From Synechococcus sp. HK05 (GTDB taxonomy: Bacteria > Cyanobacteriota > Cyanobacteriia > PCC-6307 > Cyanobiaceae), in the NCBI RefSeq assembly GCF_019104765.1, contig NZ_JAHRXJ010000009.1:1-64000 (forward strand): DNA of 64,000 nt. The letters run 5' to 3'. The position numbers were made by a program, and so were the translations under genes. Below, in pieces: positions 1-64,000 of this stretch (its first letter is position 1; each line of letters starts with the position of its first letter). Under the pieces are notes generated by a model. It searched no databases and was not told the DNA's origin. It saw nothing but the letters and a program-made list of their open reading frames with translations.

Positions 1-132
1 GCAGCGCCGACGATATTTGGGGGGTAGCCCCCTGAGAAAATAGGTCGATGCCAGGTAAAACATTCTTTGCTCCAACCAGCTCACGCCTCAAAGCTTGCTG
101 TTGATCAGCAGCTGAGGTGATGAGACAGAGAA
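1..132. other. Window-edge region with no assignable gene
   Basis: All three forward frames meet a stop within the first 45 bases, so at most a few C-terminal codons of an upstream forward gene could lie here. The terminator that follows on the + strand suggests such a gene ends at or before the window edge. I cannot identify it. No RNA gene is recognisable in this stretch. Confidence 0.4.
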
Positions 133-156
133 GCCACCCGAAAGGGTGGCTTTTTT
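133..156 (+). terminator. Rho-independent terminator of an upstream + strand gene
   Basis: A perfect 7-bp stem (GCCACCC / GGGTGGC) closes on a GAAA tetraloop and is followed directly by six T. It points rightward and so ends a transcript entering from outside the window. It also argues against starting the next gene at the ATG near 117, because that start would put the terminator inside the coding region. Confidence 0.85.
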
Positions 157-215
157 GTTGGCTGAAAGGAGCTGACGCTGTAGCGTCGGGTCAGGAGCGG
201 TGCCCCAGGATTTCC

Positions 216-1154
216 ATGCAGCGGTCTGGTTGGTGGCGTTCTCTGGTGCGCTTGTTTTGGCGTTCCTATCGGCTCTGGGATCGTGAAGATTGCGTGGATC
301 TGAGTGCTGCGTTTGCATATCACACGCTCCAATCGATTTTCCCCATCCTGTTGATTGCTTTGGGCGTCGCTAGTCGCGTGCTAGGGCGTGCGGATAATGT
401 GTCTGAGCAGCTCTTGGAATTGGCGGATCAGGTGCTGCCTGCGTCTGTGATTCCGGTGATTAGAAGCACGCTGAATCAGCTCATTCGCCAGGGCACCGGC
501 GCTGGTTTGGTAGGTGCTGGCTTCCTGTTGGTGTCATCCACCAATGCTTATTTGAGTCTCCAGCGTGGTGCGGATCGGTTATGGGGGTTTCGACCCTGTT
601 TGCTACCGATTGACCACTGGATGCGGCCGGTCTGGCGGTTCATTCGGGCTCGGCTCGAGGCGCTTGCCTTGGTGACATTGATCGGCTTCTTCGTGGTGTT
701 GGACCAACTCACCACCAATCTGCGCTTGCTCAGTCCTGGGAGTTGGCGTCTGATGCTGCAGAGCTGGTTGCCCTCCTGGCTGCACCTCTGGGCACCGGTG
801 CCGATGGCTGTCGACTTTGGCCTGTCGCTGTTGATCGCCTGCAGCTTGGCATTTGCCCTGCTTGCCATCCTGCCGACGCGTCATGTTCCGGTGCGAGCGC
901 TGATTCCTGGCTCGTTGTTGATTGGCTTGGTCCTCACCATCTTCAACGTGGTGCTTGGTCGCAGCTTGCTCTCGCTTGGCTCGCGTTTTCAGGCCTATGG
1001 CGTGATTGGTGGTGTCTTGCTGCTCAGTTTGTGGGTCTGGCTGGTGGGCTTGGTGGTGTACTTCGGTACGGCGTTAAGCGTGGTGGTCAGCCGGCGCCGT
1101 GAGGTTGAGGCATCCGCACAGTGGCGTGCTTCCGCTGCGCCTGATCTGCCCTGA
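216..1154 (+). CDS. YihY/virulence factor BrkB family membrane protein
   Basis: This is an integral membrane protein of about 312 residues. It has the BrkB/YihY family pattern: an aromatic N-terminal segment with an AFAYHTLQSIFP stretch, then roughly six hydrophobic helices, ending in a small basic tail. Members were once annotated as RNase BN, but that activity belongs to another protein; the real function is unresolved, with a transporter role often assumed. I chose the ATG at 216 rather than the in-frame ATG at 117, because the longer version would run through the upstream terminator and the family motif begins soon after 216. The gene stands alone upstream of a small zinc-ribbon protein. 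Confidence 0.85.
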   Translation: MQRSGWWRSLVRLFWRSYRLWDREDCVDLSAAFAYHTLQSIFPILLIALGVASRVLGRADNVSEQLLELADQVLPASVIPVIRSTLNQLIRQGTGAGLVGAGFLLVSSTNAYLSLQRGADRLWGFRPCLLPIDHWMRPVWRFIRARLEALALVTLIGFFVVLDQLTTNLRLLSPGSWRLMLQSWLPSWLHLWAPVPMAVDFGLSLLIACSLAFALLAILPTRHVPVRALIPGSLLIGLVLTIFNVVLGRSLLSLGSRFQAYGVIGGVLLLSLWVWLVGLVVYFGTALSVVVSRRREVEASAQWRASAAPDLP

Positions 1155-1184
1155 AGATGGGGTTGCCATCCCAGAGGTCCGCTG

Positions 1185-1529
1185 ATGCAACGCCCGATTC
1201 CGTGGTTGTGGATCCTGGTGATCGGGTTCCTGTTGTTGGCCCCTGGTTTCACCGGGCGTCTGTTTGTGGACGTGCTCGAGGGTTTTGCACTGTTGTTGGT
1301 GTTTGGCCCTCTGGTCTTGGCCGGTGCAGGCTTCCTGGCTTGGCAGTGGTTCCGGCGCCGGTTGATTACCTGTCCTGCCTGCGGGACACCGAGCCTGGGC
1401 GCCAGCGTCTGTCCCGCCTGCGGGACGAGCTTGTTGAATGCCAACGGTCAAACCAGCGTGACCAATGATCAGCCGGCTAGTTCTGCCGTGATTGATGTGG
1501 AGGTACGCGACGTGTCAGGCGATCGCTGA
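1185..1529 (+). CDS. Small membrane protein with C-terminal zinc ribbon
   Basis: The 114-residue protein has two hydrophobic helices in its first ~60 residues. A short loop with two CPACGT motifs about a dozen residues apart follows. This four-cysteine arrangement is typical of a zinc ribbon and would face the cytoplasm if the N-terminal helices form a hairpin. The tail is acidic and polar. It lies 30 nt after the YihY gene on the same strand and may be cotranscribed. The last 15 bases overlap the 3' end of the convergent DUF2834 gene. I do not recognise a named family; a redox or metal-sensing role would be speculation. Confidence 0.75.
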   Translation: MQRPIPWLWILVIGFLLLAPGFTGRLFVDVLEGFALLLVFGPLVLAGAGFLAWQWFRRRLITCPACGTPSLGASVCPACGTSLLNANGQTSVTNDQPASSAVIDVEVRDVSGDR

Positions 1530-1904
1530 GCCATCGGTTCCTCCGGCTTGCCGGGCCAGCTCGGCGAGCCGCCGTTCCCTCAGAAACAGGAAAAAGGGCG
1601 CGGCAAAGGCAAACGCAATCGTGACGGAGCTCAGCAACACAAGCCAGAGATGGCGCATCTGTAGCCGGCGGCTTTCCACAATGATCCAGATCGTGATTGC
1701 TGAGGCACCCACCAGCAGATCTCGGGAGAGGGATTGCGCTGCCGGGTTGGCATTGGCCAGCGCGATGAACAGCTCGAGATCAAAGCTGGAGCCGTAGTCG
1801 CGCATGTAGTCCAGGTTGGCCATCCACGGCAGCACGCCCCCAGCGACCGCCAGCGCCAGATACAGCCAGGCCAGCCAGGGTTTGGGCGCGGTGTTGATCT
1901 CCAT
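1515..1904 (-). CDS. DUF2834 family membrane protein
   Basis: The predicted protein is 129 residues with three to four hydrophobic segments. It shows the DUF2834 pattern: a W-L-Y-L-A-L first helix, a middle segment carrying a DLLVGASA-like stretch, and a last helix ending in APFFLFLRERRL. The family has no assigned function. The ATG at 1904 lies 8 nt after the xseB stop, with an AGG-containing Shine-Dalgarno in the xseB terminal codons. An in-frame ATG at 1934 would overlap xseB by 22 nt and is less likely. The gene is probably the last of the 3529-1515 transcript, behind xseA and xseB. Confidence 0.8.
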   Translation of the reverse strand: MEINTAPKPWLAWLYLALAVAGGVLPWMANLDYMRDYGSSFDLELFIALANANPAAQSLSRDLLVGASAITIWIIVESRRLQMRHLWLVLLSSVTIAFAFAAPFFLFLRERRLAELARQAGGTDGSAIA

Positions 1905-1912
1905 AGCGGTGC

Positions 1913-2170
1913 TTACCTGTTGGTTGTGTCCCATTGGATCACTTCCTGCTCCACGCCTTCGAGAACTGCGCTGCAGCGGTTGGCATAGGCCTCGGCTCGG
2001 CGATAGAGGGTTGCCATCTCTTCCACCTCGAGTTCGCTTGATTGCAGCTTGGCCATCGCCAGCTCAAGGGCCGTTCGGGCCTCGTTGAAGCTCAGTGCCT
2101 CCACCTCGGCGTGCCATGGATCGGCGGCGTGAGGGGCGCTGCGCTTGCGCTTGGGTTTGGGCTCAGCCAT
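1913..2170 (-). CDS. xseB: Exodeoxyribonuclease VII small subunit
   Basis: XseB partners XseA to form exonuclease VII, which degrades single-stranded DNA to acid-insoluble and then acid-soluble oligonucleotides. The 85-residue protein has a basic N-terminus followed by the characteristic coiled-coil hairpin (LSFNEARTALE, then LQSSELEVEEMATLYRRAEAY). The ATG at 2170 overlaps the xseA stop by 8 nt, which supports translational coupling. This gives balanced synthesis of the two subunits. Length and gene order match the family. Confidence 0.93.
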   Translation of the reverse strand: MAEPKPKRKRSAPHAADPWHAEVEALSFNEARTALELAMAKLQSSELEVEEMATLYRRAEAYANRCSAVLEGVEQEVIQWDTTNR

Positions 2171-3320
2171 CAGCACCGGGTTCCGTGGTTTGCACAACGG
2201 TGTTGATCCTGCCGTCTGCCACCAACACTTGCAGCACATCGCCGCTGCCTACCTGCTGCACAGAGCGCACCAGTTGCCCATCACCACCATGCAGCAGCGC
2301 GAAGCCTCGCTCCAGCAGCCGCAGGGGTGAGAGGGCCTGCAGCAGTTCGATCCGTTGCTCCAGCTGGTGGCGTGCGTTGGCGAGGAGCTGGCGCGGATGC
2401 AGGGCCACTAAGCGCTCCCGGATCGCCGTCAGCCGGAAGCGTTCTTGTTGTAGGCGGTGGCTCACGGCTTGCCGGACTAGGGCGCGTTGCTGTTGCAGTG
2501 CCAGCATCAGGTGTTGGCGGTCTGGCAAAAGAGCGACCACCGCTGCGGTGGGGGTTGCGGCTCGGTAATCGGCCACCAGATCCGCGATGGTGGTGTCGTC
2601 TTCATGGCCCAGCCCCGTGACCACGGGCAGCGGACAGGCGGCCAGATCGCGGGCTAAGGCTTCGTTGTCGAACACTGCTAGATCTTCCCGGCTGCCGCCG
2701 CCTCGGGCCAGCACAAGCGCTTCAATCCCAAGCTCATCGGCACGGGCGATCACCTCCGCCAGACGTGCGCGGATCTGCTCGTCGACGGCACCCTGCACTG
2801 GAATCGGCACCACATGGATGCGTGTGGCTGGCCAGCGCTCCTGAGCGGTGCGCAGCATGTCGGCCAGCGCAGAACTGGGCACGCTGGTGAGGAGCGCAAT
2901 CGCCGCGGGCATCGCCGGCAGCGGCCGTTTGCAGGCCGGGTCGAGCAGACCCTCGGGTTCCAACAGGGCGCGCACGCGCTCGAATTGGCGCAGCACAGCG
3001 CTCAGGCTGGGACGCAGATCGAGGATCTGTACGCACAAGCTGGCGCGGCTCGCCCAGAAATTGAGCTTGCCCACCACCTGCACACCATCCCCTTCGCTGG
3101 GCTGAAAGCTGAGCTTGTTCAGCTGCGATGCCCAGACCACACCAGAAATCGAGGCCTGCTCATCCACCAGGGTGAGCCAGAGGTGGCCTTTTTTGAGCTG
3201 CGGCCGCGAGACGGTCGCCTCCAGCAGGAAGCGAGGCGCAAAACCTCGCTCCAGCAGCGAGGCAATCGCCTGGTTCAGTTCGGCAACGCTGTAGCGCGGT
3301 AGCCCTGGATCGCCGTTCAC
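2163..3320 (-). CDS. xseA: Exodeoxyribonuclease VII large subunit
   Basis: This is the catalytic subunit of exonuclease VII (about 385 residues). The N-terminus has an OB-fold nucleic-acid-binding domain (YSVAELNQAI, then HLWLTLVDEQ). The central domain carries the family's conserved LARGGGSREDL and VVTGLGHEDD stretches, and a helical C-terminus ends in a LRLLERGFALL segment. The GTG at 3320 is chosen because it overlaps the upstream gene's TGA as GTGA, and the OB fold begins right after it. The open frame extends 120 codons upstream but that part is not protein-like. It is coupled to xseB downstream and to a small membrane protein upstream. Confidence 0.93.
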   Translation of the reverse strand: MNGDPGLPRYSVAELNQAIASLLERGFAPRFLLEATVSRPQLKKGHLWLTLVDEQASISGVVWASQLNKLSFQPSEGDGVQVVGKLNFWASRASLCVQILDLRPSLSAVLRQFERVRALLEPEGLLDPACKRPLPAMPAAIALLTSVPSSALADMLRTAQERWPATRIHVVPIPVQGAVDEQIRARLAEVIARADELGIEALVLARGGGSREDLAVFDNEALARDLAACPLPVVTGLGHEDDTTIADLVADYRAATPTAAVVALLPDRQHLMLALQQQRALVRQAVSHRLQQERFRLTAIRERLVALHPRQLLANARHQLEQRIELLQALSPLRLLERGFALLHGGDGQLVRSVQQVGSGDVLQVLVADGRINTVVQTTEPGADG

Positions 3321-3529
3321 CGCTCCAGGCGGCGATAGCAGCTCCACCAATAGAGGCAAACCAGGCTGCCGAGCACGGCCACGGCTTGGCCCGCAGGATG
3401 GTCGATGCGAATCCAGCCCACGCTGGTGATCACAATGCCGCTGCTCAGCATCCGGGCGCCATCGCGGCGGTTCTTGGCAAAAAGCTGGGCCAGGGGACCT
3501 GCGGGTGGTGTGCTGCCAGTTTGACCCAT
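3317..3529 (-). CDS. Small one-to-two-helix membrane protein coupled to xseA
   Basis: The 70-residue protein has a polar N-terminus rich in G and P, a short basic segment (FAKNRRDGARML) and a long hydrophobic stretch ending in W-W-S-C-Y-R-R. The ATG at 3529 is chosen over an adjacent TTG. The TGA stop overlaps the xseA GTG in a four-base GTGA, so the two genes are translationally coupled. I do not recognise a named family. Nothing in the protein hints at a nuclease role, so the link to exonuclease VII may only be operon sharing. Confidence 0.7.
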   Translation of the reverse strand: MGQTGSTPPAGPLAQLFAKNRRDGARMLSSGIVITSVGWIRIDHPAGQAVAVLGSLVCLYWWSCYRRLER

Positions 3530-3530
3530 C

Positions 3531-3560
3531 AAAAAGCGCCCCCTCGCAGGAGAAGGCGCT
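3531..3560 (-). terminator. Rho-independent terminator after hli
   Basis: Read on the minus strand, AGCGCC pairs with GGCGCT across a loop of about a dozen bases and is followed by five T. It lies about 30 nt after the hli stop and just before the ATG of the small membrane gene. It would separate hli from the xseA/xseB transcript. Confidence 0.7.
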
Positions 3561-3588
3561 GATCATGGTTGGGGTTGGCGTGAAGGCT

Positions 3589-3741
3589 TCAGCCCAGGCC
3601 GATCTGGCCGAGGATGCCTTGGCCGGTGAGCAGTTCGGTCGCGAGGCCGATGGTGAAGCCCAGCATGGCCAGACGGCCATTCCAGGTTTCGGCGAAATTC
3701 ACAAATCCGAAGCGCGCAGATGTTGAAGTGGAGTCAGGCAT
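3589..3741 (-). CDS. hli: High-light-inducible protein (HLIP)
   Basis: This 50-residue single-helix thylakoid protein has the chlorophyll-binding motif AETWNGRLAMLGF at residues 17-29. In the family, the E and N/R residues bind chlorophyll and allow dimerisation into an LHC-like core. Such proteins protect photosystem II and newly made chlorophyll under high light and other stress. The ATG at 3741 is the only sensible start: the upstream open frame is not protein-like. The gene is followed by its own terminator and faces a divergent HAD phosphatase gene across about 90 nt. A light- or stress-responsive promoter is expected there but I could not pick one out. Confidence 0.93.
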   Translation of the reverse strand: MPDSTSTSARFGFVNFAETWNGRLAMLGFTIGLATELLTGQGILGQIGLG

Positions 3742-3834
3742 CGGTAAGACGCGAACGCTTGAACTGTAACGAAACATGTGGGCTGCTTGACGGTGTTCGG
3801 CGATACGGTTGTCGCCACTTGATCGCCATCGGCC

Positions 3835-4623
3835 GTGTCGCGTGCGTTGTTGCAAAGTCAGCTCTCTGCCCCCTTGCCGGAGGCGCCTGAGCTCGTGCTG
3901 GTCACCGACCTCGATGGCACCTTGCTGGGGGGCGCCACCGCTGAGCGGCGCCGTTTTTACCGATGGTTGACGGAGCAGCGACAACGGGTGCTGCATGTGT
4001 TTTGCACCGGCCGCGACCTCAGCTCCATTGCCAGGGTGTTGGCAGAGGATGAGCCGATCGGTTTGGCTGCTCCCCATCTGGTGATTGGTGATGTGGGTTG
4101 CACGGTGGCCTGCGGCCAGTCGTTGCTGCCGGTGCCGTTGGCGGTGGATCCGATCGAGGCGCTTTGGCAGGGCAAGGAACAGCGGTTGCTGCCATTGCTG
4201 GAGGGGCAGCCTGGTCTGGCGCCCCAACCCCTCCACTCCGAGCGACGTCTGGCGTATTACGTCGACCCAGCGGCCTTCGATCACAGCCTGATCCCGCAAC
4301 TCGAGGCCCATGGTGTGGATTGCCTCCTCTCCGACAACCGTTATCTCGACCTACTCCCCAGTGGCGTGAACAAGGGCACCACACTCTTGGCCCTGTTGCA
4401 ATGGCTGGATGTGGATCCCGCCTGCGTGGTGACAGCCGGTGACACCCTCAACGACCTGGCGATGTTTGAAACCGGCCTGAAGGGGGTGATGGTGGCCAAC
4501 GCTGAACCCGCACTGCAGGAGCACCTGCCCCGCCTGCCCTCGGTGTATCTGGCTGCAGCAGAGGGATGTGCCGGCATTGCCGAAGGCTTACGCCATTTCG
4601 GCTTTGATCACCTCTGGGACTGA
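3835..4623 (+). CDS. HAD-IIB sugar-phosphate phosphatase (sucrose-phosphate phosphatase-like)
   Basis: The 262-residue HAD hydrolase has motif I VTDLDGTLL with nucleophile and acid/base Asp25 and Asp27, a motif II threonine in FCTGRD, Lys180 and the metal-binding GDTLND motif (Asp203, Asp207). The cap sequence and the KGTTLLALLQWL stretch before motif IV resemble sucrose-phosphate phosphatases and the related compatible-solute phosphatases. It probably removes phosphate from sucrose-6-phosphate, glucosylglycerate-phosphate or a similar product. No matching synthase is nearby, so the substrate is open. The start is GTG at 3835. Its last 16 bases overlap the 3' end of hrpB on the other strand. 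Confidence 0.78.
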   Translation: MSRALLQSQLSAPLPEAPELVLVTDLDGTLLGGATAERRRFYRWLTEQRQRVLHVFCTGRDLSSIARVLAEDEPIGLAAPHLVIGDVGCTVACGQSLLPVPLAVDPIEALWQGKEQRLLPLLEGQPGLAPQPLHSERRLAYYVDPAAFDHSLIPQLEAHGVDCLLSDNRYLDLLPSGVNKGTTLLALLQWLDVDPACVVTAGDTLNDLAMFETGLKGVMVANAEPALQEHLPRLPSVYLAAAEGCAGIAEGLRHFGFDHLWD

Positions 4624-7106
4624 CGGCGTTCGAGGGCGCGCTTGGTGAGTGCGGTGGCGGGCGTGTTGGCGGGATCATCCGGCCACGGGTGGCGGGGGTA
4701 GCGGCCCCTCAGCTCTTTGCGCACCTCCAGATAGGCGCCACTCCAGAAGCCCGCCAGGTCTTGGGTGATGGCCGCAGGTCGGCCGGCCGGGGAGAGCAGA
4801 TGCACCGTGACAGGCAGCCGGCCCCCCAGCACCGTTGGGGTACTGGCTGCGCCGAATAGCTCCTGCAGTTTCACCGCCAGCACCGGTTCGCCGCTGCTGT
4901 AATCCAGCCGTGCCTCCCGGCCTGAGGGGATGGGCAGGTTCTGGGGAAGCAGCGCATCAAGTTCGCGGCGCGCCTCCCAGGCCAGGCCGCTCCAGAGGGC
5001 TTCCTCCAGGTTGATGTTCTGTAGATCGGTGCGGCTGCGAAGACCGTCGAGTTGATCGATCAGCCAGCTGGCCGGATCAGCGGCCAGGGTCGTGAGGCTT
5101 CGGTCGGGCCAGGGATCTCCCAATTCCCGCTGGGCCAGGGCCAGGCGTTGCTGCAGTTGGCGGCTGCCAGCGTCCCAGGGGAGCGCTTCGATTCCCAGTT
5201 CGATTAGGCCGGTGAGCAGGGCTTCGCGCAGCACAGCTGCTGGTGCTTCGGGCCAGGGGCGGCGCTCGAGCACCAGTGCCCCCAGGCGCAGTTCCCGCTC
5301 AGCTCGGATGCGCTGCTGCTGGGAATCCCAGCACACCTGCGCTTGCTCGTCTCCCGCGGTGTGCGCCAGGGCGTTGAGGCTGCTGATGGCTAGGGGCAGG
5401 GCCAGCTGGATGCGGGCATCGCTGCTGCCGCCATCGGCGGCGGCGATGGCCAGGGCTGGAGCGCCCACCAGGGGGTCGCTGGGGTGCAGCACGGCGCCGC
5501 GGCCGCTGCGGGTGAGGTAGCGCCCAGAGCCGGGCGTGCGCTCCAGCGCCACGCGTTCGGGGTAGGCATGGGCCAGCAGCTCGGCGGCCAGAACGGTTTC
5601 AGGTTCAGCGGGGGGGCTCTGGCCCGAGCTGGGCGGCAGCTGGCGCCGCAGCTGCTGTCCCAGTTGCTGCAGATGTTGGCGCCGCGGATCGCGGCCTGGT
5701 TGCCGCAACCAATCGAGCCGCCGCATCAGATCGCAGCCAGCCTCCTGCTGCGAGAGAGGATCGCGTTCGCTCAGCAGTGCTGCCAAGCTGCAGCCCAGTT
5801 CTTCGGCTCCCAGCTCGCGGGCCCGCAGGAGCAGTTGCGCCAGCCTTGGATGCACCCCCAGGCTGGCCAGCTGGCGGCCGTGGGCATTCAGGGTGCCGTT
5901 CACCTCGAGGGCGCCCAGCTGATGCAGCAGCCCTTGCCCCTCCTTGAGGTGGGCCTGGGGTGGTGGCTCGAGCCAGGGGAGCGTCTCTCCGAGGCCAGCT
6001 CCCCATTCGGCGAGCTGCAGCACCAACGGTGCTGGGTCGGCCTCCATGACCGCAGGAGGGTCGAAGGCGGGGCGGCGGTTCTGCTCCGCCGGGCTCCACA
6101 GCCGCAGGGCGCGGCCTGGGCCCAAGCGCCCGGCGCGGCCGGCCCGTTGCTCAGCGCTGGCCAGGCTGGCGGGCACGGTTACCAGGCTCTCCATGCCGCT
6201 CACCGGATCGAAGCGGCTGCGGCGGCTGAGCCCGCTGTCGATCACCAGGCTGACGCCTTCGATCGTGAGTGAGCTTTCGGCGATCGCCGTCGCCAGCACC
6301 ACCTTTCCGCCGGGGCCGTTGGCGCGGCGGATTGCGCGGCTCTGTTCGGCCAGGGGCAGATTGCCGTGCAGCAGGCAGAGCTCCAGGTTTCCCCCCCAGC
6401 TGGTGGCGGCGATCGCCTCCTGGCAGAGGCGCAGCTCCCGTTGGCCGGGCAGGAACACCAACACCGTGTCTCCGGGCTCCCGCTGATCGAGCCAGTGGGC
6501 CTCGAGGGCGCGTACCACCTGGCCTGGCAGGGATTCCCGCTCCCGAGGTGGTTGATGGCTGATGTCCACCGGGTGGCTGCGGCCTTCGCTGGTGAGCAGC
6601 GCGGCCTCCGGCAATTGCTCCACCAGCGGTTGCAGGTTGAGCGTGGCGGACATCACCAGTAACCGCAGCTCCGGCATCAGCAGCTCGCGAGCTTCGCGTA
6701 ACAGAGCGAGGGCCAGATCCGCCTCGCAGCGACGTTCGTGAAACTCGTCGAAAATCACGCAGCCCACCCCCTCCAGGCCCGGATCGGCCTGCAGCTGCCG
6801 CAGGAACAGGCCGTCGGTGAGCACCTCCAGGCGGGTGCTGGCAGACACGCGGCTCTCCAGACGCACGCGGTATCCGACGCGTTGGCCCACCTGTTCGTCC
6901 AATTCAGAGGCGAGCCGTTCGGCGGCCGCCTTGGCGGCCAGGCGCCGGGGCTCCAGCATCAGGATGCGGCCGCGGCAGCCCTCCAGCAGGGCCAGCGGAA
7001 CGCGGGTGGTTTTGCCGGCCCCTGGAGGCGCCTGCAGCAACACCGTGCCCCCGGCGGGGAGCCGCTGCACCAGCTCAGGCAGCAGCGGCTCGATCGGTAG
7101 GGGCAC
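4608..7106 (-). CDS. hrpB: ATP-dependent helicase HrpB
   Basis: This is an 832-residue DEAH/RHA-type helicase. Walker A (PPGAGKTT) lies at residues 27-34, the diagnostic HrpB variant DEFHERR at 120-126, and the SAT motif (VMSATL) follows. The helicase C domain carries QRAGRAGRLGPG, and the HrpB C-terminal domain includes RLDYSSGEPVL. HrpB is a predicted RNA helicase; its physiological substrate in bacteria is not settled. Length agrees with the family (about 810-840). The start codon is GTG. It is transcribed in the same direction as the upstream 127-residue protein, 26 nt away, so the two may be cotranscribed. Confidence 0.93.
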   Translation of the reverse strand: MPLPIEPLLPELVQRLPAGGTVLLQAPPGAGKTTRVPLALLEGCRGRILMLEPRRLAAKAAAERLASELDEQVGQRVGYRVRLESRVSASTRLEVLTDGLFLRQLQADPGLEGVGCVIFDEFHERRCEADLALALLREARELLMPELRLLVMSATLNLQPLVEQLPEAALLTSEGRSHPVDISHQPPRERESLPGQVVRALEAHWLDQREPGDTVLVFLPGQRELRLCQEAIAATSWGGNLELCLLHGNLPLAEQSRAIRRANGPGGKVVLATAIAESSLTIEGVSLVIDSGLSRRSRFDPVSGMESLVTVPASLASAEQRAGRAGRLGPGRALRLWSPAEQNRRPAFDPPAVMEADPAPLVLQLAEWGAGLGETLPWLEPPPQAHLKEGQGLLHQLGALEVNGTLNAHGRQLASLGVHPRLAQLLLRARELGAEELGCSLAALLSERDPLSQQEAGCDLMRRLDWLRQPGRDPRRQHLQQLGQQLRRQLPPSSGQSPPAEPETVLAAELLAHAYPERVALERTPGSGRYLTRSGRGAVLHPSDPLVGAPALAIAAADGGSSDARIQLALPLAISSLNALAHTAGDEQAQVCWDSQQQRIRAERELRLGALVLERRPWPEAPAAVLREALLTGLIELGIEALPWDAGSRQLQQRLALAQRELGDPWPDRSLTTLAADPASWLIDQLDGLRSRTDLQNINLEEALWSGLAWEARRELDALLPQNLPIPSGREARLDYSSGEPVLAVKLQELFGAASTPTVLGGRLPVTVHLLSPAGRPAAITQDLAGFWSGAYLEVRKELRGRYPRHPWPDDPANTPATALTKRALERRQSQR

Positions 7107-7132
7107 GGGCTGGTGTGGGTGAAGCGGCGGGC

Positions 7133-7516
7133 TCAGCGCACGTGGCGGGCACCGTCCACCGGGTGATACACCTCGCCGGTGGTTTCTTCGTACACGATGG
7201 CCGGCAGGCCGGTTTCAAACATGGTCTGGAGGGCTTCCTTCAGGTAGGGGTTCCAGCCACCGGTGTTCACCTTGCCGTGGCGCACGGTCCAATCCCAGGT
7301 GCCTTGTAAATCTCTGGGGACGCGGCCCTCACGGTCGCGGCGGGCCACCAGATCCTGGGATTCCACGATGCCCACCAAGATCGGTTGCTTGCCATAGGCC
7401 GGGGTGAGGATCAGCTCCAGACGCACGGGATCTTCCTTCACCAGCTTCAGCTGAAAGCGGGGGGGCAGCTTGATGGCCTTGAGCACCGCAGCCACGATCC
7501 GGGTTCTTTGCTCCAC
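7133..7516 (-). CDS. Conserved cyanobacterial-type hypothetical protein (127 aa)
   Basis: The soluble protein has 127 residues and a GTG start. It shows a mixed alpha/beta pattern: a basic helix at the N-terminus (VLKAIKLPPRF), a strand-rich middle (VRLELILTPAYGKQPILVGI), and a C-terminal part with W-DW-VRHGKVN and EETTGEVYHPVDG. There is no signal peptide, membrane helix or cysteine. I cannot place it in a named family. It precedes hrpB by 26 nt on the same strand. The sequence reads as a real conserved protein because the frame is long, balanced and free of low complexity. Confidence 0.7.
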   Translation of the reverse strand: MEQRTRIVAAVLKAIKLPPRFQLKLVKEDPVRLELILTPAYGKQPILVGIVESQDLVARRDREGRVPRDLQGTWDWTVRHGKVNTGGWNPYLKEALQTMFETGLPAIVYEETTGEVYHPVDGARHVR

Positions 7517-7577
7517 TCAGCCTCCGCTGTGTCCACAAGCACTCAACGGTTGTACCAGCTGGAGGGCCCGTGCGGGC

Positions 7578-7853
7578 TCAGCTGGGGTCGTTCGGTGAGG
7601 CGGGCTGCTCTTGATCACCACCGAAGCGCACGGTGAGGAGGTCGTCGCGGGTGAGCTGACCATCGGCATCCAGCAGCTCGGGGTGGATGGTGAGGCGGCC
7701 GGTGCGATCGCCTCTGGGGATGCGGTTTTGATCGCCCGGGCGGGGCACTGCAGCAAATCCGCGGCCCATGATCCGGAAGGCCTGCCAGAGCAATCCGAGG
7801 AAGCAGGCCGCGTAGACCAGCGGCAGCAGCTTGGCGAAGAACTCGGAGATCAT
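7578..7853 (-). CDS. DUF2973 family small membrane protein
   Basis: This 91-residue protein has one N-terminal transmembrane helix ([18 protein letters not shown]) and a soluble tail. The tail's [16 protein letters not shown] stretch followed by DDLLTVRF is characteristic of the cyanobacterial DUF2973 family. The function is unknown; the family occurs across cyanobacteria and likely sits in the thylakoid or plasma membrane with the tail exposed. It is divergent from the htrA-type protease gene, with about 157 nt between them. Confidence 0.8.
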
Positions 7854-8010
7854 GGGTAGGGTCCCGGCGAGGGAAGCGATGGGCCGGCGTGCAAGTCGTG
7901 TGCCCCATCATCGCGCGGCTAGGCCAGTTGCGGTGGGGAAATCCACCAGCGCGGCCCCTTTGCCCCCACCACAAACCTGCGTACGGTCGAAGCCCACCGG
8001 TTCCCCTGCG

Positions 8011-9138
8011 ATGGCTGCTGTGCATTCCCGGGTGTTGCCTTTGGCCCTCGTTGCGGCCCTGGCTGGCGTGGCCCTGCCGCCGGCCCTGGCCCAATCGTCA
8101 GCAGCGAGTGCGGTGCTCTCGCGCCAATCCTTTGTGGCGGAGGCCGTGCGGCGCACGGGGCCGGCGGTGGTCACGATCGACACCGAGCGCACGGTGGTGG
8201 TGCCGGGCCGTCAGAGCCTGCCGCCCTTCCCGTTCATGGATCCGATGCTGCGGCAGTTCTTTGGGCTGCCGCAGGGTGGTGGCACCATCCCGCCTTCCCA
8301 GCGCACCGAGCGGGGTCAGGGCAGTGGCTTCATTTATGACAGCAGCGGCCTGCTGCTCACCAACGCCCACGTGGTGGAGGGCAGCACGCGCGTGATGGTG
8401 GGGCTGAGCGACGGCCGCCGGGTGGAGGGCACGGTGGTGGGGGCCGACCGTGTGACCGATCTGGCGGTGGTGCAGCTGGCGGGCGGCAGCTCCTGGCCCG
8501 TGGCGCCCTTGGGTAACTCCGACAGCCTGCAGGTGGGTGAGTGGGTGATCGCGGTGGGGAATCCTTTTGGCCTGGATCAGACCGTGACCCTCGGCATCGT
8601 GAGCAGCCTCAACCGCAATGCCGCCTCCCTCGGGATCACCGACAAGCGCTTGGAGCTGATTCAGACCGATGCGGCGATCAATCCGGGAAATTCCGGCGGC
8701 CCGCTGCTCGACGCTGATGGCGCCGTGGTGGGCATCAACACGCTGGTGCGTTCCGGACCGGGAGCCGGCCTGGGCTTCGCGATCCCGATCAACCGGGCCC
8801 GCACGGTGGCCGAGCAGCTGGTGAGCAAGGGCAGCGTGAGCCACGCAATGATTGGTGTGGGCCTGGATGCCGTGCGCAACGCCAGCGGCAGCCCCGTGCC
8901 TGGTGCGGTGGTGCGCAGTGTGATGCCAGGTGGCCCGGCGGCGCGGGTGGGGGTGCGGCCCGGCGATCGGATCACGGCGGTGGATGGCCAGCCCGTGACC
9001 AACCCCGCTCAACTCACCCAGTTGGTGGAACGCAATGGCGTGGGGCGCCCGATGGAGCTCACACTGCAGCGGCAGGGCCAGACCCTGCAGCTGCAGGTCA
9101 CGCCAGTGGAGCTCTCCACCTTGATGCGCTCCCGGTGA
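8011..9138 (+). CDS. HtrA/Deg-family trypsin-like serine protease with PDZ domain
   Basis: The 375-residue protein has a signal peptide ending near ALPPALAQ (about residue 28), a trypsin-like protease domain and one PDZ domain (about 278-365). The catalytic triad is His120 (TNAHVV), Asp150 (TDLAVV) and Ser228 (NPGNSGGP). Deg proteases degrade or hold misfolded proteins in the periplasm or thylakoid lumen. I start at the ATG at 8011, which opens the signal peptide; the frame upstream is not protein-like. Cyanobacteria usually carry three such proteins (HtrA, HhoA, HhoB) and I cannot tell from sequence alone which this is. Confidence 0.93.
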
Positions 9139-9144
9139 GCCGGA

Positions 9145-9345
9145 TCAGCTCTCGGCCTCGCGCAGCACTTCTACGCATTGGGTGACGCACTCCCCATCGT
9201 CGATGGAGCAGGCGGTGATGCACTCAAAATAGGTTTCCACTGGATCGACACCGTTCACGCCGGAGGATGTGAGCCCCATGGCGAGGAAATCAGCTCCTGT
9301 GGTGGTGCTGGCGGCGGCATTGGAGGGATGCGGAACGATGCCCAT
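9145..9345 (-). CDS. Small twin-CX3C protein
   Basis: This 66-residue soluble protein ends in a helical region holding two CX3C motifs (Cys42/Cys46 and Cys53/Cys57) separated by six residues. The layout could give two disulfides in a helix-turn-helix or a metal site. The ATG at 9345 has an AGAGG Shine-Dalgarno seven bases upstream; a shorter version from the ATG at 9279 (44 residues) would keep all four cysteines. It is convergent with the protease gene, six nt apart. I believe it is a conserved picocyanobacterial protein but know no assigned function. Confidence 0.7.
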   Translation of the reverse strand: MGIVPHPSNAAASTTTGADFLAMGLTSSGVNGVDPVETYFECITACSIDDGECVTQCVEVLREAES

Positions 9346-9470
9346 GGCCAGACCTCTAGGGGGGAAGTCATCAGCGTATGAACGTCTTGCGTCCAAGCCA
9401 AGAACAATGAGTTCTCTTGCCTAGGGAAGTGTGAAGTTGTTTTGAGCGGTGGCTGGCTCCGGTGCTGGGA

Positions 9471-11198
9471 TCAGGCGGCTTTCTGTTTGCGCGCTTCGGC
9501 TTTCGCTTTCTGTTTGTCGCGGTTGGCCTTGCGCTTGGCGTCCTGTTCGGCGGCCTGGCGAGCGGCCTCAGCGGCGGCAGCTTCCTCTGCCTTCTTGTCG
9601 CGGTAGTAGGCGTAATCGCCGCGGTAGACCGCCAGCTCACCGTCGCGGATTTCCACGATCTTGTTGGCCACCCGCGAAATGAAATAGCGGTCGTGGCTCA
9701 CCACCAGAACCGCGCCTTCGTATTCGATCAGGGCATCCTCGAGCATCTGTTTGGCTGGGATGTCGAGGTGGTTGGTGGGCTCATCGAGCACCACCAGATT
9801 GCAGGGCATCAGCAACATCAGCGCCAGGGCAAGCCGCGCTTTCTCGCCGCCGGAGAGCTTGCCCACCTCCTTGAACACGGCGTCGTTGCTGAAGCAGAAG
9901 CTGCCCAGCAGGGAGCGCACCTGGGTCTGGGTCCAGTCGGGCACCGCTTCGAACAGCGTGTCGATCACCGTTTTGGAGAGATCCAGGGCTTCGGCCTGGT
10001 TCTGCTCGAAGTAGCCGGCGATCACGTTGTGCTCGCCTAGGCCGGCGAAGCCCTCGTCGGGTGTTTCGATGCCCATCACCAGGCGCAGCAGGGTGGATTT
10101 ACCGGCGCCGTTCGGGCCCACGAAGGCGATGCGATCGCCCCGCTCCACCTCGAGGTTCGCCCCCAGGAACAGGATCTGCTCGCCGTAGCTATGGCTGAGG
10201 TCTTTGATTTCAGCGATCAGGCGGCCGCTGCGTGGGGCTGGCGGGAACTGGAAGCGCGGGCCGCTGACGCTCTCGATCGGCGCCTCGATGCGCTCCACCT
10301 TGTCGAGCAGCTTCTCGCGGCTTTTCGCCTGGGTGGAGCGGGTGGCGCTGGCGCGGAAGCGATCGATGTAGGCCTGCTGGGTGGCGAGCTCCTTCTGCTG
10401 GCGCTCAAAGGCGGCCTGGCCGGCTTCGCGCTCCAGCGCCTTCTGCTCGAGGTGCTGGCTGTAGTTGCCCAGGTAGCTGCGGGAGATCCCCCGCTCGGTT
10501 TCCACGATCTGATTGCACACGCGATCGAGGAAGGCCCGGTCGTGGCTGATCACCACCAACGGGCAGGTCTGACCCACCAGGTAATCCTCCAGCCACTGGA
10601 TCGTTTCCACATCCAGGTGGTTGGTGGGTTCATCGAGCAGCAGCAGATCCGGCTCCTGCAGCAGCACCTTGCCCAGGGCGATCCGCATCTGCCAGCCGCC
10701 GGAGTAGTCGCCCACCAGCTGCTCGGCGCCGTCTGGGGTGAAGCCGATCGTGGGCAGCAACTTGTCGATGCGGGCATCGAGCTCGTAGCCATGCAGGCTC
10801 TCGAAGCGGCTCTGCAGGCTGCCCAGCTCACGGATCAGCGCATCGAGGTGATCGGGATCCTCGGCGGCCTTCTCCGAACCCATCTCCTCCTCCACCTCGC
10901 GCTGGCGGTTCAGCACCTCAGCGGCTTCGCCGAAAGCCTGAAACAGCTCCTGCCGCACCGTGCGGCGCACATCCACATCGAATTCCTGCTGCAGATACAC
11001 GATCCGCGGATCGCCCTGCTTCACCACCTGGCCGCTGCTGGGCTCCTCCATCCCGGCGATGATCCGCATCTGGGTGGATTTGCCGGCACCGTTCACCCCC
11101 ACCAGGCCGATGCGATCGCCCGCTTTCACCTCCCAGGTGACATCCCGCAGCACCTCGCCGGTGGGATAGATCTTCGAGACGCGTTCGAGGCGGAGCAA
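9471..11198 (-). CDS. ABC-F family ATP-binding protein
   Basis: The soluble protein has tandem ABC domains and no membrane helices (about 575 residues). Walker A motifs are GVNGAGKST near the N-terminus and GPNGAGKST in the second half, with signatures [11 protein letters not shown] and [13 protein letters not shown] basic linker joins the two domains, as in ABC-F translation factors that act at the ribosome. The tail is a long Ala/Lys-rich coiled coil. The best start is TTG at 11198, which gives [14 protein letters not shown] and matches how the family begins; an upstream GTG adds 31 residues of non-conserved sequence. Whether it is EttA-, Uup- or YfmR-like cannot be settled here. Confidence 0.9.
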
Positions 11199-11302
11199 GA
11201 CAGATGCAGTGGAGGGCGCCTGGGGCCCGGTCCTGGTTGCATCATCTCCCCTGGGAGGTCCGGCCCTGCAGACTGTTTTCTGTCCCCGCACAGCCCGGCG
11301 CC

Positions 11303-11560
11303 ATGGTGAAGCGACTCGAACAGGTGGCGGCCCTAGTGGTGGCAGCCGGCCTGGCGATCGTGAGCTACTGGCTGTTCTTCAGCTGGATGGGGGCCGACCG
11401 CCGGCCGCGCCGCAGTGCCCTAGAGGCCGCCCCGGGCCTTGAGCAGCCACTGCTTGGTTTCAGGGTCGTCGATGCTGGCCAGGTGGATCTTCACCTCGTC
11501 GCGGCTTACGGGCAGCCCCCAGCCGTCGCCCAGCTCGCAGATACGGCTGAGGGCGCCTGA
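11303..11560 (+). CDS. Small membrane protein, possibly read through into an antisense gene
   Basis: The first ~39 residues form a convincing small membrane protein: a short basic start (MVKRLEQ), one transmembrane helix (ALVVAAGLAIVSYWLFFSW), then a basic end. From 11420 the frame runs 141 bases antisense to the Nif11-like gene and loses membrane-protein character, giving 85 residues in total. The ancestral stop was probably near 11420 and was lost here, or the gene is expressed in full with a junk tail. It is divergent from the ABC-F gene. Confidence applies to the N-terminal part being coding. Confidence 0.5.
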   Translation: MVKRLEQVAALVVAAGLAIVSYWLFFSWMGADRRPRRSALEAAPGLEQPLLGFRVVDAGQVDLHLVAAYGQPPAVAQLADTAEGA

Positions 11561-11653
11561 AGGGTCCTGCAGGGCTTGGCGGAACAGCTCCTGGGTGAGC
11601 TGCTGATCGCTGCGGATGCGCTCGTAGAGGGCGGGGGCGTTGCCGGCGCTCAT
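11420..11653 (-). CDS. Nif11-like domain protein (77 aa)
   Basis: The 77-residue protein carries a Nif11-type N-terminal pattern: a helix with D-Q-Q-L-T-Q-E-L, then LQDPSGALSRICELGDGWGLPVS and a final helix. Nif11 domains occur as stand-alone small proteins and as leader regions of nitrile-hydratase-like or lanthipeptide precursors. Here there is no Gly-Gly leader cleavage site and no core peptide, and no lanthipeptide synthetase is nearby. It is therefore more likely a stand-alone Nif11-family protein. The ATG at 11653 is chosen because the family domain starts right after it. It lies downstream of anmK on the same strand. Confidence 0.72.
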   Translation of the reverse strand: MSAGNAPALYERIRSDQQLTQELFRQALQDPSGALSRICELGDGWGLPVSRDEVKIHLASIDDPETKQWLLKARGGL

Positions 11654-11733
11654 GGGCTTGCTAGCCGATGGGCTCACCCTATGAACGCCGGCCGCTTCTG
11701 CCCGCGCATCGTGGTGGATCGTGATCTGGCGCT

Positions 11734-12885
11734 TCAGCGCGTTGGCCGGGCGCACACCCCCAGCACCGCTGGCTTTGCCGCGCCCGTCACCGAGGGCAGC
11801 GAGCCGCTCACGCCGCGCTGATGCCACCAGGCCAGGAGAGCAAAGGCCAGGGCTTCACGGTCGCTGTCGCCGATGCCCAGTTCCGCCAGCGGCCGCAGCT
11901 GCAGGCCGCGGCAGCGGCGCCGCAGCGCCGTGATCAAGGTGGTGTTGCGGGCGCCGCCGCCGGCGACGAGCAACTCCAGAACCGCGGGACCGCGGGCTAA
12001 ATCCTGGGCCACCACGGCAGCGGTGAAGGCGGTGAGGGTGGCCAGGGCATCGGCGGGTTCGAGCGGCTGGTTCCGCCGCCGGGCGGCGAGCTCCAGCTCC
12101 TCGAGGCGCCGTTCCAGATCCATCTGGCCATACAGCTCCCGGCCTGTGGATTTTGGGGGCGCCTGCTGCAGATAGGGCTCTCGTAGCCACAGCTGCACCA
12201 GAGGCTCATCCACTTGGCCCTGGGCTGCCCAGGCGCCACCGGCATCGAAGCGCCGCTCCCCGCCGCTGAACTGGGCGGCTGCCAGATCCAGCAGCGTGTT
12301 GGCAGGGCCGCAATCCCAGCCCTGCACCGCAGCGCCGCGATCGGGCCCCGCCTGCGGCGGCAGCAGGGTGAGGTTGGCGATACCGCCAAGGTTGAGCAGG
12401 GCTCGCCAGCCACCGATGGCCGGCAGTAGGGCGGCATCGGCGGCTGGCACCAGCGGTGCCCCCTGGCCCCCCAGCGCCAGATCGGCGGCGCGGAAGTCGA
12501 ACACCACCGGCCGTTGCAGCAGCTGGGCCAGCAGGGGGGCCTGCAGCAGCTGCCAGCTGCTGCCGCGGCGGGCGTCTTGGGGCGGCCGATGCCAAAGGGT
12601 TTGGCCGTGGCAACCCACCAGCTCGGCGTTGCCGGCTGGATCGCAGGCCCGGGCCGCGGCGGCCTGCACCTCCGTGAGTGCTTCCCCCAGTTCGATCACA
12701 TCGGCTGCCTGGATCGATTGGCCCTGGCCGGCGGCGATCAGCCGCAGGTGCAGATCGTGCGGGTAGGGCACGGTGGCGCGGCTCAACAGCCGCCAGCGGG
12801 GCCGCCGCGGCGGACCCCTGAATTCCGCCAGCACGGCATCCACCCCATCGGCGCTGGTGCCACTCATCAGACCCAACACCCGCAT
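11734..12885 (-). CDS. anmK: Anhydro-N-acetylmuramic acid kinase
   Basis: AnmK phosphorylates and opens 1,6-anhydro-MurNAc to MurNAc-6-phosphate in peptidoglycan recycling. The 383-residue protein begins with the diagnostic GLMSGTSADGVDAV segment. It also has GCHGQTLWH, a VFDFRAADLALGGQGAPL stretch and the DCGPANTLLD motif. The ATG at 12885 gives MRVLGLMSGTS; the frame extends upstream through the peroxiredoxin terminator, so the longer version is rejected. Cyanobacterial AnmK proteins have this length. Confidence 0.93.
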   Translation of the reverse strand: MRVLGLMSGTSADGVDAVLAEFRGPPRRPRWRLLSRATVPYPHDLHLRLIAAGQGQSIQAADVIELGEALTEVQAAAARACDPAGNAELVGCHGQTLWHRPPQDARRGSSWQLLQAPLLAQLLQRPVVFDFRAADLALGGQGAPLVPAADAALLPAIGGWRALLNLGGIANLTLLPPQAGPDRGAAVQGWDCGPANTLLDLAAAQFSGGERRFDAGGAWAAQGQVDEPLVQLWLREPYLQQAPPKSTGRELYGQMDLERRLEELELAARRRNQPLEPADALATLTAFTAAVVAQDLARGPAVLELLVAGGGARNTTLITALRRRCRGLQLRPLAELGIGDSDREALAFALLAWWHQRGVSGSLPSVTGAAKPAVLGVCARPTR

Positions 12886-12891
12886 GGCCAC

Positions 12892-12920
12892 AAAAAAGCC
12901 CCCGGTCATTCTCCGGGGGC
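12892..12920 (-). terminator. Rho-independent terminator after 1-Cys peroxiredoxin
   Basis: On the minus strand GCCCCCGG pairs with CCGGGGGC across a seven-base loop and is followed by six T. It lies 28 nt after the peroxiredoxin stop. It also ends only six bases before the anmK start codon, so anmK translation depends on readthrough or on a promoter overlapping this hairpin. Confidence 0.88.
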
Positions 12921-12947
12921 CTGGGTGATGGGGCGAGCCTCAGTGGC

Positions 12948-13583
12948 TCACTTGTTGGGCTGCGGAGTCATGCGCAGGTAAGGCTTGATCTCGGTCACGC
13001 CCTTGGGGAACTTGCTGCGGGCTTCGTCGGTGGGGATGGAGGGCACCACCACGCAATCGTCGCCGTCTTTCCAGTTCACCGGGGTGGCCACCTGGTGGTG
13101 GTCGGTGAGCTGCAGGGAGTCGATCACCCGCAGGATCTCCTGGAAGTTGCGGCCGGTGCTGGCGGGGTAGGTGATCTGCAGTCGGAGCTTCTTGTTCGGG
13201 TCGATGATGAAGACCGAACGCACCGTGAGGTTGTTGAGCGAATTGGGGTGGATCATCCCGTAGAGATCGCTCACCTTCTTGTCCTCATCGGCGAGGATCG
13301 GGTAGTCGACCGTGGTGTTCTGCGTTTCGTTGATGTCGCAGATCCAGCCGCCATGGCTCTCGGCGGAGTCCACGCTCAGGGCAATGGTTTTCACGTTGCG
13401 CTTCTCCCACTCGGAGCGCAGGCGCGACACTTCGCCCAGCTCGGTGGTGCACACCGGGGTGTAGTCGGCGGGGTGGGAGAAGAGCACCACCCAGCTGTCG
13501 CCAGCGAAGTCGTAGAGGTTGATCGGGCCCAGCTGGGAGTTCTGGGTGAAATCGGGGACGGTGTCGCCCAGTTGGAGCGCCAT
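12948..13583 (-). CDS. 1-Cys peroxiredoxin (Prx6 class)
   Basis: This thiol peroxidase has 211 residues. Peroxidatic Cys45 sits in HPADYTPVCTTE, and the long C-terminal dimerisation extension includes GMIHPNSLNNLTVRSVF. The extension and the lack of a paired resolving cysteine place it in the Prx6/AhpC-related 1-Cys class. It reduces hydrogen peroxide and alkyl peroxides in the cytoplasm. The ATG at 13583 is chosen because MALQLGDTVPDF is the usual family start. A strong terminator follows. Confidence 0.93.
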   Translation of the reverse strand: MALQLGDTVPDFTQNSQLGPINLYDFAGDSWVVLFSHPADYTPVCTTELGEVSRLRSEWEKRNVKTIALSVDSAESHGGWICDINETQNTTVDYPILADEDKKVSDLYGMIHPNSLNNLTVRSVFIIDPNKKLRLQITYPASTGRNFQEILRVIDSLQLTDHHQVATPVNWKDGDDCVVVPSIPTDEARSKFPKGVTEIKPYLRMTPQPNK

Positions 13584-13636
13584 GAGCCGGCATGGGAGGA
13601 GGCCAGATGTTGACATAGCCAGGGCGGCAACTGACG

Positions 13637-15274
13637 TCAAGTCAACGGCGTTGGTTCGCTGAAGAGCCAGTCGCGCAGCCCCTCCAGACCGAGCCCGCCG
13701 GTGGCCGACACAAACAGCACCTGGCCATCGAGGGTGCGGGCCTGCTGCAGCGCTTCCGCGGGGCAGCGATCGATCTGGTTGCCGATCAGCCGGCGCGGGG
13801 TGTCGCTGCCCAGCTCATCGAGGATGGTGTGCACGGTGTTCAGTTGTTCCGCCCAGCCCGGATCGGAGAGATCCACCACCAGCAGCAGCTGATCGGCTTC
13901 CAGGGTTTCCTCCAGCGTGGAGCGGAAGGCCTCCACCAGCGGCGGCGGCAGGGCGCGGATGAAGCCCACCGTGTCGGTGAGCAGCAGGGTTTGGGGCGGT
14001 CCGCCGGCGGGATCGGGCCGGCTGATGCGGCGGGTGGTGGGATCAAGCGTGGCGAAGAGCTTGTTCTCCGCCAGCACGGCTTCGCCAGCGGCTGGCTTGC
14101 TGAGGGCATTCAGCAAGGAGCTTTTGCCGGCGTTGGTGTAGCCCACCAAGGCAAAACGCTGCAGCCCGTGGCGCCCGCTGCGGATGCGGGCCCGGTGCTC
14201 CCGCAGCTTCTGCACGTCGCGCTGCAGCTTGTCGATGCGGCGGGCGATGGCGCGGCGATCTTTCTCCAGCTGGGTTTCACCGGGGCCGCGGGTGCCGATG
14301 CCGCCGCCCTGGCGCGAAAGGCTCAGGCCGCGGCCCACCAGCCGGGGCAGCCGGTAGCGCAGCTGCGCCAGTTCCACCTGCAGGCGTCCGGCGCCGCTGG
14401 CGGCCCGCTGGGCAAAGATGTCGAGGATCAGTTCGCTGCGATCGCTCACCGGCAAATCCAGCAGCCGCTCCAGGTTGCGGGCCTGGGCGGGGGTGAGTTC
14501 GCGGTCGGTGACCACGAGTGAGGCCCCCAAGCGCCGGGCTTCCAGCGCGGCCTCGCGCAGCTTGCCTTCTCCCCACAGGGTTTGCGGCGAGCCTGATGCC
14601 TTGCGCTGCACCACCAAGCCCACCGGCTTGGAGCCGGCGCTGCGCACCAGCCCCTCCAGCTCGGCGATCTCACGCCGGGCTGTTTCCGGATCGGAGGGGC
14701 TGAGCACCAGCAACATCACCTGCTCGATGCCGCTTGGCTGGATGGCCCGGGGCTGCAGCGTGGGGCGCTCCGGCGGGATCCACTGGCAGAGCTCGCTCAG
14801 GTCGGCTTCGTGCTGCTGCTGCCAGGGGTGGCTGGGATCGCCGCCGGGCAGATAGGCCGCGGCGCTCCAGAGGCCGCCCGCCCCGGGCTGTTGTGCGTAG
14901 CGCAGCCAGAGCTGGGGATCGAGATCGAGCCCCACCACCGCTTCGCTCCCGTGGGGTTCGAGCTGCTTGGCGCGGCCCACGCAGGTGATCAGGCGCAGGT
15001 CGCTGCCTTGCCGGCGCGGCCCCCCGGGCAGGCGCTCCAGCAGCCGGCCGGATTGCTCTAGCGGGCCCACCCACAGCAGCCGGCAGAGCCCTCGGCCATC
15101 GATCACGAGGCTCAGGGGCAGTTCGAGTTCGCAGCTTTCCGCGGCCAGCCGCTGCAGGCTGAGCAGATCCGCGCCAAACGCTTCAGGGTGACGCCGGTGG
15201 CTGAGACGCTCCAGGCGGCGTGTCTGGGCGGGACGTAGGCCGGCGGTGCGGCCCAGGAGGGCGGTTTGCTTCAC
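13637..15274 (-). CDS. hflX: GTPase HflX
   Basis: HflX is a ribosome-associated GTPase that rescues or splits stalled 70S ribosomes under stress. The 545-residue protein has a long N-terminal HflX domain, a coiled linker with GIGTRGPGETQLE, and a G domain. The G motifs are GYTNAGKSS (G1), DTVGFIR (G3) and a GNQIDRC variant of NKxD (G4). The GTG start overlaps the stop of the upstream HAD gene by four bases (GTGA), which indicates coupling. It is longer than E. coli HflX because of an extended N-terminus, a usual feature in cyanobacteria. Confidence 0.93.
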   Translation of the reverse strand: MKQTALLGRTAGLRPAQTRRLERLSHRRHPEAFGADLLSLQRLAAESCELELPLSLVIDGRGLCRLLWVGPLEQSGRLLERLPGGPRRQGSDLRLITCVGRAKQLEPHGSEAVVGLDLDPQLWLRYAQQPGAGGLWSAAAYLPGGDPSHPWQQQHEADLSELCQWIPPERPTLQPRAIQPSGIEQVMLLVLSPSDPETARREIAELEGLVRSAGSKPVGLVVQRKASGSPQTLWGEGKLREAALEARRLGASLVVTDRELTPAQARNLERLLDLPVSDRSELILDIFAQRAASGAGRLQVELAQLRYRLPRLVGRGLSLSRQGGGIGTRGPGETQLEKDRRAIARRIDKLQRDVQKLREHRARIRSGRHGLQRFALVGYTNAGKSSLLNALSKPAAGEAVLAENKLFATLDPTTRRISRPDPAGGPPQTLLLTDTVGFIRALPPPLVEAFRSTLEETLEADQLLLVVDLSDPGWAEQLNTVHTILDELGSDTPRRLIGNQIDRCPAEALQQARTLDGQVLFVSATGGLGLEGLRDWLFSEPTPLT

Positions 15275-15948
15275 GGAGGTGTTCCGCCTGGGGTACCGGC
15301 GGGCTGCTGCCGCTGGATCAGCACGCAGTGCAGGCCTGCCGCCCGGGCACCGGCTTCATCCTCGGGGCTGTCGCCGATATGCCAGGCCGCGTCGGCCGGC
15401 AACGCCAGCAGCTCCAGCGCCCGCGTAAAAGGCCGCGGGTCGGGCTTGGCTGCCCCCACCGCCGATGACACCACCACCGCATCCAACAGCGGTGCCAGCT
15501 CCAGCTGCTCCAGCAATCCGTGCAGCCGTTGATCGAAATTGCTCACCACCGCGAGCTTGAGCCCGGCGCTGCGCCACCGCTGCAGATGCTCCGCCACGTC
15601 CTCGTACACCTGCCAGGGCTCGGCGCTGGCGTAATAGGCAAAGAGGGCTGGCCCCAGGCCCTCCGGGAGTGGGCCTTCATGGCCGCAGGCCTGGAGGCAG
15701 CCATCGATCAGCGCCACCCACCAGGCCTGCTCCGCCTCCAGCAGCGCCTCGCCCTCCAAGCCTGGGAAGGCCAGCGGTGGTGCCGCGCGAAACAACCTCG
15801 GAAACACGGCGTTAATCTCCGGGGCCTCCACGTTCAGCCCGTGTTCCGCTGCGAACGCGGCGTAGGTGCTGCCCACGGAACGGCGCAGGCCGATCAGGGT
15901 GCCCATCGCATCGAGTAGCAGGCCTTTGGGGCGGCGCGCGTCGGTCAT
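15271..15948 (-). CDS. HAD family hydrolase (HDHD3-like)
   Basis: The 225-residue haloacid dehalogenase-like protein has motif I LLLDAMGTLI, an unusual form in which Ala takes the usual place between nucleophile Asp and Met. The motif II serine is in VVSNFDQ, motif III lysine in AAKPDP and motif IV in HIGDSPEDE. The second motif I aspartate (DxD) is replaced by Met, as in HDHD3-type and some phosphonatase-like members, so phosphatase activity may be low or the chemistry different. The substrate is unknown. The ATG at 15948 is chosen by motif placement. It is coupled to hflX through a GTGA overlap. Confidence 0.85.
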   Translation of the reverse strand: MTDARRPKGLLLDAMGTLIGLRRSVGSTYAAFAAEHGLNVEAPEINAVFPRLFRAAPPLAFPGLEGEALLEAEQAWWVALIDGCLQACGHEGPLPEGLGPALFAYYASAEPWQVYEDVAEHLQRWRSAGLKLAVVSNFDQRLHGLLEQLELAPLLDAVVVSSAVGAAKPDPRPFTRALELLALPADAAWHIGDSPEDEAGARAAGLHCVLIQRQQPAGTPGGTPP

Positions 15949-15971
15949 CGAGGCAGTGGTTGAGCGGTGCG

Positions 15972-17144
15972 TCAGAACCAATCGGCCAGCCAGCCACCGG
16001 CCACCCGCAGCTGGTGCTGCAGCCCCGGCATGCGGGCCAGATAGGCCAGGCGCCGCAATTGAAAGGCTGCGGTGCCCGCCAGGGTGATTCCCATGCCGGT
16101 CAGGCTGGCCTGGCCGATCCCCAACCCCAGCATTTCGCCTAAATCGCTCCAGATGAAGGGCTGAAGCTCCTCGCCGCGGCGCTGGCGCAGCACATTCGCC
16201 GCCACGCAACTGGCCTGCTGGTAGGCCACCTGGGCCGTGGCCGGATGGGCTTCGCCGCTGGCATCCGGGCAGAGGGCGGCATCGCCCATGGCAAACACGT
16301 GCTCCGCGCCAACCACACGCAGATCGCCGTGGCAAGGCAGCCGGCCGCGGCTGTCGAGAGCCAGGGCCGGCGTGAGTTCGGGCACGCTTCCCACCACACC
16401 CCCGGTCCAGATCACCCCATCACAGCTGAGGGTTTCGCTGCTGTTGCCCCGTTGCAGGCTCACGCCCGTGCCGCTTACCGCCATCACCCGTGTGCCCGTG
16501 CGCAGACGGATATCGCGCTTCAGCAGGGCCTGCTGCGCCTGCTCCCGATTGAAGGAGCGGGAGGCGGGCAGGAGCTCTTCCCCCTGTTCAATCAGCTCCA
16601 CCACAGCTGCTCCCTGCAGCAGATCCGCGAGTTTGCAGGCCAGCTCCACACCACTGGCGCCTGCCCCCACGATGGCGAGGCGTTGCAGCGGCCGCTGCTG
16701 CTGCTTCAGCCGTTGCACCAGCTGCTGCAGGCGATCCACATCCGCCAGGCTGCGGAAGCCAAGGCAGTGTTCCGACACGCCGGGAATGCCATAGCTGGTG
16801 GGTTTGCCGCCGGTGGCCAGCACCAGTTGGCTGTAGGCGATCCGTTGTCCGCTCTCGGTGCACAGCTGTTGGGCGCTGGTGTCGATCTGGCTAACGCGAT
16901 CCTGTAGCCACACCACCCCCTTGCCAGCCAGGAGTTCGCTGTAGCTCGGGGCCACTTCCCAGCGCCGCAACTCCTGGCTCAGCAGCTCATAGAGCAGAGG
17001 CAGAAATAGGAAGCGCTCCTGCGGCTCAATCAGCATCACCGGCACGTGGGCCGCAGAAGCCGCCAGCTGCAAGGCCGCGCTCAGACCGCCGAAACCGCCT
17101 CCTACCACCACAACAGGTTGCTGTTCGGCCTCGGCTGAGGGCAC
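15972..17144 (-). CDS. NDH-2-like FAD/NAD(P)-dependent oxidoreductase
   Basis: The 390-residue flavoprotein is of the pyridine nucleotide-disulfide oxidoreductase type. Its N-terminal FAD-binding GGGFGGLSAA is at about residues 15-24, a second Rossmann motif (IVGAGASGVELA) lies near 158-169, and a FAMGDAAL stretch binds FAD. There are no redox cysteines at the disulfide position. This fits type-2 NADH dehydrogenases and the cyanobacterial NdbB/plant NDC1 group, which reduces quinones including demethylphylloquinone. Assignment to NdbB is likely but unproven. It is divergent from cysH across a short gap. Confidence 0.85.
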   Translation of the reverse strand: MPSAEAEQQPVVVVGGGFGGLSAALQLAASAAHVPVMLIEPQERFLFLPLLYELLSQELRRWEVAPSYSELLAGKGVVWLQDRVSQIDTSAQQLCTESGQRIAYSQLVLATGGKPTSYGIPGVSEHCLGFRSLADVDRLQQLVQRLKQQQRPLQRLAIVGAGASGVELACKLADLLQGAAVVELIEQGEELLPASRSFNREQAQQALLKRDIRLRTGTRVMAVSGTGVSLQRGNSSETLSCDGVIWTGGVVGSVPELTPALALDSRGRLPCHGDLRVVGAEHVFAMGDAALCPDASGEAHPATAQVAYQQASCVAANVLRQRRGEELQPFIWSDLGEMLGLGIGQASLTGMGITLAGTAAFQLRRLAYLARMPGLQHQLRVAGGWLADWF

Positions 17145-17232
17145 GGCTGCGATCGGGCAAATGGTGTTGCGCGAACCCTAACCAGCAGCTGTGGCAACGG
17201 AAGCGATTCCCCTGGCGTTGGAGGATGGGTCG

Positions 17233-17970
17233 ATGACGAGCACCCCGGCCACTTCCCCAGCCGCTTTGGATGAGCAGCAGTGCTGTCAGGCGCTGGAATC
17301 CCTCGATGCGCTCGGACGGCTGCGCTGGGGCTTAGAGCAGTTCGGCGATGGCTTTGCCCTCACCACCAGCTTCGGCATTCAGGCGGCGGTGTCGCTGCAT
17401 CTGATCAGCCAGCTGGATCGCCGGGTGCCTGTGATCTGGGTGGATACGGGATATCTGCCGCCGGAGACCTACCGCTACGCCGAAAACCTGATCGAGCGCC
17501 TGGGGCTTCAGGTGCATGTGGCCCAGGCCGAGCTCAGCCCGGCGCGCATGGAAGCGCTCCACGGCCGCCTCTGGGAAACCGGCCGCGTCGAAGACATGGA
17601 GACCTACCACCGCATCCGCAAGGTGGAGCCGTTGGATCGCGCCTTGGACACGCTGGCGGTGCGCTGTTGGGCCAGCGGGGTTCGAGGCCGGCAGACCGAT
17701 CACCGCAGCACGATGCAGCCCCTGGCGCAGATGCGTGGTCGCTGGGCCCTGCGGCCGCTGCTCGCCTGGACCAATAAAGACGTGTTCTATTACATGCAGG
17801 AGCACGATTTGCCGCAGCATCCCCTGTTTGAGCAGGGCTACTCCACGGTGGGTGATTGGCATTCCAGTGGTCCCGATGATGGCGGCCTCAGCGGCCGGGC
17901 CACCCGCTTCGGCGGGCTCAAGCAGGAATGCGGCATCCATCTGCCCGGGATGGCCGGCGAGGGCATCTGA
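17233..17970 (+). CDS. cysH: Phosphoadenylyl-sulfate reductase (thioredoxin)
   Basis: CysH reduces PAPS to sulfite in assimilatory sulfate reduction. The sequence has the PP-loop-like LTTSFGIQAA segment, VIWVDTGYL, RKVEPLDRAL and the C-terminal KQECGIH motif with the catalytic cysteine. The lack of the CC...CxxC iron-sulfur pair points to the PAPS-using class. I start at the ATG at 17233, which has GGAGG about nine bases upstream; an in-frame GTG at 17191 would add 14 residues. The next gene, coaX, begins directly at the base after the stop. Confidence 0.92.
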   Translation: MTSTPATSPAALDEQQCCQALESLDALGRLRWGLEQFGDGFALTTSFGIQAAVSLHLISQLDRRVPVIWVDTGYLPPETYRYAENLIERLGLQVHVAQAELSPARMEALHGRLWETGRVEDMETYHRIRKVEPLDRALDTLAVRCWASGVRGRQTDHRSTMQPLAQMRGRWALRPLLAWTNKDVFYYMQEHDLPQHPLFEQGYSTVGDWHSSGPDDGGLSGRATRFGGLKQECGIHLPGMAGEGI

Positions 17971-18651
17971 GTGGGGCGGTTGTTGCTGATCGGCAACAGC
18001 CGCTGGCATTGGGCCGAGCGCAGCGGCCAGGGGCTGCAGTGTTGGCATGGCCCGGCCGGAGAGGTGGTGGAATCACCCGACCTTGAGGCCTGGGCGGCCG
18101 TGGGATCCGTGCCCCGCGGTGGGGCTGTCGCCTCAGCCCCCAGGGTTGGTTTGGTGGATGTGCCGTTGCAGGGTTTGCCCCCCTGGCTAGGAATCGATCG
18201 CGCGCTGGTGGCTTGGGGGGCGTGGCGGCAGCAGCGTCAGGCCGTGCTGGTGGCCGATGCCGGCACCGCGTTGAGCCTCACGCGGGTGGATCCGGAGGGT
18301 TGTTTTGCCGGTGGCTTGATCAGTGCTGGGGTGGCATTGCAGCTCAGAGCATTAGCCGCTGCCACAGCCCAGCTGCCCGCTGTGAGCAGCGTTGGGGGTG
18401 ATCCCGCGCAGGCGGAATCGGCCTGGCCTTCCGCCACGGCCGCTGCCATGGATGAAGGCTGCCGCCGCGCCGTGGCGGCAGCGATTGCTGTTGCCGCGGC
18501 TTCCGCCGAGGGCGCACAGCTGTGGCTCACAGGCGGTGATGCAGAGCGGCTGCTGCCGCTCCTGCAAGAGCAGCACCTCAACCCAGTGCACGCGCCGAAT
18601 CTGGCCTTGGAGGCGATGGCCGCGCTGCCGCTGCTGGGTGGGTGTCGCTGA
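17971..18651 (+). CDS. coaX: Type III pantothenate kinase
   Basis: CoaX phosphorylates pantothenate in the first step of coenzyme A synthesis. The 226-residue protein has the type III pattern: an N-terminal phosphate-binding segment (LLIGNSRWHWA), the VLVADAGTALSLT motif with the catalytic aspartate, a CFAGGLISAGV segment and a C-terminal LTGGDAERL. The GTG start immediately follows the cysH stop, so the genes form one unit. CoaX in picocyanobacteria often shows a divergent N-terminus, as here. It converges with the Bcp gene, two nt apart. Confidence 0.9.
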   Translation: MGRLLLIGNSRWHWAERSGQGLQCWHGPAGEVVESPDLEAWAAVGSVPRGGAVASAPRVGLVDVPLQGLPPWLGIDRALVAWGAWRQQRQAVLVADAGTALSLTRVDPEGCFAGGLISAGVALQLRALAAATAQLPAVSSVGGDPAQAESAWPSATAAAMDEGCRRAVAAAIAVAAASAEGAQLWLTGGDAERLLPLLQEQHLNPVHAPNLALEAMAALPLLGGCR

Positions 18652-18653
18652 GC

Positions 18654-19121
18654 TCAGGCCAGGCCCAGATCACGCAAGATGTCGTCGGCCATGGTTTCGG
18701 CTTTCACCTTGGTGTAGGCCTTCTCGATCTTGCCGTCTGCATCCACCACAAAGGTGTGGCGCATCATGCCCATGTATTCACGGCCCATGAATTTCTTGAG
18801 GCCATAGCTGCCGAAGCTCTCCGCCACCGGGCAGGGCTCGGCGTCGGTGAGCAGGGTGAAGGGCAGTTCGTATTTGGTGATGAATTTGTTGTGGCTGGCT
18901 GCACCGTCTTTGCTGATGCCGAGCACGGCAATGTTGTGCTGCTCAAAGGCTGACCACTGATCGCGAAAGTTGCAGGCCTCTTTGGTGCAGCCCGGGGTGT
19001 CGTCCTTGGGATAGAAGTAGATCACCACGCGCTGGCCCTTGAAGCTGGCCAGGCTCACCGGCTCGCCGTTCTGGTTGGGGAGGGTGAACTCAGGGGCGGC
19101 ATCACCGATCTGCAGAGCCAT
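18654..19121 (-). CDS. Bcp/PrxQ-type peroxiredoxin
   Basis: This thioredoxin-dependent peroxidase has 155 residues. It has peroxidatic Cys45 and resolving Cys50 in the DTPGCTKEAC motif, the C-X4-C spacing of the atypical 2-Cys PrxQ class. It reduces peroxides and probably takes electrons from thioredoxin. The ATG at 19121 gives MALQIGDAAPEF, the same opening as the 1-Cys peroxiredoxin at 12948-13583; that part is shared by the superfamily. The start region faces the phosphopantetheinyl transferase gene. Confidence 0.94.
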   Translation of the reverse strand: MALQIGDAAPEFTLPNQNGEPVSLASFKGQRVVIYFYPKDDTPGCTKEACNFRDQWSAFEQHNIAVLGISKDGAASHNKFITKYELPFTLLTDAEPCPVAESFGSYGLKKFMGREYMGMMRHTFVVDADGKIEKAYTKVKAETMADDILRDLGLA

Positions 19122-19161
19122 GGCCGGGCTTGAACACAATGGCGGGAGCCTAAGGGGCGCG

Positions 19162-19791
19162 TTGAGCGCAGCGCCGCGGGTGTGGCTGCAGCCGCTGGCG
19201 CTGGATGAGGCGGGGCCCTGGGCGATCAGCGCGGTGGAACAGGCTTGGAGTGCCGTGCTGCCACCGGCGGTGCAGCAGCGCTACCGCGCCAGCCGCCATC
19301 ACCTGCGCGTTCGCCTGGCCGAGCTGCTGCAGCTGCGGCCTGAGGCGGTGCCGCTGCACAGTCCCCCAGGGCAGGCCCCAACTCTCGAGCAGGGGTTGGG
19401 TTGCGTGAGCCTGAGCCATAGCCGGGATCAGCTGCTCTTGGCCTGGTCGCACTGGCCCATTGGTGTGGATCTGGAGTGGCAGCAGCGGCGGATTCAGGCG
19501 GAGCTGCTGGCGCGTCGGTTTTTCCCGTCGCAGGAGTGGTTGCAGCTGCAACGTCTCGCTCCGCCGCAGCGAGCGGCCCAGGTGCTCGAGAGTTGGGTGC
19601 GCAAGGAGGCCGCCATCAAATGGCAACGCAGCAGCCTGGCCTCGGACCTGCGCCATTGGCGATGGTGCGCTGATCGCCAGCGCCTGGAGCATCTGCTTGA
19701 GGGTTGGCAACCGCGCAGCGTGTGTGAGCGTCGTAACGGCTGGTTGTGCGCTGTGGTGGGGGAGGCAGCTGAACAGGCGATCTGGGGTTAA
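19162..19791 (+). CDS. 4'-phosphopantetheinyl transferase (Sfp type)
   Basis: The enzyme transfers phosphopantetheine from CoA to carrier proteins. It has about 209 residues, with magnesium-binding Asp103 and Glu105 in GVDLEWQ and the catalytic LESWVRKEAAIKW segment (Trp145, Lys148, Glu149). Sfp-type enzymes modify acyl carrier proteins and any NRPS/PKS carriers. I prefer the TTG at 19162, with an AAGGGG just upstream, because the in-frame ATG at 19120 would overlap the divergent Bcp start. The choice is uncertain and a GTG at 19180 is also possible. Confidence 0.85.
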   Translation: MSAAPRVWLQPLALDEAGPWAISAVEQAWSAVLPPAVQQRYRASRHHLRVRLAELLQLRPEAVPLHSPPGQAPTLEQGLGCVSLSHSRDQLLLAWSHWPIGVDLEWQQRRIQAELLARRFFPSQEWLQLQRLAPPQRAAQVLESWVRKEAAIKWQRSSLASDLRHWRWCADRQRLEHLLEGWQPRSVCERRNGWLCAVVGEAAEQAIWG

Positions 19792-19825
19792 CGTCCGGCC
19801 GTTCCCAGGTCTGAGCAGGCCCCCC

Positions 19826-20338
19826 ATGCCCATGGCCCTGCGCTGCAGCGTGCTAGCTCTGCTGAGCCTGTTGGGGGTGGCCGGGCTGGCCCAATGGCGC
19901 CTGTTGCCGCCTCTGGCCATGCGCACCGGTGCATCCACCGATCGGGTGTTGGCGGATCTGGCTGCCCAGGAGGCCCTGCAGGATGGCCGCGCCAGAGCCA
20001 CGGAGGCGTTGGGGCAGTTTGTGGGCGGCCAGATCACCCGCTACTTCTGGGGCAGTTTCACCGGCTATCTCGACGTGCTGGGCCTGGAGACCCCGGAAGG
20101 CATGGAGGCGCGCATCCGCGAAGCCCCCGACCAGGTGCAGCTGATGTTGATTCCCAGAGGTGGCGACGAGCGCTACGTGGCTCAGGTGCAGGCTGAAGAC
20201 AACGTGCCTCGTGGTGTGGCCTGCAGTGGTCGCGGCGAACCCGCCGCCTTCCGCTACGAGCGCGATGCTCTGCACTGTCCCCCCGGATGGACCGCCCTGG
20301 AGCTCCCCGCACGCCGCGGCGCGGGACAGCGCAGTTGA
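19826..20338 (+). CDS. Hypothetical exported protein
   Basis: The ~170-residue protein starts with a hydrophobic signal or anchor (ALRCSVLALLSLLGVAGLA). The rest is polar and mixed alpha/beta, with a conserved-looking GGQITRYFWGSFTGYLDV stretch and two cysteines near the C-terminus. It is probably periplasmic or membrane-anchored. Two ATGs (19826 and 19832) can serve as the start. I do not recognise a family. It follows the phosphopantetheinyl transferase by 34 nt, so the two may be cotranscribed without being functionally linked. Confidence 0.65.
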   Translation: MPMALRCSVLALLSLLGVAGLAQWRLLPPLAMRTGASTDRVLADLAAQEALQDGRARATEALGQFVGGQITRYFWGSFTGYLDVLGLETPEGMEARIREAPDQVQLMLIPRGGDERYVAQVQAEDNVPRGVACSGRGEPAAFRYERDALHCPPGWTALELPARRGAGQRS

Positions 20339-20454
20339 ACGGCTGCGTTAGCCAGCTCCCTGTTTTTCGATAACCGATTCTTAAATCAACCCGCAGATGG
20401 CCCATGGCGGACGGTCCTCGTCGCCATACCGGGAGAGTCATCCTCTGCACAACC

Positions 20455-21135
20455 ATGCGCAAGGTTCTCCTCCCCTTGGCTGGCGCTGGTGTCCTGCTCG
20501 CAGGCCTCTCGGCCCAGGCCATTCCCCAAGGGCCTACCACCATCAATTCCGATCAGGCTGGTGTGCGCTACGGCGCTCCCACCTTCATCCAGCAAGGTCT
20601 CCCCACCCAGACCGCTCGCGCTGTCACTCAGGGTTTTGTTCGCTCCAACACCCTGCTGCCCCTGGGCGGCACTGAGGTGATCGACAACCCGGTTCCCAAG
20701 GATCTGAAGGATCTTTCGGGCTGGTCACGCGATGAGCTGCAGGCTGGCCTGCAGAAGGAATACGACGTCGACGTGGCTGCCGTGGCCCGTTTCCTCTATT
20801 CCGAGAAGGGTGAACAGTTCCTGTCTGAAAGCATTCAGCAGAACAACTACACCCCCTACTACAGCCAGAGCCACAGCCTTCAGGCCGTGCGCAGCGCGAT
20901 CATTCTCGACTCGGCCGATGGCAAGCTGTCGAGCTACGGCATGATGTCGAATCTGCCCACCGATCAGCGTCTGCAGGGCGCCATGAAGGTGTGCGATGTG
21001 AGCGATGCGTCCAATAGCCAGCGGGCGACCTCCCTGCTCAGCTGGTACATGAACACCCCGGCTTGCATTGCGGCCTACACCGCTGAAGCTCCCGAAGCAC
21101 CCAAGCCTGCTCCCGCGGTGCGCGGTCTTTGGTGA
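20455..21135 (+). CDS. Secreted DUF1400-like domain protein, copy 1
   Basis: The 226-residue protein has a clear signal peptide ending at AQA (residue 22). A linker and one domain follow, resembling the DUF1400 domain: the W-S-x-D-E-L-Q-A-G-L-Q segment, VARFLYSEKGEQFL, a SLQAVRSAIILDSADGKLSSYGMM stretch and LPTDQRLQ. In other cyanobacterial proteins this domain precedes an alpha/beta hydrolase; no hydrolase is present here. Two cysteines near the C-terminus could form a disulfide. The protein ends in PAPAVRGLW, identical to the tandem copy downstream. A strong terminator follows. Function unknown; periplasmic or extracellular location inferred. Confidence 0.85.
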   Translation: MRKVLLPLAGAGVLLAGLSAQAIPQGPTTINSDQAGVRYGAPTFIQQGLPTQTARAVTQGFVRSNTLLPLGGTEVIDNPVPKDLKDLSGWSRDELQAGLQKEYDVDVAAVARFLYSEKGEQFLSESIQQNNYTPYYSQSHSLQAVRSAIILDSADGKLSSYGMMSNLPTDQRLQGAMKVCDVSDASNSQRATSLLSWYMNTPACIAAYTAEAPEAPKPAPAVRGLW

Positions 21136-21169
21136 TCGGGTCGAAATCAGTTTCGGGTTGATCGGCCTT

Positions 21170-21204
21170 CCGGCCTCCGCTCCAGGAGCGGAGGCCGGCT
21201 TTTT
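21170..21204 (+). terminator. Strong rho-independent terminator between the DUF1400 copies
   Basis: A long GC-rich stem (CCGGCCTCCGCTCC pairing with GGAGCGGAGGCCGG) with a minimal loop is followed by five T. It lies 34 nt after the stop of copy 1, so the two paralogues are probably expressed as separate transcripts. Confidence 0.93.
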
Positions 21205-21296
21205 CTGGAAAAAATCTGAAGGCTGATGGCCGGCCTGGATCCAGGCGCCATACCGAGGAGGCCCCATGTGGCAGAGGTGATCTCTGCCTGATTCCA

Positions 21297-21905
21297 ATGT
21301 TGAAGGCTCTCCTTCCCTTGGCCGGTGTTGGTGTTGTGCTGGCCGTTGGACCGGCTCAAGCGATTCCGCTCACGGCTCGTACGGTTTGTGTGAATTGTCT
21401 TGGGCCTCGTTCCAATACGCTTTCGCCGATTGGCGGAACCCCAAGAATTGACAATCCAGTTCCTAAGAATCTCACGGATCTCTCTGGTTGGAGTGAGCAG
21501 CAGCTGGAGGCAGGATTGCAGAAGCAGTACGACGTAGGCGTTGTTGCTGTGGCGAACTTCCTTTACTCCTCCAAGGGTGAGCAGTTTCTTCTGAATAGCA
21601 TTCAGCAGAAAAACTACACGCCTTATTACAGCCAGCAGAAGAGTCTTCAGGCTGTCCGCAGTGCCATCATTCTTGATTCTGCGGATGGCAAGCTATCCAG
21701 CTACGGCATGATGGCGAAGCTGCCCACCGATCAGCGTCTGCAAGGTGCCATGCAGGTGTGTGATGTCAATGACATCAATAACAGCCAGCGCTCCACCTCA
21801 TTACTGAGTTGGTATATGAATACGCCCGCCTGCATCTCGGCCTACACCGCTCAGCAGGCCGAGGCCCCAGCCAGTCCTGCGCCTGCGGTGCGCGGTCTTT
21901 GGTGA
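21297..21905 (+). CDS. Secreted DUF1400-like domain protein, copy 2
   Basis: The 202-residue paralogue of the preceding gene has a signal peptide ending at AQA, a shorter linker, and then the same DUF1400-like domain with long identical runs (AVRSAIILDSADGKLSSYGMM and LPTDQRLQGAM). The C-terminal PAPAVRGLW is identical, and the two late cysteines are kept. An extra CVNC sits in the linker. Its codons are visibly richer in A and T than copy 1. The leaders of both genes share a CGCCATACCG-type stretch, so the duplication included upstream DNA. No hydrolase domain follows. Confidence 0.83.
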   Translation: MLKALLPLAGVGVVLAVGPAQAIPLTARTVCVNCLGPRSNTLSPIGGTPRIDNPVPKNLTDLSGWSEQQLEAGLQKQYDVGVVAVANFLYSSKGEQFLLNSIQQKNYTPYYSQQKSLQAVRSAIILDSADGKLSSYGMMAKLPTDQRLQGAMQVCDVNDINNSQRSTSLLSWYMNTPACISAYTAQQAEAPASPAPAVRGLW

Positions 21906-21907
21906 GA

Positions 21908-24103
21908 TCAGCAGCTACGGCGAGCGATCAGTCGTTGATGCTGAAGCCGCTGCGGTAAGCGGCATCCCACACGCTGCTGGAGTTCGCGCTCCAGCAGCTT
22001 CAATTGGGCAGATTGGAGCAGCTGGCTCAATCGCTGGCGGTAGGTCGCCTGGGCGCCGAGCCAGCGCTCGATCACTCCGGTCGTGAGCTTGAGCTCGAGC
22101 GGTTCTTCCCAGCTCTGCCAGCTCACGCTCCAGCCGCGTTGTTCCAGACCTATCTGCAGATCGCCGCGATCCGGTGGTGTGTTGAGCCAGGTTTGCTCCA
22201 TCGCCAGGAGGGGTTCCAACACGCTGCGCAACTCAGCTGATGCATCCGCGAGGGCGAGCAGGGCTGCGGCGGGTCCGAGAACGGGCTGGCTGAACAGCAG
22301 CCGCATCTGGGCCTTCGGCGCGGCGAGTTGGTTGAGTTGGTCGAGAGTGGCGGCGAGTTGGACCCCGCTCTGTTCCCGGAAGGGGTGCCGCGCCGCGATC
22401 CACTCAAACGTGGTGCCTGTTTCCAGGGCTCCAGCCAGATCCTGAGTGCTGCAACCGATCACGCGGGGCTGCCGGAGGGCATCAAGCACGCGCAGCTGGC
22501 TGTGCAATCGCTCCGCATCGGCGCTTTGGTTGCACTGGATCACGACCCCGCCCTCGGGGGTGTGTTGCAGCGGATCCAGCGCCCAGAGCAAGGAGCGCGC
22601 TTCGAGGATCAAGACCCGGTCGTGGCGTTGCCAGTGGGCCTCGTCCCAGAGCTGGCTACGCAGCTGATCAAGCCGTTCCCCCTCGCTGCCCAGCTGGCGT
22701 TGTAACCAGCGCTCCAGGGCTGGATCGTCGGGGCTGCTGCTCAGCACCTCACCGAGTTCCGCTTCATGTTCCGCGGCCGCGGCCAGCTGGGCGGCCCGAC
22801 GTTGCTGCAGTCGTTGACGGCGTTGCCCCTCCCAGCCCAGTGCTCCGGGTTGCCAGAACACCTGTCCCTGCAGGGTTGTGGGTAGATATTGCTGGGCCAC
22901 CCAGTGTTCGGCGTAGGCATGGGGGTAGCGGTAGCCCACCCCATCGCCGAAGGCCTTCCCATCGCGGTTGGCGTCGCGCAGATGCGCGGGAACCTCCTGG
23001 CGGCTGCTGGCCTTCACGCTTTTGAGGGCATCGAAGAAGCCGAGCAGGCTGTTGCTCTTGTCGGCGCCGGCCAGGTAGAGCGCCGCTTGAGCCAAGGGAT
23101 AGAGCCCCTCCGGTAGCCCCACCCGTTCGAAGGCCGCGGCACAGGCCTCCACCACCACCATCGCCTGGGGGTCGGCAAGGCCGATGTCTTCCCCGGCGGA
23201 GATCAGCATGCGGCGGAAGATGAAGCGGGGGTTCTCGCCGGCCTCCACCATGCGTGCCAGCCAGAACAGAGCCGCATCGGGGTCGCTGCCCCGCAGCGAC
23301 TTGATGAAGGCACTGATGGTGTCGAAGTGGGCGTCGCCCTGTTTGTCATAAAGAACCGCCCGCTGCTGGATCGATTCTTCGGCAATCGCCAGATCGATCT
23401 GGATCACGCAACTCGCGTCAGGCTCGGTGGTCTCCACCGCCAGCTCCAGCGCATTGAGCAGGCTGCGGGCATCACCGCCGGCCACGTCCACGAGATGGTT
23501 GGCGGCCTGATGGCTGATCACAACCTGCCGGTTGCCATAGCCGCGCTCCGGATCGCGCAGGGCCCTCTCCAGCAATTGATGCAGGTGCCGCGGCTCCAGT
23601 GGCTGCAGTCGGAACAGGCGTGAGCGGCTCACCAGAGCCTTGTTCACTTCAAAAAATGGGTTTTCGGTGGTGGCGCCGATCAGGGTCACGGTGCCGTTCT
23701 CCACCCAGGGCAGCAGCGCATCCTGCTGGGCGCTGTTGAAACGGTGCACTTCATCGATGAAGAGCAGGCTGCGCAGCCCGTGCTGCTCCAGGCGTCGGCG
23801 CGCTTCATCCACCTCCGCTCGCAGGTCTTTCACCCCGGCAAGCACAGCGTTGAGGCTGCTGAAGTGGGCGCGGGTGGTGGTGGCGATGATCTTCGCCAGC
23901 GTGGTCTTGCCCACACCAGGCGGCCCATAGAGGATCAGGTTGCCGACACGATCAGCCGTGATGGCTCGCCGCAACAGACGTCCTGGTCCGAGGATGTCCT
24001 CCTGGCCCTGAAAGTCGTCGAGGCTGCGAGGGCGGAGCCGATCAGCCAGGGGAGCCAGGTTCTGGCGCAGCTGCTCGCCGCGGTGGCTGAACAGATCGCT
24101 CAC
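21908..24103 (-). CDS. rarA: RarA/MgsA AAA ATPase fused to a long C-terminal domain
   Basis: The 731-residue protein has the replication-associated recombination ATPase RarA in its N-terminal ~430 residues. Walker A GPPGVGKTT is at 60-68, Walker B/DEVH at 117-120, the sensor GATTENP follows, and the MgsA C-terminal region includes YLAGADKSNS and GYRYPHAY. RarA acts at stalled forks with SSB. The remaining ~300 residues form an extra domain known as a fusion in cyanobacterial RarA; it has a Rossmann-like VLILEARSLLWAL and may be derived from a methyltransferase. I start at GTG 24103, where family similarity begins. It converges with copy 2 of the DUF1400 pair, two nt apart. Confidence 0.9.
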   Translation of the reverse strand: MSDLFSHRGEQLRQNLAPLADRLRPRSLDDFQGQEDILGPGRLLRRAITADRVGNLILYGPPGVGKTTLAKIIATTTRAHFSSLNAVLAGVKDLRAEVDEARRRLEQHGLRSLLFIDEVHRFNSAQQDALLPWVENGTVTLIGATTENPFFEVNKALVSRSRLFRLQPLEPRHLHQLLERALRDPERGYGNRQVVISHQAANHLVDVAGGDARSLLNALELAVETTEPDASCVIQIDLAIAEESIQQRAVLYDKQGDAHFDTISAFIKSLRGSDPDAALFWLARMVEAGENPRFIFRRMLISAGEDIGLADPQAMVVVEACAAAFERVGLPEGLYPLAQAALYLAGADKSNSLLGFFDALKSVKASSRQEVPAHLRDANRDGKAFGDGVGYRYPHAYAEHWVAQQYLPTTLQGQVFWQPGALGWEGQRRQRLQQRRAAQLAAAAEHEAELGEVLSSSPDDPALERWLQRQLGSEGERLDQLRSQLWDEAHWQRHDRVLILEARSLLWALDPLQHTPEGGVVIQCNQSADAERLHSQLRVLDALRQPRVIGCSTQDLAGALETGTTFEWIAARHPFREQSGVQLAATLDQLNQLAAPKAQMRLLFSQPVLGPAAALLALADASAELRSVLEPLLAMEQTWLNTPPDRGDLQIGLEQRGWSVSWQSWEEPLELKLTTGVIERWLGAQATYRQRLSQLLQSAQLKLLERELQQRVGCRLPQRLQHQRLIARRSC

Positions 24104-24194
24104 GCCTTGTGTGGTGCTGCTGGCATCATCCAACGGCAGCGACCTAGGAAATGCCGCAAAACCGGCTAACTTGCGCAGCACTGACTGACATGTT

Positions 24195-25331
24195 GTGCGG
24201 CGCGGCCTTCTCGCTCTCCCCCTGCCTGTCTTGCTCCTCGCCGCCTGCGGTAGCAAGCCACCAGCCCCCAAGCTGATGTCGGTCCAGGTGGCCACCATCG
24301 CCGAGGGTGACTTCAGCCCCTCGATCGATGTGGTGAGTGAGCTGAGCTCCACCGCTGATGTGGCGCTACGGCCCGAAACCGATGGACGTGTTGTAAAAAT
24401 TCTTGCGACCCAGGGTCAGCGGGTCAAGGCTGGTGATCCGATTCTTGTTCTTGACAACGTTCAGCAGACCGCAGCCCTTGATGCCAGCAAAGCCGAGGCC
24501 CGTAAGGATTTCCTCAATGCTGAACGTTATGTTTTTCTCAATCAGCAGGGAGCCGTCTCCACGCGAGATCGTGACTATTACGTTACCAAGGCGATTCAAA
24601 GCCGCGATCAGGTGAAGGCCAACGCTGCAACCTTGGGCTACAAATATGTCACAGCACCCATTGACGGTGTGATCGGCGATCTTGACCGCGTGAAATTGGG
24701 AGATTATGTGCGTCAGGGTCAAGCTATCACCGGAATTGTGGATAATTCCACCCTGTGGACTCTCATGGATGTGCCTGCCACGCAGGTTTCAAAAGTGGCT
24801 CTGGGTCAAACAGTGCAGCTGACAACCCAGTCCAACCCCCCGGTGAAAGGTCAGGGAAAGGTCGTCTTCATCTCCCCTTACTTCGGGTTCAGTGGCACTG
24901 ACAAATCGCCCAATACGGTGCTGGTCAAAGCCACATTCCCGAATCTCACCGGACGGTTGAAAACAGGGCAGTATGTGAAAAACAAAATCATCACGGGGTC
25001 CACCCGCGAGCTCTCAGTTCCGGTAACGGCTGTGCTCATGCAAGCGCAGCAGCCGTTTGTTTACCGCCTGGTGACGCTCTCTCAGGCTCTGCCGAAGATC
25101 AAGGCTTCTACCCAGATCCCCGATGCGCAGAAGCAGAAGCTTGAAAAATTGCCACCAACCACTCCAATCGTTGTGCAGACGCCAGTCAAGCTGGGGCCCT
25201 TGCAGGGCAACAACTACCCAGTCCTCTCTGGGTTGAGCAGCGGTGATCGTGTGGTGACCAGTAACACGGCCCTGCTGCGAACAGGGATTCCAGTGAAGCC
25301 CGTGTCGTCGCCTAGCGCTGCAGCGAACTGA
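24195..25331 (+). CDS. RND efflux periplasmic adaptor (membrane fusion protein), first copy
   Basis: The 378-residue lipoprotein adaptor has a signal sequence with a LLLAAC lipobox. Its first barrel/lipoyl half (DGRVVKILATQGQRVKAGDPIL) is followed by an alpha-hairpin, a second lipoyl half (GVIGDLDRVKLGDYVRQGQAI), a beta-barrel and a membrane-proximal domain. It would link the inner-membrane pump to an outer-membrane channel. The GTG start follows a short gap from divergent rarA. The stop is eight bases before the pump gene. The DNA from about 24,350 is lower in GC than the flanks. Confidence 0.92.
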   Translation: MRRGLLALPLPVLLLAACGSKPPAPKLMSVQVATIAEGDFSPSIDVVSELSSTADVALRPETDGRVVKILATQGQRVKAGDPILVLDNVQQTAALDASKAEARKDFLNAERYVFLNQQGAVSTRDRDYYVTKAIQSRDQVKANAATLGYKYVTAPIDGVIGDLDRVKLGDYVRQGQAITGIVDNSTLWTLMDVPATQVSKVALGQTVQLTTQSNPPVKGQGKVVFISPYFGFSGTDKSPNTVLVKATFPNLTGRLKTGQYVKNKIITGSTRELSVPVTAVLMQAQQPFVYRLVTLSQALPKIKASTQIPDAQKQKLEKLPPTTPIVVQTPVKLGPLQGNNYPVLSGLSSGDRVVTSNTALLRTGIPVKPVSSPSAAAN

Positions 25332-25339
25332 GGTCAGCC

Positions 25340-28300
25340 ATGTCGTTCTCCGATAATTTCATCAAGCGGCCTGTTCTGACCACCGTTTGCAGCATTTTGA
25401 TTGTGTTGGTGGGGGTGATTGCGATCCCCACCTTGCCGATTGCCAACCTCCCCAATATTGCGCCACCGCTGATCCAGGTCACCGCCAATTACAGCGGTGC
25501 CAATTCATTGGTGACGGAGCAGGCGGTGACCAACCCCTTGGAACAACAGATTAATGGTGTTCCGGGAGCTGCGTATATCTCCTCCACAAGCAATATGGAG
25601 GGCCAGAGCATTATTCAGGTCTATTTTGATGAGACAACGGATATTGATATTGACCAGGTTAATGTTCAGAACAGGGTTTCGTTAGCTATGCCGCAGCTGC
25701 CTTCTCAGGTAGCTGCAACCGGTGTGTCTGTCCAGCAGAGCACCCCTTCCATTCTTCTTGCGTATCAGGTCTCGTCGAGTGACGGCCAGTTTGATGCGGC
25801 TTACCTGAATGGCCTGGTTTATGAGCAGCTCTATTACCCCTTAGAGCGTGTTCCTGGTGTAGCGAATGTGAATATTCTTGGGGGCACCAACCCTGCCTAT
25901 TGGCTCAACGTCGATCCGGTCAAGCTTGCTTCCAACAAGATCACGGCGACGGATGTGATCAATGCGGTGAAGTCCCAGAACAGCACGGCCATCGGTGGTC
26001 TTGTCGGCGGGCCACCTGCTGCGGGCGATCAACTGTATACCTATCCGCTGCTGGTTGAAGATAATGGTAACTTGATGTCTATTGAGGCATTTAATAAGTT
26101 GATTGTTGGCAGGAGTCCTGCTGGCAATGTTCTTCTGCTCGAAGACGTAGGCAGTGTGTCCTACGGGTTCAATAATTACACCACCTCTGCGGTTAACACT
26201 GAAAACCACCCCGCGATCACGGTTGCGGTTTTCCAGACTCCAGACAGCAACGCTCTCGATGTTGCTGATGCTGTTGTTCAGGAGATGACCTCCTTCGCGG
26301 CTCAGGTCCCACCCGGTGTCACTGTCACTCAGGTCTACAACATTGGCCAGTTCATTGAGTCTTCTGTTGAGGGCGTGGTTGATGCCCTTGGGCTTGCCAT
26401 TGTTTTGGTGCTGCTGATTCTGTTCCTGTTCCTTCAGAACTGGCGCGCCACGGTTGTGCCGAGTTTGGCGATTCCCATTTCATTGGTGGGTACATTTGCC
26501 TTTATCAAGGTGTTTGGTTTCTCCATTAACCAACTCACCTTGTTGGGTTTGGTGCTGGCGACCGGCCTTGTGGTGGACGACGCGATTGTTGTGATTGAAG
26601 CTGTTTCCAAAAATATTGAAGCTGGCATGAAGCCTCGGCAGGCTGCTTTGGCCTGTATGGGTGAGCTGTTTGGTGCGCTGGTGGCGACAGCCTTGGTGTT
26701 GATGGCTGTGTTTGTGCCTGTGGCTTTCTATCCAGGAAGTATCGGCATCATTTATCAGCAGTTTGCTCTCACGATTGCGTTTTCGATTGCTATCTCAGCT
26801 TTCAATGCGCTCACCTTCTCTCCAATGCTGTCTGGCCTAATTCTGCGTAGCGGCACTCCCCCCGAGCCTCGTGGTTGGGGGTGGCCAGTGGCTGGTGTGA
26901 TTGTGGGTCTTGCTTTTGGGCGCTTTAGCTCGGCTGCTTTCGGCAATTGGACCTATGTGCTTGGGGTGGTTGTTGGTGGTTTGGCCGGCGCCAATTTGCC
27001 TCTGATCTTTAAGCGGTTCAACGCCTTTTTTGAGCGTTTGCAAGCGGGCTACGCCAAGCTTGTTCAGGCCCTCATCAGCCGCCGCCGCATGGTGATGGCT
27101 GGCCTGGGTGGTGGCATCGTGCTCACAGCATTGGCTTTCACGGCCCTGCCCCAGGCCTTCATTCCTGATGAAGATCAGGGTTACATCCTGGGGATCTATC
27201 AGCTGCAAAACGGTGCATCCTTGAGTCAGACCCAGAAGATGGGCACTCAGATCGCCAGCATTCTCAAGGAAGAGGATGACGTTCTTTCTGCAGCTGTAAT
27301 TAGTGGCTACGGGTTCAACGGCTCAAGCCCTGACCAAGGCACGATCATGGTGGGCCTCAAACCGCTTGAGGAGCGCTCTGGCCAGAAGAACAGCTCCTTT
27401 GCCATCGCGGATCGCCTCAACGCAAAGTTGTCCCAGCTTGATGCTGGTTTGGCCGTGATCGGTCAGCCGCCAGCCGTTCCTGGCTTCTCGGCCCAGGGCG
27501 GCTTCTACTTCCAGTTCAATGACCTCAGCGGCAACTATTCCTTCAACCAGCTCAACGACCAGGCCAAGACGTTGATCGGAGCCGGTCAGGCCAGTGGTGA
27601 GTTTTCTTCGCTTTACACCCAGTTCATCCCCAGTGCTCCGGCCTTTGATCTCAAAATTGACCGCTCTTTAATGGGCGCGCTCAACGTGGACTATGCCGAG
27701 GCGATGAGCACCATCGCTGCTTTGGCTGGCGGCAGCTACACCGGGCTGACGTATGAAAATGGACAGGTGCGCAATGTGTATGTGCAGTCTGTGGATGAGC
27801 AGCGAGCTGAGATTGAAGATATCCTTAGCTACTACGTGAAGAGTCGTAGCGGTGATTTGGTGCAGGTGTCTCAATTTGCTGAGGCCAACCTCAACAGCGC
27901 TCCTCCAATTATTAGTCACTACAATCTCTACCGCACGATTCTCGTGCAAGGTGCGCAGGCGGTTGGGAAGAGTTCTGGTCAGGCTCTCGATGCCATTCAG
28001 AACCTGTTCCAAAAGCAAAACTTCACCAACATCGGCTATGCCTTCACTGGTTTGGCTGCTCTCCAGCTCTCTGCCGGTAGCGCCAGCATCCTGGTATTTG
28101 GCCTCGGCATCCTGATCGTATATCTGGTGCTTTCCGCTCAATACGAGAGCTATGTCACCCCTGTGATCATTCTGATGACAGTGCCCCTGGCGATGCTGGG
28201 TGCATTGGCCTTCCTTGCCATCCGTTCGATTGATCTCAACATCTACGCCCAGGTTGGCCTGGTGACCCTGATCGGTCTGGCGGCGAAGAACGGCATCCTG

Positions 28301-28603
28301 ATCGTGGAAGTGGCCGAACAGCACCTGGAATCCGGCATGTCGGCGATTGAGGCGGTGATTGCCTCCGCTGAATCCCGCTTGCGTCCGATCCTGATGACGG
28401 CGATTGCTGCCCTGGCCGGCTTCCTGCCGCTGGTGGTGGCCAACGGCGCCGGTGCTCAGAGTCAGCAGTCGCTGGGTACGGTGATCTTCGGCGGACTGGT
28501 GGTCGCCACCGTGCTCTCGCTGGGCGTGGTGCCTCCCTTCTATGTGGTGATCAAGAAGCTGGAGGAGCGTTGGTTCGGCCCTGAGCAGCCTGAGGAGGCC
28601 TGA
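25340..28603 (+). CDS. RND efflux pump (HAE1/AcrB family), first copy
   Basis: The 1087-residue inner-membrane proton-driven pump is of AcrB type: twelve helices and two large periplasmic loops. It begins with FIKRPVLTTVCSILIVLVG and has proton-relay Asp413/Asp414 in VVDDAIVVIE and Lys983 in LAAKNGILIVE. All three relay residues of AcrB are present, so it should be active. An insertion after helix 6 adds two extra hydrophobic segments (GWGWPVAGVIVGL onward) compared with AcrB. Likely substrates are lipophilic toxins or metabolites, but no specificity is visible. The gene is AT-richer than the second pump. It shares an operon with two adaptors and the second pump. Confidence 0.95.
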   Translation: MSFSDNFIKRPVLTTVCSILIVLVGVIAIPTLPIANLPNIAPPLIQVTANYSGANSLVTEQAVTNPLEQQINGVPGAAYISSTSNMEGQSIIQVYFDETTDIDIDQVNVQNRVSLAMPQLPSQVAATGVSVQQSTPSILLAYQVSSSDGQFDAAYLNGLVYEQLYYPLERVPGVANVNILGGTNPAYWLNVDPVKLASNKITATDVINAVKSQNSTAIGGLVGGPPAAGDQLYTYPLLVEDNGNLMSIEAFNKLIVGRSPAGNVLLLEDVGSVSYGFNNYTTSAVNTENHPAITVAVFQTPDSNALDVADAVVQEMTSFAAQVPPGVTVTQVYNIGQFIESSVEGVVDALGLAIVLVLLILFLFLQNWRATVVPSLAIPISLVGTFAFIKVFGFSINQLTLLGLVLATGLVVDDAIVVIEAVSKNIEAGMKPRQAALACMGELFGALVATALVLMAVFVPVAFYPGSIGIIYQQFALTIAFSIAISAFNALTFSPMLSGLILRSGTPPEPRGWGWPVAGVIVGLAFGRFSSAAFGNWTYVLGVVVGGLAGANLPLIFKRFNAFFERLQAGYAKLVQALISRRRMVMAGLGGGIVLTALAFTALPQAFIPDEDQGYILGIYQLQNGASLSQTQKMGTQIASILKEEDDVLSAAVISGYGFNGSSPDQGTIMVGLKPLEERSGQKNSSFAIADRLNAKLSQLDAGLAVIGQPPAVPGFSAQGGFYFQFNDLSGNYSFNQLNDQAKTLIGAGQASGEFSSLYTQFIPSAPAFDLKIDRSLMGALNVDYAEAMSTIAALAGGSYTGLTYENGQVRNVYVQSVDEQRAEIEDILSYYVKSRSGDLVQVSQFAEANLNSAPPIISHYNLYRTILVQGAQAVGKSSGQALDAIQNLFQKQNFTNIGYAFTGLAALQLSAGSASILVFGLGILIVYLVLSAQYESYVTPVIILMTVPLAMLGALAFLAIRSIDLNIYAQVGLVTLIGLAAKNGILIVEVAEQHLESGMSAIEAVIASAESRLRPILMTAIAALAGFLPLVVANGAGAQSQQSLGTVIFGGLVVATVLSLGVVPPFYVVIKKLEERWFGPEQPEEA

Positions 28604-28609
28604 GCTATC
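28591..28609 (+). promoter_or_regulatory. Shine-Dalgarno placing translation start on an ATC codon
   Basis: GAGGAGG lies in the last codons of the first pump gene. Eight bases then separate it from ATC at 28607-28609, the first plausible initiator of the second adaptor. No in-frame ATG, GTG or TTG exists between the pump's stop (28601-28603) and the GTG at 28712, which lies past the lipobox. This decides the start, unless the ATC is a base-call error for ATG. Confidence 0.6.
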
Positions 28610-29710
28610 ACCAACCTGCATCGCCTCAGCAGTCACCAGCGGCTGCTCACGCTGGGAGCAACGACCGCCCTCCTGGCTGGGTGCAATCTCAGGCCCAAGC
28701 CACCGGCTGCTGTGCCGGTGAAGTTGGCACTGGTCCAGGAGGCGCGCTTCAGCGATGCCATCGACACCGTGAGCACCCTGGAGGCCAACGAGCTGGTGCA
28801 GTTGGCTGCCCAGGCGTCGGGCCGGATCCAGCAACTGCCGATCTCCCAGGGCGATGTGGTGAAGGCCAATCAGCTGTTGCTGGTGCTTGATCAGGCCCAG
28901 ATTCGGGCTGAATTGGCAGATCTTCAGGCCCAGGAGCAGAAGGCGAAGCTCACCTGGGAGCGCTATGAGTTTTTGGTTCCCCAGGGTGCGGCCACTGCGC
29001 AGCAGCGTGATGAGTTCAAGGCGCAATACATCGCTGCGAAGCAGGCTGTGATTGCCCAGCAGGCCGATCTGGCCTACAGCAATCTGCGCTCTCCCCTGCC
29101 CGGCATCGTGGCTGATGTGCAGGTGAAGATTGGCGATGTGCTGCGGGCCGGTGATCCCTTCACCAAGCTGATCAAGAACAACACGCTCATGGCCCGGGTG
29201 GAAGTTCCTTCCACCTATGCCGATCGCATTCGCGTGGGCTTGCCGGTGGCGCTGAGCATGCCCGGCACCAATCGGCTGCTGGCGGAGAGCCGCGTGAGTT
29301 CCGTGGATCCCACGGTCACCGCTGGTAATCAGGCGCTGTTGGTGAAGGCCGTGTTCCAGAACCCTCAAGGCGCGCTGCGCAATGGCCAGCGGTTGCGCAC
29401 TCGGCTGGTGCTCGATAGCCGTGAGCAGCCTGCTGTGCCGTTTGCCGCTGTCACGCAAACGTCCGGGCAGAGCTTCGTGTGGCGGGTGGGCAGCCTCAAG
29501 GAGCTGGAGGCCCAGCCTGGTCGCGCCCCGCTGGAGAAGTTGCGGCGCTTGCCAGCGGGCACCCGCTTCGCCCTGCAAACCCCCGTGAAGTTGGGTTCCA
29601 TTCAAGACAACCGCTACCCCGTGCTTTCCGGTGTGGACGCGGGCCAGAGGGTGATCACGACCAATCTGCTCAAGCTCAGACACGGCATGCCTGTTCAGGT
29701 CGTCGACTGA
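28607..29710 (+). CDS. RND efflux periplasmic adaptor, second copy (ATC start inferred)
   Basis: The adaptor is about 367 residues. From the ATC at 28607 it has a lipoprotein signal (LLTLGATTALLAGCN) with a LAGC lipobox. It continues as a membrane fusion protein: lipoyl half (GRIQQLPISQGDVVKANQLL), hairpin, second half (GIVADVQVKIGDVLRAGDPF) and beta-barrel. Starting at the GTG at 28712 would remove the whole signal peptide. It is paired with the second pump ten bases downstream. It is diverged from the first adaptor but keeps the same closing pattern (TPVKLGSIQDNRYPVLSG). Confidence 0.85.
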   Translation: MTNLHRLSSHQRLLTLGATTALLAGCNLRPKPPAAVPVKLALVQEARFSDAIDTVSTLEANELVQLAAQASGRIQQLPISQGDVVKANQLLLVLDQAQIRAELADLQAQEQKAKLTWERYEFLVPQGAATAQQRDEFKAQYIAAKQAVIAQQADLAYSNLRSPLPGIVADVQVKIGDVLRAGDPFTKLIKNNTLMARVEVPSTYADRIRVGLPVALSMPGTNRLLAESRVSSVDPTVTAGNQALLVKAVFQNPQGALRNGQRLRTRLVLDSREQPAVPFAAVTQTSGQSFVWRVGSLKELEAQPGRAPLEKLRRLPAGTRFALQTPVKLGSIQDNRYPVLSGVDAGQRVITTNLLKLRHGMPVQVVD

Positions 29711-29719
29711 GGCCGCGCC

Positions 29720-32700
29720 ATGTCTGCATCCAATCAATTCATCACCAGGCCGGTTCTCACCACGGTCTGCAGCTTGCTGATCGTGATCGCTGGCCTGATC
29801 GCCATCCCGATCCTGCCGATCGAGAACCTGCCGGATATTGCGCCTCCCACCGTGAAGGTGCGCGCCACTTACACCGGCGCTGATGCCGTGTCGGTGGAGC
29901 AGGGGGTCACCTCCGTGCTCGAGCAGCAGATCAACGGTGTGGAGAACATGGATGTGATCACATCCACCAGCTCCGCCGATGGGGTGAGTGCCATCAGCGT
30001 GGCCTTCAACAGCGGCACCGATGCGGATATCAATCAGGTGAATGTGCAGAACCGGGTTGCTCTGGCGGAGCCGCAGCTGCCGGAGGAGGTGCGGAAGGCC
30101 GGCGTATCGGTGAACAAGGCTTCCAACTCGATTCTGCTCGTTTACAACTTCGGCAGCGAGAACCCAGATCAGATCGCCTACAGCGCCGAAACGATCAGCG
30201 GCCTGCTGGATCTCAATCTCACCGATGCGATCAAGCGGGTGAAGGGGGTTGGCGATCTCACCTATTTCGGTAACCGCAAGCTGGCCTTCCGCCTCTGGCT
30301 CGACCCGGAGAAGCTCACGGCCTACGGCCTCAGTTCAACGGATGTGGTGTCGCAGCTCACAAGCCAAAACCGATTAGTGCCTGCGGGTCAGGTGGGCGGT
30401 GAGCCCTCGCCGCAAGGGCAGGAGTTCACCTTCACGGTGCAGCTGCAGGGGCGCTTGCGCAGTGTGGAGGAGTTTGAGGATCTGATCGTCCGCACCGGCG
30501 ACGACGGCGGCCTGGTGCGCCTTCGTGATGTGGGCCGTGTGGAGCTGGGTGGTGAAACCTATGCCGTGAGTGCTACGGACATGCAGGGGGTTCCGTCTGT
30601 GGGCCTGGCGGTGTATCAGCTCAGCGGCAGCAATGCGCTTGAGGTGTCGGCCGGTGTGAAGCAGGTGCTCGACGACTTCGCGGCCCGCATGCCGGTGGGT
30701 ATGAAGATGGAGAAGATCTACGACAACACCGATTTCATCTCGGCCTCGATTCAGGGCGTGGTGAATTCCCTGCGTGATGCCGTGGTGCTGGTGGTGTTGA
30801 TCCTGTTTCTGTTTCTGCAGAACTGGAAGGCCACGCTCGTGCCAGGTATCGCCATCCCGGTGGCACTGGTGGGCACCTTCGCCCTGGTGCTGGGTTTCGG
30901 TTTCTCGCTCAATCAGCTCACCCTGTTCGGTCTGGTGCTGGCCACCGGCCTGGTGGTGGACGATGCGATCACCGTGATTGAGGACACTTCCACCAAGAAG
31001 GCGGAGGGCATGACGGCGCTTGAGGCCGCCAAAGCCACCATGGATGAGCTGTTTTCGCCGGTGATTGCCACCTCGCTGGTGAAGTTCGCCGTGTTTCTGC
31101 CGGTGCTGTTCTTCCCTGGTGCCACCGGCACGATTTACAAGCAGTTCGCTGCCACGGTGATCTTCTCGATCGCTATCTCCACCTTCAACGCCCTCACCTT
31201 TTCACCGATGCTCTCGGCGTTGCTGCTCGGGCGTGAGTCGCCACCACCGGGGCGGCGCGGTTATGCCATCGCCGGCACTGTGATCGGCTTCATCTATGGG
31301 TTGTTGGTGGTGGGCAATGGAGCGGCCATGGCCCTGCTGCCCCTCGCAGCCGGCGGAGCGCTCGGCCTGGTGCTCAGCCGGCTGAGCGGGCGCCCCTTCA
31401 CCCTGCCGCTGGCTGCCGGTGGTGCGGTGAGTGGCCTGGTGCTGGCCGGTGTCAGCAACCCGTTGCCGGTGCTGCTCTACGCGGCGATCGGTGTGGCTCT
31501 GGGCTGGAACACCCCACTGATCTTCAGCCGTTTCAACCGCTTCTATGCCGCTGTTGAGGTCCGCTACGCCGCTGGCCTGGCTTGGGCCCTTGAGCGGCGG
31601 CGGCAGGTGATGGGAGCTCTGGCTGGTGGGGTGCTGCTCACGGCCATTGCCTTTCAGCTGGTGCCCGGTGGCTTCGTTCCGATCGAAGATCAGGGCTATG
31701 CCATCGGTTTCGTGCAGGCGCCCGAAGGTGTGTCCACCCAGGTGACCGAGCGGATCAACAGCCAGGTGGCCGCTGTTCTGCGTAGTGAACCCGATATCAC
31801 CGCCGCTTCGGTGTTCAGTGGCGCCAGCCTGGATGGCAACAGCCCCAACAAAGGCTTGTTCTTCTTTGGCACGCGCAACTGGTCAGAGCGCACCAAGAGC
31901 GACCAGAGCATGGGGGCGATCGTGGAGCGCCTCAATCGCAAACTGGCGGCTGAGGTGGATGGCGCCCGCAGCTTTGTGGTGGAGCCACCGGCGATCCCTG
32001 GCTATGGCACGGGCGGTGGCTTTGAGTTTCAGCTGCTGGATCAGAGCGGTGGTGCCTACAGCCTGCCGCAGTTCTATGCCAATGCGCAGCAGATCATCGA
32101 GGCTGCCAATAGCGATGCCGATCTGCAACGGGTGTACACCTTGTTTGCACCGGAGTCGCCCCAGATCGCAATCAAGGTGGATCGCGACCGTATGGCGGCG
32201 TTGAACGTTGACTTCGGTGCCGCGATGCAGTCGTTCAGCGTGAATTTTGGTGGGCTGTATGTGAACGACACCTTCCAGGAGGGCAAGGTGCGCCGGGTGT
32301 ATGTGCAGGCCCAGCCGGATAGCCGAGCTACTCCCGAGCAGCTGGCGGCTCTCTACGTGAAGGACCGTACCGGTGAGCAGCAGATCCCCCTGGCTGAATT
32401 CTTCACGGTTGAGCAGGTGGTTGGGCCCAGCGTGGTGCCCCACCTCAACCTCTACCGCTCGATCAAGATTGAGGGGACACCGGCCTCCGGCAAGAGCTCG
32501 GGTCAGGCGATCAAGGCGATGAAGCGCCTGTTCACAGCTCAGGATGCCCAGGGGCTCGGCTTCGACTGGACCGGGATTTCCCGGGAGGAGGTGAAGGCCG
32601 GTGCCCTGGCCGTGGTGATCTTCGCCCTCGGCATTCTGGCGGTGTATCTGGTGCTCTCCGCCCAGTACGAGAGCTATACCGACCCGCTGATCATCCTGAT

Positions 32701-33133
32701 GACGGTGCCCACCGCCATGCTTGGTGCTCTGGTGTTCCTGGCCCTGCGCGGTGAGGTGCTGAACGTCTATGCCCAGGTGGGCCTAGTGATGTTGATCGGT
32801 CTGGCCGCGGGTAACGGCATCCTGATTGTGGATCTTGCGAACCAGCGGATGGCCGCTGGTGCTTCGGCCCTGGAGGCGGCCCGCTTCGCCGCCAGTTCCA
32901 GGCTGCGGCCGATCTTGATGACGGCGATCTCGTCGCTGTTTGGCTTTCTGCCGCTGGTGTTTGCGAGTGGCGCGGGTGCACGCAGCCAGACCTCGCTGGG
33001 CGCTGTGGTGTTCGGCGGTCTGCTGATCGCCACGGTGTTGTCGCTGTTTGTGGTGCCGGTGTTTTATGTGGTGATGAAGAGCCTGCTGGCCAGGTTTGAT
33101 TCATCCCAGCCCACAGCCACGGGGCTGAACTGA
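29720..33133 (+). CDS. RND efflux pump (HAE1/AcrB family), second copy
   Basis: This 1137-residue paralogue of the first pump has the same start (FITRPVLTTVCSLLIVIAG) and an extra hydrophobic insertion after the sixth helix, here longer. Proton-relay Asp414/Asp415 are present in VVDDAITVIE. The helix-10 motif reads LAAGNGILIVD, with Gly1031 where AcrB-type pumps and the first copy have lysine. The pump may be uncoupled, use a different relay residue or another ion. The gene is high in GC like the rest of the window. Its stop overlaps the ATG of the next small membrane gene by one base. Confidence 0.94.
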   Translation: MSASNQFITRPVLTTVCSLLIVIAGLIAIPILPIENLPDIAPPTVKVRATYTGADAVSVEQGVTSVLEQQINGVENMDVITSTSSADGVSAISVAFNSGTDADINQVNVQNRVALAEPQLPEEVRKAGVSVNKASNSILLVYNFGSENPDQIAYSAETISGLLDLNLTDAIKRVKGVGDLTYFGNRKLAFRLWLDPEKLTAYGLSSTDVVSQLTSQNRLVPAGQVGGEPSPQGQEFTFTVQLQGRLRSVEEFEDLIVRTGDDGGLVRLRDVGRVELGGETYAVSATDMQGVPSVGLAVYQLSGSNALEVSAGVKQVLDDFAARMPVGMKMEKIYDNTDFISASIQGVVNSLRDAVVLVVLILFLFLQNWKATLVPGIAIPVALVGTFALVLGFGFSLNQLTLFGLVLATGLVVDDAITVIEDTSTKKAEGMTALEAAKATMDELFSPVIATSLVKFAVFLPVLFFPGATGTIYKQFAATVIFSIAISTFNALTFSPMLSALLLGRESPPPGRRGYAIAGTVIGFIYGLLVVGNGAAMALLPLAAGGALGLVLSRLSGRPFTLPLAAGGAVSGLVLAGVSNPLPVLLYAAIGVALGWNTPLIFSRFNRFYAAVEVRYAAGLAWALERRRQVMGALAGGVLLTAIAFQLVPGGFVPIEDQGYAIGFVQAPEGVSTQVTERINSQVAAVLRSEPDITAASVFSGASLDGNSPNKGLFFFGTRNWSERTKSDQSMGAIVERLNRKLAAEVDGARSFVVEPPAIPGYGTGGGFEFQLLDQSGGAYSLPQFYANAQQIIEAANSDADLQRVYTLFAPESPQIAIKVDRDRMAALNVDFGAAMQSFSVNFGGLYVNDTFQEGKVRRVYVQAQPDSRATPEQLAALYVKDRTGEQQIPLAEFFTVEQVVGPSVVPHLNLYRSIKIEGTPASGKSSGQAIKAMKRLFTAQDAQGLGFDWTGISREEVKAGALAVVIFALGILAVYLVLSAQYESYTDPLIILMTVPTAMLGALVFLALRGEVLNVYAQVGLVMLIGLAAGNGILIVDLANQRMAAGASALEAARFAASSRLRPILMTAISSLFGFLPLVFASGAGARSQTSLGAVVFGGLLIATVLSLFVVPVFYVVMKSLLARFDSSQPTATGLN

Positions 33134-33414
33134 TGCCTGATCCTCTGCCCTCGCCGCGTCAGACGGGCCGTTTTGATCCGTTGCGCGTGTTGGCAGCCAT
33201 GGGCGTGGGCGCAGCCCTGGGTGGAGTGCTGGCCGGCTTGATGCACCGGATCATTCTTCATACGCCGGCCGATGTGCCGGCAACCCGTCTGCGGGCCTTC
33301 TACGCCATTCTCGTGGTGAGCGGTGTGCTGGCGGCCTTCGCGATCGAATCGATCCGTCAGCTTCAGGAGGCGAGCCCTGAAGCTGACTATCACCGCCGTC
33401 GCCGGATCAGGTGA
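33133..33414 (+). CDS. Small two-helix membrane protein closing the RND operon
   Basis: The 93-residue protein has two predicted transmembrane helices (VLAAMGVGAALGGVLAGLM and FYAILVVSGVLAAFAI), a polar N-terminus and a basic tail (YHRRRRIR). The ATG overlaps the second pump's stop by one base (TGATG), so translation is coupled. Small membrane partners such as AcrZ tune RND pumps in enterobacteria. This protein is longer and not recognisably related, so a pump-partner role is only inferred from position. It converges with pgm across seven bases. Confidence 0.72.
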   Translation: MPDPLPSPRQTGRFDPLRVLAAMGVGAALGGVLAGLMHRIILHTPADVPATRLRAFYAILVVSGVLAAFAIESIRQLQEASPEADYHRRRRIR

Positions 33415-33421
33415 TCGCTGA

Positions 33422-35122
<1,701 letters not shown>

Positions 35123-35129
35123 TCACGCC

Positions 35130-35576
35130 TCAGCGTTGGCCGCCACCAAAGTTGATCCCACCGCCGCCGGCTGGCTTCGCGGCCGGTGTGTCTGCCGACT
35201 CAGGTTTTTCGGAGCTGCGGCACACCAGCAGTAAGCGTTCGGCAGGCTCGCTGATCGCTTGCCGGCGGCTGAAGCTGTTGGTGGAAGCTGGCTGGGCTTT
35301 GGCCAGCATCTGCCAGATCAGATCCTTGCAATTGGCCGGAAGCCGCGGGTGATCCATCAGTGGGTCTCCGATCGCGCGGGCTTGCTTGCAGGTTTCGGTG
35401 GTGTTCTCCCTGGCACAGGCCAAGGCAGCCAGTTGCACCTCGCGAAGGGTCTCCTGGCTGGGAAATGGCACATAGGGGGCTGCCCGGCCGCTGTGTGGCA
35501 GAGCAACGCCAGCCCACACAACCAAGGAGGCCAGTGCCGATGCAGCTGGCGAGGGCCAGCCCCGAAGAGCAGTCAT
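35130..35576 (-). CDS. Hypothetical exported protein (148 aa)
   Basis: The protein has a signal peptide (ALASLVVWAGVALPHSGRAAP) followed by a ~110-residue domain with four cysteines. These include LACARENTTETCKQA and ANCKDLIW, and the spacing suggests disulfides in a helical periplasmic domain. The C-terminus is a flexible AAKPAGGGG stretch ending in FGGGQR. I recognise no named family; the pattern is typical of small picocyanobacterial periplasmic proteins. The ATG at 35576 is chosen over an upstream in-frame ATG because the signal peptide starts there. Confidence 0.7.
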   Translation of the reverse strand: MTALRGWPSPAASALASLVVWAGVALPHSGRAAPYVPFPSQETLREVQLAALACARENTTETCKQARAIGDPLMDHPRLPANCKDLIWQMLAKAQPASTNSFSRRQAISEPAERLLLVCRSSEKPESADTPAAKPAGGGGINFGGGQR

Positions 35577-35628
35577 CGCAACCGGAACGATGAGCCCATC
35601 ATGCAATGGGTTGGATGGCAGCAACAGC

Positions 35629-35715
35629 TCAACCCAATTCCGTGAGCACCACCAAGACTGGCATCAGCATCAAGGTCACCGCAGCAGCGGCAATCAGCGC
35701 AGTGGCTGTGAACAT
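35629..35715 (-). CDS. 28-residue hydrophobic membrane peptide
   Basis: A very short frame encodes 28 residues, almost all hydrophobic (FTATALIAAAAVTLMLMPV and on to LTELG), enough for one transmembrane helix. GGAGG precedes the ATG by four bases. Cyanobacteria have many such subunits in the photosystems, b6f and NDH complexes. I cannot match it to any I know (PetG, PetL, PetN, PsaM, PsbN, Psb30). It lies between the exported protein and the phospholipase D-like gene. Support is the Shine-Dalgarno and the clean hydrophobic pattern only. Confidence 0.5.
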   Translation of the reverse strand: MFTATALIAAAAVTLMLMPVLVVLTELG

Positions 35716-35800
35716 CGCCCCTCCGTTTGCTTGAAATCACCTTAGAAACAAAAAATGGGGTTGCTGTGGCGACGGTCACTGAATGTGTGTGCTGTTTGCC

Positions 35801-37213
35801 TCACTCCCGCTGCATCCCGCTGCCGCAGCGCCTGCGGTTGTCGTGCAGCTTGCGCTGCAGCTGCGGCGAGATGCCCAGCTCAGCGCCTTTCCAGAGCCGA
35901 TCGATCTCGCGGGTGAAATGAGCCGCCAGTAGGGGCGAATGGATCAGCAGCAGCACCTCATCGTTTTGATGGGCGGCACTGGGGCTCCAATTGAAGCTCC
36001 CTGTGATCACGGTGCGTTCATCCACGATGGCCAGCTTGTGGTGGAGTTTGTCCCCCCGGGTCAGGCGGGGGATGCCCACCCCTTCGGCGGCCTCCTGAAG
36101 CGGCCGGTTGCCGGCTTCCAGCTTGCAGTGGCGATCGGCCAAGGCCACGCCGAGTAGATCGAGCACCTCAGAGAAGGAGCGGCTTGCAAAACCGGGATCG
36201 GCCAGCAAGCGCAGCTTGACCCCCTTGGCCTGGAGGCTGGCGATCCGATCGGTGAGGGCCTGAGCTGAAAACACGAACAGCGCCAGGTCAAGCCGTTGTT
36301 GGGCGGCGGCCAGGGTGCTGCTGATCAGGTTGAGGCCATGGTTCGGATCGCTGCGCGGATGCGGTGCAAAGAGCACATCCACGGGGGTGTCGCCCACCAT
36401 TGCTCGCATGGCGGGCCCGGATTGTTTGGCGAGCCCGAAGCGGCTGTCGGGCTCCCCGCCCGGGCCATCGCCCCACATGCGGTTGAAGTCGTCCGCGAAT
36501 CGCTCAGCCAGCGCTGGGCTCTCCAACCTGAGCAGGTGGTTCACGTTGCCGCGAGTGCGTCGATCCGCCGCATCGCCATGCATCCCAGAGGCGGTGAAGT
36601 TGGCTGATCCGGTCACCACCAGCCGGCGATCCACCACCACATATTTGCTGTGCATCAAGCCGCTGCCTTTGCTGCCATCGGCGGTGTCGTCGAGCCAGGG
36701 CACCCCACCCGCGTTGAGTAGCGCCACGGCATCGCCGGCCTGTTGCTCCTCCAGGCTCACCACGCCGTCGCGGTTGTGATCGGCGAGCTCCATCAAGAGT
36801 TGGCGCCGCTGGCGAGCATGGCCATCGAGATCGGCATCGTGTTGCTCGCTCCATGGGGTGCTGTAGGTGTTTTCGAGCACCACCTTCACGGTCACGCCCC
36901 GCCGGTATTGGCGCACCAGGGCTTGGGCGATCGAGGGCAGCGAGAGCTCCTGCACCGCCACCAGAATCTCCTGTTCGGCGGCCTCAATCGCCTGGATCAC
37001 AAACGCTTCCAGGTTGTCGCCGTTGCGTTGCGTTGCGTGGATCGGGCTGCGGTAGTGAACGCCTTCCCGATGGTTGAAGGCCACCTGGATCGCTTTCGGC
37101 AGTTGGAGATCAGGGGGCTTGGCTCCCAACACCCGGCCGGCCTGGCTGCCGCAGCCTTGAAGCAAGCCCAGGCAGAGGCCCAGAGCGGCCGCACAACGCC
37201 TCCGATGGGTCAT
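35801..37213 (-). CDS. Phospholipase D-like lipoprotein with an EF-hand
   Basis: The 470-residue protein has a lipoprotein signal (LGLCLGLLQGC). It carries two PLD domains with HxKx4D motifs: His188/Lys190/Asp195 (HSKYVVVD) and His391/Lys393/Asp398 (HHKLAIVD), each followed by a TGS-N-x-S/T stretch. PLD-superfamily enzymes cleave phosphodiester bonds through a phospho-histidine. A canonical calcium-binding EF-hand loop (DHNRDGVVSLEE, residues 145-156) sits before the first HKD. It is probably tethered to the outer or inner membrane, facing the periplasm. Substrate (lipid or nucleic acid) is unknown. Confidence 0.88.
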   Translation of the reverse strand: MTHRRRCAAALGLCLGLLQGCGSQAGRVLGAKPPDLQLPKAIQVAFNHREGVHYRSPIHATQRNGDNLEAFVIQAIEAAEQEILVAVQELSLPSIAQALVRQYRRGVTVKVVLENTYSTPWSEQHDADLDGHARQRRQLLMELADHNRDGVVSLEEQQAGDAVALLNAGGVPWLDDTADGSKGSGLMHSKYVVVDRRLVVTGSANFTASGMHGDAADRRTRGNVNHLLRLESPALAERFADDFNRMWGDGPGGEPDSRFGLAKQSGPAMRAMVGDTPVDVLFAPHPRSDPNHGLNLISSTLAAAQQRLDLALFVFSAQALTDRIASLQAKGVKLRLLADPGFASRSFSEVLDLLGVALADRHCKLEAGNRPLQEAAEGVGIPRLTRGDKLHHKLAIVDERTVITGSFNWSPSAAHQNDEVLLLIHSPLLAAHFTREIDRLWKGAELGISPQLQRKLHDNRRRCGSGMQRE

Positions 37214-37260
37214 GGATTGCCACCTGTCGTTAACAGGAGCATTCCCCGATGGCTGCAGGC

Positions 37261-37434
37261 TCAGCCGTGTTCCGGTAGTTCAGAGGTGCGCAACATGGCC
37301 ACAAACCAGAGGCTGCTGATCACCACAGCCGCCAGGACACCCGCGCCGATGCCCACCTTGGCCATCAGCAGCACCACCAGGAGCGGCAGTGCAACCGCAC
37401 CGGTGATCGGGGTGAGGGCAACGAGGGCTTTCAT
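37261..37434 (-). CDS. 57-residue small membrane protein
   Basis: The protein has two closely spaced hydrophobic segments (ALPLLVVLLMAKVGIGAG and LAAVVISSLWFVAML) and a short charged C-terminus. It lies ten bases after the DUF4912 gene on the same strand and is probably cotranscribed. I recognise no named family. The short coding length, correct Shine-Dalgarno spacing inside the preceding gene's end and a clean helix pattern support it as real. Confidence 0.65.
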   Translation of the reverse strand: MKALVALTPITGAVALPLLVVLLMAKVGIGAGVLAAVVISSLWFVAMLRTSELPEHG

Positions 37435-37444
37435 CGCCAGACCC

Positions 37445-38491
37445 TTAGAACCATTCGGCCACAGCCTGGTCGCTGGGATTGCTGTTGTCTTCCGGTGTGG
37501 TGCGTTCGAAATCGAGCGTGATGTTGCGCTTCTGCTCCCCATCGGCGGCCACGGCCTCGATGGCATACACCTGCTGGCCATCGCGGAAAGGCACCTGCAC
37601 GCGGAAGGTGCCATCGCTGGAGAGGGGCACCTCTTCTCCGCCGATGCTGAGCTTGGCGGAGGGATCGGTGGCGCCGTAGACGATCAGCTCGGCATCGGCC
37701 ACGAGCCAGAAGGAGCGCTGCCGTGGCGCCACCACACCGGAGCCAGATTCGCTGCGGCCGCTGGCCCAAAGGCCGGCACCGGAAGGGTTGAGGCCGGCGC
37801 CACTGCTTTGGTCGAGTTCGTGGAAGGCTTCCGAGCCCCGGCCGAGGCGGCGGGTGCCCACGGTGGCGGTTTGGTACAGCCGCTCGTGCAGGCCGTTATC
37901 GCTGCTGGGAAGGGTTTGCGGTGCGACTGCGGTGGGAGGTGTGTCGAGCGAGAACGGCACAAATTGGTCGAGGATCTGCTCGCTGGGATGCAGGGCCGGC
38001 ACCCTGGCCACTGAGGAAAAGGCCAGGGAGATCCAGCCACCACCACTGACGCGGTAGCCGAGCTCCACGCGGTAGTCGCGGTCGCTGAGGGGGACCGGCA
38101 GGTACCACTCGGTGGCATGGCTATCCACCGGCACCTCCTGGAGGGTGTGGGGGTGGCTGCCGCCGTTGCTCATGCCGGTGACATCGGCCACTCGCAGGCA
38201 GAGCTGGCTGGCGCCGGCCTTAAAGGCCTGCTGACGATCGCGTTCACTGATCTCCCAGAACACGTAAGCCCACTGCGGATCGCGGGGTAGAAACACCACG
38301 CGTGTGTCATCGGCCTGTTTGGTGGGTGCGTGCTCTCGCTCCAGGCTTGAGAGGTCGGCTTGGCGTTCGCCGATCGCACTCACCAATTCGTCTTTGGTTT
38401 TGCGGCTGTAGAGGGTCACACCCAGCTCGCTGGCCACCTGGCGCAGTTGGCGCAAGGTCATCCGGGCAAGCGATGACAGGGTCTGACTCAC
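37445..38491 (-). CDS. DUF4912 protein with Rho-N/SAP-like N-terminus
   Basis: The 348-residue protein begins with a short SAP/Rho N-terminal-like helix pair (MTLRQLRQVASELGVTLYSRKTK, residues about 11-33) that may bind nucleic acid. A DUF4912 domain follows (RDPQWAYVFWEISERDR onward to WISLAFSSVARVP). The C-terminal ~150 residues are low-complexity with a second immunoglobulin-like strand set (GATDPSAKLSIGGEEVPLSSDG). DUF4912 is a beta-sandwich found with carbohydrate-related proteins; its function is not established. It is common in cyanobacteria. It lies just downstream of cpcG on the same strand, after the cpcG terminator. Confidence 0.85.
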   Translation of the reverse strand: MSQTLSSLARMTLRQLRQVASELGVTLYSRKTKDELVSAIGERQADLSSLEREHAPTKQADDTRVVFLPRDPQWAYVFWEISERDRQQAFKAGASQLCLRVADVTGMSNGGSHPHTLQEVPVDSHATEWYLPVPLSDRDYRVELGYRVSGGGWISLAFSSVARVPALHPSEQILDQFVPFSLDTPPTAVAPQTLPSSDNGLHERLYQTATVGTRRLGRGSEAFHELDQSSGAGLNPSGAGLWASGRSESGSGVVAPRQRSFWLVADAELIVYGATDPSAKLSIGGEEVPLSSDGTFRVQVPFRDGQQVYAIEAVAADGEQKRNITLDFERTTPEDNSNPSDQAVAEWF

Positions 38492-38599
38492 AGCGCCTCC
38501 GGATTGTGTTCGGGATCAGTCTGACCAACTCTCACAGGTCCGCCCTGATCTTTGATCCTGCAGTCAGGATCCCAAGACTGCGCGGTTGGCGGCGGGCAC

Positions 38600-38623
38600 A
38601 AAAAAGCGGGGGTTTCCCCCCGC
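38600..38623 (-). terminator. Rho-independent terminator after cpcG
   Basis: On the minus strand GCGGGGGG and CCCCCGC pair around a three-base AAA loop and are followed by six T. It lies about 30 nt after the cpcG stop and isolates it from the DUF4912 gene. Confidence 0.9.
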
Positions 38624-38653
38624 AGCGTGATGGAGCCTGAAGGGCCGCGGATC

Positions 38654-39412
38654 TCAGCGGCCGAGGCTGCGGTAGGGCACTTTGGCGAGGTAGTCGATGT
38701 CGGCACTGCCGGCGGCGCTGGCACCACGCAGAGCAGGCAGGGTGCGAACCCAGGGCATGTAGTCCTGCGGGAAGCCGCCGCGACGCTGCAGGGAGCGTTC
38801 GGGCAGTTTGCGGGCGGTGCCGGTGTACACGATCTGGGGGAAGCCCAGGATCCCGCGGTAGTAGGCGTCGTAGCGAGGGCTGGTGATGTTGAAGGGGGTC
38901 TCACCCAGATCACGGCTGCCCACCACGCGGTTGCGGTGGTAGGGAACGGTGTCGTAGCCGAAGGCGTTGAGGTACTCCTCGCTGTCGAGGATGTCGTCAA
39001 CCATGCCCTTCACCCCGCGGGTCATGAGCACCGCAGACCAGGCGATTTCCTCGGACTTGCCGTGGGTCTGGCGGCCCAGCAGCTTTTCCACCAAGTGGCG
39101 GGCCACTTTGTAGTTGCTGTTGAGGGTGTAGAAGCTGCGGTTAAAGGTGTCCGACAGGCAAAGGGAGCGAATGAAGTCGCGCACGGTGATCTGACCGTTA
39201 CGCAGTTGCGACTCCAGGGTGCGGTCGCGGTCGACCTTGAAGGCGTGGAAGAAGATCTGGCGGTAAGCCGCTTCGATCACGAAGTTTTGGTCTTCGCGAT
39301 CCATGGCCTTGTCCATGGACGCGGCTTTCGGATCCTCATCCGAACCCACGCGAAGAGGGTCCACACGCGAGTTCTGCGTGGTGGGCGCGTACTTCAGGAG
39401 AGGAAGGGCCAC
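38654..39412 (-). CDS. cpcG: Phycobilisome rod-core linker polypeptide
   Basis: CpcG joins phycocyanin rods to the allophycocyanin core. The ~252-residue protein has the usual opening ALPLLKYAPTTQNSRV and a PBS linker domain (VIEAAYRQIFFHAFKVDRD, SLCLSDTFNRSF, VLMTRGVKGMVDDIL). The C-terminal region contacts the core. GTG at 39412 is the family-consistent start; an in-frame ATG at 39457 would add 15 residues. It is away from any cpc operon in this window, beside a bilin lyase gene, and ends in a strong terminator. Confidence 0.93.
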   Translation of the reverse strand: MALPLLKYAPTTQNSRVDPLRVGSDEDPKAASMDKAMDREDQNFVIEAAYRQIFFHAFKVDRDRTLESQLRNGQITVRDFIRSLCLSDTFNRSFYTLNSNYKVARHLVEKLLGRQTHGKSEEIAWSAVLMTRGVKGMVDDILDSEEYLNAFGYDTVPYHRNRVVGSRDLGETPFNITSPRYDAYYRGILGFPQIVYTGTARKLPERSLQRRGGFPQDYMPWVRTLPALRGASAAGSADIDYLAKVPYRSLGR

Positions 39413-39517
39413 TCGAACTTCGGCATCCGTCGCTGGTGATCGTAGAAGTGCCGTCACGGCTCCACTGATCCGCCTTCGGCAGGACTCACAGTCCGTAACG
39501 TTCGCAACAGCCCGCTC

Positions 39518-40132
39518 TCACCAGCCCAGGAGCGACAGGGCTGGTTCATTCGCTGCCGCGCTGTCGGCTGATGCCGAGGCCGCGGGCCGCTCCTGCTGGC
39601 TGTCGTCGCAGCGCGTTTCGATGCAGAACGAGGCGTTGTTGGAGAGGCCCTCCACCGTGCTGCTGCGCACGCGCACATTCGGGCCCTGAAAGGCAAAGCG
39701 CTCCCACACGCTCATCGTTTCGTACTCGGTGCTCAGCAGCAGGCCGTCGTGCTCATCCATGCAGAAGCGGGAGCTGGCCGGTGCTTTTTCGGCGTAGCCG
39801 AGATCGCGCAGCAGGATTCCCTCGCGGCCGCGCTCGTCGGTGGGGATCAGGCCGATCACACTTTCGCCGGTGTGGTCTTCACCGGCTTTGTCCCAGGCCA
39901 TCGAGGCGCTCCAGCGCACCCAGCAGCCGCCTACAAGGCCCGTTGGATCCTGGCCGTGCAGCTGGGCCAGCTCCACGAGGCGTTGATCGTTGGCGGCTAG
40001 CTCTTCCACCACGATCAGGGAGCCGCCCGCCTCGGCGCGGCGATGCAGCAGGTGGTGCACGCTGCGCTGGGAGCGCCAGCGGCCGCAGCTCAGCTGAAAA
40101 AAGCTGAGGGCGTTCTCAAGGGAGAGGCTCAC
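39518..40132 (-). CDS. CpcS/CpeS-family phycobiliprotein lyase
   Basis: Members attach phycocyanobilin or phycoerythrobilin to phycobiliprotein beta-82-type cysteines. The ~204-residue protein shows the family's SLENALSFFQLSCGRWRSQRSVHHL opening pattern. A lipocalin-like beta-barrel follows (VIGLIPTDERGREGILLRDLGY, SSRFCMDEHDGLLLSTEYE), and the end has VWERFAFQGPNVRVRSSTVEG. Whether it is CpcS, CpeS or CpeU cannot be told without a tree. GTG at 40132 is chosen by family alignment. It is followed by cpcG on the same strand and is divergent from the DMT exporter. Confidence 0.88.
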   Translation of the reverse strand: MSLSLENALSFFQLSCGRWRSQRSVHHLLHRRAEAGGSLIVVEELAANDQRLVELAQLHGQDPTGLVGGCWVRWSASMAWDKAGEDHTGESVIGLIPTDERGREGILLRDLGYAEKAPASSRFCMDEHDGLLLSTEYETMSVWERFAFQGPNVRVRSSTVEGLSNNASFCIETRCDDSQQERPAASASADSAAANEPALSLLGW

Positions 40133-40185
40133 GGCGGCGCGGCGGGTGCAGCGATGATCGCAAGCCGCCACCGCCGGTTGAGGTT

Positions 40186-41049
40186 GTGTTGATCGGTGCT
40201 CTGGCTGCGTTGGCTGCCGCGTTGTGTTGGACGCTGGCCAGCAGCCTTTGGCGGCGCCTCCCCACCTCCCTCAGCGGCGCCGAGCTGAATCTGCTGAAAA
40301 ATTTGCTGGCGCTTGCGATGCTCCTGCCCCTCGTGCTGGGGCGTCCGTGGCCTGCGGCCCACGGCCCGCTGCTGCTGTTGGCGCTCAGTGGTGTGCTGGG
40401 GATTGCGCTGGGCGACAGCCTGTATTTCGCCGCCTTGCGCCGGTTGGGCACGCGCCGCACGCTCACCATCGACGCCGGCGGGCCTGCTGTGGCCTCCCTG
40501 GGTGGGATGGTGTGGCTGGCGGAGGTGCCGGAGCCGCTCCACTGGCTCGGCCTCGGCCTGATCACCTTGGCGCTGCTGCTCGTGGCTTGGCAGCGTTCGG
40601 GCGACGCCCTAACCGGGCGCCTGCAGATGCAGGGTGTGGTGTTGGCCCTGGGGGCGCTGCTCTGCGGCAGCACAGGAGCGCTGGTGTCGCGGGCGGCGCT
40701 GCGGGATGCCGCTTTCGATCCGCTGCAGTCGGCTCTGGTGCGGGTGCTGGCGGCGGGCTTGGTGTTGCTGCCGTTGCTGCGGGGTTGGCGAAGCAAGGGC
40801 TTGGGCCCGCGGCCTCCGCTCCGGCGCTGGCCCCTGGGGTTACTGGCCACGCTGCTCGGAACCACCGCGGGCATCGCCTTGCAGCAGCTGGCGTTGCAGC
40901 GGTTGCCGGGCGGCATTGCGGTGGCACTGTTGGCCACTGCTCCGCTGATGGCTATCCCCTTGGCTCATTGGGAGGGAGATCGGCCTGGATGGCGGGGATG
41001 GTTGGCGGCCTTGCTGGCCCTGAGCGGCGTTAGTGCTCTGGTGGCTTGA
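40186..41049 (+). CDS. EamA/DMT family transporter
   Basis: This 287-residue inner-membrane protein has about ten hydrophobic helices in two EamA repeats. The first repeat spans roughly residues 2-130 (ALCWTLASSLWRRLP onward) and the second 140-287 (GVVLALGALLCGSTGALVSR onward). Family members export amino acids, nucleobases or other metabolites; no substrate is evident here. It starts at GTG 40186, divergent from the bilin lyase. The last 20 bases overlap the 3' end of the convergent small gene after sufR. Confidence 0.88.
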   Translation: MLIGALAALAAALCWTLASSLWRRLPTSLSGAELNLLKNLLALAMLLPLVLGRPWPAAHGPLLLLALSGVLGIALGDSLYFAALRRLGTRRTLTIDAGGPAVASLGGMVWLAEVPEPLHWLGLGLITLALLLVAWQRSGDALTGRLQMQGVVLALGALLCGSTGALVSRAALRDAAFDPLQSALVRVLAAGLVLLPLLRGWRSKGLGPRPPLRRWPLGLLATLLGTTAGIALQQLALQRLPGGIAVALLATAPLMAIPLAHWEGDRPGWRGWLAALLALSGVSALVA

Positions 41050-41392
41050 ACGTGTTGCCCAGCCGTTCATCGGCCTGTTGCTGGCCCCAGCGCACCAGGT
41101 CGCTGATCTCGAGCGACAGCGGGGGCTTGTGCAGGGCGAGGCCGATGGCTTCCAGCTGAACGGCGGCCTTGGCCAGTTGCTCCACCAACACCGGAATAAA
41201 GGTGGGATCCACCGCCAGGTTGGCTTGTTGGTGCGCCCAGGCCATCAGGCCCTCCTGGGCTGGAAAGGCGGTGCTGCCTTGGGCTGCCTGCTGCAGGCAG
41301 CGCAGGCTGTGGGCCAGCAGGCGCAGGTGGTGACGCTCCAGCGCTGGAAGCAGCGTGCTCTCCAGCTCCTGAAGGTCGTTCTCGCTCAGCAC
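41030..41392 (-). CDS. Conserved small helical protein coupled to sufR
   Basis: The ~120-residue all-helical soluble protein includes LESTLLPALERHHLRLLAHSLRCLQ and DPTFIPVLVEQLAKAAVQLEAIG. It has no cysteine pattern for metal binding and no membrane segment. GTG at 41392 overlaps the sufR stop by seven bases, so the two are likely coupled. Its conserved place behind sufR would suggest an accessory to iron-sulfur homeostasis, but that is inference. I know no named family. Confidence 0.72.
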   Translation of the reverse strand: MLSENDLQELESTLLPALERHHLRLLAHSLRCLQQAAQGSTAFPAQEGLMAWAHQQANLAVDPTFIPVLVEQLAKAAVQLEAIGLALHKPPLSLEISDLVRWGQQQADERLGNTFKPPEH

Positions 41393-42021
41393 GGCTGCAG
41401 CAGAAATCCGCAGGAGTGGCCGCCATCGAGCAGCCAGTGCACCCGCTCCACGGCGCAGTCGGGGAAGGTGTGCCGAATCAGTTGCAGCTCCTGGTCGCAC
41501 ACGCAGGGGAATTGTTCAGCGATCTTCATCACCGAGCAGTGGAATTCGCTGATCACCCAGCCCGCGCCATCGGGATTGGGGCGGTACTCGGCCACGTACC
41601 CCTCGCGCCGGCGCAGATCCACCAGCCGCTCGAGGCGTTCCTGCAGGGTGCCTTCGCCGATCAGGCGGCGGTAGTCGGCGGCTTTTTCAGAGGCCTGACG
41701 CTGCAGCAGCTGATCCACCATCTCGGTGGGCAGGCTGGTGGCCATGGAGCTGAGCAGCCCCAGGGCGAAATGTTCGCTGCCGTTGGGGAACTGGCGGCGG
41801 CCAGCGGCTGTGAGCCGCCAAAGGTTGGACGGGCGCCCAGGCCCTTCGGGCGCCGGGCTGGCTTCCACGAGCCCTTCTTCTTCCAAAGAGCGCAAGTGGC
41901 GCCGCATCACTTGGACTGACACGCCAAGAGATTCAGCCAGTTGCGCCGCGGTGATTTCACCCTGACGCAACATCAGGGTGAGCGCTGCCTCTCGGGTGGG
42001 TGCCTGCGTGGAGGCGCTCAT
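41386..42021 (-). CDS. sufR: Iron-sulfur-dependent repressor SufR
   Basis: SufR represses the suf operon when it carries a [4Fe-4S] cluster. The 211-residue protein has an N-terminal winged helix-turn-helix of the DeoR/ArsR-like type (TAAQLAESLGVSVQVMRRHLRSLEEEGLVE). The C-terminal cysteine region is FHCSVMKIAEQFPCVC, with Cys162, Cys173, Cys175, then Cys189 and Cys204, matching the family's cluster ligands. The ATG at 42021 is used; the longer frame is not conserved. It is divergent from ftrB-sufBCDS across a 214-bp control region. Confidence 0.94.
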   Translation of the reverse strand: MSASTQAPTREAALTLMLRQGEITAAQLAESLGVSVQVMRRHLRSLEEEGLVEASPAPEGPGRPSNLWRLTAAGRRQFPNGSEHFALGLLSSMATSLPTEMVDQLLQRQASEKAADYRRLIGEGTLQERLERLVDLRRREGYVAEYRPNPDGAGWVISEFHCSVMKIAEQFPCVCDQELQLIRHTFPDCAVERVHWLLDGGHSCGFLLQPC

Positions 42022-42235
42022 GGCCAACTCTCTACCACCACACCATGCCACGCCTGTTCGGGCGCTGACGAGTGGACCGTGCTGGTGCGCCCACACGTCA
42101 CAATGCAGCGTCACCCCCGGGTGCCGCCCGTGTGCTTTAGGGTCAACTTGCGAAACATCTTGGTTTCGTAACTGCGGTTCCGCAACTGCTGGCCAAGCCC
42201 GCACGGGCCCAACGCTCCGCCTCGCCTTTGCCCTC
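42022..42235. promoter_or_regulatory. Divergent control region between sufR and ftrB-suf
   Basis: The 214-bp intergenic region is the only long gap in the iron-sulfur locus. It must carry promoters for both directions. It contains the inverted repeat at 42151-42168 and a second short palindrome, TGCGGTTCCGCA, at 42173-42184. I could not place reliable -10 and -35 boxes. Confidence 0.6.
42151..42168. promoter_or_regulatory. Candidate SufR operator (CGAAAC-N6-GTTTCG)
   Basis: A perfect 6-bp inverted repeat separated by six bases is centred about 75 bp upstream of ftrB. The spacing equals that of the SufR site described in Synechocystis (CAAC-N6-GTTG), although the half-site sequence differs. 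Position between sufR and the suf operon makes SufR the natural candidate ligand; direct evidence is lacking. Confidence 0.5.
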
Positions 42236-42589
42236 ATGTCTGAAGCTCCTGCCTCTCAAGCCAGCGACAGCCTTGAGGTGATCCGCAAGTTTGCGGAAAC
42301 CTATGCCCAGCGCACAGGTACCTATTTCTGCAGCGACCCCAGCGTGACGGCAGTCGTGCTCGAGGGTCTGGCCCGCCATAAAGACGAGCTCGGTGGTGCC
42401 CTGTGCCCCTGCCGCCATTACGAAGACAAGGAGGCCGAGGTGGCCCAGGCCTTTTGGAACTGCCCATGCGTGCCAATGCGTGAGCGCAAGGAGTGCCACT
42501 GCATGCTGTTCCTCACCGAAGACAACCCCTTCCGCGGCGAGAAGCAGACGATCACGCTTGAAGAAGTGAAAGCCCATTGCGCCGGTTGA
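42236..42589 (+). CDS. ftrB: Ferredoxin-thioredoxin reductase, catalytic beta chain
   Basis: FtrB reduces thioredoxins with electrons from ferredoxin, linking photosynthetic electron flow to enzyme regulation. The 117-residue protein has the full cysteine set: Cys57 and Cys59 (CPCRHY), Cys76 and Cys78 (CPCVP), Cys87 and Cys89 (CHC). These supply the [4Fe-4S] cluster and the active-site disulfide. The ATG at 42236 opens MSEAPASQ. The sufB ATG lies only ten bases after its stop, so it is the first gene of the suf operon. Confidence 0.95.
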
Positions 42590-42599
42590 AGGTCCGTTC

Positions 42600-44042
<1,443 letters not shown>

Positions 44043-44122
44043 GTTCATCCCCGTTGCCCCATCGGCGTTGATGCGCCCGCTCCAGTTCTGTTTTTGATTT
44101 CGTTCTCGCCCGCTCCCACGCC

Positions 44123-44917
44123 GTGATTCGCCCCGACGCTCCCGTACTGCTTGAGATCCGTGATCTCCATGCCCGGGTGGAGGACAAGGCAATCCTCAAG
44201 GGTGTGAACCTCACGATCCGTGCCGGTGAAATTCACGCGGTGATGGGCCGCAATGGCAGCGGCAAAAGCACCCTCTCCAAAGTGCTGGCCGGCCACCCCG
44301 CTTACACAGTGACGGGCGGCAGCGTGACCTACCGCGGCGAGAACCTGCTGGAGCTCGATCCCGAACAGCGGGCGCGGATCGGCGTGTTTCTGGGGTTCCA
44401 ATACCCCGTGGAGATCCCCGGGGTGAGCAACCTCGAGTTTCTGCGGGTGTCCACGAATGCCCGCCGCGCTCAGAAGGGAGAAGAAGAGCTCGACACCTTC
44501 GCTTTCGAAGATCTGGTGCGCGAGCGCCTGAAGGTGGTGCAGATGGATCCCGCCTTCCTCGATCGTTCGGTGAACGAAGGCTTCAGCGGTGGCGAGAAAA
44601 AGCGCAACGAGATCCTGCAGATGGCTCTGCTGGAGCCTCTGGTGGCGATCCTCGATGAAACCGATTCCGGCCTGGATATCGATGCCCTGCGCATCGTGGC
44701 CGGCGGCGTGAACCAGTTGGCCAATGCCGACAACGCCACGCTGCTGATCACCCACTACCAGCGCCTGCTCGATGCGATCACGCCGGATTACGTGCATGTG
44801 ATGGCGGCGGGCCGCATCCTGCGCACCGGCGGCAAGGAGCTGGCGCTCGAGCTCGAGCAACGCGGTTACGACTGGGTGGATCAGGAGCTCGCCTCCCTGG
44901 CGGCGGAGGTGGCCTGA
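44123..44917 (+). CDS. sufC: Fe-S cluster assembly ATPase SufC
   Basis: SufC is the ABC-type ATPase that drives conformational change of SufB and SufD during cluster assembly. The 264-residue protein has Walker [10 protein letters not shown], signature [10 protein letters not shown], Walker [14 protein letters not shown] and the switch histidine in [11 protein letters not shown] at 44123 is used. The stop overlaps the sufD ATG by one base (TGATG). Confidence 0.97.
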
Positions 44918-46161
44918 TGAGCGCAAGCCTCGCTGCACCGGCCGCAGCCAAGGGCGCTTGGCTCGATGCCTGGTTGGCCGACCTGCCCACCGCTAGCGGT
45001 GGGCTGGCGCCGGTGCAGGAGCGTGGCCGCCAGGCCCTGCGCCAAAGCTCGATTCCCTCGGCGCGCCACGAAGATTGGCGCTTCACCGATCTCTCGCTGC
45101 TCCAGGCGCTGCCCCTAGCTCCGGCGGCCCCAGCAACAGCTGGCTTGCCTGCCCCTGCAGCCGGCGCCTTGCGCCTGCTGTGGAGCGGCGGCAGCGATCC
45201 GCTGGCGGGCCAAGCCCTTCCGGCTGGTTTGCAGCAACTCAGCCCTGGTGAAATCGCCCAGGGGCTGGGCCACACCCTGGCCGCTGCTGGCTGCCAGGAG
45301 CATTGGCCGGTGGAACTCAATCACGCCGCAGCCGAGCGCGTGTTGGCTCTGCGTGTGACTAGCCGCAGCAAGCTGAGCCTGGAGCTGGTGAGCGCCGCAG
45401 CCGAGGGTCTGCAAGCGCTGCGCCTGTTGCTGCTGCTGGAGGAGAAGGCTGAGCTTGATCTCTCTCAATGGATCGAAGCCCAGGCCTCTGGTTTGCACAG
45501 CCTGGTGATTGAGGCCCATCTGGCCCGCGGCGCCCGCCTCAGCCATGGCCTGGTGGCACTGGGCCAAGCCGATGCCGCGCTCATGGCCCATGTGGCGATC
45601 GAGCAGGAACCGGAAAGCCGCGCCCAGCTCAGCAGCGTGACCTCCGGTTGGGGCTTGGCGCGGCTTGAACCCCGGGCTGTGCAGGTGGATGGTGCCGCCC
45701 ACACCACTCTGCGTGGTTTGCAGCTGGTGGATGGTCAGCGCATCGCTGACACCCACAGCTTTGTGGAGTTCAAGGGTCCGGAAGGGCAGCTCGATCAACT
45801 GCACAAAGCCGTGGCCGCAGGCCAGGGCCGCAGCGTGTTCAACGGTGCCGTGCGCGTGCCACGCGCCGCCCAGCGCACCAATGCATCCCAGCTCAGCCGC
45901 AGCCTGCTGCTCTCGGATCGCGCCAGGATCGACACCAAGCCGGAGCTGGAGATCGTGGCCGACGACGTGAAGTGCGCCCATGGCGCCACGGTGAGCAGCC
46001 TGCAGACTGATGAGCTCTTCTATCTGCAGAGCCGCGGCATCGGCTCCGACCAGGCAGCAGGCCTGCTGCAGCGTGCCTTTTGCGAGGAAGTGCTGCGGGA
46101 GCTGCCCGCGGCGGCCCGCAGCTGGTGTTCGCTCGATCGTTTGCTGGAGAGCGCGGCATGA
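44917..46161 (+). CDS. sufD: Fe-S cluster assembly subunit SufD
   Basis: SufD pairs with SufB in the scaffold and is needed for iron entry. The 414-residue protein has an N-terminal helical domain with SIPSARHEDWRFTDLS, a beta-helix core (LLLLEEKAELDLSQWIE, SFVEFKGPEGQLDQLHKAV) and a C-terminal CAHGATVSSLQTDELFYL segment ending in the SufC-contact helices. Its start overlaps the sufC stop by one base. Its stop overlaps the sufS ATG by four (ATGA). The N-terminal third is Ala/Pro-rich and divergent, usual for SufD. Confidence 0.96.
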   Translation: MSASLAAPAAAKGAWLDAWLADLPTASGGLAPVQERGRQALRQSSIPSARHEDWRFTDLSLLQALPLAPAAPATAGLPAPAAGALRLLWSGGSDPLAGQALPAGLQQLSPGEIAQGLGHTLAAAGCQEHWPVELNHAAAERVLALRVTSRSKLSLELVSAAAEGLQALRLLLLLEEKAELDLSQWIEAQASGLHSLVIEAHLARGARLSHGLVALGQADAALMAHVAIEQEPESRAQLSSVTSGWGLARLEPRAVQVDGAAHTTLRGLQLVDGQRIADTHSFVEFKGPEGQLDQLHKAVAAGQGRSVFNGAVRVPRAAQRTNASQLSRSLLLSDRARIDTKPELEIVADDVKCAHGATVSSLQTDELFYLQSRGIGSDQAAGLLQRAFCEEVLRELPAAARSWCSLDRLLESAA

Positions 46162-47447
46162 CCACAACCCTTTCGGCTCCCCAGGCCGCTGCTGTGGCCC
46201 AGCCCGACAACCTGGCGGCGCTCACCCGCCCTGATTTCCCGCTGCTGGCGCAGACCGCCTGCCTCGGGCAGCCGTTGATCTATCTCGATCACGCCGCCAC
46301 CAGCCAGAAGCCTCGCCAGGTGCTGGAGGCGTTGCAGCACTACTACGACCACGACAACGCCAACGTGCACCGCGGCGCGCACCAGCTGAGCGCCCGTGCC
46401 ACCGAAGGCTTTGAAGGTGCCCGTGCCAAGGCGGCAGCCTTTGTGGGTGCGGCGAACCCCAACGAGATCGTGTTCACCCGCAACGCCAGCGAGGCGATCA
46501 ACCTTGTGGCCCGCAGCTGGGGTGAGGCCAACCTGCGCCCCGGTGATGAGGTACTGCTCACGGTGATGGAGCACCACAGCAACCTGGTGCCCTGGCAGCT
46601 GCTCGCTGACCGCACCGGCTGCGTTTTGCGCCATGCCGGCCTCACCGAGAGCGGTGAACTCGATCTCGAAGACCTGCGCAGCAAGATCAGCGATCGCACC
46701 CGGCTGGTGAGCCTGGTGCAGGTGAGCAACACGCTCGGCTGCCTCAACCCGATTGAGGAGGTGGCAGCCCTCGCCCACGCCGCCGGTGCCCTGGTGCTGG
46801 TGGATGCCTGCCAGAGCCTGCCCCACCTGCCGGTGAACGTGAAGCAGCTTGGCGCTGATTTCCTGGTGGGCAGCTCCCACAAGCTCTGCGGCCCCACAGG
46901 CATGGGTTTCCTCTGGGGCCGTGAGGCGCTGCTCGAGGCGATGCCCCCCTTCCTGGGCGGCGGCGAAATGATTCAAGACGTCTACCTCGACCACAGCACC
47001 TGGGCCGGCCTGCCCCACAAGTTCGAAGCCGGAACTCCGGCGATCGGCGAGGCGGTTGGCATGGGCGCCGCCCTCGACTACCTGCAGGCCATCGGTCTGG
47101 ACCGCATCCATGCCTGGGAGCAGCAGCTCACCCGCCAGCTGTTTGATCGCCTCCAGGCCATCGATGGCCTGCGCATCCTTGGTCCCACCCCGGAGCAGCA
47201 ACCCGATCGCGCGGCTTTGGCCGCCTTCCATGTGGAGGGTGTTCATGCCAACGACATCGCTGCTCTGCTGGATTCAGCCGGGATCTGCATCCGCAGCGGC
47301 CACCACTGCACCCAACCTCTGCACCGCCACTACGGCATCAGCGGTTCAGCGCGCGCCAGCCTCAGCTTCACCACCACTGCGGAGGAGATTGATCGCTTCG
47401 CCGAAGAGCTGGATGGTTCGATCAGCTTCCTGCGCGAGCACAGCTGA
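46158..47447 (+). CDS. sufS: Cysteine desulfurase SufS
   Basis: SufS takes sulfur from cysteine as a persulfide for cluster assembly. The 429-residue PLP enzyme has the PLP-binding Lys242 in GSSHKLCGPTG and active-site Cys384 in RSGHHCTQP, the class II desulfurase spacing. It also has LDHAATSQKP and MEHHSNLVPW. The ATG overlaps the sufD stop by four bases. No sufE-like gene follows in the window, so the sulfur-transfer partner must be encoded elsewhere. Confidence 0.97.
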   Translation: MTTTLSAPQAAAVAQPDNLAALTRPDFPLLAQTACLGQPLIYLDHAATSQKPRQVLEALQHYYDHDNANVHRGAHQLSARATEGFEGARAKAAAFVGAANPNEIVFTRNASEAINLVARSWGEANLRPGDEVLLTVMEHHSNLVPWQLLADRTGCVLRHAGLTESGELDLEDLRSKISDRTRLVSLVQVSNTLGCLNPIEEVAALAHAAGALVLVDACQSLPHLPVNVKQLGADFLVGSSHKLCGPTGMGFLWGREALLEAMPPFLGGGEMIQDVYLDHSTWAGLPHKFEAGTPAIGEAVGMGAALDYLQAIGLDRIHAWEQQLTRQLFDRLQAIDGLRILGPTPEQQPDRAALAAFHVEGVHANDIAALLDSAGICIRSGHHCTQPLHRHYGISGSARASLSFTTTAEEIDRFAEELDGSISFLREHS

Positions 47448-47453
47448 TGGCGT

Positions 47454-48176
47454 TCAGGCTGGGGTGAGTACCGCCATCGCCTCTGCGCGGTGCGCCCCAG
47501 TCCACGCCCAACGCCAATGCCATCCGGCGGCCTTGGCTGCGGCCTCAATCGCAGAGCGATCGGCTGGATTGTCGTAAGTGGCTAGGTGTTGGCTCACGTG
47601 GTCGCGCTGCTCAGGCGAAAGCTGTGGCCAGCCCGCGGCGATGCGCTGCAGGTACCGCTGCACATAAGCGTCTCGGCTTTCGCCGGCCTCGCGGAACACA
47701 TCCACCCAGATGAATAGGCCCCCCGGGGCGATCCGGCTGCGCAGGCTCTCGAGCAGCGTGTGTTTCTCTCTGTCGCTGAGGTGATGGATGGCGAAGGCGG
47801 AGTGAAGGATGTCGACCGGTTCTTCGCCGTTGTCCGACGCCTCGTTTGCCCAGCGCAGCAGATCGCCTTCGATCCACTGGCATGGGTAGGGCACGTCTCC
47901 CAGTGCTTGCTGCGCCAGGGGCAACACCTGGGCTGTGAGATCCAGGCCGGTGTAGGCCCCCAGGGGCAGGCGGCGCAGCAGCGGAGCCAGCAGGGCCAGA
48001 TCGCCGCAGCCCAGATCCACCATCCGCGGGGCGAGAGCCCCCGCTTCGCGGGCTGTGAGCCAGCCCTCCAGAGCCGCAGCGGTGGCGGCGGCCACGGCCT
48101 GATGCTCCATCAGATCGTGTTCCACCACGGCCCGGTAGGAGGCCCACTGCTGAGCGAAGAAATCCATGCTGGGCAT
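47454..48176 (-). CDS. Class I SAM-dependent methyltransferase
   Basis: The 240-residue protein has a Rossmann-like methyltransferase fold: SAM-binding motif MVDLGCGDLALL, acidic GLDLTAQ at motif II, and HSAFAIHHLSDREK with the post-IV region LRSRIAPGGLFIWVDVFRE. The substrate is unknown; the family covers small molecules and quinones. It starts at ATG 48176 or 48167, both in frame. It converges with sufS, six bases apart, and so is not part of the suf operon. Confidence 0.85.
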   Translation of the reverse strand: MPSMDFFAQQWASYRAVVEHDLMEHQAVAAATAAALEGWLTAREAGALAPRMVDLGCGDLALLAPLLRRLPLGAYTGLDLTAQVLPLAQQALGDVPYPCQWIEGDLLRWANEASDNGEEPVDILHSAFAIHHLSDREKHTLLESLRSRIAPGGLFIWVDVFREAGESRDAYVQRYLQRIAAGWPQLSPEQRDHVSQHLATYDNPADRSAIEAAAKAAGWHWRWAWTGAHRAEAMAVLTPA

Positions 48177-48194
48177 CCTGAAGCAGCGCTCCGT

Positions 48195-49121
48195 TCAGGC
48201 GGTTTCGTCCCACAACTCGGCGTGGCGATAGGGGCCGCCGGGCAGTTCCCAGAAGCTGCCATCCACGAAGCGATGGCCGCGATCGAGGCTGGCGATCTGC
48301 TGCAGCTCCTCGGGGCTGAGCTGCAGTTGGGTGGCGGCCAGGTTGCTGGCCAGGCGATCGCGCTGCACTGATTTGGGAATTACGGCCGTGCCGGTGCCGA
48401 TCCCCCAGGCCAGCAGCACCTGAGCTGGTGTGGCGTCGTGGCTTGCAGCGATGGCGGTGATGGTGGGATCGGCCAGCAGCGGCGCCTGGCCCGGTGCACT
48501 GGGGGAGCCCAGGGGGGAGTAGGCCGTGAGCCCGATGCCCTCCTGCTGGCAGAGCTGCAGCAGCGCGTTCTGCTGCAGCCAGGGATGGCGCTCCACCTGG
48601 TTCATCGCCGGGCGCAGCCGGCTGGTGTGCAGCAGACCCTGCAACTTGGCGGCGCTGCAATTCGACACGCCGATTTGGCGCACCAGGCCTTCCTCCACCA
48701 GCGCTTCCATCGCACCCCAGGTTTGGCTGAGCGGCAGCTGCTCCAGGGGGATCTGATCGGCGGCTTGCTCCGGCATCACCACGCCATGGCGGTGCACCAC
48801 GGGCCAATGGATCAAATAAAGGTCGAGCTGCTCGAGCTGCAGAGAGCTGAGGCTGCGCAGCAATGCCGGCCGCACCTCCTCGGGCGCGTGGCAGTCGTTC
48901 CAGAGCTTTGAGGTGATCCATAGCTGATCGCGCTTCACCACCCCATCGCGGAAGGCACCCGCCAGGGCCTGGCCGATTTCGGCTTCATTGCCGTAGATCG
49001 AAGCGCAGTCGATATGGCGGTAGCCCAGTTCCAGGGCGGTGCGCACGGCCACACCCACCTCGCCGGGGCTGGATTTCCAGGTGCCGAGGCCCAGGGCGGG
49101 CGGGCTGAGCAGCGGGGACAT
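48195..49121 (-). CDS. Aldo/keto reductase
   Basis: The 308-residue NADPH-dependent carbonyl reductase has a TIM-barrel with the full catalytic tetrad: Asp38 (HIDCAS), Tyr43 (IYGNE), Lys72 (ITSKLW) and His105 (LYLIHWP). The NADPH-binding AVIPKSVQRDRL segment is near the C-terminus. Substrate not predictable; members detoxify aldehydes and ketones. It lies 18 bases upstream of the methyltransferase on the same strand. Confidence 0.92.
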   Translation of the reverse strand: MSPLLSPPALGLGTWKSSPGEVGVAVRTALELGYRHIDCASIYGNEAEIGQALAGAFRDGVVKRDQLWITSKLWNDCHAPEEVRPALLRSLSSLQLEQLDLYLIHWPVVHRHGVVMPEQAADQIPLEQLPLSQTWGAMEALVEEGLVRQIGVSNCSAAKLQGLLHTSRLRPAMNQVERHPWLQQNALLQLCQQEGIGLTAYSPLGSPSAPGQAPLLADPTITAIAASHDATPAQVLLAWGIGTGTAVIPKSVQRDRLASNLAATQLQLSPEELQQIASLDRGHRFVDGSFWELPGGPYRHAELWDETA

Positions 49122-49175
49122 GCAGCAGGAAGCCGGATCCCCACAGCCTGGCGGTTTTTTAAATGCTTGCCTCGC

Positions 49176-50597
49176 TCAGCGCTGATGGCTTGCGGTGCAG
49201 TGCTGCGCGGCAGCAGCAGCCGCCTGTTCGCCGGCTTCGATGGCGCCTTCGAAATAGCCCGGCCAGCGCGGTGACGCCTCCGTGCCCGCCCACAGAACCC
49301 GCCCATGGCTGGCGGGCCTGGGTCCGCCTTCAAGGCCCGCGGCCAGGCGGGCATGGCTGGTCCAGCTGCCGGGGGCGGGAAAGCTGGTGAAGGCGCCGCC
49401 GCTCCAGGTTTCGCTGTTCCAGGCCTGCTCCACCAGTTCCAGGGGGTCGCCGGCGGCTGGCCCCCAGTAGGCCACCAGATCACGCAGGATCAGGGTTCGC
49501 CGCTGTGCGGCCGGCAGGGCCGCCAGGGCCAGGGCCCGTTCGCCGGCCACGAAGCTGGCCAGCACGGCTGGCTGGCCCTCCGGTGGAGCGCTATCGGCGG
49601 TGAGCTCCAGCCAGGGCAGATCGCCGATGCCCAGGCCGTTGAGCCCCTGCTCGCGCCAGAAGGGCCGGCTGTAGCGGGCCAGGATCTTGGTCATGCCGCC
49701 CATGGCCGTGCGCTGCAGCAGGGCCTGATGGGCGGGCGGTAGGGGTGGATCGAAGCGGATCGCCTGCCGCAGCGGTGGCGGCACGGCCACGATCACCGCC
49801 TGCGCCTGCAGTGGGCTGAGTCCTTCCGCCCGCACCGTGGTCGCTCCGCTGCTCTGCTCGATCGCCTGCACTGCTGCATTCAGCTGCAGGCAGCCGGGGC
49901 TGCTGGCCTCCAGCTCGCGGGCCAGGCGCTGGGCTACCCCGCCGGCGCCGCCGCGCACTAGCCAGGCTTCGGGCGTTTCTGCCTGGGGTGCCACGGCCTG
50001 GGTCCAGGCCAGGTGAAGGATCGAGCTTTCCCAGGGTTCGAAGCCGCCTGAGCCTCCAACCCGGCAGAGCCAGTCGAGCGGAAGCCTGGCAACGGGCAAG
50101 GGGCTGTGCTGAGCAGCCCAGGCCGCCACGCTGAGCCGATCGAGCTGTTCGGCGTGGGGCGTGAGCCAGGGCTGCTGTGGGTTGATCTGGGCCACCAGCG
50201 CGGCGAAGCGCTGCTGCAGCGCCTGGGTGGCTGCCAGCGCCTCCGGGGCTAGCCCTAGGGCGCCGGGTTCAAAGAACAGCAGGCTCGCTTCAAACCGCTC
50301 GGCCAGGGGGGCCTGCACCCGCCGCCCCTGCCAGCAGAACACCCCCTCGCCGGCGTAGTGGCTCGGATAGCGGCTGAGCCCGAGTTCCTCCAGCAGCGCC
50401 GCGAATCGGTGGTGCGGGCTGCCGCCCCATTGGCCGCCCAGATCCACCACGGATCCATCGGCCAGGGTGTGGCTCACCATCCGCCCGCCCACTCGGCCCC
50501 GGGCTTCCAGCACCCGCACCCGGAGTCCCTGCTGCTGCAACCGCCGCGCCGCGATCAGGCCTGAGAGGCCGGCACCCACCACCAGCACATTCAGCAC
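49176..50597 (-). CDS. Flavin monoamine oxidase-family FAD-dependent oxidoreductase
   Basis: The 473-residue flavoprotein has an N-terminal dinucleotide-binding motif VVGAGLSGLIAARRL, an EARGRVGGRM stretch, the DLGGQWGG segment typical of amine oxidases, and a C-terminal VLWAGTEASPRWPGYFEGAIEAG that contacts FAD. It likely oxidises an amine or related substrate; substrate unknown. It is divergent from the DUF1543 gene. Confidence 0.9.
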   Translation of the reverse strand: MLNVLVVGAGLSGLIAARRLQQQGLRVRVLEARGRVGGRMVSHTLADGSVVDLGGQWGGSPHHRFAALLEELGLSRYPSHYAGEGVFCWQGRRVQAPLAERFEASLLFFEPGALGLAPEALAATQALQQRFAALVAQINPQQPWLTPHAEQLDRLSVAAWAAQHSPLPVARLPLDWLCRVGGSGGFEPWESSILHLAWTQAVAPQAETPEAWLVRGGAGGVAQRLARELEASSPGCLQLNAAVQAIEQSSGATTVRAEGLSPLQAQAVIVAVPPPLRQAIRFDPPLPPAHQALLQRTAMGGMTKILARYSRPFWREQGLNGLGIGDLPWLELTADSAPPEGQPAVLASFVAGERALALAALPAAQRRTLILRDLVAYWGPAAGDPLELVEQAWNSETWSGGAFTSFPAPGSWTSHARLAAGLEGGPRPASHGRVLWAGTEASPRWPGYFEGAIEAGEQAAAAAAQHCTASHQR

Positions 50598-50672
50598 CTC
50601 AGCTATGCAGGCAGTGCCCTCGCTACTGCTGCAATGCTGATCAGGCCGCTGGGTGTTGTCGATTCAGGCGCG

Positions 50673-51227
50673 ATGAGCACGCCAACCACGAACACGCCCA
50701 TGTTGTTTCTGGTGGTGCTGGGCGGCCGCACCGCCACCAGCCTGATCGAGCTGCACGATGTGCGCTTCGTGGCCGGCCGCACGATCGACGACACGATCCC
50801 GGAGTTGCGGCGCCAGTGGTTTGGGAAGCGTGAGGGCCTGCACCTGGACAGCTTCATGGCGGTGCGGGCGATCGATGGCTGGGCGGTGAGCCTCGTGCGC
50901 GAGGCGCCCGCTCCCAGGACTGAGCGCCTCTGGTTTGTGAACCTGGGCGCTTACCGCCCCGATGCCCTGGCGGAGCTGCACCAGTTCGGCCTGGTGGTGG
51001 CCCGCTCCTCCCAGGCGGCCAAGGCCGCCGCCAAGCGGCAGTGGCTGCAGGGCGCGCTGCAGCAGCACAAGGATGATCTCTGCGCGGTGGACGACTGCCT
51101 GGCGATCGAGCAGCTGGAACTGCTGGGTGGTGAGCGCTGGCATGTGCAGCTCGATCCCCATCCCGAGGGCTTCAGCCAGCCGCAGCAGCCGGATTGGTTC
51201 GGCTACCGCCGGATCGATCGCTGCTGA
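50673..51227 (+). CDS. DUF1543 domain protein
   Basis: The ~184-residue protein has the DUF1543 pattern: LFLVVLGGRTATSLIELHDV, DTIPELRRQWFGKREGLHLDS and RLWFVNLGAYRPDALAELHQFGLVVA. The second repeat covers the remaining part (LDPHPEGF, WFGYRRI). Function is not established. The ATG at 50673 is used; another in-frame ATG at 50700 opens directly on the conserved domain. The C-terminal 25 bases overlap the end of the convergent phosphoesterase gene. Confidence 0.85.
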   Translation: MSTPTTNTPMLFLVVLGGRTATSLIELHDVRFVAGRTIDDTIPELRRQWFGKREGLHLDSFMAVRAIDGWAVSLVREAPAPRTERLWFVNLGAYRPDALAELHQFGLVVARSSQAAKAAAKRQWLQGALQQHKDDLCAVDDCLAIEQLELLGGERWHVQLDPHPEGFSQPQQPDWFGYRRIDRC

Positions 51228-52222
51228 GCGTTGCGGTTGAGGCCGCCAGCGCGGCCCATCAGGGTGGCGGGTAGGCGGCTCCAGGCCACGGGCTGGCCGC
51301 TGGCCACGGCATAGGTGGTCTCCACCAGGGAGTTGTCTTGCCAGTTGATGTCGAGGGTGGTGTAGGTCTGCTGGGGTGGTATCGCTCCTTGGAGTAGGCG
51401 TCTGGGGCCGCTGCCCATGGCCCCCAGATGGATCAGATCGAGCTGGCCGCGGCGGGCCGGGAACCAGGCGTGCTGGTGGCCGCTGATGTAGGCCTGCACG
51501 CGGCCCTGCTCCAGCAGGCTCTGCACGGCTGCGGCCTGATCGAGCACCTCACCGGCGCGATCGCGGCCCTGGCTCACGCCCACCAGGGGCAGGTGGCCCA
51601 CCACCAGCCGCAGCCGTGCCTGGCGCGCTTCCGGGCTGGCCAGCTGCTGGCGGGCCCAGCTCAGCTGGCTGGCGGGGATGCGGCCGGAGCTGGCATCCCA
51701 CACGAGAACGAACACGTCGTTTTGCAGAGCGCTGTAGTGGAAGGGGAAATCGCCCACATCCACGAAGCGCAGGCCGAGGGCCTGACGCCGGGGCGTCCAG
51801 AAGCGCCGCACCGCGGCGCGATCCGCCTCGAAGGCGGGCGAGCCGTCGTGGTTGCCGACGGCCGGCAGAAATGGGCGGCCGGCCTGACGCACCGGCGACA
51901 GCACCGTGCGGGCGAAGCCCTCCCACATCGCATCGAGCTGGGCGGCGCTGAGGCCTGGTTTCTGGCCGGCCACCATGTCGCCTGCGCACACCACCAGCGC
52001 CGGTTGCAGGGCCAGCAGCTGCTGGAGGCCCTGGCTCACCTGGGGGATGTAGGTGGTGGAGCCGTAACTGCTGTTGAGGTCGCTGATCAGGCCTAGGCGT
52101 AGATCGGGGCCGGCGCTTGGGGCGGCGGCCGATGGTGCCTGCTGCAGGCCCAGCCAGCTCAGTCCGCCGCCTGCCGCGCCTGCGGCGGTGAGCTGCAGCA
52201 GCTGGCGGCGGCGCAGAGGCAT
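51203..52222 (-). CDS. Tat-exported calcineurin-like metallophosphoesterase
   Basis: The 339-residue protein starts with a twin-arginine signal ([19 protein letters not shown]), so it is exported folded. The metallophosphoesterase motifs are in order: SDLN (Asp48), GDMV (Asp82), GNHD, GHLPLVG and SGHQHAW. The first motif is D-x-N rather than D-x-H, so a metal ligand is changed. It would act as a periplasmic phosphatase or phosphodiesterase. The ATG at 52222 is chosen to open the Tat signal. Divergent from mtnA. Confidence 0.88.
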
Positions 52223-52287
52223 GGGGCGCTGAGAGAGCGGGTGCGATCGACGGGCAGCATGGAGCATTCGCCCCGGCAACGCACCCC

Positions 52288-53382
52288 ATGAAGATCGACG
52301 GCAAGGCCTGGCGCACCATCTGGCTCGAGCCCGATGGCCGCTCGATCGGGGTGATCGATCAGATCCAGTTGCCGCATCGCTTCACCACCCGCACGCTGCG
52401 CAGCTGCGATGAAGCGGCGGAGGCCATTCGCACGATGGTGGTGCGCGGTGCACCACTGATCGGAGTGACCGGTGCCTACGGCTTGATGTTGGCGCTGCAG
52501 GTGGATCCGAGCGATGCGGCGTTGGCCGTGGCGTTTGAGCTGCTCAATGCCACGCGCCCCACGGCGGTGAACCTGCGCTGGGCGCTGGAGCGGGTGCGCG
52601 ATCGCGTGGCGCCGCTGCCGCCGGAGCAGCGGGCTGAGGCGGCGAAGCTGGAGGCCGCGGCGATCGCCGATGAAGACGTGGCCATGTGCGAGGCCATCGG
52701 CAACCACGGGCTGGCGATTTTTCAGCAACTCGCCGCCGCGCGGCCGGCTGAACGCCAAGGGCAGCCGTTCAACGTGCTCACCCACTGCAATGCGGGCTGG
52801 CTGGCCACGGTGGATTGGGGTACGGCCCTGGCGCCGATTTACAAAGCCCACCGCGCCGGCCTCAACATCCATGTGTGGGTGGATGAAACCCGCCCGCGCA
52901 ACCAGGGCGCTTCGCTCACGGCCTATGAGCTCGGCCGAGAGGGCGTGCCCCACACCGTGATCGTGGACAACGCCGGCGGCCATCTGATGCAGCACGGTCA
53001 GGTGGATGCCGTGATCGTGGGCACCGACCGCACCACCCGCCGCGGCGATGTGTGCAACAAGATCGGCACCTACCTCAAGGCCCTCGCCGCCCACGACAAC
53101 AGCGTGCCCTTCTACGTAGCCCTGCCCGCCTCCACCATCGACTGGACCATCGACGACGGCGTGGCCGAGATTCCGATCGAAGCGCGCGATGCCCGGGAGG
53201 TGACCCATATCCAGGGGCGCACCGCTGCCGGTGAGCTCGCTGTGGTGCAGCTCACGCCCGATGGCAGCGAAGGCTTCAATCCCGCCTTTGATGTGACCCC
53301 GGCCCGCCTGGTGACGGCGCTGATCACCGAACGGGGTGTGGCACCTGCCAGTGAAGACGGCCTGCGCAACCTCTACGCCTGA
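52288..53382 (+). CDS. mtnA: S-methyl-5-thioribose-1-phosphate isomerase
   Basis: MtnA converts methylthioribose-1-phosphate to methylthioribulose-1-phosphate. The 364-residue protein has [14 protein letters not shown], the catalytic cysteine in [10 protein letters not shown] and the aspartate in [19 protein letters not shown]. The family is related to eIF2B but these motifs mark the isomerase. The gene downstream is a class II aldolase two bases away, so the two probably act in sequence. Confidence 0.95.
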
Positions 53383-53384
53383 AC

Positions 53385-54053
53385 GTGAGCACGATGAGCG
53401 AACAGGATCTGCGCGAGCAGCTGGTGGCCGTGGCCCGGCGCATGCAGGCCAGCGGCATCAACCAGGGCACCTCCGGCAATCTTTCGGCGCGCATCCCCGG
53501 CGGGATGCTGATCACGCCCAGCTCCCTGCCCTATGAGCTGATGCAGCCCGGTGATCTGGTGGCGCTGGATCTGGCGGGTAAGCCCTTGGTGGCGCCCGAG
53601 CCGGGGCGCCCGCAGCGGCGGCCGTCGTCGGAGTGGCGGCTACACGCCGATGTGTTGGCCAGCCGGCCGGAGGTGCAGGCGGTGCTGCACTGCCACTCGA
53701 TCCATGCCACCGCCCTCGCCTGCCATGGCCGCGGCATTCCGCCCTTCCACTACATGATTGCCGTGGCCGGCGGCCACGACATCCGCTGCGCGCCCTACGC
53801 CACCTTCGGCACCCAGCTGCTCTCCGATGGGGTGGTGGAAGCGCTGCAGGGCCGGCTGGCTTGTTTGATGGCGCAGCACGGCCAGGTGGTGGTGGGCCCC
53901 AACCTGGACCGGGCCTTGGCCCTGGCGGTGGAGGTGGAAACCCTCGCCCGCATCTATCTGCAGGCGCTGGCCATCGGCGAACCGCCGCTACTCAGCGCCG
54001 AGCAGATGGAGCAGGTGCGCCACCAGTTCCGCACCCTGCTCTACGGCCACTGA
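53385..54053 (+). CDS. Class II aldolase/adducin family protein
   Basis: The 222-residue zinc enzyme has the family's GINQGTSGNLSARIPGG opening, the HCHS zinc ligands (His102, His104), His165 and catalytic Glu83. It could be a fuculose-phosphate-type aldolase that splits methylthioribulose-1-phosphate (or 5-deoxyribulose-1-phosphate) to DHAP and an aldehyde, or MtnB, the dehydratase of the classical pathway. No other methionine-salvage gene is nearby, which favours the aldolase shunt. GTG at 53385 or ATG at 53394 can start it. It directly follows mtnA. Confidence 0.82.
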   Translation: MSTMSEQDLREQLVAVARRMQASGINQGTSGNLSARIPGGMLITPSSLPYELMQPGDLVALDLAGKPLVAPEPGRPQRRPSSEWRLHADVLASRPEVQAVLHCHSIHATALACHGRGIPPFHYMIAVAGGHDIRCAPYATFGTQLLSDGVVEALQGRLACLMAQHGQVVVGPNLDRALALAVEVETLARIYLQALAIGEPPLLSAEQMEQVRHQFRTLLYGH

Positions 54054-54056
54054 GCC

Positions 54057-55460
54057 TTAGGCCCGCTGGGGCCGGCGCCCGATCCAGAGGCCAAACGCGA
54101 TCGAGGCCACGGTGAGCAGCAAGGCCACCGCGTTGAAGCGCGGTAGGCCCCAGCTCGCCAGTGCGATGGGTGCCAGGGCGGTGATCAGGCCCCCGCCGAG
54201 GAAGGGTTCAAACACCAACTGCTTGAACGAGAAGCTCTCCATGGCCCGGCTGCGGCCCAGGGGATCGGCCATGCGCAGCAGCAGCAGGCCTGTGGCTGTC
54301 ACACCGGTGCCCTGGCCAAAATCAGCGATGGCTCGCTCGAACCAGTGATCGCGGAAGAAGCGGCGCGCCAGGAGCAGGAAAGCCGCCACGTTCCAGGCCA
54401 GACCAGCCAGCGCCAGCAGCAGGAAGGGAAGCCAGTTGTCTTCCAGCATCGGCAGGTTGAGGCTGGCCATGGCGGCCGTGATCAGCACATCCATCGCCAG
54501 CGAGCCCACGCTGGCTTGCACTACCGGCGAGGCCAGCGTGCTGTGCCCGCGCCACTGCAGCAGCAGCTGCACCATCAGCCCTCCCAACATGGCGAGAGGA
54601 AACACGGGAATGGCGTTCAGCAGGTCGGCCGTGGCGGCCCCTCCCAGCGCTCCGCCAAGGCGGGTGAGGCCTTCCTTCAGCAGCACCCCGAGCCCAACCG
54701 CGGCCCCCGCCAAGGCCAGGTTCACCGTGAGTGCATCGATGGTCACGGAGGCCGAGCCGATCGGATCGCTCAGGCCCGCAGCCTCTTCCTGCGCCAGCTT
54801 GGCCTCGGCCGACATCGGATCGCTGTGGGCGGCCCGCTGCAGCAGGGGCCCTGCTGATGGTTGCGTGTCTTGAGCGCTCAGCAAGGAGCGGCTGCGGCCG
54901 ATGACCACCAACGTGCTGCCGATCAGCACGGCACTCACCACGCCCACCGTGGCCATGGCCAGCCCCAGGGCCTCGCCCGAGGGCAGGCCCAGGTCGGCGA
55001 AGGTGTCGCCCATGCCCGCGGCGGTGCCGTGGCCGCCTTCAAAGCCCACCTCAATCAGGCAGGCCATCAAGGGGTTGGTGCCGAACAGCGGCTGCAGCAC
55101 CAGCCCCACCAGCAGGGCCCCCACCAGGTATTGGCCAAACCCGAGCGTCATGCCGAAGGCGGTCTGGCCGGCGGCCCGCTGCCACAGCTGCCGCGGACTC
55201 GGCAGGCGTTGACCCAGAAACAAGGTGGCGAACACCAGCGAGATCAGCACCCCCGGGGTCTGGCCCCACACCGTGTACACCTGCTCGGGGAACAGCCGCA
55301 AGGGGCCGAAGGGACCGATCAGTAGCCCCAGCAAACCAGCCACCAGAGCCTCCGGAATGCCGAGCTGCCGCAGCCAGCGCAGCTTGCGGCGCAGGGTGAT
55401 CCCCGCCAGCAGTAACAGGCTCAGGCCGGCAAAGGCCACCAGCACGTCGAACAGCTTCAT
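54057..55460 (-). CDS. Sodium/glutamate symporter family (GltS), copy A
   Basis: The 467-residue membrane protein has about twelve hydrophobic helices. It shows GltS patterns: IPEALVAGLLGLLIGPFGPL in the first half, IEVGFEGGHGTAAGMG in the middle and GFGQGTGVTATGLLLLRMADP in the second half. These form the re-entrant loops of the glutamate:sodium symporter family. The ATG overlaps the stop of the upstream paralogue by four bases. Substrate specificity is not predictable. Confidence 0.85.
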   Translation of the reverse strand: MKLFDVLVAFAGLSLLLLAGITLRRKLRWLRQLGIPEALVAGLLGLLIGPFGPLRLFPEQVYTVWGQTPGVLISLVFATLFLGQRLPSPRQLWQRAAGQTAFGMTLGFGQYLVGALLVGLVLQPLFGTNPLMACLIEVGFEGGHGTAAGMGDTFADLGLPSGEALGLAMATVGVVSAVLIGSTLVVIGRSRSLLSAQDTQPSAGPLLQRAAHSDPMSAEAKLAQEEAAGLSDPIGSASVTIDALTVNLALAGAAVGLGVLLKEGLTRLGGALGGAATADLLNAIPVFPLAMLGGLMVQLLLQWRGHSTLASPVVQASVGSLAMDVLITAAMASLNLPMLEDNWLPFLLLALAGLAWNVAAFLLLARRFFRDHWFERAIADFGQGTGVTATGLLLLRMADPLGRSRAMESFSFKQLVFEPFLGGGLITALAPIALASWGLPRFNAVALLLTVASIAFGLWIGRRPQRA

Positions 55461-56851
55461 GGGTGGGCGGCAGTTGGTTCAGTGTTGCGTCCGGCCTGGG
55501 CCAGCAGCAGGCCGGCGCCTGCAGCGAACAGCACCAAGCCCAGGCAGAACGCGGTCCAGGTGGGAAGGCCCCAGCTGGCCACCGCTAGGGGCGCCACCAC
55601 CGTGACGACACCGCCCGCCAGAAAGGGCTGAAGCAGGAGCTGTTTCAGTGAGAACGCCGGCAGCGCTGCACTGTGGTCGTCCGGATCGGCCATGCGCAGC
55701 AAAAGCAAGCCTGAAGCGGCCACACCCGTGGCCTGGCCAAACTCCAGCACGGCCCGCTCGAACCAGTCGGCTGGCAGCAACCGGGGTGCCAGTAGCAGGG
55801 TGACCGCCAGATTCCAGGTGAGCCCCGCCAGGGCGAGAACCGTGAGGGGCAGCCAATCGGCGGCCAGCAGGGCCAGGTTGAGACAGGCGGTGGCGGAGGT
55901 GATCAGGAGATCCGCCGAGAGGGTGCCGATCTCGCTTTGGATCGGGGCGGACGCCCAGTGGCTGCGGCCGCTGCGCTCGAGCAGCCAGCGCATCAACAGC
56001 GAACCGATGATTGCCAGGGGGAACACCGGTAGGGAGCGTCCCACCTCTGCTACACCACCGCCGATGGCATCGGTGCCCAGGCGCAGCAGTTGCAGCAGCA
56101 CCACGCCGATCAGCACCGCGCAGCCCACCAGGGCGAGGTTCACCGCCCAGGCTGCCCAGGCGGGGGGCTCAGGTGTTGCGGCTGCGGGTACGGCAGCGGC
56201 CTCGCGGGGGAGAGCGTTGTCCTGGGCCAGCAGCCAGCCCCGTTGGCGGGCGATCACCACCACCACACCCCCCACCAGCGTGGAGCTGAGCAGGCCCACG
56301 GTGGCCATGGCCAGGCCCAGATCCTGGCCGCCTGGAAAGCCGAGGGCGGCATAGCTCGGCCCCATCGCGGCGGCTGAGCCATGGCCGCCTTCGTAGGCCA
56401 CTTCGATCAGGCACGCCATCACCGGGCTCACCCCCAGCCATGGCTGCAGCACCAGCAGCACCGCCAGGCCTCCCACCACGTATTGGCCAAAGGCGAGCAC
56501 GAGCGCCAGCGCCACCTGCCCCCCCACGGGACGCCACAACCCTCCCAGCTGGGGCAGGGGTTTGCCCAGCATCAGCGATCCGAACACCAGGGTGAGCAGC
56601 ACCAGCGGCAGACCACCCCACAGCTCCATCAGGTGAGGTGGCAGCAGCGGCAACGGTCCGCTGGGTGCCACCAACAGGCCGATCAGACCCGCCACCAAGG
56701 CTTCCGGAACGCCCCACAGGCGCAGATTCAGCCGCCGGCCGATGCGGCGCCCGGCGGCCAGGATCAGGGTGAGAACAGAGCCGGCCAGGGCCAGCCAGGC
56801 CAGCCCTAGCCACCTCTCAGGGGCCCAGAGCGCGGGCAGAAGGTCGTTCAT
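55457..56851 (-). CDS. Sodium/glutamate symporter family (GltS), copy B
   Basis: This 464-residue paralogue of the downstream gene has the same motifs (VPEALVAGLIGLLVAPSGPL, IEVAYEGGHGSAAAMG, EFGQATGVAASGLLLLRMADP). Its stop overlaps the copy A start (ATGA), so both are made from one message. Similar length and order point to tandem duplication, with moderate divergence. Coupled translation is consistent with a hetero-oligomer. It lies ten bases downstream of the S9 peptidase gene. Confidence 0.83.
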   Translation of the reverse strand: MNDLLPALWAPERWLGLAWLALAGSVLTLILAAGRRIGRRLNLRLWGVPEALVAGLIGLLVAPSGPLPLLPPHLMELWGGLPLVLLTLVFGSLMLGKPLPQLGGLWRPVGGQVALALVLAFGQYVVGGLAVLLVLQPWLGVSPVMACLIEVAYEGGHGSAAAMGPSYAALGFPGGQDLGLAMATVGLLSSTLVGGVVVVIARQRGWLLAQDNALPREAAAVPAAATPEPPAWAAWAVNLALVGCAVLIGVVLLQLLRLGTDAIGGGVAEVGRSLPVFPLAIIGSLLMRWLLERSGRSHWASAPIQSEIGTLSADLLITSATACLNLALLAADWLPLTVLALAGLTWNLAVTLLLAPRLLPADWFERAVLEFGQATGVAASGLLLLRMADPDDHSAALPAFSLKQLLLQPFLAGGVVTVVAPLAVASWGLPTWTAFCLGLVLFAAGAGLLLAQAGRNTEPTAAHP

Positions 56852-56861
56852 CGCTGCCCCC

Positions 56862-58790
56862 TCACAGCTGGAAGTGGCGGCGGAAGAAGGCCTCGGTGGC
56901 TTCGAGCACCTGGATCTGTGTGGCGCCGTTGCGGAAGCCATGCCCCTCCTCCGGGAACAGGTGCACCTCCACCGGGATGCCATTGGCCTTCAGGGCAGCA
57001 GCCATCCGCTCGGTTTGCTCCGGCGGCACCACCACATCCTCCAGACCCTGGAAAAAGATCACCGGACAGCGGATGCGATCGGCATGTTCCAGCGGGGAGC
57101 GCTCCTCATAGGTGGCCTTTGCTACGGGCCAGGGCCCCACCAGGCCATCGAGATAGCGAGCCTCAAACCGGTGGGTGTCGATCGCCAGGGCGCTGAGGTC
57201 GGCCACGCCGTAGCGGCTTGCGCCGGCGCGGAAGGTGGTGGTGAAACAGAGGGCGGCCAGGGCGGTGAAGCCGCCGGCGCTGCCGCCTTCGATGGCAATG
57301 CGCTCGGCACTGGCCAGCCCGCGGGCCACCAGGGCTTCCGCGGCGGCGGCGCAGTCGGCGACATCCACTACACCCCATTGGCCATCGAGGCGCTCGCGGT
57401 AGGCCCTGCCAAAGCCGGTGGAGCCGCCGTAGTTCACATCCACCACGCCCCAGCCGCGCGATGTCCAAAACTGGATGCCCAAGCTCAGGCCCGTGCGGGC
57501 CATGCTCGTGGGCCCGCTGTGGCCTTTCACCAAGAGGGGTGCCTCCGGGTGGCCACCACCGGCGGGTGGGTAGTACCAGGCATGGGTGGGCAGGTCGCCA
57601 TGGCCGTTGAACCACAGCTCCTCCGGCTGGCTGATGGCTTCAGGCTGGAGCGGGCAGGGGGCGGCGCTCTGATGGCTCCAGCTGCCGCTGCTCAGCTCCA
57701 GTTGCAGCAGACCGGAGGGTTCGCGGGGATTGCTGGCCACGCAGGCCAGTTGGCCCCGCTCCGCACACAGCTCGGCCAGATCGGTGAACGGTTGCGGCAG
57801 CACGTGCCACTGGCCAGGGCTGCCGGGCTGCTCAGGCATCAGCACCTGGCCCAGCTCCCAGCGGCCCTGCCGGCAGGCCAGAGCCAGCAGCTGCTCGCCG
57901 TCCCAGGCCAGGGTGCTCATGCCAAACACCCACTGGGGCATGGCAAAGTCAGCCTCCATCGGCAGCAGCGGCTGCCACTCGGGCGCTGCACTGACGCTGG
58001 CCTGGGCGGCCTGCGTCCAACGCTCCAGGTTCCAGAAGCCGCTGCGGTCGTTGCTCACCACCAGGTGCTCGCCGGCCCAGATCGGCTGAAACACCGAGCA
58101 GGCTTGTGCATCGCCCGCACAGGATCCGGCCACGGCACGGGCGGCGGCCAGGCGGCCATCGGGATCAACCGGAGCGAGCCAGAGCTGGCTGCGTTCCCAG
58201 GGCATGCAGGGCTGCTGCCACTCCACCCAGGCCAGTTGGTTGCCGGCGGGGCTCAGGGCGGGGTAACCGCAGAAATCGGCTGCTCTGTGGAGAGGCTGAG
58301 GCTCGCCCCCCGTGAGCGCCACAGCCACCAGGGTGTCGCGCCCATCGGCTTCCATCACGCCGATCCAACGGTCGTGGTGGCCATCGATCACTCCGCCGCC
58401 GAGGAGCGCTGGAGAGCGGTTGTCGTTGCTGGGGGTGGTGAGGCGCTGGGGCTGGCTGGCGGGCGTGTCGAGGGGCAAGAGCCAGAGGCAATGGTCGCCG
58501 TCATGCACAAACACAGCCACCGCCTCCCCGTTGGCTCGACGACCGATCGCGCAGGCGCCACCTCCGTATTCGTGCACGCGGCAGCGGAGATTCCAGTCGC
58601 CCGGCGTGAGCTCCACGGCCGTGGCCTTTGGGCCGCGGCGGGCCATCAAGGTGGTGCGCCCGCGCTCTTGGGGGCGCTGCTCTAGCCAATAGAGATCACT
58701 GCCGAGCAGGCGGGGCTCCTTGAGGCTTGGGGTCTTGCCCAGCACAAGCGCAGCGGAGAGGGGGGCTGGGCTGGTGCTGGGCGAAGCCAT
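56862..58790 (-). CDS. S9 family serine peptidase
   Basis: The 642-residue prolyl-oligopeptidase-type enzyme has an N-terminal beta-propeller (~residues 1-390; repeated patterns such as LWLAPVDPDGRL). A C-terminal alpha/beta hydrolase domain follows, with nucleophile Ser near 502 in GGSAGGFT, Asp near 583 (DVVVPPEQ) and His near 615 (EGHGFRNG). There is no signal peptide, so it is likely cytoplasmic, degrading peptides. The ATG at 58790 is used. It is divergent from peptide deformylase. Confidence 0.93.
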   Translation of the reverse strand: MASPSTSPAPLSAALVLGKTPSLKEPRLLGSDLYWLEQRPQERGRTTLMARRGPKATAVELTPGDWNLRCRVHEYGGGACAIGRRANGEAVAVFVHDGDHCLWLLPLDTPASQPQRLTTPSNDNRSPALLGGGVIDGHHDRWIGVMEADGRDTLVAVALTGGEPQPLHRAADFCGYPALSPAGNQLAWVEWQQPCMPWERSQLWLAPVDPDGRLAAARAVAGSCAGDAQACSVFQPIWAGEHLVVSNDRSGFWNLERWTQAAQASVSAAPEWQPLLPMEADFAMPQWVFGMSTLAWDGEQLLALACRQGRWELGQVLMPEQPGSPGQWHVLPQPFTDLAELCAERGQLACVASNPREPSGLLQLELSSGSWSHQSAAPCPLQPEAISQPEELWFNGHGDLPTHAWYYPPAGGGHPEAPLLVKGHSGPTSMARTGLSLGIQFWTSRGWGVVDVNYGGSTGFGRAYRERLDGQWGVVDVADCAAAAEALVARGLASAERIAIEGGSAGGFTALAALCFTTTFRAGASRYGVADLSALAIDTHRFEARYLDGLVGPWPVAKATYEERSPLEHADRIRCPVIFFQGLEDVVVPPEQTERMAAALKANGIPVEVHLFPEEGHGFRNGATQIQVLEATEAFFRRHFQL

Positions 58791-58854
58791 CTCCAAAGCG
58801 CTCGAGAGAAGCCTCCTAGAATCGCCTGAACGACACCGCCAGCGAGGACACGCC

Positions 58855-59457
58855 TTGGCCAGCAGCTTCGCCCGATTGGCCCGTTCCGCCGAAAACGCCG
58901 GCCGGCTGCAGGTGTCGAAAGAGCCGGTGGATCACCCTCCCTACGACATCCATACCCTGGGCGATCAGGTGCTGCGCACCCCCGCCAAGCGCATCGGCAA
59001 GGTGGACGACAACATCCGTGCCCTGGCCCGCGACATGTTGGTGAGCATGTACGCCGCCAAGGGCATCGGCCTGGCTGCGCCGCAGATCGGTGAGCCGCTG
59101 CAGCTGCTGGTGATCGATCTGGAGATCGAAGACCCCAAAAGCCCGCCCCTGATCCTGATCAACCCCGAGATCACCTCCGTGGGCGGCAGTCTTTGCACCT
59201 ACGAGGAGGGGTGCCTCAGCATTCCGGGTGTGTACCTCGATGTGGTGCGGCCGAGCGTGGTGGATGTGAGCTACCGCGATGAGATGGGCCGGCCGAAGCG
59301 GCTGAAGGCCGATGGCCTGATGGCCCGCTGCATCCAGCACGAGATGGACCATCTCAATGGTGTGCTGTTTGTGGATCGCGTCACCGATCACGACAAGCTG
59401 CGCGAGGGGCTCGGTGAGAAGGGCTTCAATCCGGCCGATGTGCACGCAATCGCCTGA
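58855..59457 (+). CDS. def: Peptide deformylase
   Basis: The enzyme removes the formyl group from nascent proteins. The 200-residue metalloenzyme has all three motifs: GIGLAAPQIG, EEGCLSIPG with metal-binding Cys120, and QHEMDHLNG with His162, Glu163 and His166. The TTG at 58855 gives a start (ASSFARLARSAENAG) that resembles picocyanobacterial deformylases; the upstream open frame is antisense to the peptidase. Type 1B-like with an N-terminal extension. Confidence 0.95.
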   Translation: MASSFARLARSAENAGRLQVSKEPVDHPPYDIHTLGDQVLRTPAKRIGKVDDNIRALARDMLVSMYAAKGIGLAAPQIGEPLQLLVIDLEIEDPKSPPLILINPEITSVGGSLCTYEEGCLSIPGVYLDVVRPSVVDVSYRDEMGRPKRLKADGLMARCIQHEMDHLNGVLFVDRVTDHDKLREGLGEKGFNPADVHAIA

Positions 59458-59469
59458 GGCCCTCTCGTT

Positions 59470-59667
59470 ATGCCAATGAAACCCCTGGCCGGAGTGTTCC
59501 TGGCCCTGGCTTGCCTGCTTGGAATCGCCGCCACCGGCTCTGTGTTTGAACTCGCCTACGGCGACCCCGATCTGGGCGTATCCACCACCCGCCTGATCCT
59601 GGGGCTGGCCCTGCCGGGCACCGTGCTGAGCCTGCTGGTGGCGATCCGGATCAACAAGCCCGCCTGA
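59470..59667 (+). CDS. 65-residue small membrane protein
   Basis: The protein has two hydrophobic helices (AGVFLALACLLGIAATGSVF and RLILGLALPGTVLSLLVAI) around a short polar turn with G-D-P-D. It lies 13 bases after def on the same strand and is probably cotranscribed. I know no named family. The pattern suggests a conserved small picocyanobacterial membrane protein. Confidence 0.7.
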   Translation: MPMKPLAGVFLALACLLGIAATGSVFELAYGDPDLGVSTTRLILGLALPGTVLSLLVAIRINKPA

Positions 59668-59727
59668 GGGGCTGGCATCCCCGCCCGGCACTTCTACGAT
59701 CGCCTGGCTGCATGCCTGCTTGCGTCT

Positions 59728-60354
59728 GTGATTCATTCGGTTCGCACCCTCGCTGCACTGCTGCCGCTGGCTGGTGCCCTGGCTCTGCTCGCTCCTGAGC
59801 CCGCTGCGGCCAAGGCGCTGTTTGACGCGGTGGAGGTGGATCAGAGCAAGTTTGTGATCGTGTCGGCGCCGATCGGTGATGGCAGCCGCGCTCAGCTCAA
59901 CATTTATGAGCAGCGCTCCGACGCCCGGCCTTGCTTCGCGGTGCAGGGCAACCAGCCGGCGGTGGTGGACCCGCTGCTCTCCAGCTTCGACTTCACCGGG
60001 ATCTGCAACCGTTTCATCGACGGCAACGGCTACTCGCTGCGGATCGGCGATAGCGACCTGGGCACCGTGTACCGCCTCAGTGTGGTGAAGGAGTCGGGCG
60101 ACACCTTGCTCATGGCCCTGCCCACCAAGCCTGGTGTTGGGCCCGAATTGGTGGTGGCCCGTAGTGGTGGCAGCGCCAATGGATTCCTGTTGCTGGTGCC
60201 AGAGCCGGGTTGGAAGCTGATGCGGCGTCAGTTCGGTGGTCGCACCCTCGGTCATGTGTACGTCTACCGCGCTGATTGGCCCGATGCGGCTGCAGCTGAA
60301 GCCAGCCCTGCAGCCCCTGCTGCGGTGGAGCCTCAGCCGGAGGCGGGCAGCTGA
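59728..60354 (+). CDS. DUF3747 family exported protein
   Basis: The 208-residue protein has a signal peptide (LAALLPLAGALALLAPEPAAA). A DUF3747 domain follows: F-x-A-V-E-V-D-Q-S-K-F near the mature start, RPCFAVQG, DPLLSSFDFTGICNRFIDGNGYSLR and LVPEPGWKLMRRQFGGRTLGH. Two conserved cysteines probably form a disulfide. The C-terminus is an Ala/Pro-rich tail. It is a cyanobacterial periplasmic or surface protein of unknown role. Start at GTG 59728. Confidence 0.86.
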   Translation: MIHSVRTLAALLPLAGALALLAPEPAAAKALFDAVEVDQSKFVIVSAPIGDGSRAQLNIYEQRSDARPCFAVQGNQPAVVDPLLSSFDFTGICNRFIDGNGYSLRIGDSDLGTVYRLSVVKESGDTLLMALPTKPGVGPELVVARSGGSANGFLLLVPEPGWKLMRRQFGGRTLGHVYVYRADWPDAAAAEASPAAPAAVEPQPEAGS

Positions 60355-60409
60355 AGGCTGACGAGGCGCTTGCTACCATCGTCAAACTGCACAGATTCTT
60401 GATCGGTTT

Positions 60410-60580
60410 ATGACCCAGGTCACCGTCGGCGAAAACGAGGGCATTGAGTCGGCGCTGCGCCGCTTCAAGCGCCAGGTGTCCAAAGCCGGGATCTTCGCCG
60501 ACCTCAAGCGCCTGCGTCACCACGAGACCCCCGTCGAGAAGTACAAGCGCAAAGCTCAGCAGCGTCGTCGTCGTCGCTGA
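60410..60580 (+). CDS. rpsU: 30S ribosomal protein S21
   Basis: This 56-residue very basic protein is shorter than 60 codons and easy to miss. It has the S21 pattern: [21 protein letters not shown], then [19 protein letters not shown] and a [13 protein letters not shown] tail. S21 sits near the 3' end of 16S rRNA and aids initiation on messages. It is followed by a strong terminator. Confidence 0.95.
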
Positions 60581-60612
60581 TCGCGTTCCGTTCTTGCCCA
60601 TTGGGGCCCTCC

Positions 60613-60649
60613 AGCGGAAACCGGTAGAAACACCGGTTTCCGCTTTTTT
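60613..60649 (+). terminator. Rho-independent terminator after rpsU
   Basis: GCGGAAACCGG pairs with CCGGTTTCCGC around an eight-base loop and is followed by six T. It is 33 nt downstream of the S21 stop. Confidence 0.92.
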
Positions 60650-60689
60650 GTGGCCTGCTGATGATGAGAGCACCCCGCAAAGGTCTCCC

Positions 60690-60830
60690 ATGAAGCAGCT
60701 GATGCAGGTTTTCAATCGGTGGCTCGGCTCGAGCGTTGGCAACGCCTTCGGAAACCCCCTGGAGGAGCGCCAGCATCAGCCGCCGCTGGTGGGTGTGCAG
60801 CCCTATCGCGACCAGCCCCTGCGGCACTGA
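60690..60830 (+). CDS. Small hypothetical protein (46 aa), convergent with comM
   Basis: The frame runs from an ATG at 60690 and encodes 46 residues with an amphipathic start (KQLMQVFNRWLGSSVGNAF). A proline-rich part follows (EERQHQPPLVGVQPYRDQPL), which looks like a conserved short motif. It overlaps the extended 3' end of the comM gene on the other strand by 119 bases. One of the two must be altered relative to an ancestral arrangement; the small gene looks intact. No function is known. Confidence 0.5.
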   Translation: MKQLMQVFNRWLGSSVGNAFGNPLEERQHQPPLVGVQPYRDQPLRH

Positions 60831-62370
60831 GCTGATCGAAGCTTCGGTAACTGAGGGCCTCGGCAATGGCTGAGGCGTCCACCGTTGGATGGCCGCTCAG
60901 ATCAGCAATGGTGCGCCCCACCCTGAGCACCCGTTCGGCTGCACGGGCGCTCAGGCCCCGTTGATCAATGGCCCCCTGCCAGAGGTCGAGGGCATCGCTG
61001 CCGATAGCGCCGCATAGGCGTAGATCCTTGGCGCTGAGCTGGCGATTGCTCACCCCTTGAGGGTTGCGGCTGCGCATGCGCTCCCGTGCTGCCTCCGCCC
61101 GCTCACGCACCACGGCACTGGCCTCGGCGGCGTTCGTTTCGGCGGCTGTGCTGGCCCGGAAGCCTGCCCCCAGGACGCTGCCCTCGAGTCGTCGCATCAC
61201 CACCTGCAAGTCGATGCGATCCAGCAGGGGGCCTGAGAGCCGGCTCCAGTAGCGCTGCTGTTGGGCGGTGCCGCAGCTGCAGGTGCGCTCTGGATCCCCT
61301 GCCCAGCCACAGGTGCAGGGGTTGGTGGCGGCCACCAGGTTCACGGCGCAGGGAAAACGCAGGCGCTGCCGGGCCCGGCTCAACCACAGCTCTTCTTGTT
61401 CCAAGGGCTGGCGCAGTTGGTTGAGCACGTCGCGGCGGAATTCCGCCAGTTCATCGAGAAAGAGCACCCCGCGGTGCGCCAGGGGCAGCTCCCCTGGCCG
61501 CAGCTGCGCGCCCCCTCCCACCAGGGCGGCGCTGGAGCAGCTGTGATGGGGGCTGCGAAAGGGGCGTTGCTGCAGCAGGCCCCCCTGGGCGCCCAGCAGC
61601 CCCGCCACCGAATACAGCTGGGTGAGCTCCAGCTGCTCGGCGCGGCTGAGCTCCGGCAACAACCCCGGCAGGCAGCGCGCCAGCAGGGTTTTACCGCTGC
61701 CGGGTGGCCCCACCAGCAGCAGGTGATGGCCCCCCGCGGCGGCGATTTCCAGGGCGCGCCGGCCATGCAGTTGCCCCTGAACGCTGGCCAGATCAGCGAG
61801 TGGGGGTGCCTCGGCTGAAGGCACGGGTGCATCCGCGAGGTCCGGCGCGGCAGCACGATCCGGCTGCTGCAGCCAGTGCAGCGCTTCGCTCAAGCTGCCG
61901 GCCACCGCCAGCGGCAGCTGCTCCACCAGCGCGGCTTCCCGCTGGTTCGCCCGCGGCAGCAGCAGGGCCCGGGCTCCCTGGCGCTGGGCCGCTAGGGCGA
62001 GCGCCACCGCACCCCGCACCGGTCGCAGCTCGCCTCCCAACCCCAGCTCGCCGGCGCACCAGATCCCCTCCAGCTGGCTCGGATCGAGCTGGCCACTGGC
62101 GGCCAGCACCGCCAGGGCGATCGGAAGATCAAAAGCTGGCCCCTCCTTGCGGAGGTCGGCGGGGGCCAGGTTCACGATCACCCGGGTGAGGGGCATGCGC
62201 AGCTGGCTGTTGCGGATGGCGGCCCGCACCCGCTGGCGCGACTCCTGCACCGCCGCATCCGCCAAGCCCACCACCTGAAGCCCCGGAAGACCGGGGGCAA
62301 TGTCCACCTCCACGGCCACGGCCCGGGCCTCAAGCCCCACCAGGGCCGCACCGCTGCATCGTGCCAACAT
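60712..62370 (-). CDS. comM: ComM/YifB-type Mg-chelatase-like AAA ATPase
   Basis: The 552-residue protein has an N-terminal Lon-like domain (residues 1-170; GLPGLQVVGLADAAVQESR). An AAA ATPase follows with Walker A GPPGSGKTLLARCLPG, Walker B VLFLDELAEF and a zinc-ribbon-like cluster (CTCGWAGDPERTCSCG), and a helical C-terminal domain ends in EALSYRSFDQ. ComM promotes branch migration in natural transformation. The family normally stops near SYRSFDQ; here it continues about 40 residues of Ala/Arg/Pro-rich sequence antisense to a small gene, probably through loss of the stop. Confidence 0.92.
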   Translation of the reverse strand: MLARCSGAALVGLEARAVAVEVDIAPGLPGLQVVGLADAAVQESRQRVRAAIRNSQLRMPLTRVIVNLAPADLRKEGPAFDLPIALAVLAASGQLDPSQLEGIWCAGELGLGGELRPVRGAVALALAAQRQGARALLLPRANQREAALVEQLPLAVAGSLSEALHWLQQPDRAAAPDLADAPVPSAEAPPLADLASVQGQLHGRRALEIAAAGGHHLLLVGPPGSGKTLLARCLPGLLPELSRAEQLELTQLYSVAGLLGAQGGLLQQRPFRSPHHSCSSAALVGGGAQLRPGELPLAHRGVLFLDELAEFRRDVLNQLRQPLEQEELWLSRARQRLRFPCAVNLVAATNPCTCGWAGDPERTCSCGTAQQQRYWSRLSGPLLDRIDLQVVMRRLEGSVLGAGFRASTAAETNAAEASAVVRERAEAARERMRSRNPQGVSNRQLSAKDLRLCGAIGSDALDLWQGAIDQRGLSARAAERVLRVGRTIADLSGHPTVDASAIAEALSYRSFDQLSAAGAGRDRAAHPPAAADAGAPPGGFRRRCQRSSRATD

Positions 62371-62444
62371 CGGGCTCTCGGAAACGTGCAGTGGTGAAGT
62401 GCCACCGCTGTTTCATCGCTGCCCTCCTCTCACGCCCTCTCTTG

Positions 62445-62807
62445 ATGGCCGACTCCGCTGCCGCCGCGCCGAATGACACGATCTTCGGCCGCATCCTGCG
62501 CGGTGAGATCCCCTGTGATCAGGTGTATGCCGATGAGCAATGCCTCGCCTTTCGCGACGTGGCTCCCCAGGCGCCGGTGCACATTCTGGTGATTCCGCGG
62601 GAGCACGTGGTGAACCTGGCGGAGGCGGGTGAGCAGCACCAGGCGCTGCTGGGCCACCTGCTGCTGGTGGCGGCGAAGGTGGCCCGAGAGCAGGGCCTGG
62701 AGGGATTCCGCACCGTGATCAACAGCGGCGCCGAGGCGGGGCAGACCGTGTTCCACTTGCACGTGCATGTGATCGGTGGTCGCCCGCTGGCCTGGCCGCC
62801 GGGCTGA
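62445..62807 (+). CDS. HIT family protein
   Basis: The 120-residue histidine-triad protein has the HLHVHVIGGR triad near the C-terminus and a DTIFGRILRGEIP opening, the usual start of HinT-type hydrolases. It likely hydrolyses nucleotide phosphoramidates such as AMP-lysine or AMP-adenylates. The ATG at 62445 is used. The longer upstream frame overlaps the start of comM and is rejected. Confidence 0.93.
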   Translation: MADSAAAAPNDTIFGRILRGEIPCDQVYADEQCLAFRDVAPQAPVHILVIPREHVVNLAEAGEQHQALLGHLLLVAAKVAREQGLEGFRTVINSGAEAGQTVFHLHVHVIGGRPLAWPPG

Positions 62808-62845
62808 CCCTGAACCGGTGAGAATGGCGGCATCTGAACGCCGTC

Positions 62846-64000
62846 ATGAACCCCCTGCAGGCCTTCCGCAGTCAGCTCGGCAAGCTGCGGCGCCTCGCCC
62901 AGCCCTATTTCCTGCCGGTGGAAGACACCAGCGGCTGGCAATTTCTGCTGCTCATCGTCGCCATGCTGGCGGTGGTGGTGGGCACCACCCTGCTGCTGCT
63001 GACGGGGGCGGTAGCCGTCAGTGGTGCGCTGATTCCGGAGCTGCAAGCCCGCTTCCTGCCTGGGATTCCCCAGCAGGTGGAGGCCATCTGGTCGGGGCCG
63101 GTGGGTCTGGTGGTGATGGTTCTGTTTGCGGCGAGCCTGGGCTGTTTTGGCGTGTTTCGCGGCAAGCTGCGTCAGGGCCGCTGGCTGCCCTGGCTGCTGC
63201 TCGGGGTGATCACGCTGCTGATCCTGGTGATCAACGGCATCAACGTGGGCATCAGCTTTGTCGCGCGCAATATTGAGAATGCTCTGGTGGCCTATCAGGC
63301 TGATCAGTTCTGGCAGATTGTTGCCATCTATGCCTTCTGTCTGGTGTTGGCTTTGCCGATCCGGGCGCTTCAGAGCTATCTGATTCCGCGGCTGGGTCTG
63401 CTGTGGCGTGAATGGTTGAGTGGGCGCTTGCTAACCCGCTATTTATCTAATCGTGTTTACTACGTTCTTAATCCAAACGATGAAGCGGCTGAGGAAATTG
63501 ATAATCCCGACCAGCGGATTTCCCAAGACGCGGCCAGTTTCACCGGTACTAGCCTGAGCGTCACGGTTGAGATTGTTTCGGCGCTGCTCACCTTTGTGAG
63601 CTTCATTCTGGTGCTCTGGTCGATCAGCTCCAAGCTGGCGCTGTGGCTGTTGATTTATTCCCTGGCCGGTACGGCTGTGATCGTGTTCGCCAGCCGCAAG
63701 CTGGTAGCCCTGAATTACGACCAACTGCGTCTAGAGGCCGATTTCCGCTACGGCCTGGTGCACATCCGTGACAACGCCGAATCGATCGCCTTCTACCGCG
63801 GTGAACAGCAAGAGTCGCGTGAGGCGGAGCGTCGGCTTGGTGGAGCGATCCGCAATTACAACAAACTGATTGTCTGGGAGGCGCTGATCAGTGTGATTCA
63901 GCGCTCATACGACTACTTCTCCCGCTTCTTGCCCTGGTTGGTGATCGCGCCGATCTACTTCGCCAAAGAAGTGGATTTTGGGGTGTTCGGTCAGGCCAGT
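62846..64000 (+). CDS. SbmA/BacA-like ABC transporter membrane domain, partial at window edge
   Basis: The first 385 codons of a longer gene are present; no stop occurs before the window end. About six hydrophobic helices are visible. An ABC_membrane_2-type region (YddA/SbmA group) includes QPYFLPVEDTSGWQFLL, RWLPWLLLGVITLL, RVYYVLNPNDEAAEEIDNPDQRI and ADFRYGLVHIRDNAESIAFYRGE. The ATP-binding domain is expected beyond the edge. Relatives import peptides or cobalamin. The ~63,430-63,500 stretch is unusually AT-rich within an otherwise GC-rich gene. Confidence 0.85.
   Translation, partial: MNPLQAFRSQLGKLRRLAQPYFLPVEDTSGWQFLLLIVAMLAVVVGTTLLLLTGAVAVSGALIPELQARFLPGIPQQVEAIWSGPVGLVVMVLFAASLGCFGVFRGKLRQGRWLPWLLLGVITLLILVINGINVGISFVARNIENALVAYQADQFWQIVAIYAFCLVLALPIRALQSYLIPRLGLLWREWLSGRLLTRYLSNRVYYVLNPNDEAAEEIDNPDQRISQDAASFTGTSLSVTVEIVSALLTFVSFILVLWSISSKLALWLLIYSLAGTAVIVFASRKLVALNYDQLRLEADFRYGLVHIRDNAESIAFYRGEQQESREAERRLGGAIRNYNKLIVWEALISVIQRSYDYFSRFLPWLVIAPIYFAKEVDFGVFGQAS

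Follow-up and report, generated by a model that had tools for sequence, protein, structure and literature searches.

To our knowledge, how cyanobacteria route Sec-exported proteins among the outer membrane, the periplasm and the thylakoid lumen is an open question. Of the described systems that come closest to the one considered here, PEP-CTERM/exosortase (EpsH) is characterised, in passages of PMC1569441, by a short C-terminal homology region on many unrelated exported proteins per genome, with a sporadic distribution between lineages. The PDZ specificity of DegS and AlgW is set by positions 0 and -2 of the ligand, the ligands being mislocalised barrel ends or MucE (excerpts of PMC8545111), and cyanobacterial Deg proteases have one PDZ domain each (excerpts of PMC4877387). 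The outer-membrane beta-signal is the last strand of the barrel (part of PMC9705863). The domain at the centre of our locus, DUF1400 (PF07176), is described as preceding an alpha/beta hydrolase (part of PMC11878206), and lone copies receive no treatment in those DUF1400 passages that we read in openly licensed PMC papers.

Here we analyse a pair of lone-DUF1400 genes in a 64,000-nucleotide stretch of the Synechococcus sp. HK05 genome, hereafter the window. The two proteins share an identical C-terminal ending, which would be explained by the presence of that ending on many unrelated exported cyanobacterial proteins. From sequence comparison, we consider it probable that this RGLW ending is a recognition tag with lineage dialects, carried by exported proteins and read by a shared periplasmic receptor.

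The gene pair and its lone DUF1400 domain

Both genes lie on the forward strand, were delineated from the list of open reading frames, profile matches and homology, and belong to what we call family A. The first protein, P0001 (226 aa; 20455..21135), has a probable signal peptide at residues 1-22 (20455..20520), a DUF1400 match at residues 86-171 (20710..20967) and the C-terminal sequence PAPAVRGLW (21106..21132, stop codon 21133-21135). The second, P0002 (202 aa; 21297..21905), repeats this layout with a probable signal peptide at residues 1-22 (21297..21362), a DUF1400 match at residues 62-145 (21480..21731) and the same ending, identified as in P0001 by translation and pattern search (21876..21902, stop codon 21903-21905). 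By reading, both N-terminal segments are short, basic and hydrophobic and finish in AQA, where cleavage is predicted. DUF1400 is the sole Pfam match in either protein, at 35.9 bits for P0001 and 35.7 bits for P0002 (E about 1e-8; curated cut-off 23.4), although the profile is covered only in part (positions 40-123 and 41-122, respectively, of 127); 55 and 57 residues are left after the match. These results bear out the initial annotation, which had described tandem secreted proteins with one DUF1400-like domain each, differing linkers and identical PAPAVRGLW endings, and had called for the profile search that proved significant.

The two proteins are 66% identical overall, and their genes have diverged to a Ks of about 1.6-1.8 and a Ka of 0.14-0.20 (about 1.8 and about 0.14 over the domain). 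Because synonymous sites have diverged far and replacement sites little, the genes are, judged from their sequences, old duplicates under purifying selection and not a recent copy, in agreement with the strong constraint on the domain that had been proposed. A terminator-like hairpin (13 pairs, 21170-21198) followed by a T run occupies 21170..21203 of the forward strand between the two genes, so a single transcription unit is not required. The downstream neighbour of the pair is an MgsA/RarA-type AAA+ ATPase gene on the opposite strand.

The initial annotation had also emphasised that the hydrolase was missing. No hydrolase is encoded in the pair, no hydrolase ORF follows it, and the 161-base intergenic gap contains short frames only, which rules out a hydrolase on a frameshifted continuation there. 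Its absence is, however, not unusual. The HK05 genome has eight DUF1400 matches at E<0.001, five in frames of 207-253 aa and three in frames of 544-570 aa, the latter called hydrolase-type from their length and, for two of them, also by eye. DUF1400 is present in 25/25 genomes searched in the genus and in 121/126 genomes of the class, and of the roughly 150 matches listed across the class some 36, counted by eye, lie in frames shorter than 300 aa. Relatives of P0001 at E<=1e-5 occur in 118/201 genomes of the family, representing 25/59 genera. Lone DUF1400 proteins are thus ordinary, both in this genome and across cyanobacteria, as the suggested survey of hydrolase-free copies makes clear, and since they are common, it is not the lack of a hydrolase that makes the locus interesting.

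Among the best 80 of 143 family A loci, named relatives include Vulcanococcus, Cyanobium and Synechococcus, with Vulcanococcus the closest. Three downstream gene clusters recur in 60, 57 and 51 of these best 80 of 143 loci; by position, length and strand we equate them with the ATPase, HlyD-type and efflux-pump genes of the window. The neighbourhood is kept, and we therefore regard family A as an orthologous, vertically kept gene in most of the 80 loci. Two other possibilities, a phage or viral origin and a defence system, were considered and set aside. P0001 has no match in the phage collection, and 19 pattern matches on viral contigs gave 0 confirmed relatives; PADLOC returned no match for P0001 and, for P0002, only a 10.6-bit Cas13b match (E 0.029) that we take as noise.

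The domain of the RCC307 family member was modelled as a small helical domain of eight helices (pLDDT 71.6, pTM 0.70), with the tail at low confidence; the whole-protein model is poor (pLDDT 56.6; VIA best Z 3.5). For the domain model the best Foldseek E was 4.2 and the best VIA hit had Z 2.1 and rmsd 6.0 over 100 aligned residues, and no solved structure matched the lone domain by sequence at E<=1. On these models the lone domain has no convincing solved relative, which does not in itself establish a novel fold.

An earlier suggestion gave the lone domain a role in trans, with a DUF1400 alpha/beta hydrolase, or the substrate of that enzyme, as its target. In the HK05 genome (contig C4) roughly 1 kb does separate a tagged paralogue from a long DUF1400 gene, hydrolase-type by its length, and in three other genomes (G009, G014, G016) the distance is about 1-3 kb. 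At the two loci inspected for this (L008, L122) other ORFs nevertheless intervene, the long gene differs among loci, the window pair has none nearby, and the tag is common to proteins without any DUF1400 match. We consider this reading very unlikely. A DUF1400 hydrolase partner finds no direct support in these observations, but the idea of a partner bound in trans survives in another form, the C-terminal RGLW, which the initial annotation had recorded but left without interpretation, being, from its sequence, the best candidate for binding.

The RGLW ending on unrelated exported proteins

The conservation of the ending was first apparent in family A itself. Of the best 80 of 143 homology loci, found with a query that includes the tail, 75 contain complete and intact genes, three being cut by contig ends and two frameshifted. 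Seventy of the 75 end in [VI]RGLW (37 with V, 33 with I), and the other five in VQGLW (2), VRALW, ARPLW and VKGMW, such that Trp is the last residue in 75/75. The stretch between PAC[IV] and the tag in the 70 is 13-29 residues long, Pro/Ala-rich and little conserved. The tag is not kept in every family A member: it is absent from family A of five g9 genomes, and G133, G191 and two further HK05 copies (C11:127344, C9:95209) are among the exceptions, as are G180 and G199, to which we return below.

Within the HK05 genome, a search for [RS]G[LF]W followed by a stop gave 18 matches against 14 in the reversed control, so the raw number is uninformative and the gene context alone stands out. Ten of the 18 have a real stop, five of them ending long frames and five ending frames of 6-59 aa. 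The long frames are P0001, P0002, a lone DUF1400 paralogue (C4:181299) and two proteins unrelated to family A that have hydrophobic starts (C11:69171, C11:334862). We extended the search to 16 further genomes of the family, 12 picked with family A and four without. Matches to [VIM][RS]G[LF]W-stop were found in 11/16, with 0 or 1 per genome in the reversed control, and several tagged families recur, although not all repeats were read: lone DUF1400 (A), two without a Pfam match (B and C), a small Cys protein (D), an outer-membrane barrel followed by a Pro/Ala linker and then the tag (E), and F (L062). The family D gene lies directly downstream of family A at L064.

Across the phylum, the pattern CCNRTNMGNGGNYTNTGGTRR (proline, tag and stop) gave 63 matches in 43/292 genomes, of which 59/63 read by eye as P[VI]RGLW with a real stop. 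The built-in reversed control gave six matches; swapping the R and G codons gave five matches in four of the same 292 genomes, none of which reads P[VI]GRLW before a real stop. The 43 matching genomes all belong to the class of the window (139 genomes by our own count), with 0 among 153 genomes of other classes. Within the class, presence is patchy: all 8/8 genomes of f11 match, and 1 of 31 (our own count) in f7, there at the end of an 11-aa frame. Four small genomes of the window's family (G027, G033, G040, G054) lack the pattern.

Forty P[VI]RGLW-type places in other genomes were read in context, and 37 end frames of 146-526 aa, two being cut by contig ends and one ending an 11-aa frame. Lone DUF1400 recurs among them at six loci (L198, L200, L201, L204, L206, L225; Pfam was run on L201 and L225). 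The Pfam names found on tagged proteins are META, PG_binding_1, FecR, Fasciclin, Ferritin_2, Opacity and DUF1400, the others being unnamed. We then assembled, from loci collected around carriers or DUF1400 genes, all distinct frames that end in [VI]RGLW and measure 75 aa or more. Two short frames (L068, 27 aa; L216, 11 aa) were set aside as chance, and two carriers cut by contig ends (L190, L212) were left uncounted. The resulting 153 frames fall into 20 groups without a blastp link at E<=1e-3, with 95/153 in the family A group. FecR matches occur in two of the groups (L210 above the cut-off, L196 just under it) and a third, L203, is FecR-like by eye, which makes about 18 a safer number of kinds than 20.

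By our own crude heuristic, a signal peptide is predicted in 143/153 tagged frames against 34.5% of 1063 other frames; for family C, with a signal peptide in 8/12 by the same heuristic, export is less sure. The carriers include proteins of soluble, periplasmic type, barrels (L081, L104, L221, L222) and one protein with N-terminal hydrophobic segments (L220).

Some repeated matches were also set aside. The 18-mer GTCCGGGGCTTCTGGTAG, present in about 49 copies in G046, is a probable mobile element, judging from the three copies that were read, which end 28-aa frames. Similar RGFW places in G094 (28-aa frames) and G077 (36-aa frames) were set aside likewise as a probable mobile element.

The occurrence of several unrelated carriers in one genome, all of them equipped with signal peptide and linker, resembles what passages of PMC1569441 report for PEP-CTERM proteins, and raises the question of whether the tag fixes the final place of its carriers, be it the outer membrane, the cell surface or exopolysaccharide, in the manner of that system. 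RGLW, however, is the extreme C-terminus, with no transmembrane helix or basic cluster after it, and the carrier L220 and the barrels L081, L104, L221 and L222 should have different destinations. We regard sorting of this PEP-CTERM-like kind as doubtful.

The ending could also be functionless in itself, lacking any common receptor and spread by gene-end copying or as a DNA-level element. Some nucleotide-level constraint is possible in family A, where CTC encodes the tag Leu in 64/70 genes, against 29% in gene bodies, and the stop is TGA in 70/70, against 698/930 other frames. Across families and genomes, however, the codons that spell the tag are diverse and all three stops occur, the linkers differ, and the dialects described below change the protein ending in several families. 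A functionless ending of this kind is therefore highly improbable in our judgement.

Lineage dialects and a possible shared reader

Families B and C were followed by homology in 23 genomes, mostly without P[VI]RGLW, each family being present in 12/23; outside these 23 genomes their tail conservation is ascertained, because they were found there through the tag. In genus g5, family C ends in QPLW in 9/9 genomes. Family B ends in xPLW in 7/9, with one VTPMW (an interrupted gene) and one tagless copy, and family A ends in PLW in 6/9, with one VRLLW and two tagless copies. None of the 27 g5 tails of families A, B and C reads RGLW (0/27). In a tenth g5 genome, G180, family A alone was read and is tagless, and a second family A copy in the g5 genomes G212 and G028 ends in VQGLW. 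A different ending appears in G057, where B and C both end in PIRALW and A ends in DRGLW. There are exceptions: in G103, B ends in GLAIW and C has PIRPLW followed by KPGQK; in G199, B ends in EQGVW and A is tagless; and in G081, C ends in DTIW. The C-terminal Trp is the most constant element, found in 11/12 B and 11/12 C genes read by homology. Three unrelated families thus have the same new ending in one genus, as a shared reader predicts, although the g5 shift may represent a single evolutionary event.

We also searched 30 genomes with the loosened pattern CCNRTNNNNGGNYTNTGGTRR, which revealed no clear further dialect among them. Ten f7 genomes gave four matches against nine in the reversed control, and ten other genomes without the strict pattern gave 11 against six. 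Endings reading PIQGLW and PIPGLW, both in G247, are among those 11.

These observations suggest the following model. A family A protein consists of a probable signal peptide, the DUF1400-like helical domain, a C-terminal part with two invariant cysteines, a flexible linker rich in Pro and Ala, and the tag, with the consensus [P/A]-[V/I]-R-G-L-W-COOH. After Sec export the tag would hang from its linker as a free end in the periplasm, and in barrel carriers the C-terminus beyond the last strand should likewise face the periplasm. A common receptor would then read the free carboxylate, the Trp at the last position and usually the Leu before it, and drift of this receptor between lineages would generate the dialects RGLW, RALW and xPLW. 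The sequence comparisons show the tag itself, its presence on unrelated exported proteins, its excess over the controls and the dialects common to several families; from these we infer a single receptor, its periplasmic location and a PDZ-type domain, the PDZ type being our leading guess. Docking or sorting of envelope proteins would be the most likely use, with turnover as a close rival. In its strongest form, cyanobacteria of several families would have a label of four residues, without a transmembrane segment, on unrelated Sec-exported proteins and one receptor that decides the destination of these proteins, perhaps between the envelope and the thylakoid lumen, and co-evolution of receptor and tags would make sets of proteins change dialect jointly; in this form the proposal is possible and we advance it tentatively.

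Under turnover or quality control, a Deg/HtrA-type PDZ domain would bind the C-terminal Trp and either degrade the carrier or be switched on by it. Excerpts of PMC8545111 describe such PDZ domains as recognising free C-termini by the residues at 0 and -2, and it is just at -2 (G, A or P) and at -3 that the dialects vary. In several Prochlorococcus strains, according to excerpts of PMC4877387, either the HhoB/HtrA-type Deg or the PDZ domain of this protease has been lost. The four small tagless genomes would fit that loss if they are Prochlorococcus, which is a guess. The ligands in the excerpts of PMC8545111 are, however, aromatic at both 0 and -2 (WVF, YQF), whereas in the tag position -2 is occupied by Gly, Ala or Pro, and for this reason we weigh the reading lower. 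Exact conservation on outer-membrane barrels would hardly be expected of a degron, and a search for the receptor through the copy number of C-terminal processing proteases (Peptidase_S41) found no tracking of the tag, with two copies in each of 35 family f1 genomes, tagged or not. Taken together, we think it unlikely that the tag serves turnover.

A search for the receptor of the proposed tag through gene neighbourhoods yielded no gene common to the carriers except one lead, and in the loci examined the carriers were not seen to cluster with one another or with one common gene. The lead concerns cell-wall biology, in which peptidoglycan would be the site where carriers are anchored or processed, perhaps with the help of L,D-transpeptidases. 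A YkuD-type motif occurs near carriers of different families at L190, L230 and L231 (one family), L232 and L233; in g5 it adjoins the second copy of family A (L017, L018, L119, L120), and one carrier has a peptidoglycan-binding domain. Nevertheless, the motif is present at only 4/20 wide carrier loci, the enzyme is named from the motif and not from a profile search, and the tag contains neither Lys nor another amine for a transpeptidase to act on. Because all loci were chosen around carriers or DUF1400 genes, proximity to YkuD is a lead and not a result, and we judge a cell-wall role to be quite improbable.

A tag read by a shared receptor, as we propose, would have practical consequences. A short, exact and free label on some 18-20 kinds of exported protein provides a handle that can be deleted, moved to a reporter or used as bait for the receptor. 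It would also offer an initial clue to the function of many uncharacterised proteins that are alike only in their last four residues.

Comparison with known systems

C-terminal export signals as such are already known. A signal on exported proteins of cyanobacteria that is no more than a tetrapeptide with terminal W, varying in dialect between lineages, nonetheless appears undescribed: among the titles listed from openly licensed PMC papers, none concerns an RGLW tag in cyanobacteria. NCBIfam likewise gave no match at E<=1 for P0001 or P0002, and no sorting-signal model at E<=0.1 among ten other carriers.

As proteins, P0001 and P0002 resemble the described DUF1400-hydrolase proteins in scoring above the PF07176 cut-off, but they differ from them in having no hydrolase domain, a partial profile match, an unusual N-terminal region and the C-terminal tag. 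The tag itself shares with the outer-membrane beta-signal a C-terminal aromatic residue on exported proteins; unlike the beta-signal, it is in most cases preceded by a Pro/Ala linker, and the majority of carrier families are something other than barrels. Even in the barrel carriers L081 and L222, the last strand by eye precedes the linker and the tag comes after it, which is not the position of a beta-signal.

Like the PEP-CTERM homology region, RGLW is short, C-terminal, found on unrelated exported proteins and patchy between lineages, whereas the 75 family A tails have a free C-terminus with no PEP motif, transmembrane helix or basic cluster. With the PDZ ligands of DegS and AlgW it shares a predicted free carboxylate, a hydrophobic aromatic last residue (W in 75/75), a predicted periplasmic location and a proposed recognition through just a few residues. 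It differs from those ligands at -2, where it has Gly, replaced by Ala or Pro in the dialects, and in being fixed, after a linker, on unrelated proteins.

Surroundings of the window pair and of further DUF1400 copies

Directly upstream of P0001 and P0002, the tandem exported lone-DUF1400 proteins of the window (20455-21135 and 21297-21905, both +), lies a small + strand ORF with a hydrophobic start (about 19826-20338). Relatives of this ORF occupy about the same position in 13 loci, and the longer frame spanning it had no match in Pfam.

In several species, a lone-DUF1400 paralogue with the C-terminal tag (consensus [VI]RGLW) and a long DUF1400 gene are separated by ~1-3 kb, as at G000:C4:179666-181829 (L007, L008) in the genome of the window and at L122:13091-14659. 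The long gene is not the same one throughout, and other ORFs intervene at the places inspected. The third lone-DUF1400 paralogue also occurs as frameshifted copies, at L122:10238-10591 and in L124, in which the tails VRGMW and VRGLW are still legible. Genus g5 (L119, L120, L017, L018) carries a second copy of family A, the exported lone-DUF1400 proteins. This copy is Vulcanococcus-like, 59-67% identical to P0001, ends in VQGLW and lies away from the usual family A locus; it was perhaps acquired horizontally.

Tag-like endings

The 18-mer GTCCGGGGCTTCTGGTAG occurs at about 49 places in G046:C1, and the three copies inspected (L058, L069, L080) each close a 28-aa frame that ends in VVRGFW. A mobile element with no connection to the tag is the probable source of this repeat. 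Genome G247 lacks the strict pattern, P[VI]RGLW followed by a stop; the endings PIQGLW (C4:260652) and PIPGLW (C14:80438), both with real stops, may represent an additional dialect.

Gene ends and a transpeptidase motif near carriers

Among family A tails from L107-L186, 64 of 70 genes spell the Leu of RGLW as CTC, a codon used for 29% of Leu residues in gene bodies. All 70 terminate with TGA, versus 698/930 frames elsewhere. The window pair uses CTT for this Leu. Such codon and stop usage suggests a possible nucleotide-level constraint at the family A gene end.

At loci chosen around carriers of the tag or DUF1400 genes, a YkuD-type L,D-transpeptidase motif (HG..SHGCVR) is encoded near carriers of differing families: in ORFs at L230:5290-5883, L231:6360-6962, L232:7830-8423, L233:4215-4856 and L120:6491-7081, and likewise close to a carrier in L017, L018, L119 and L190.
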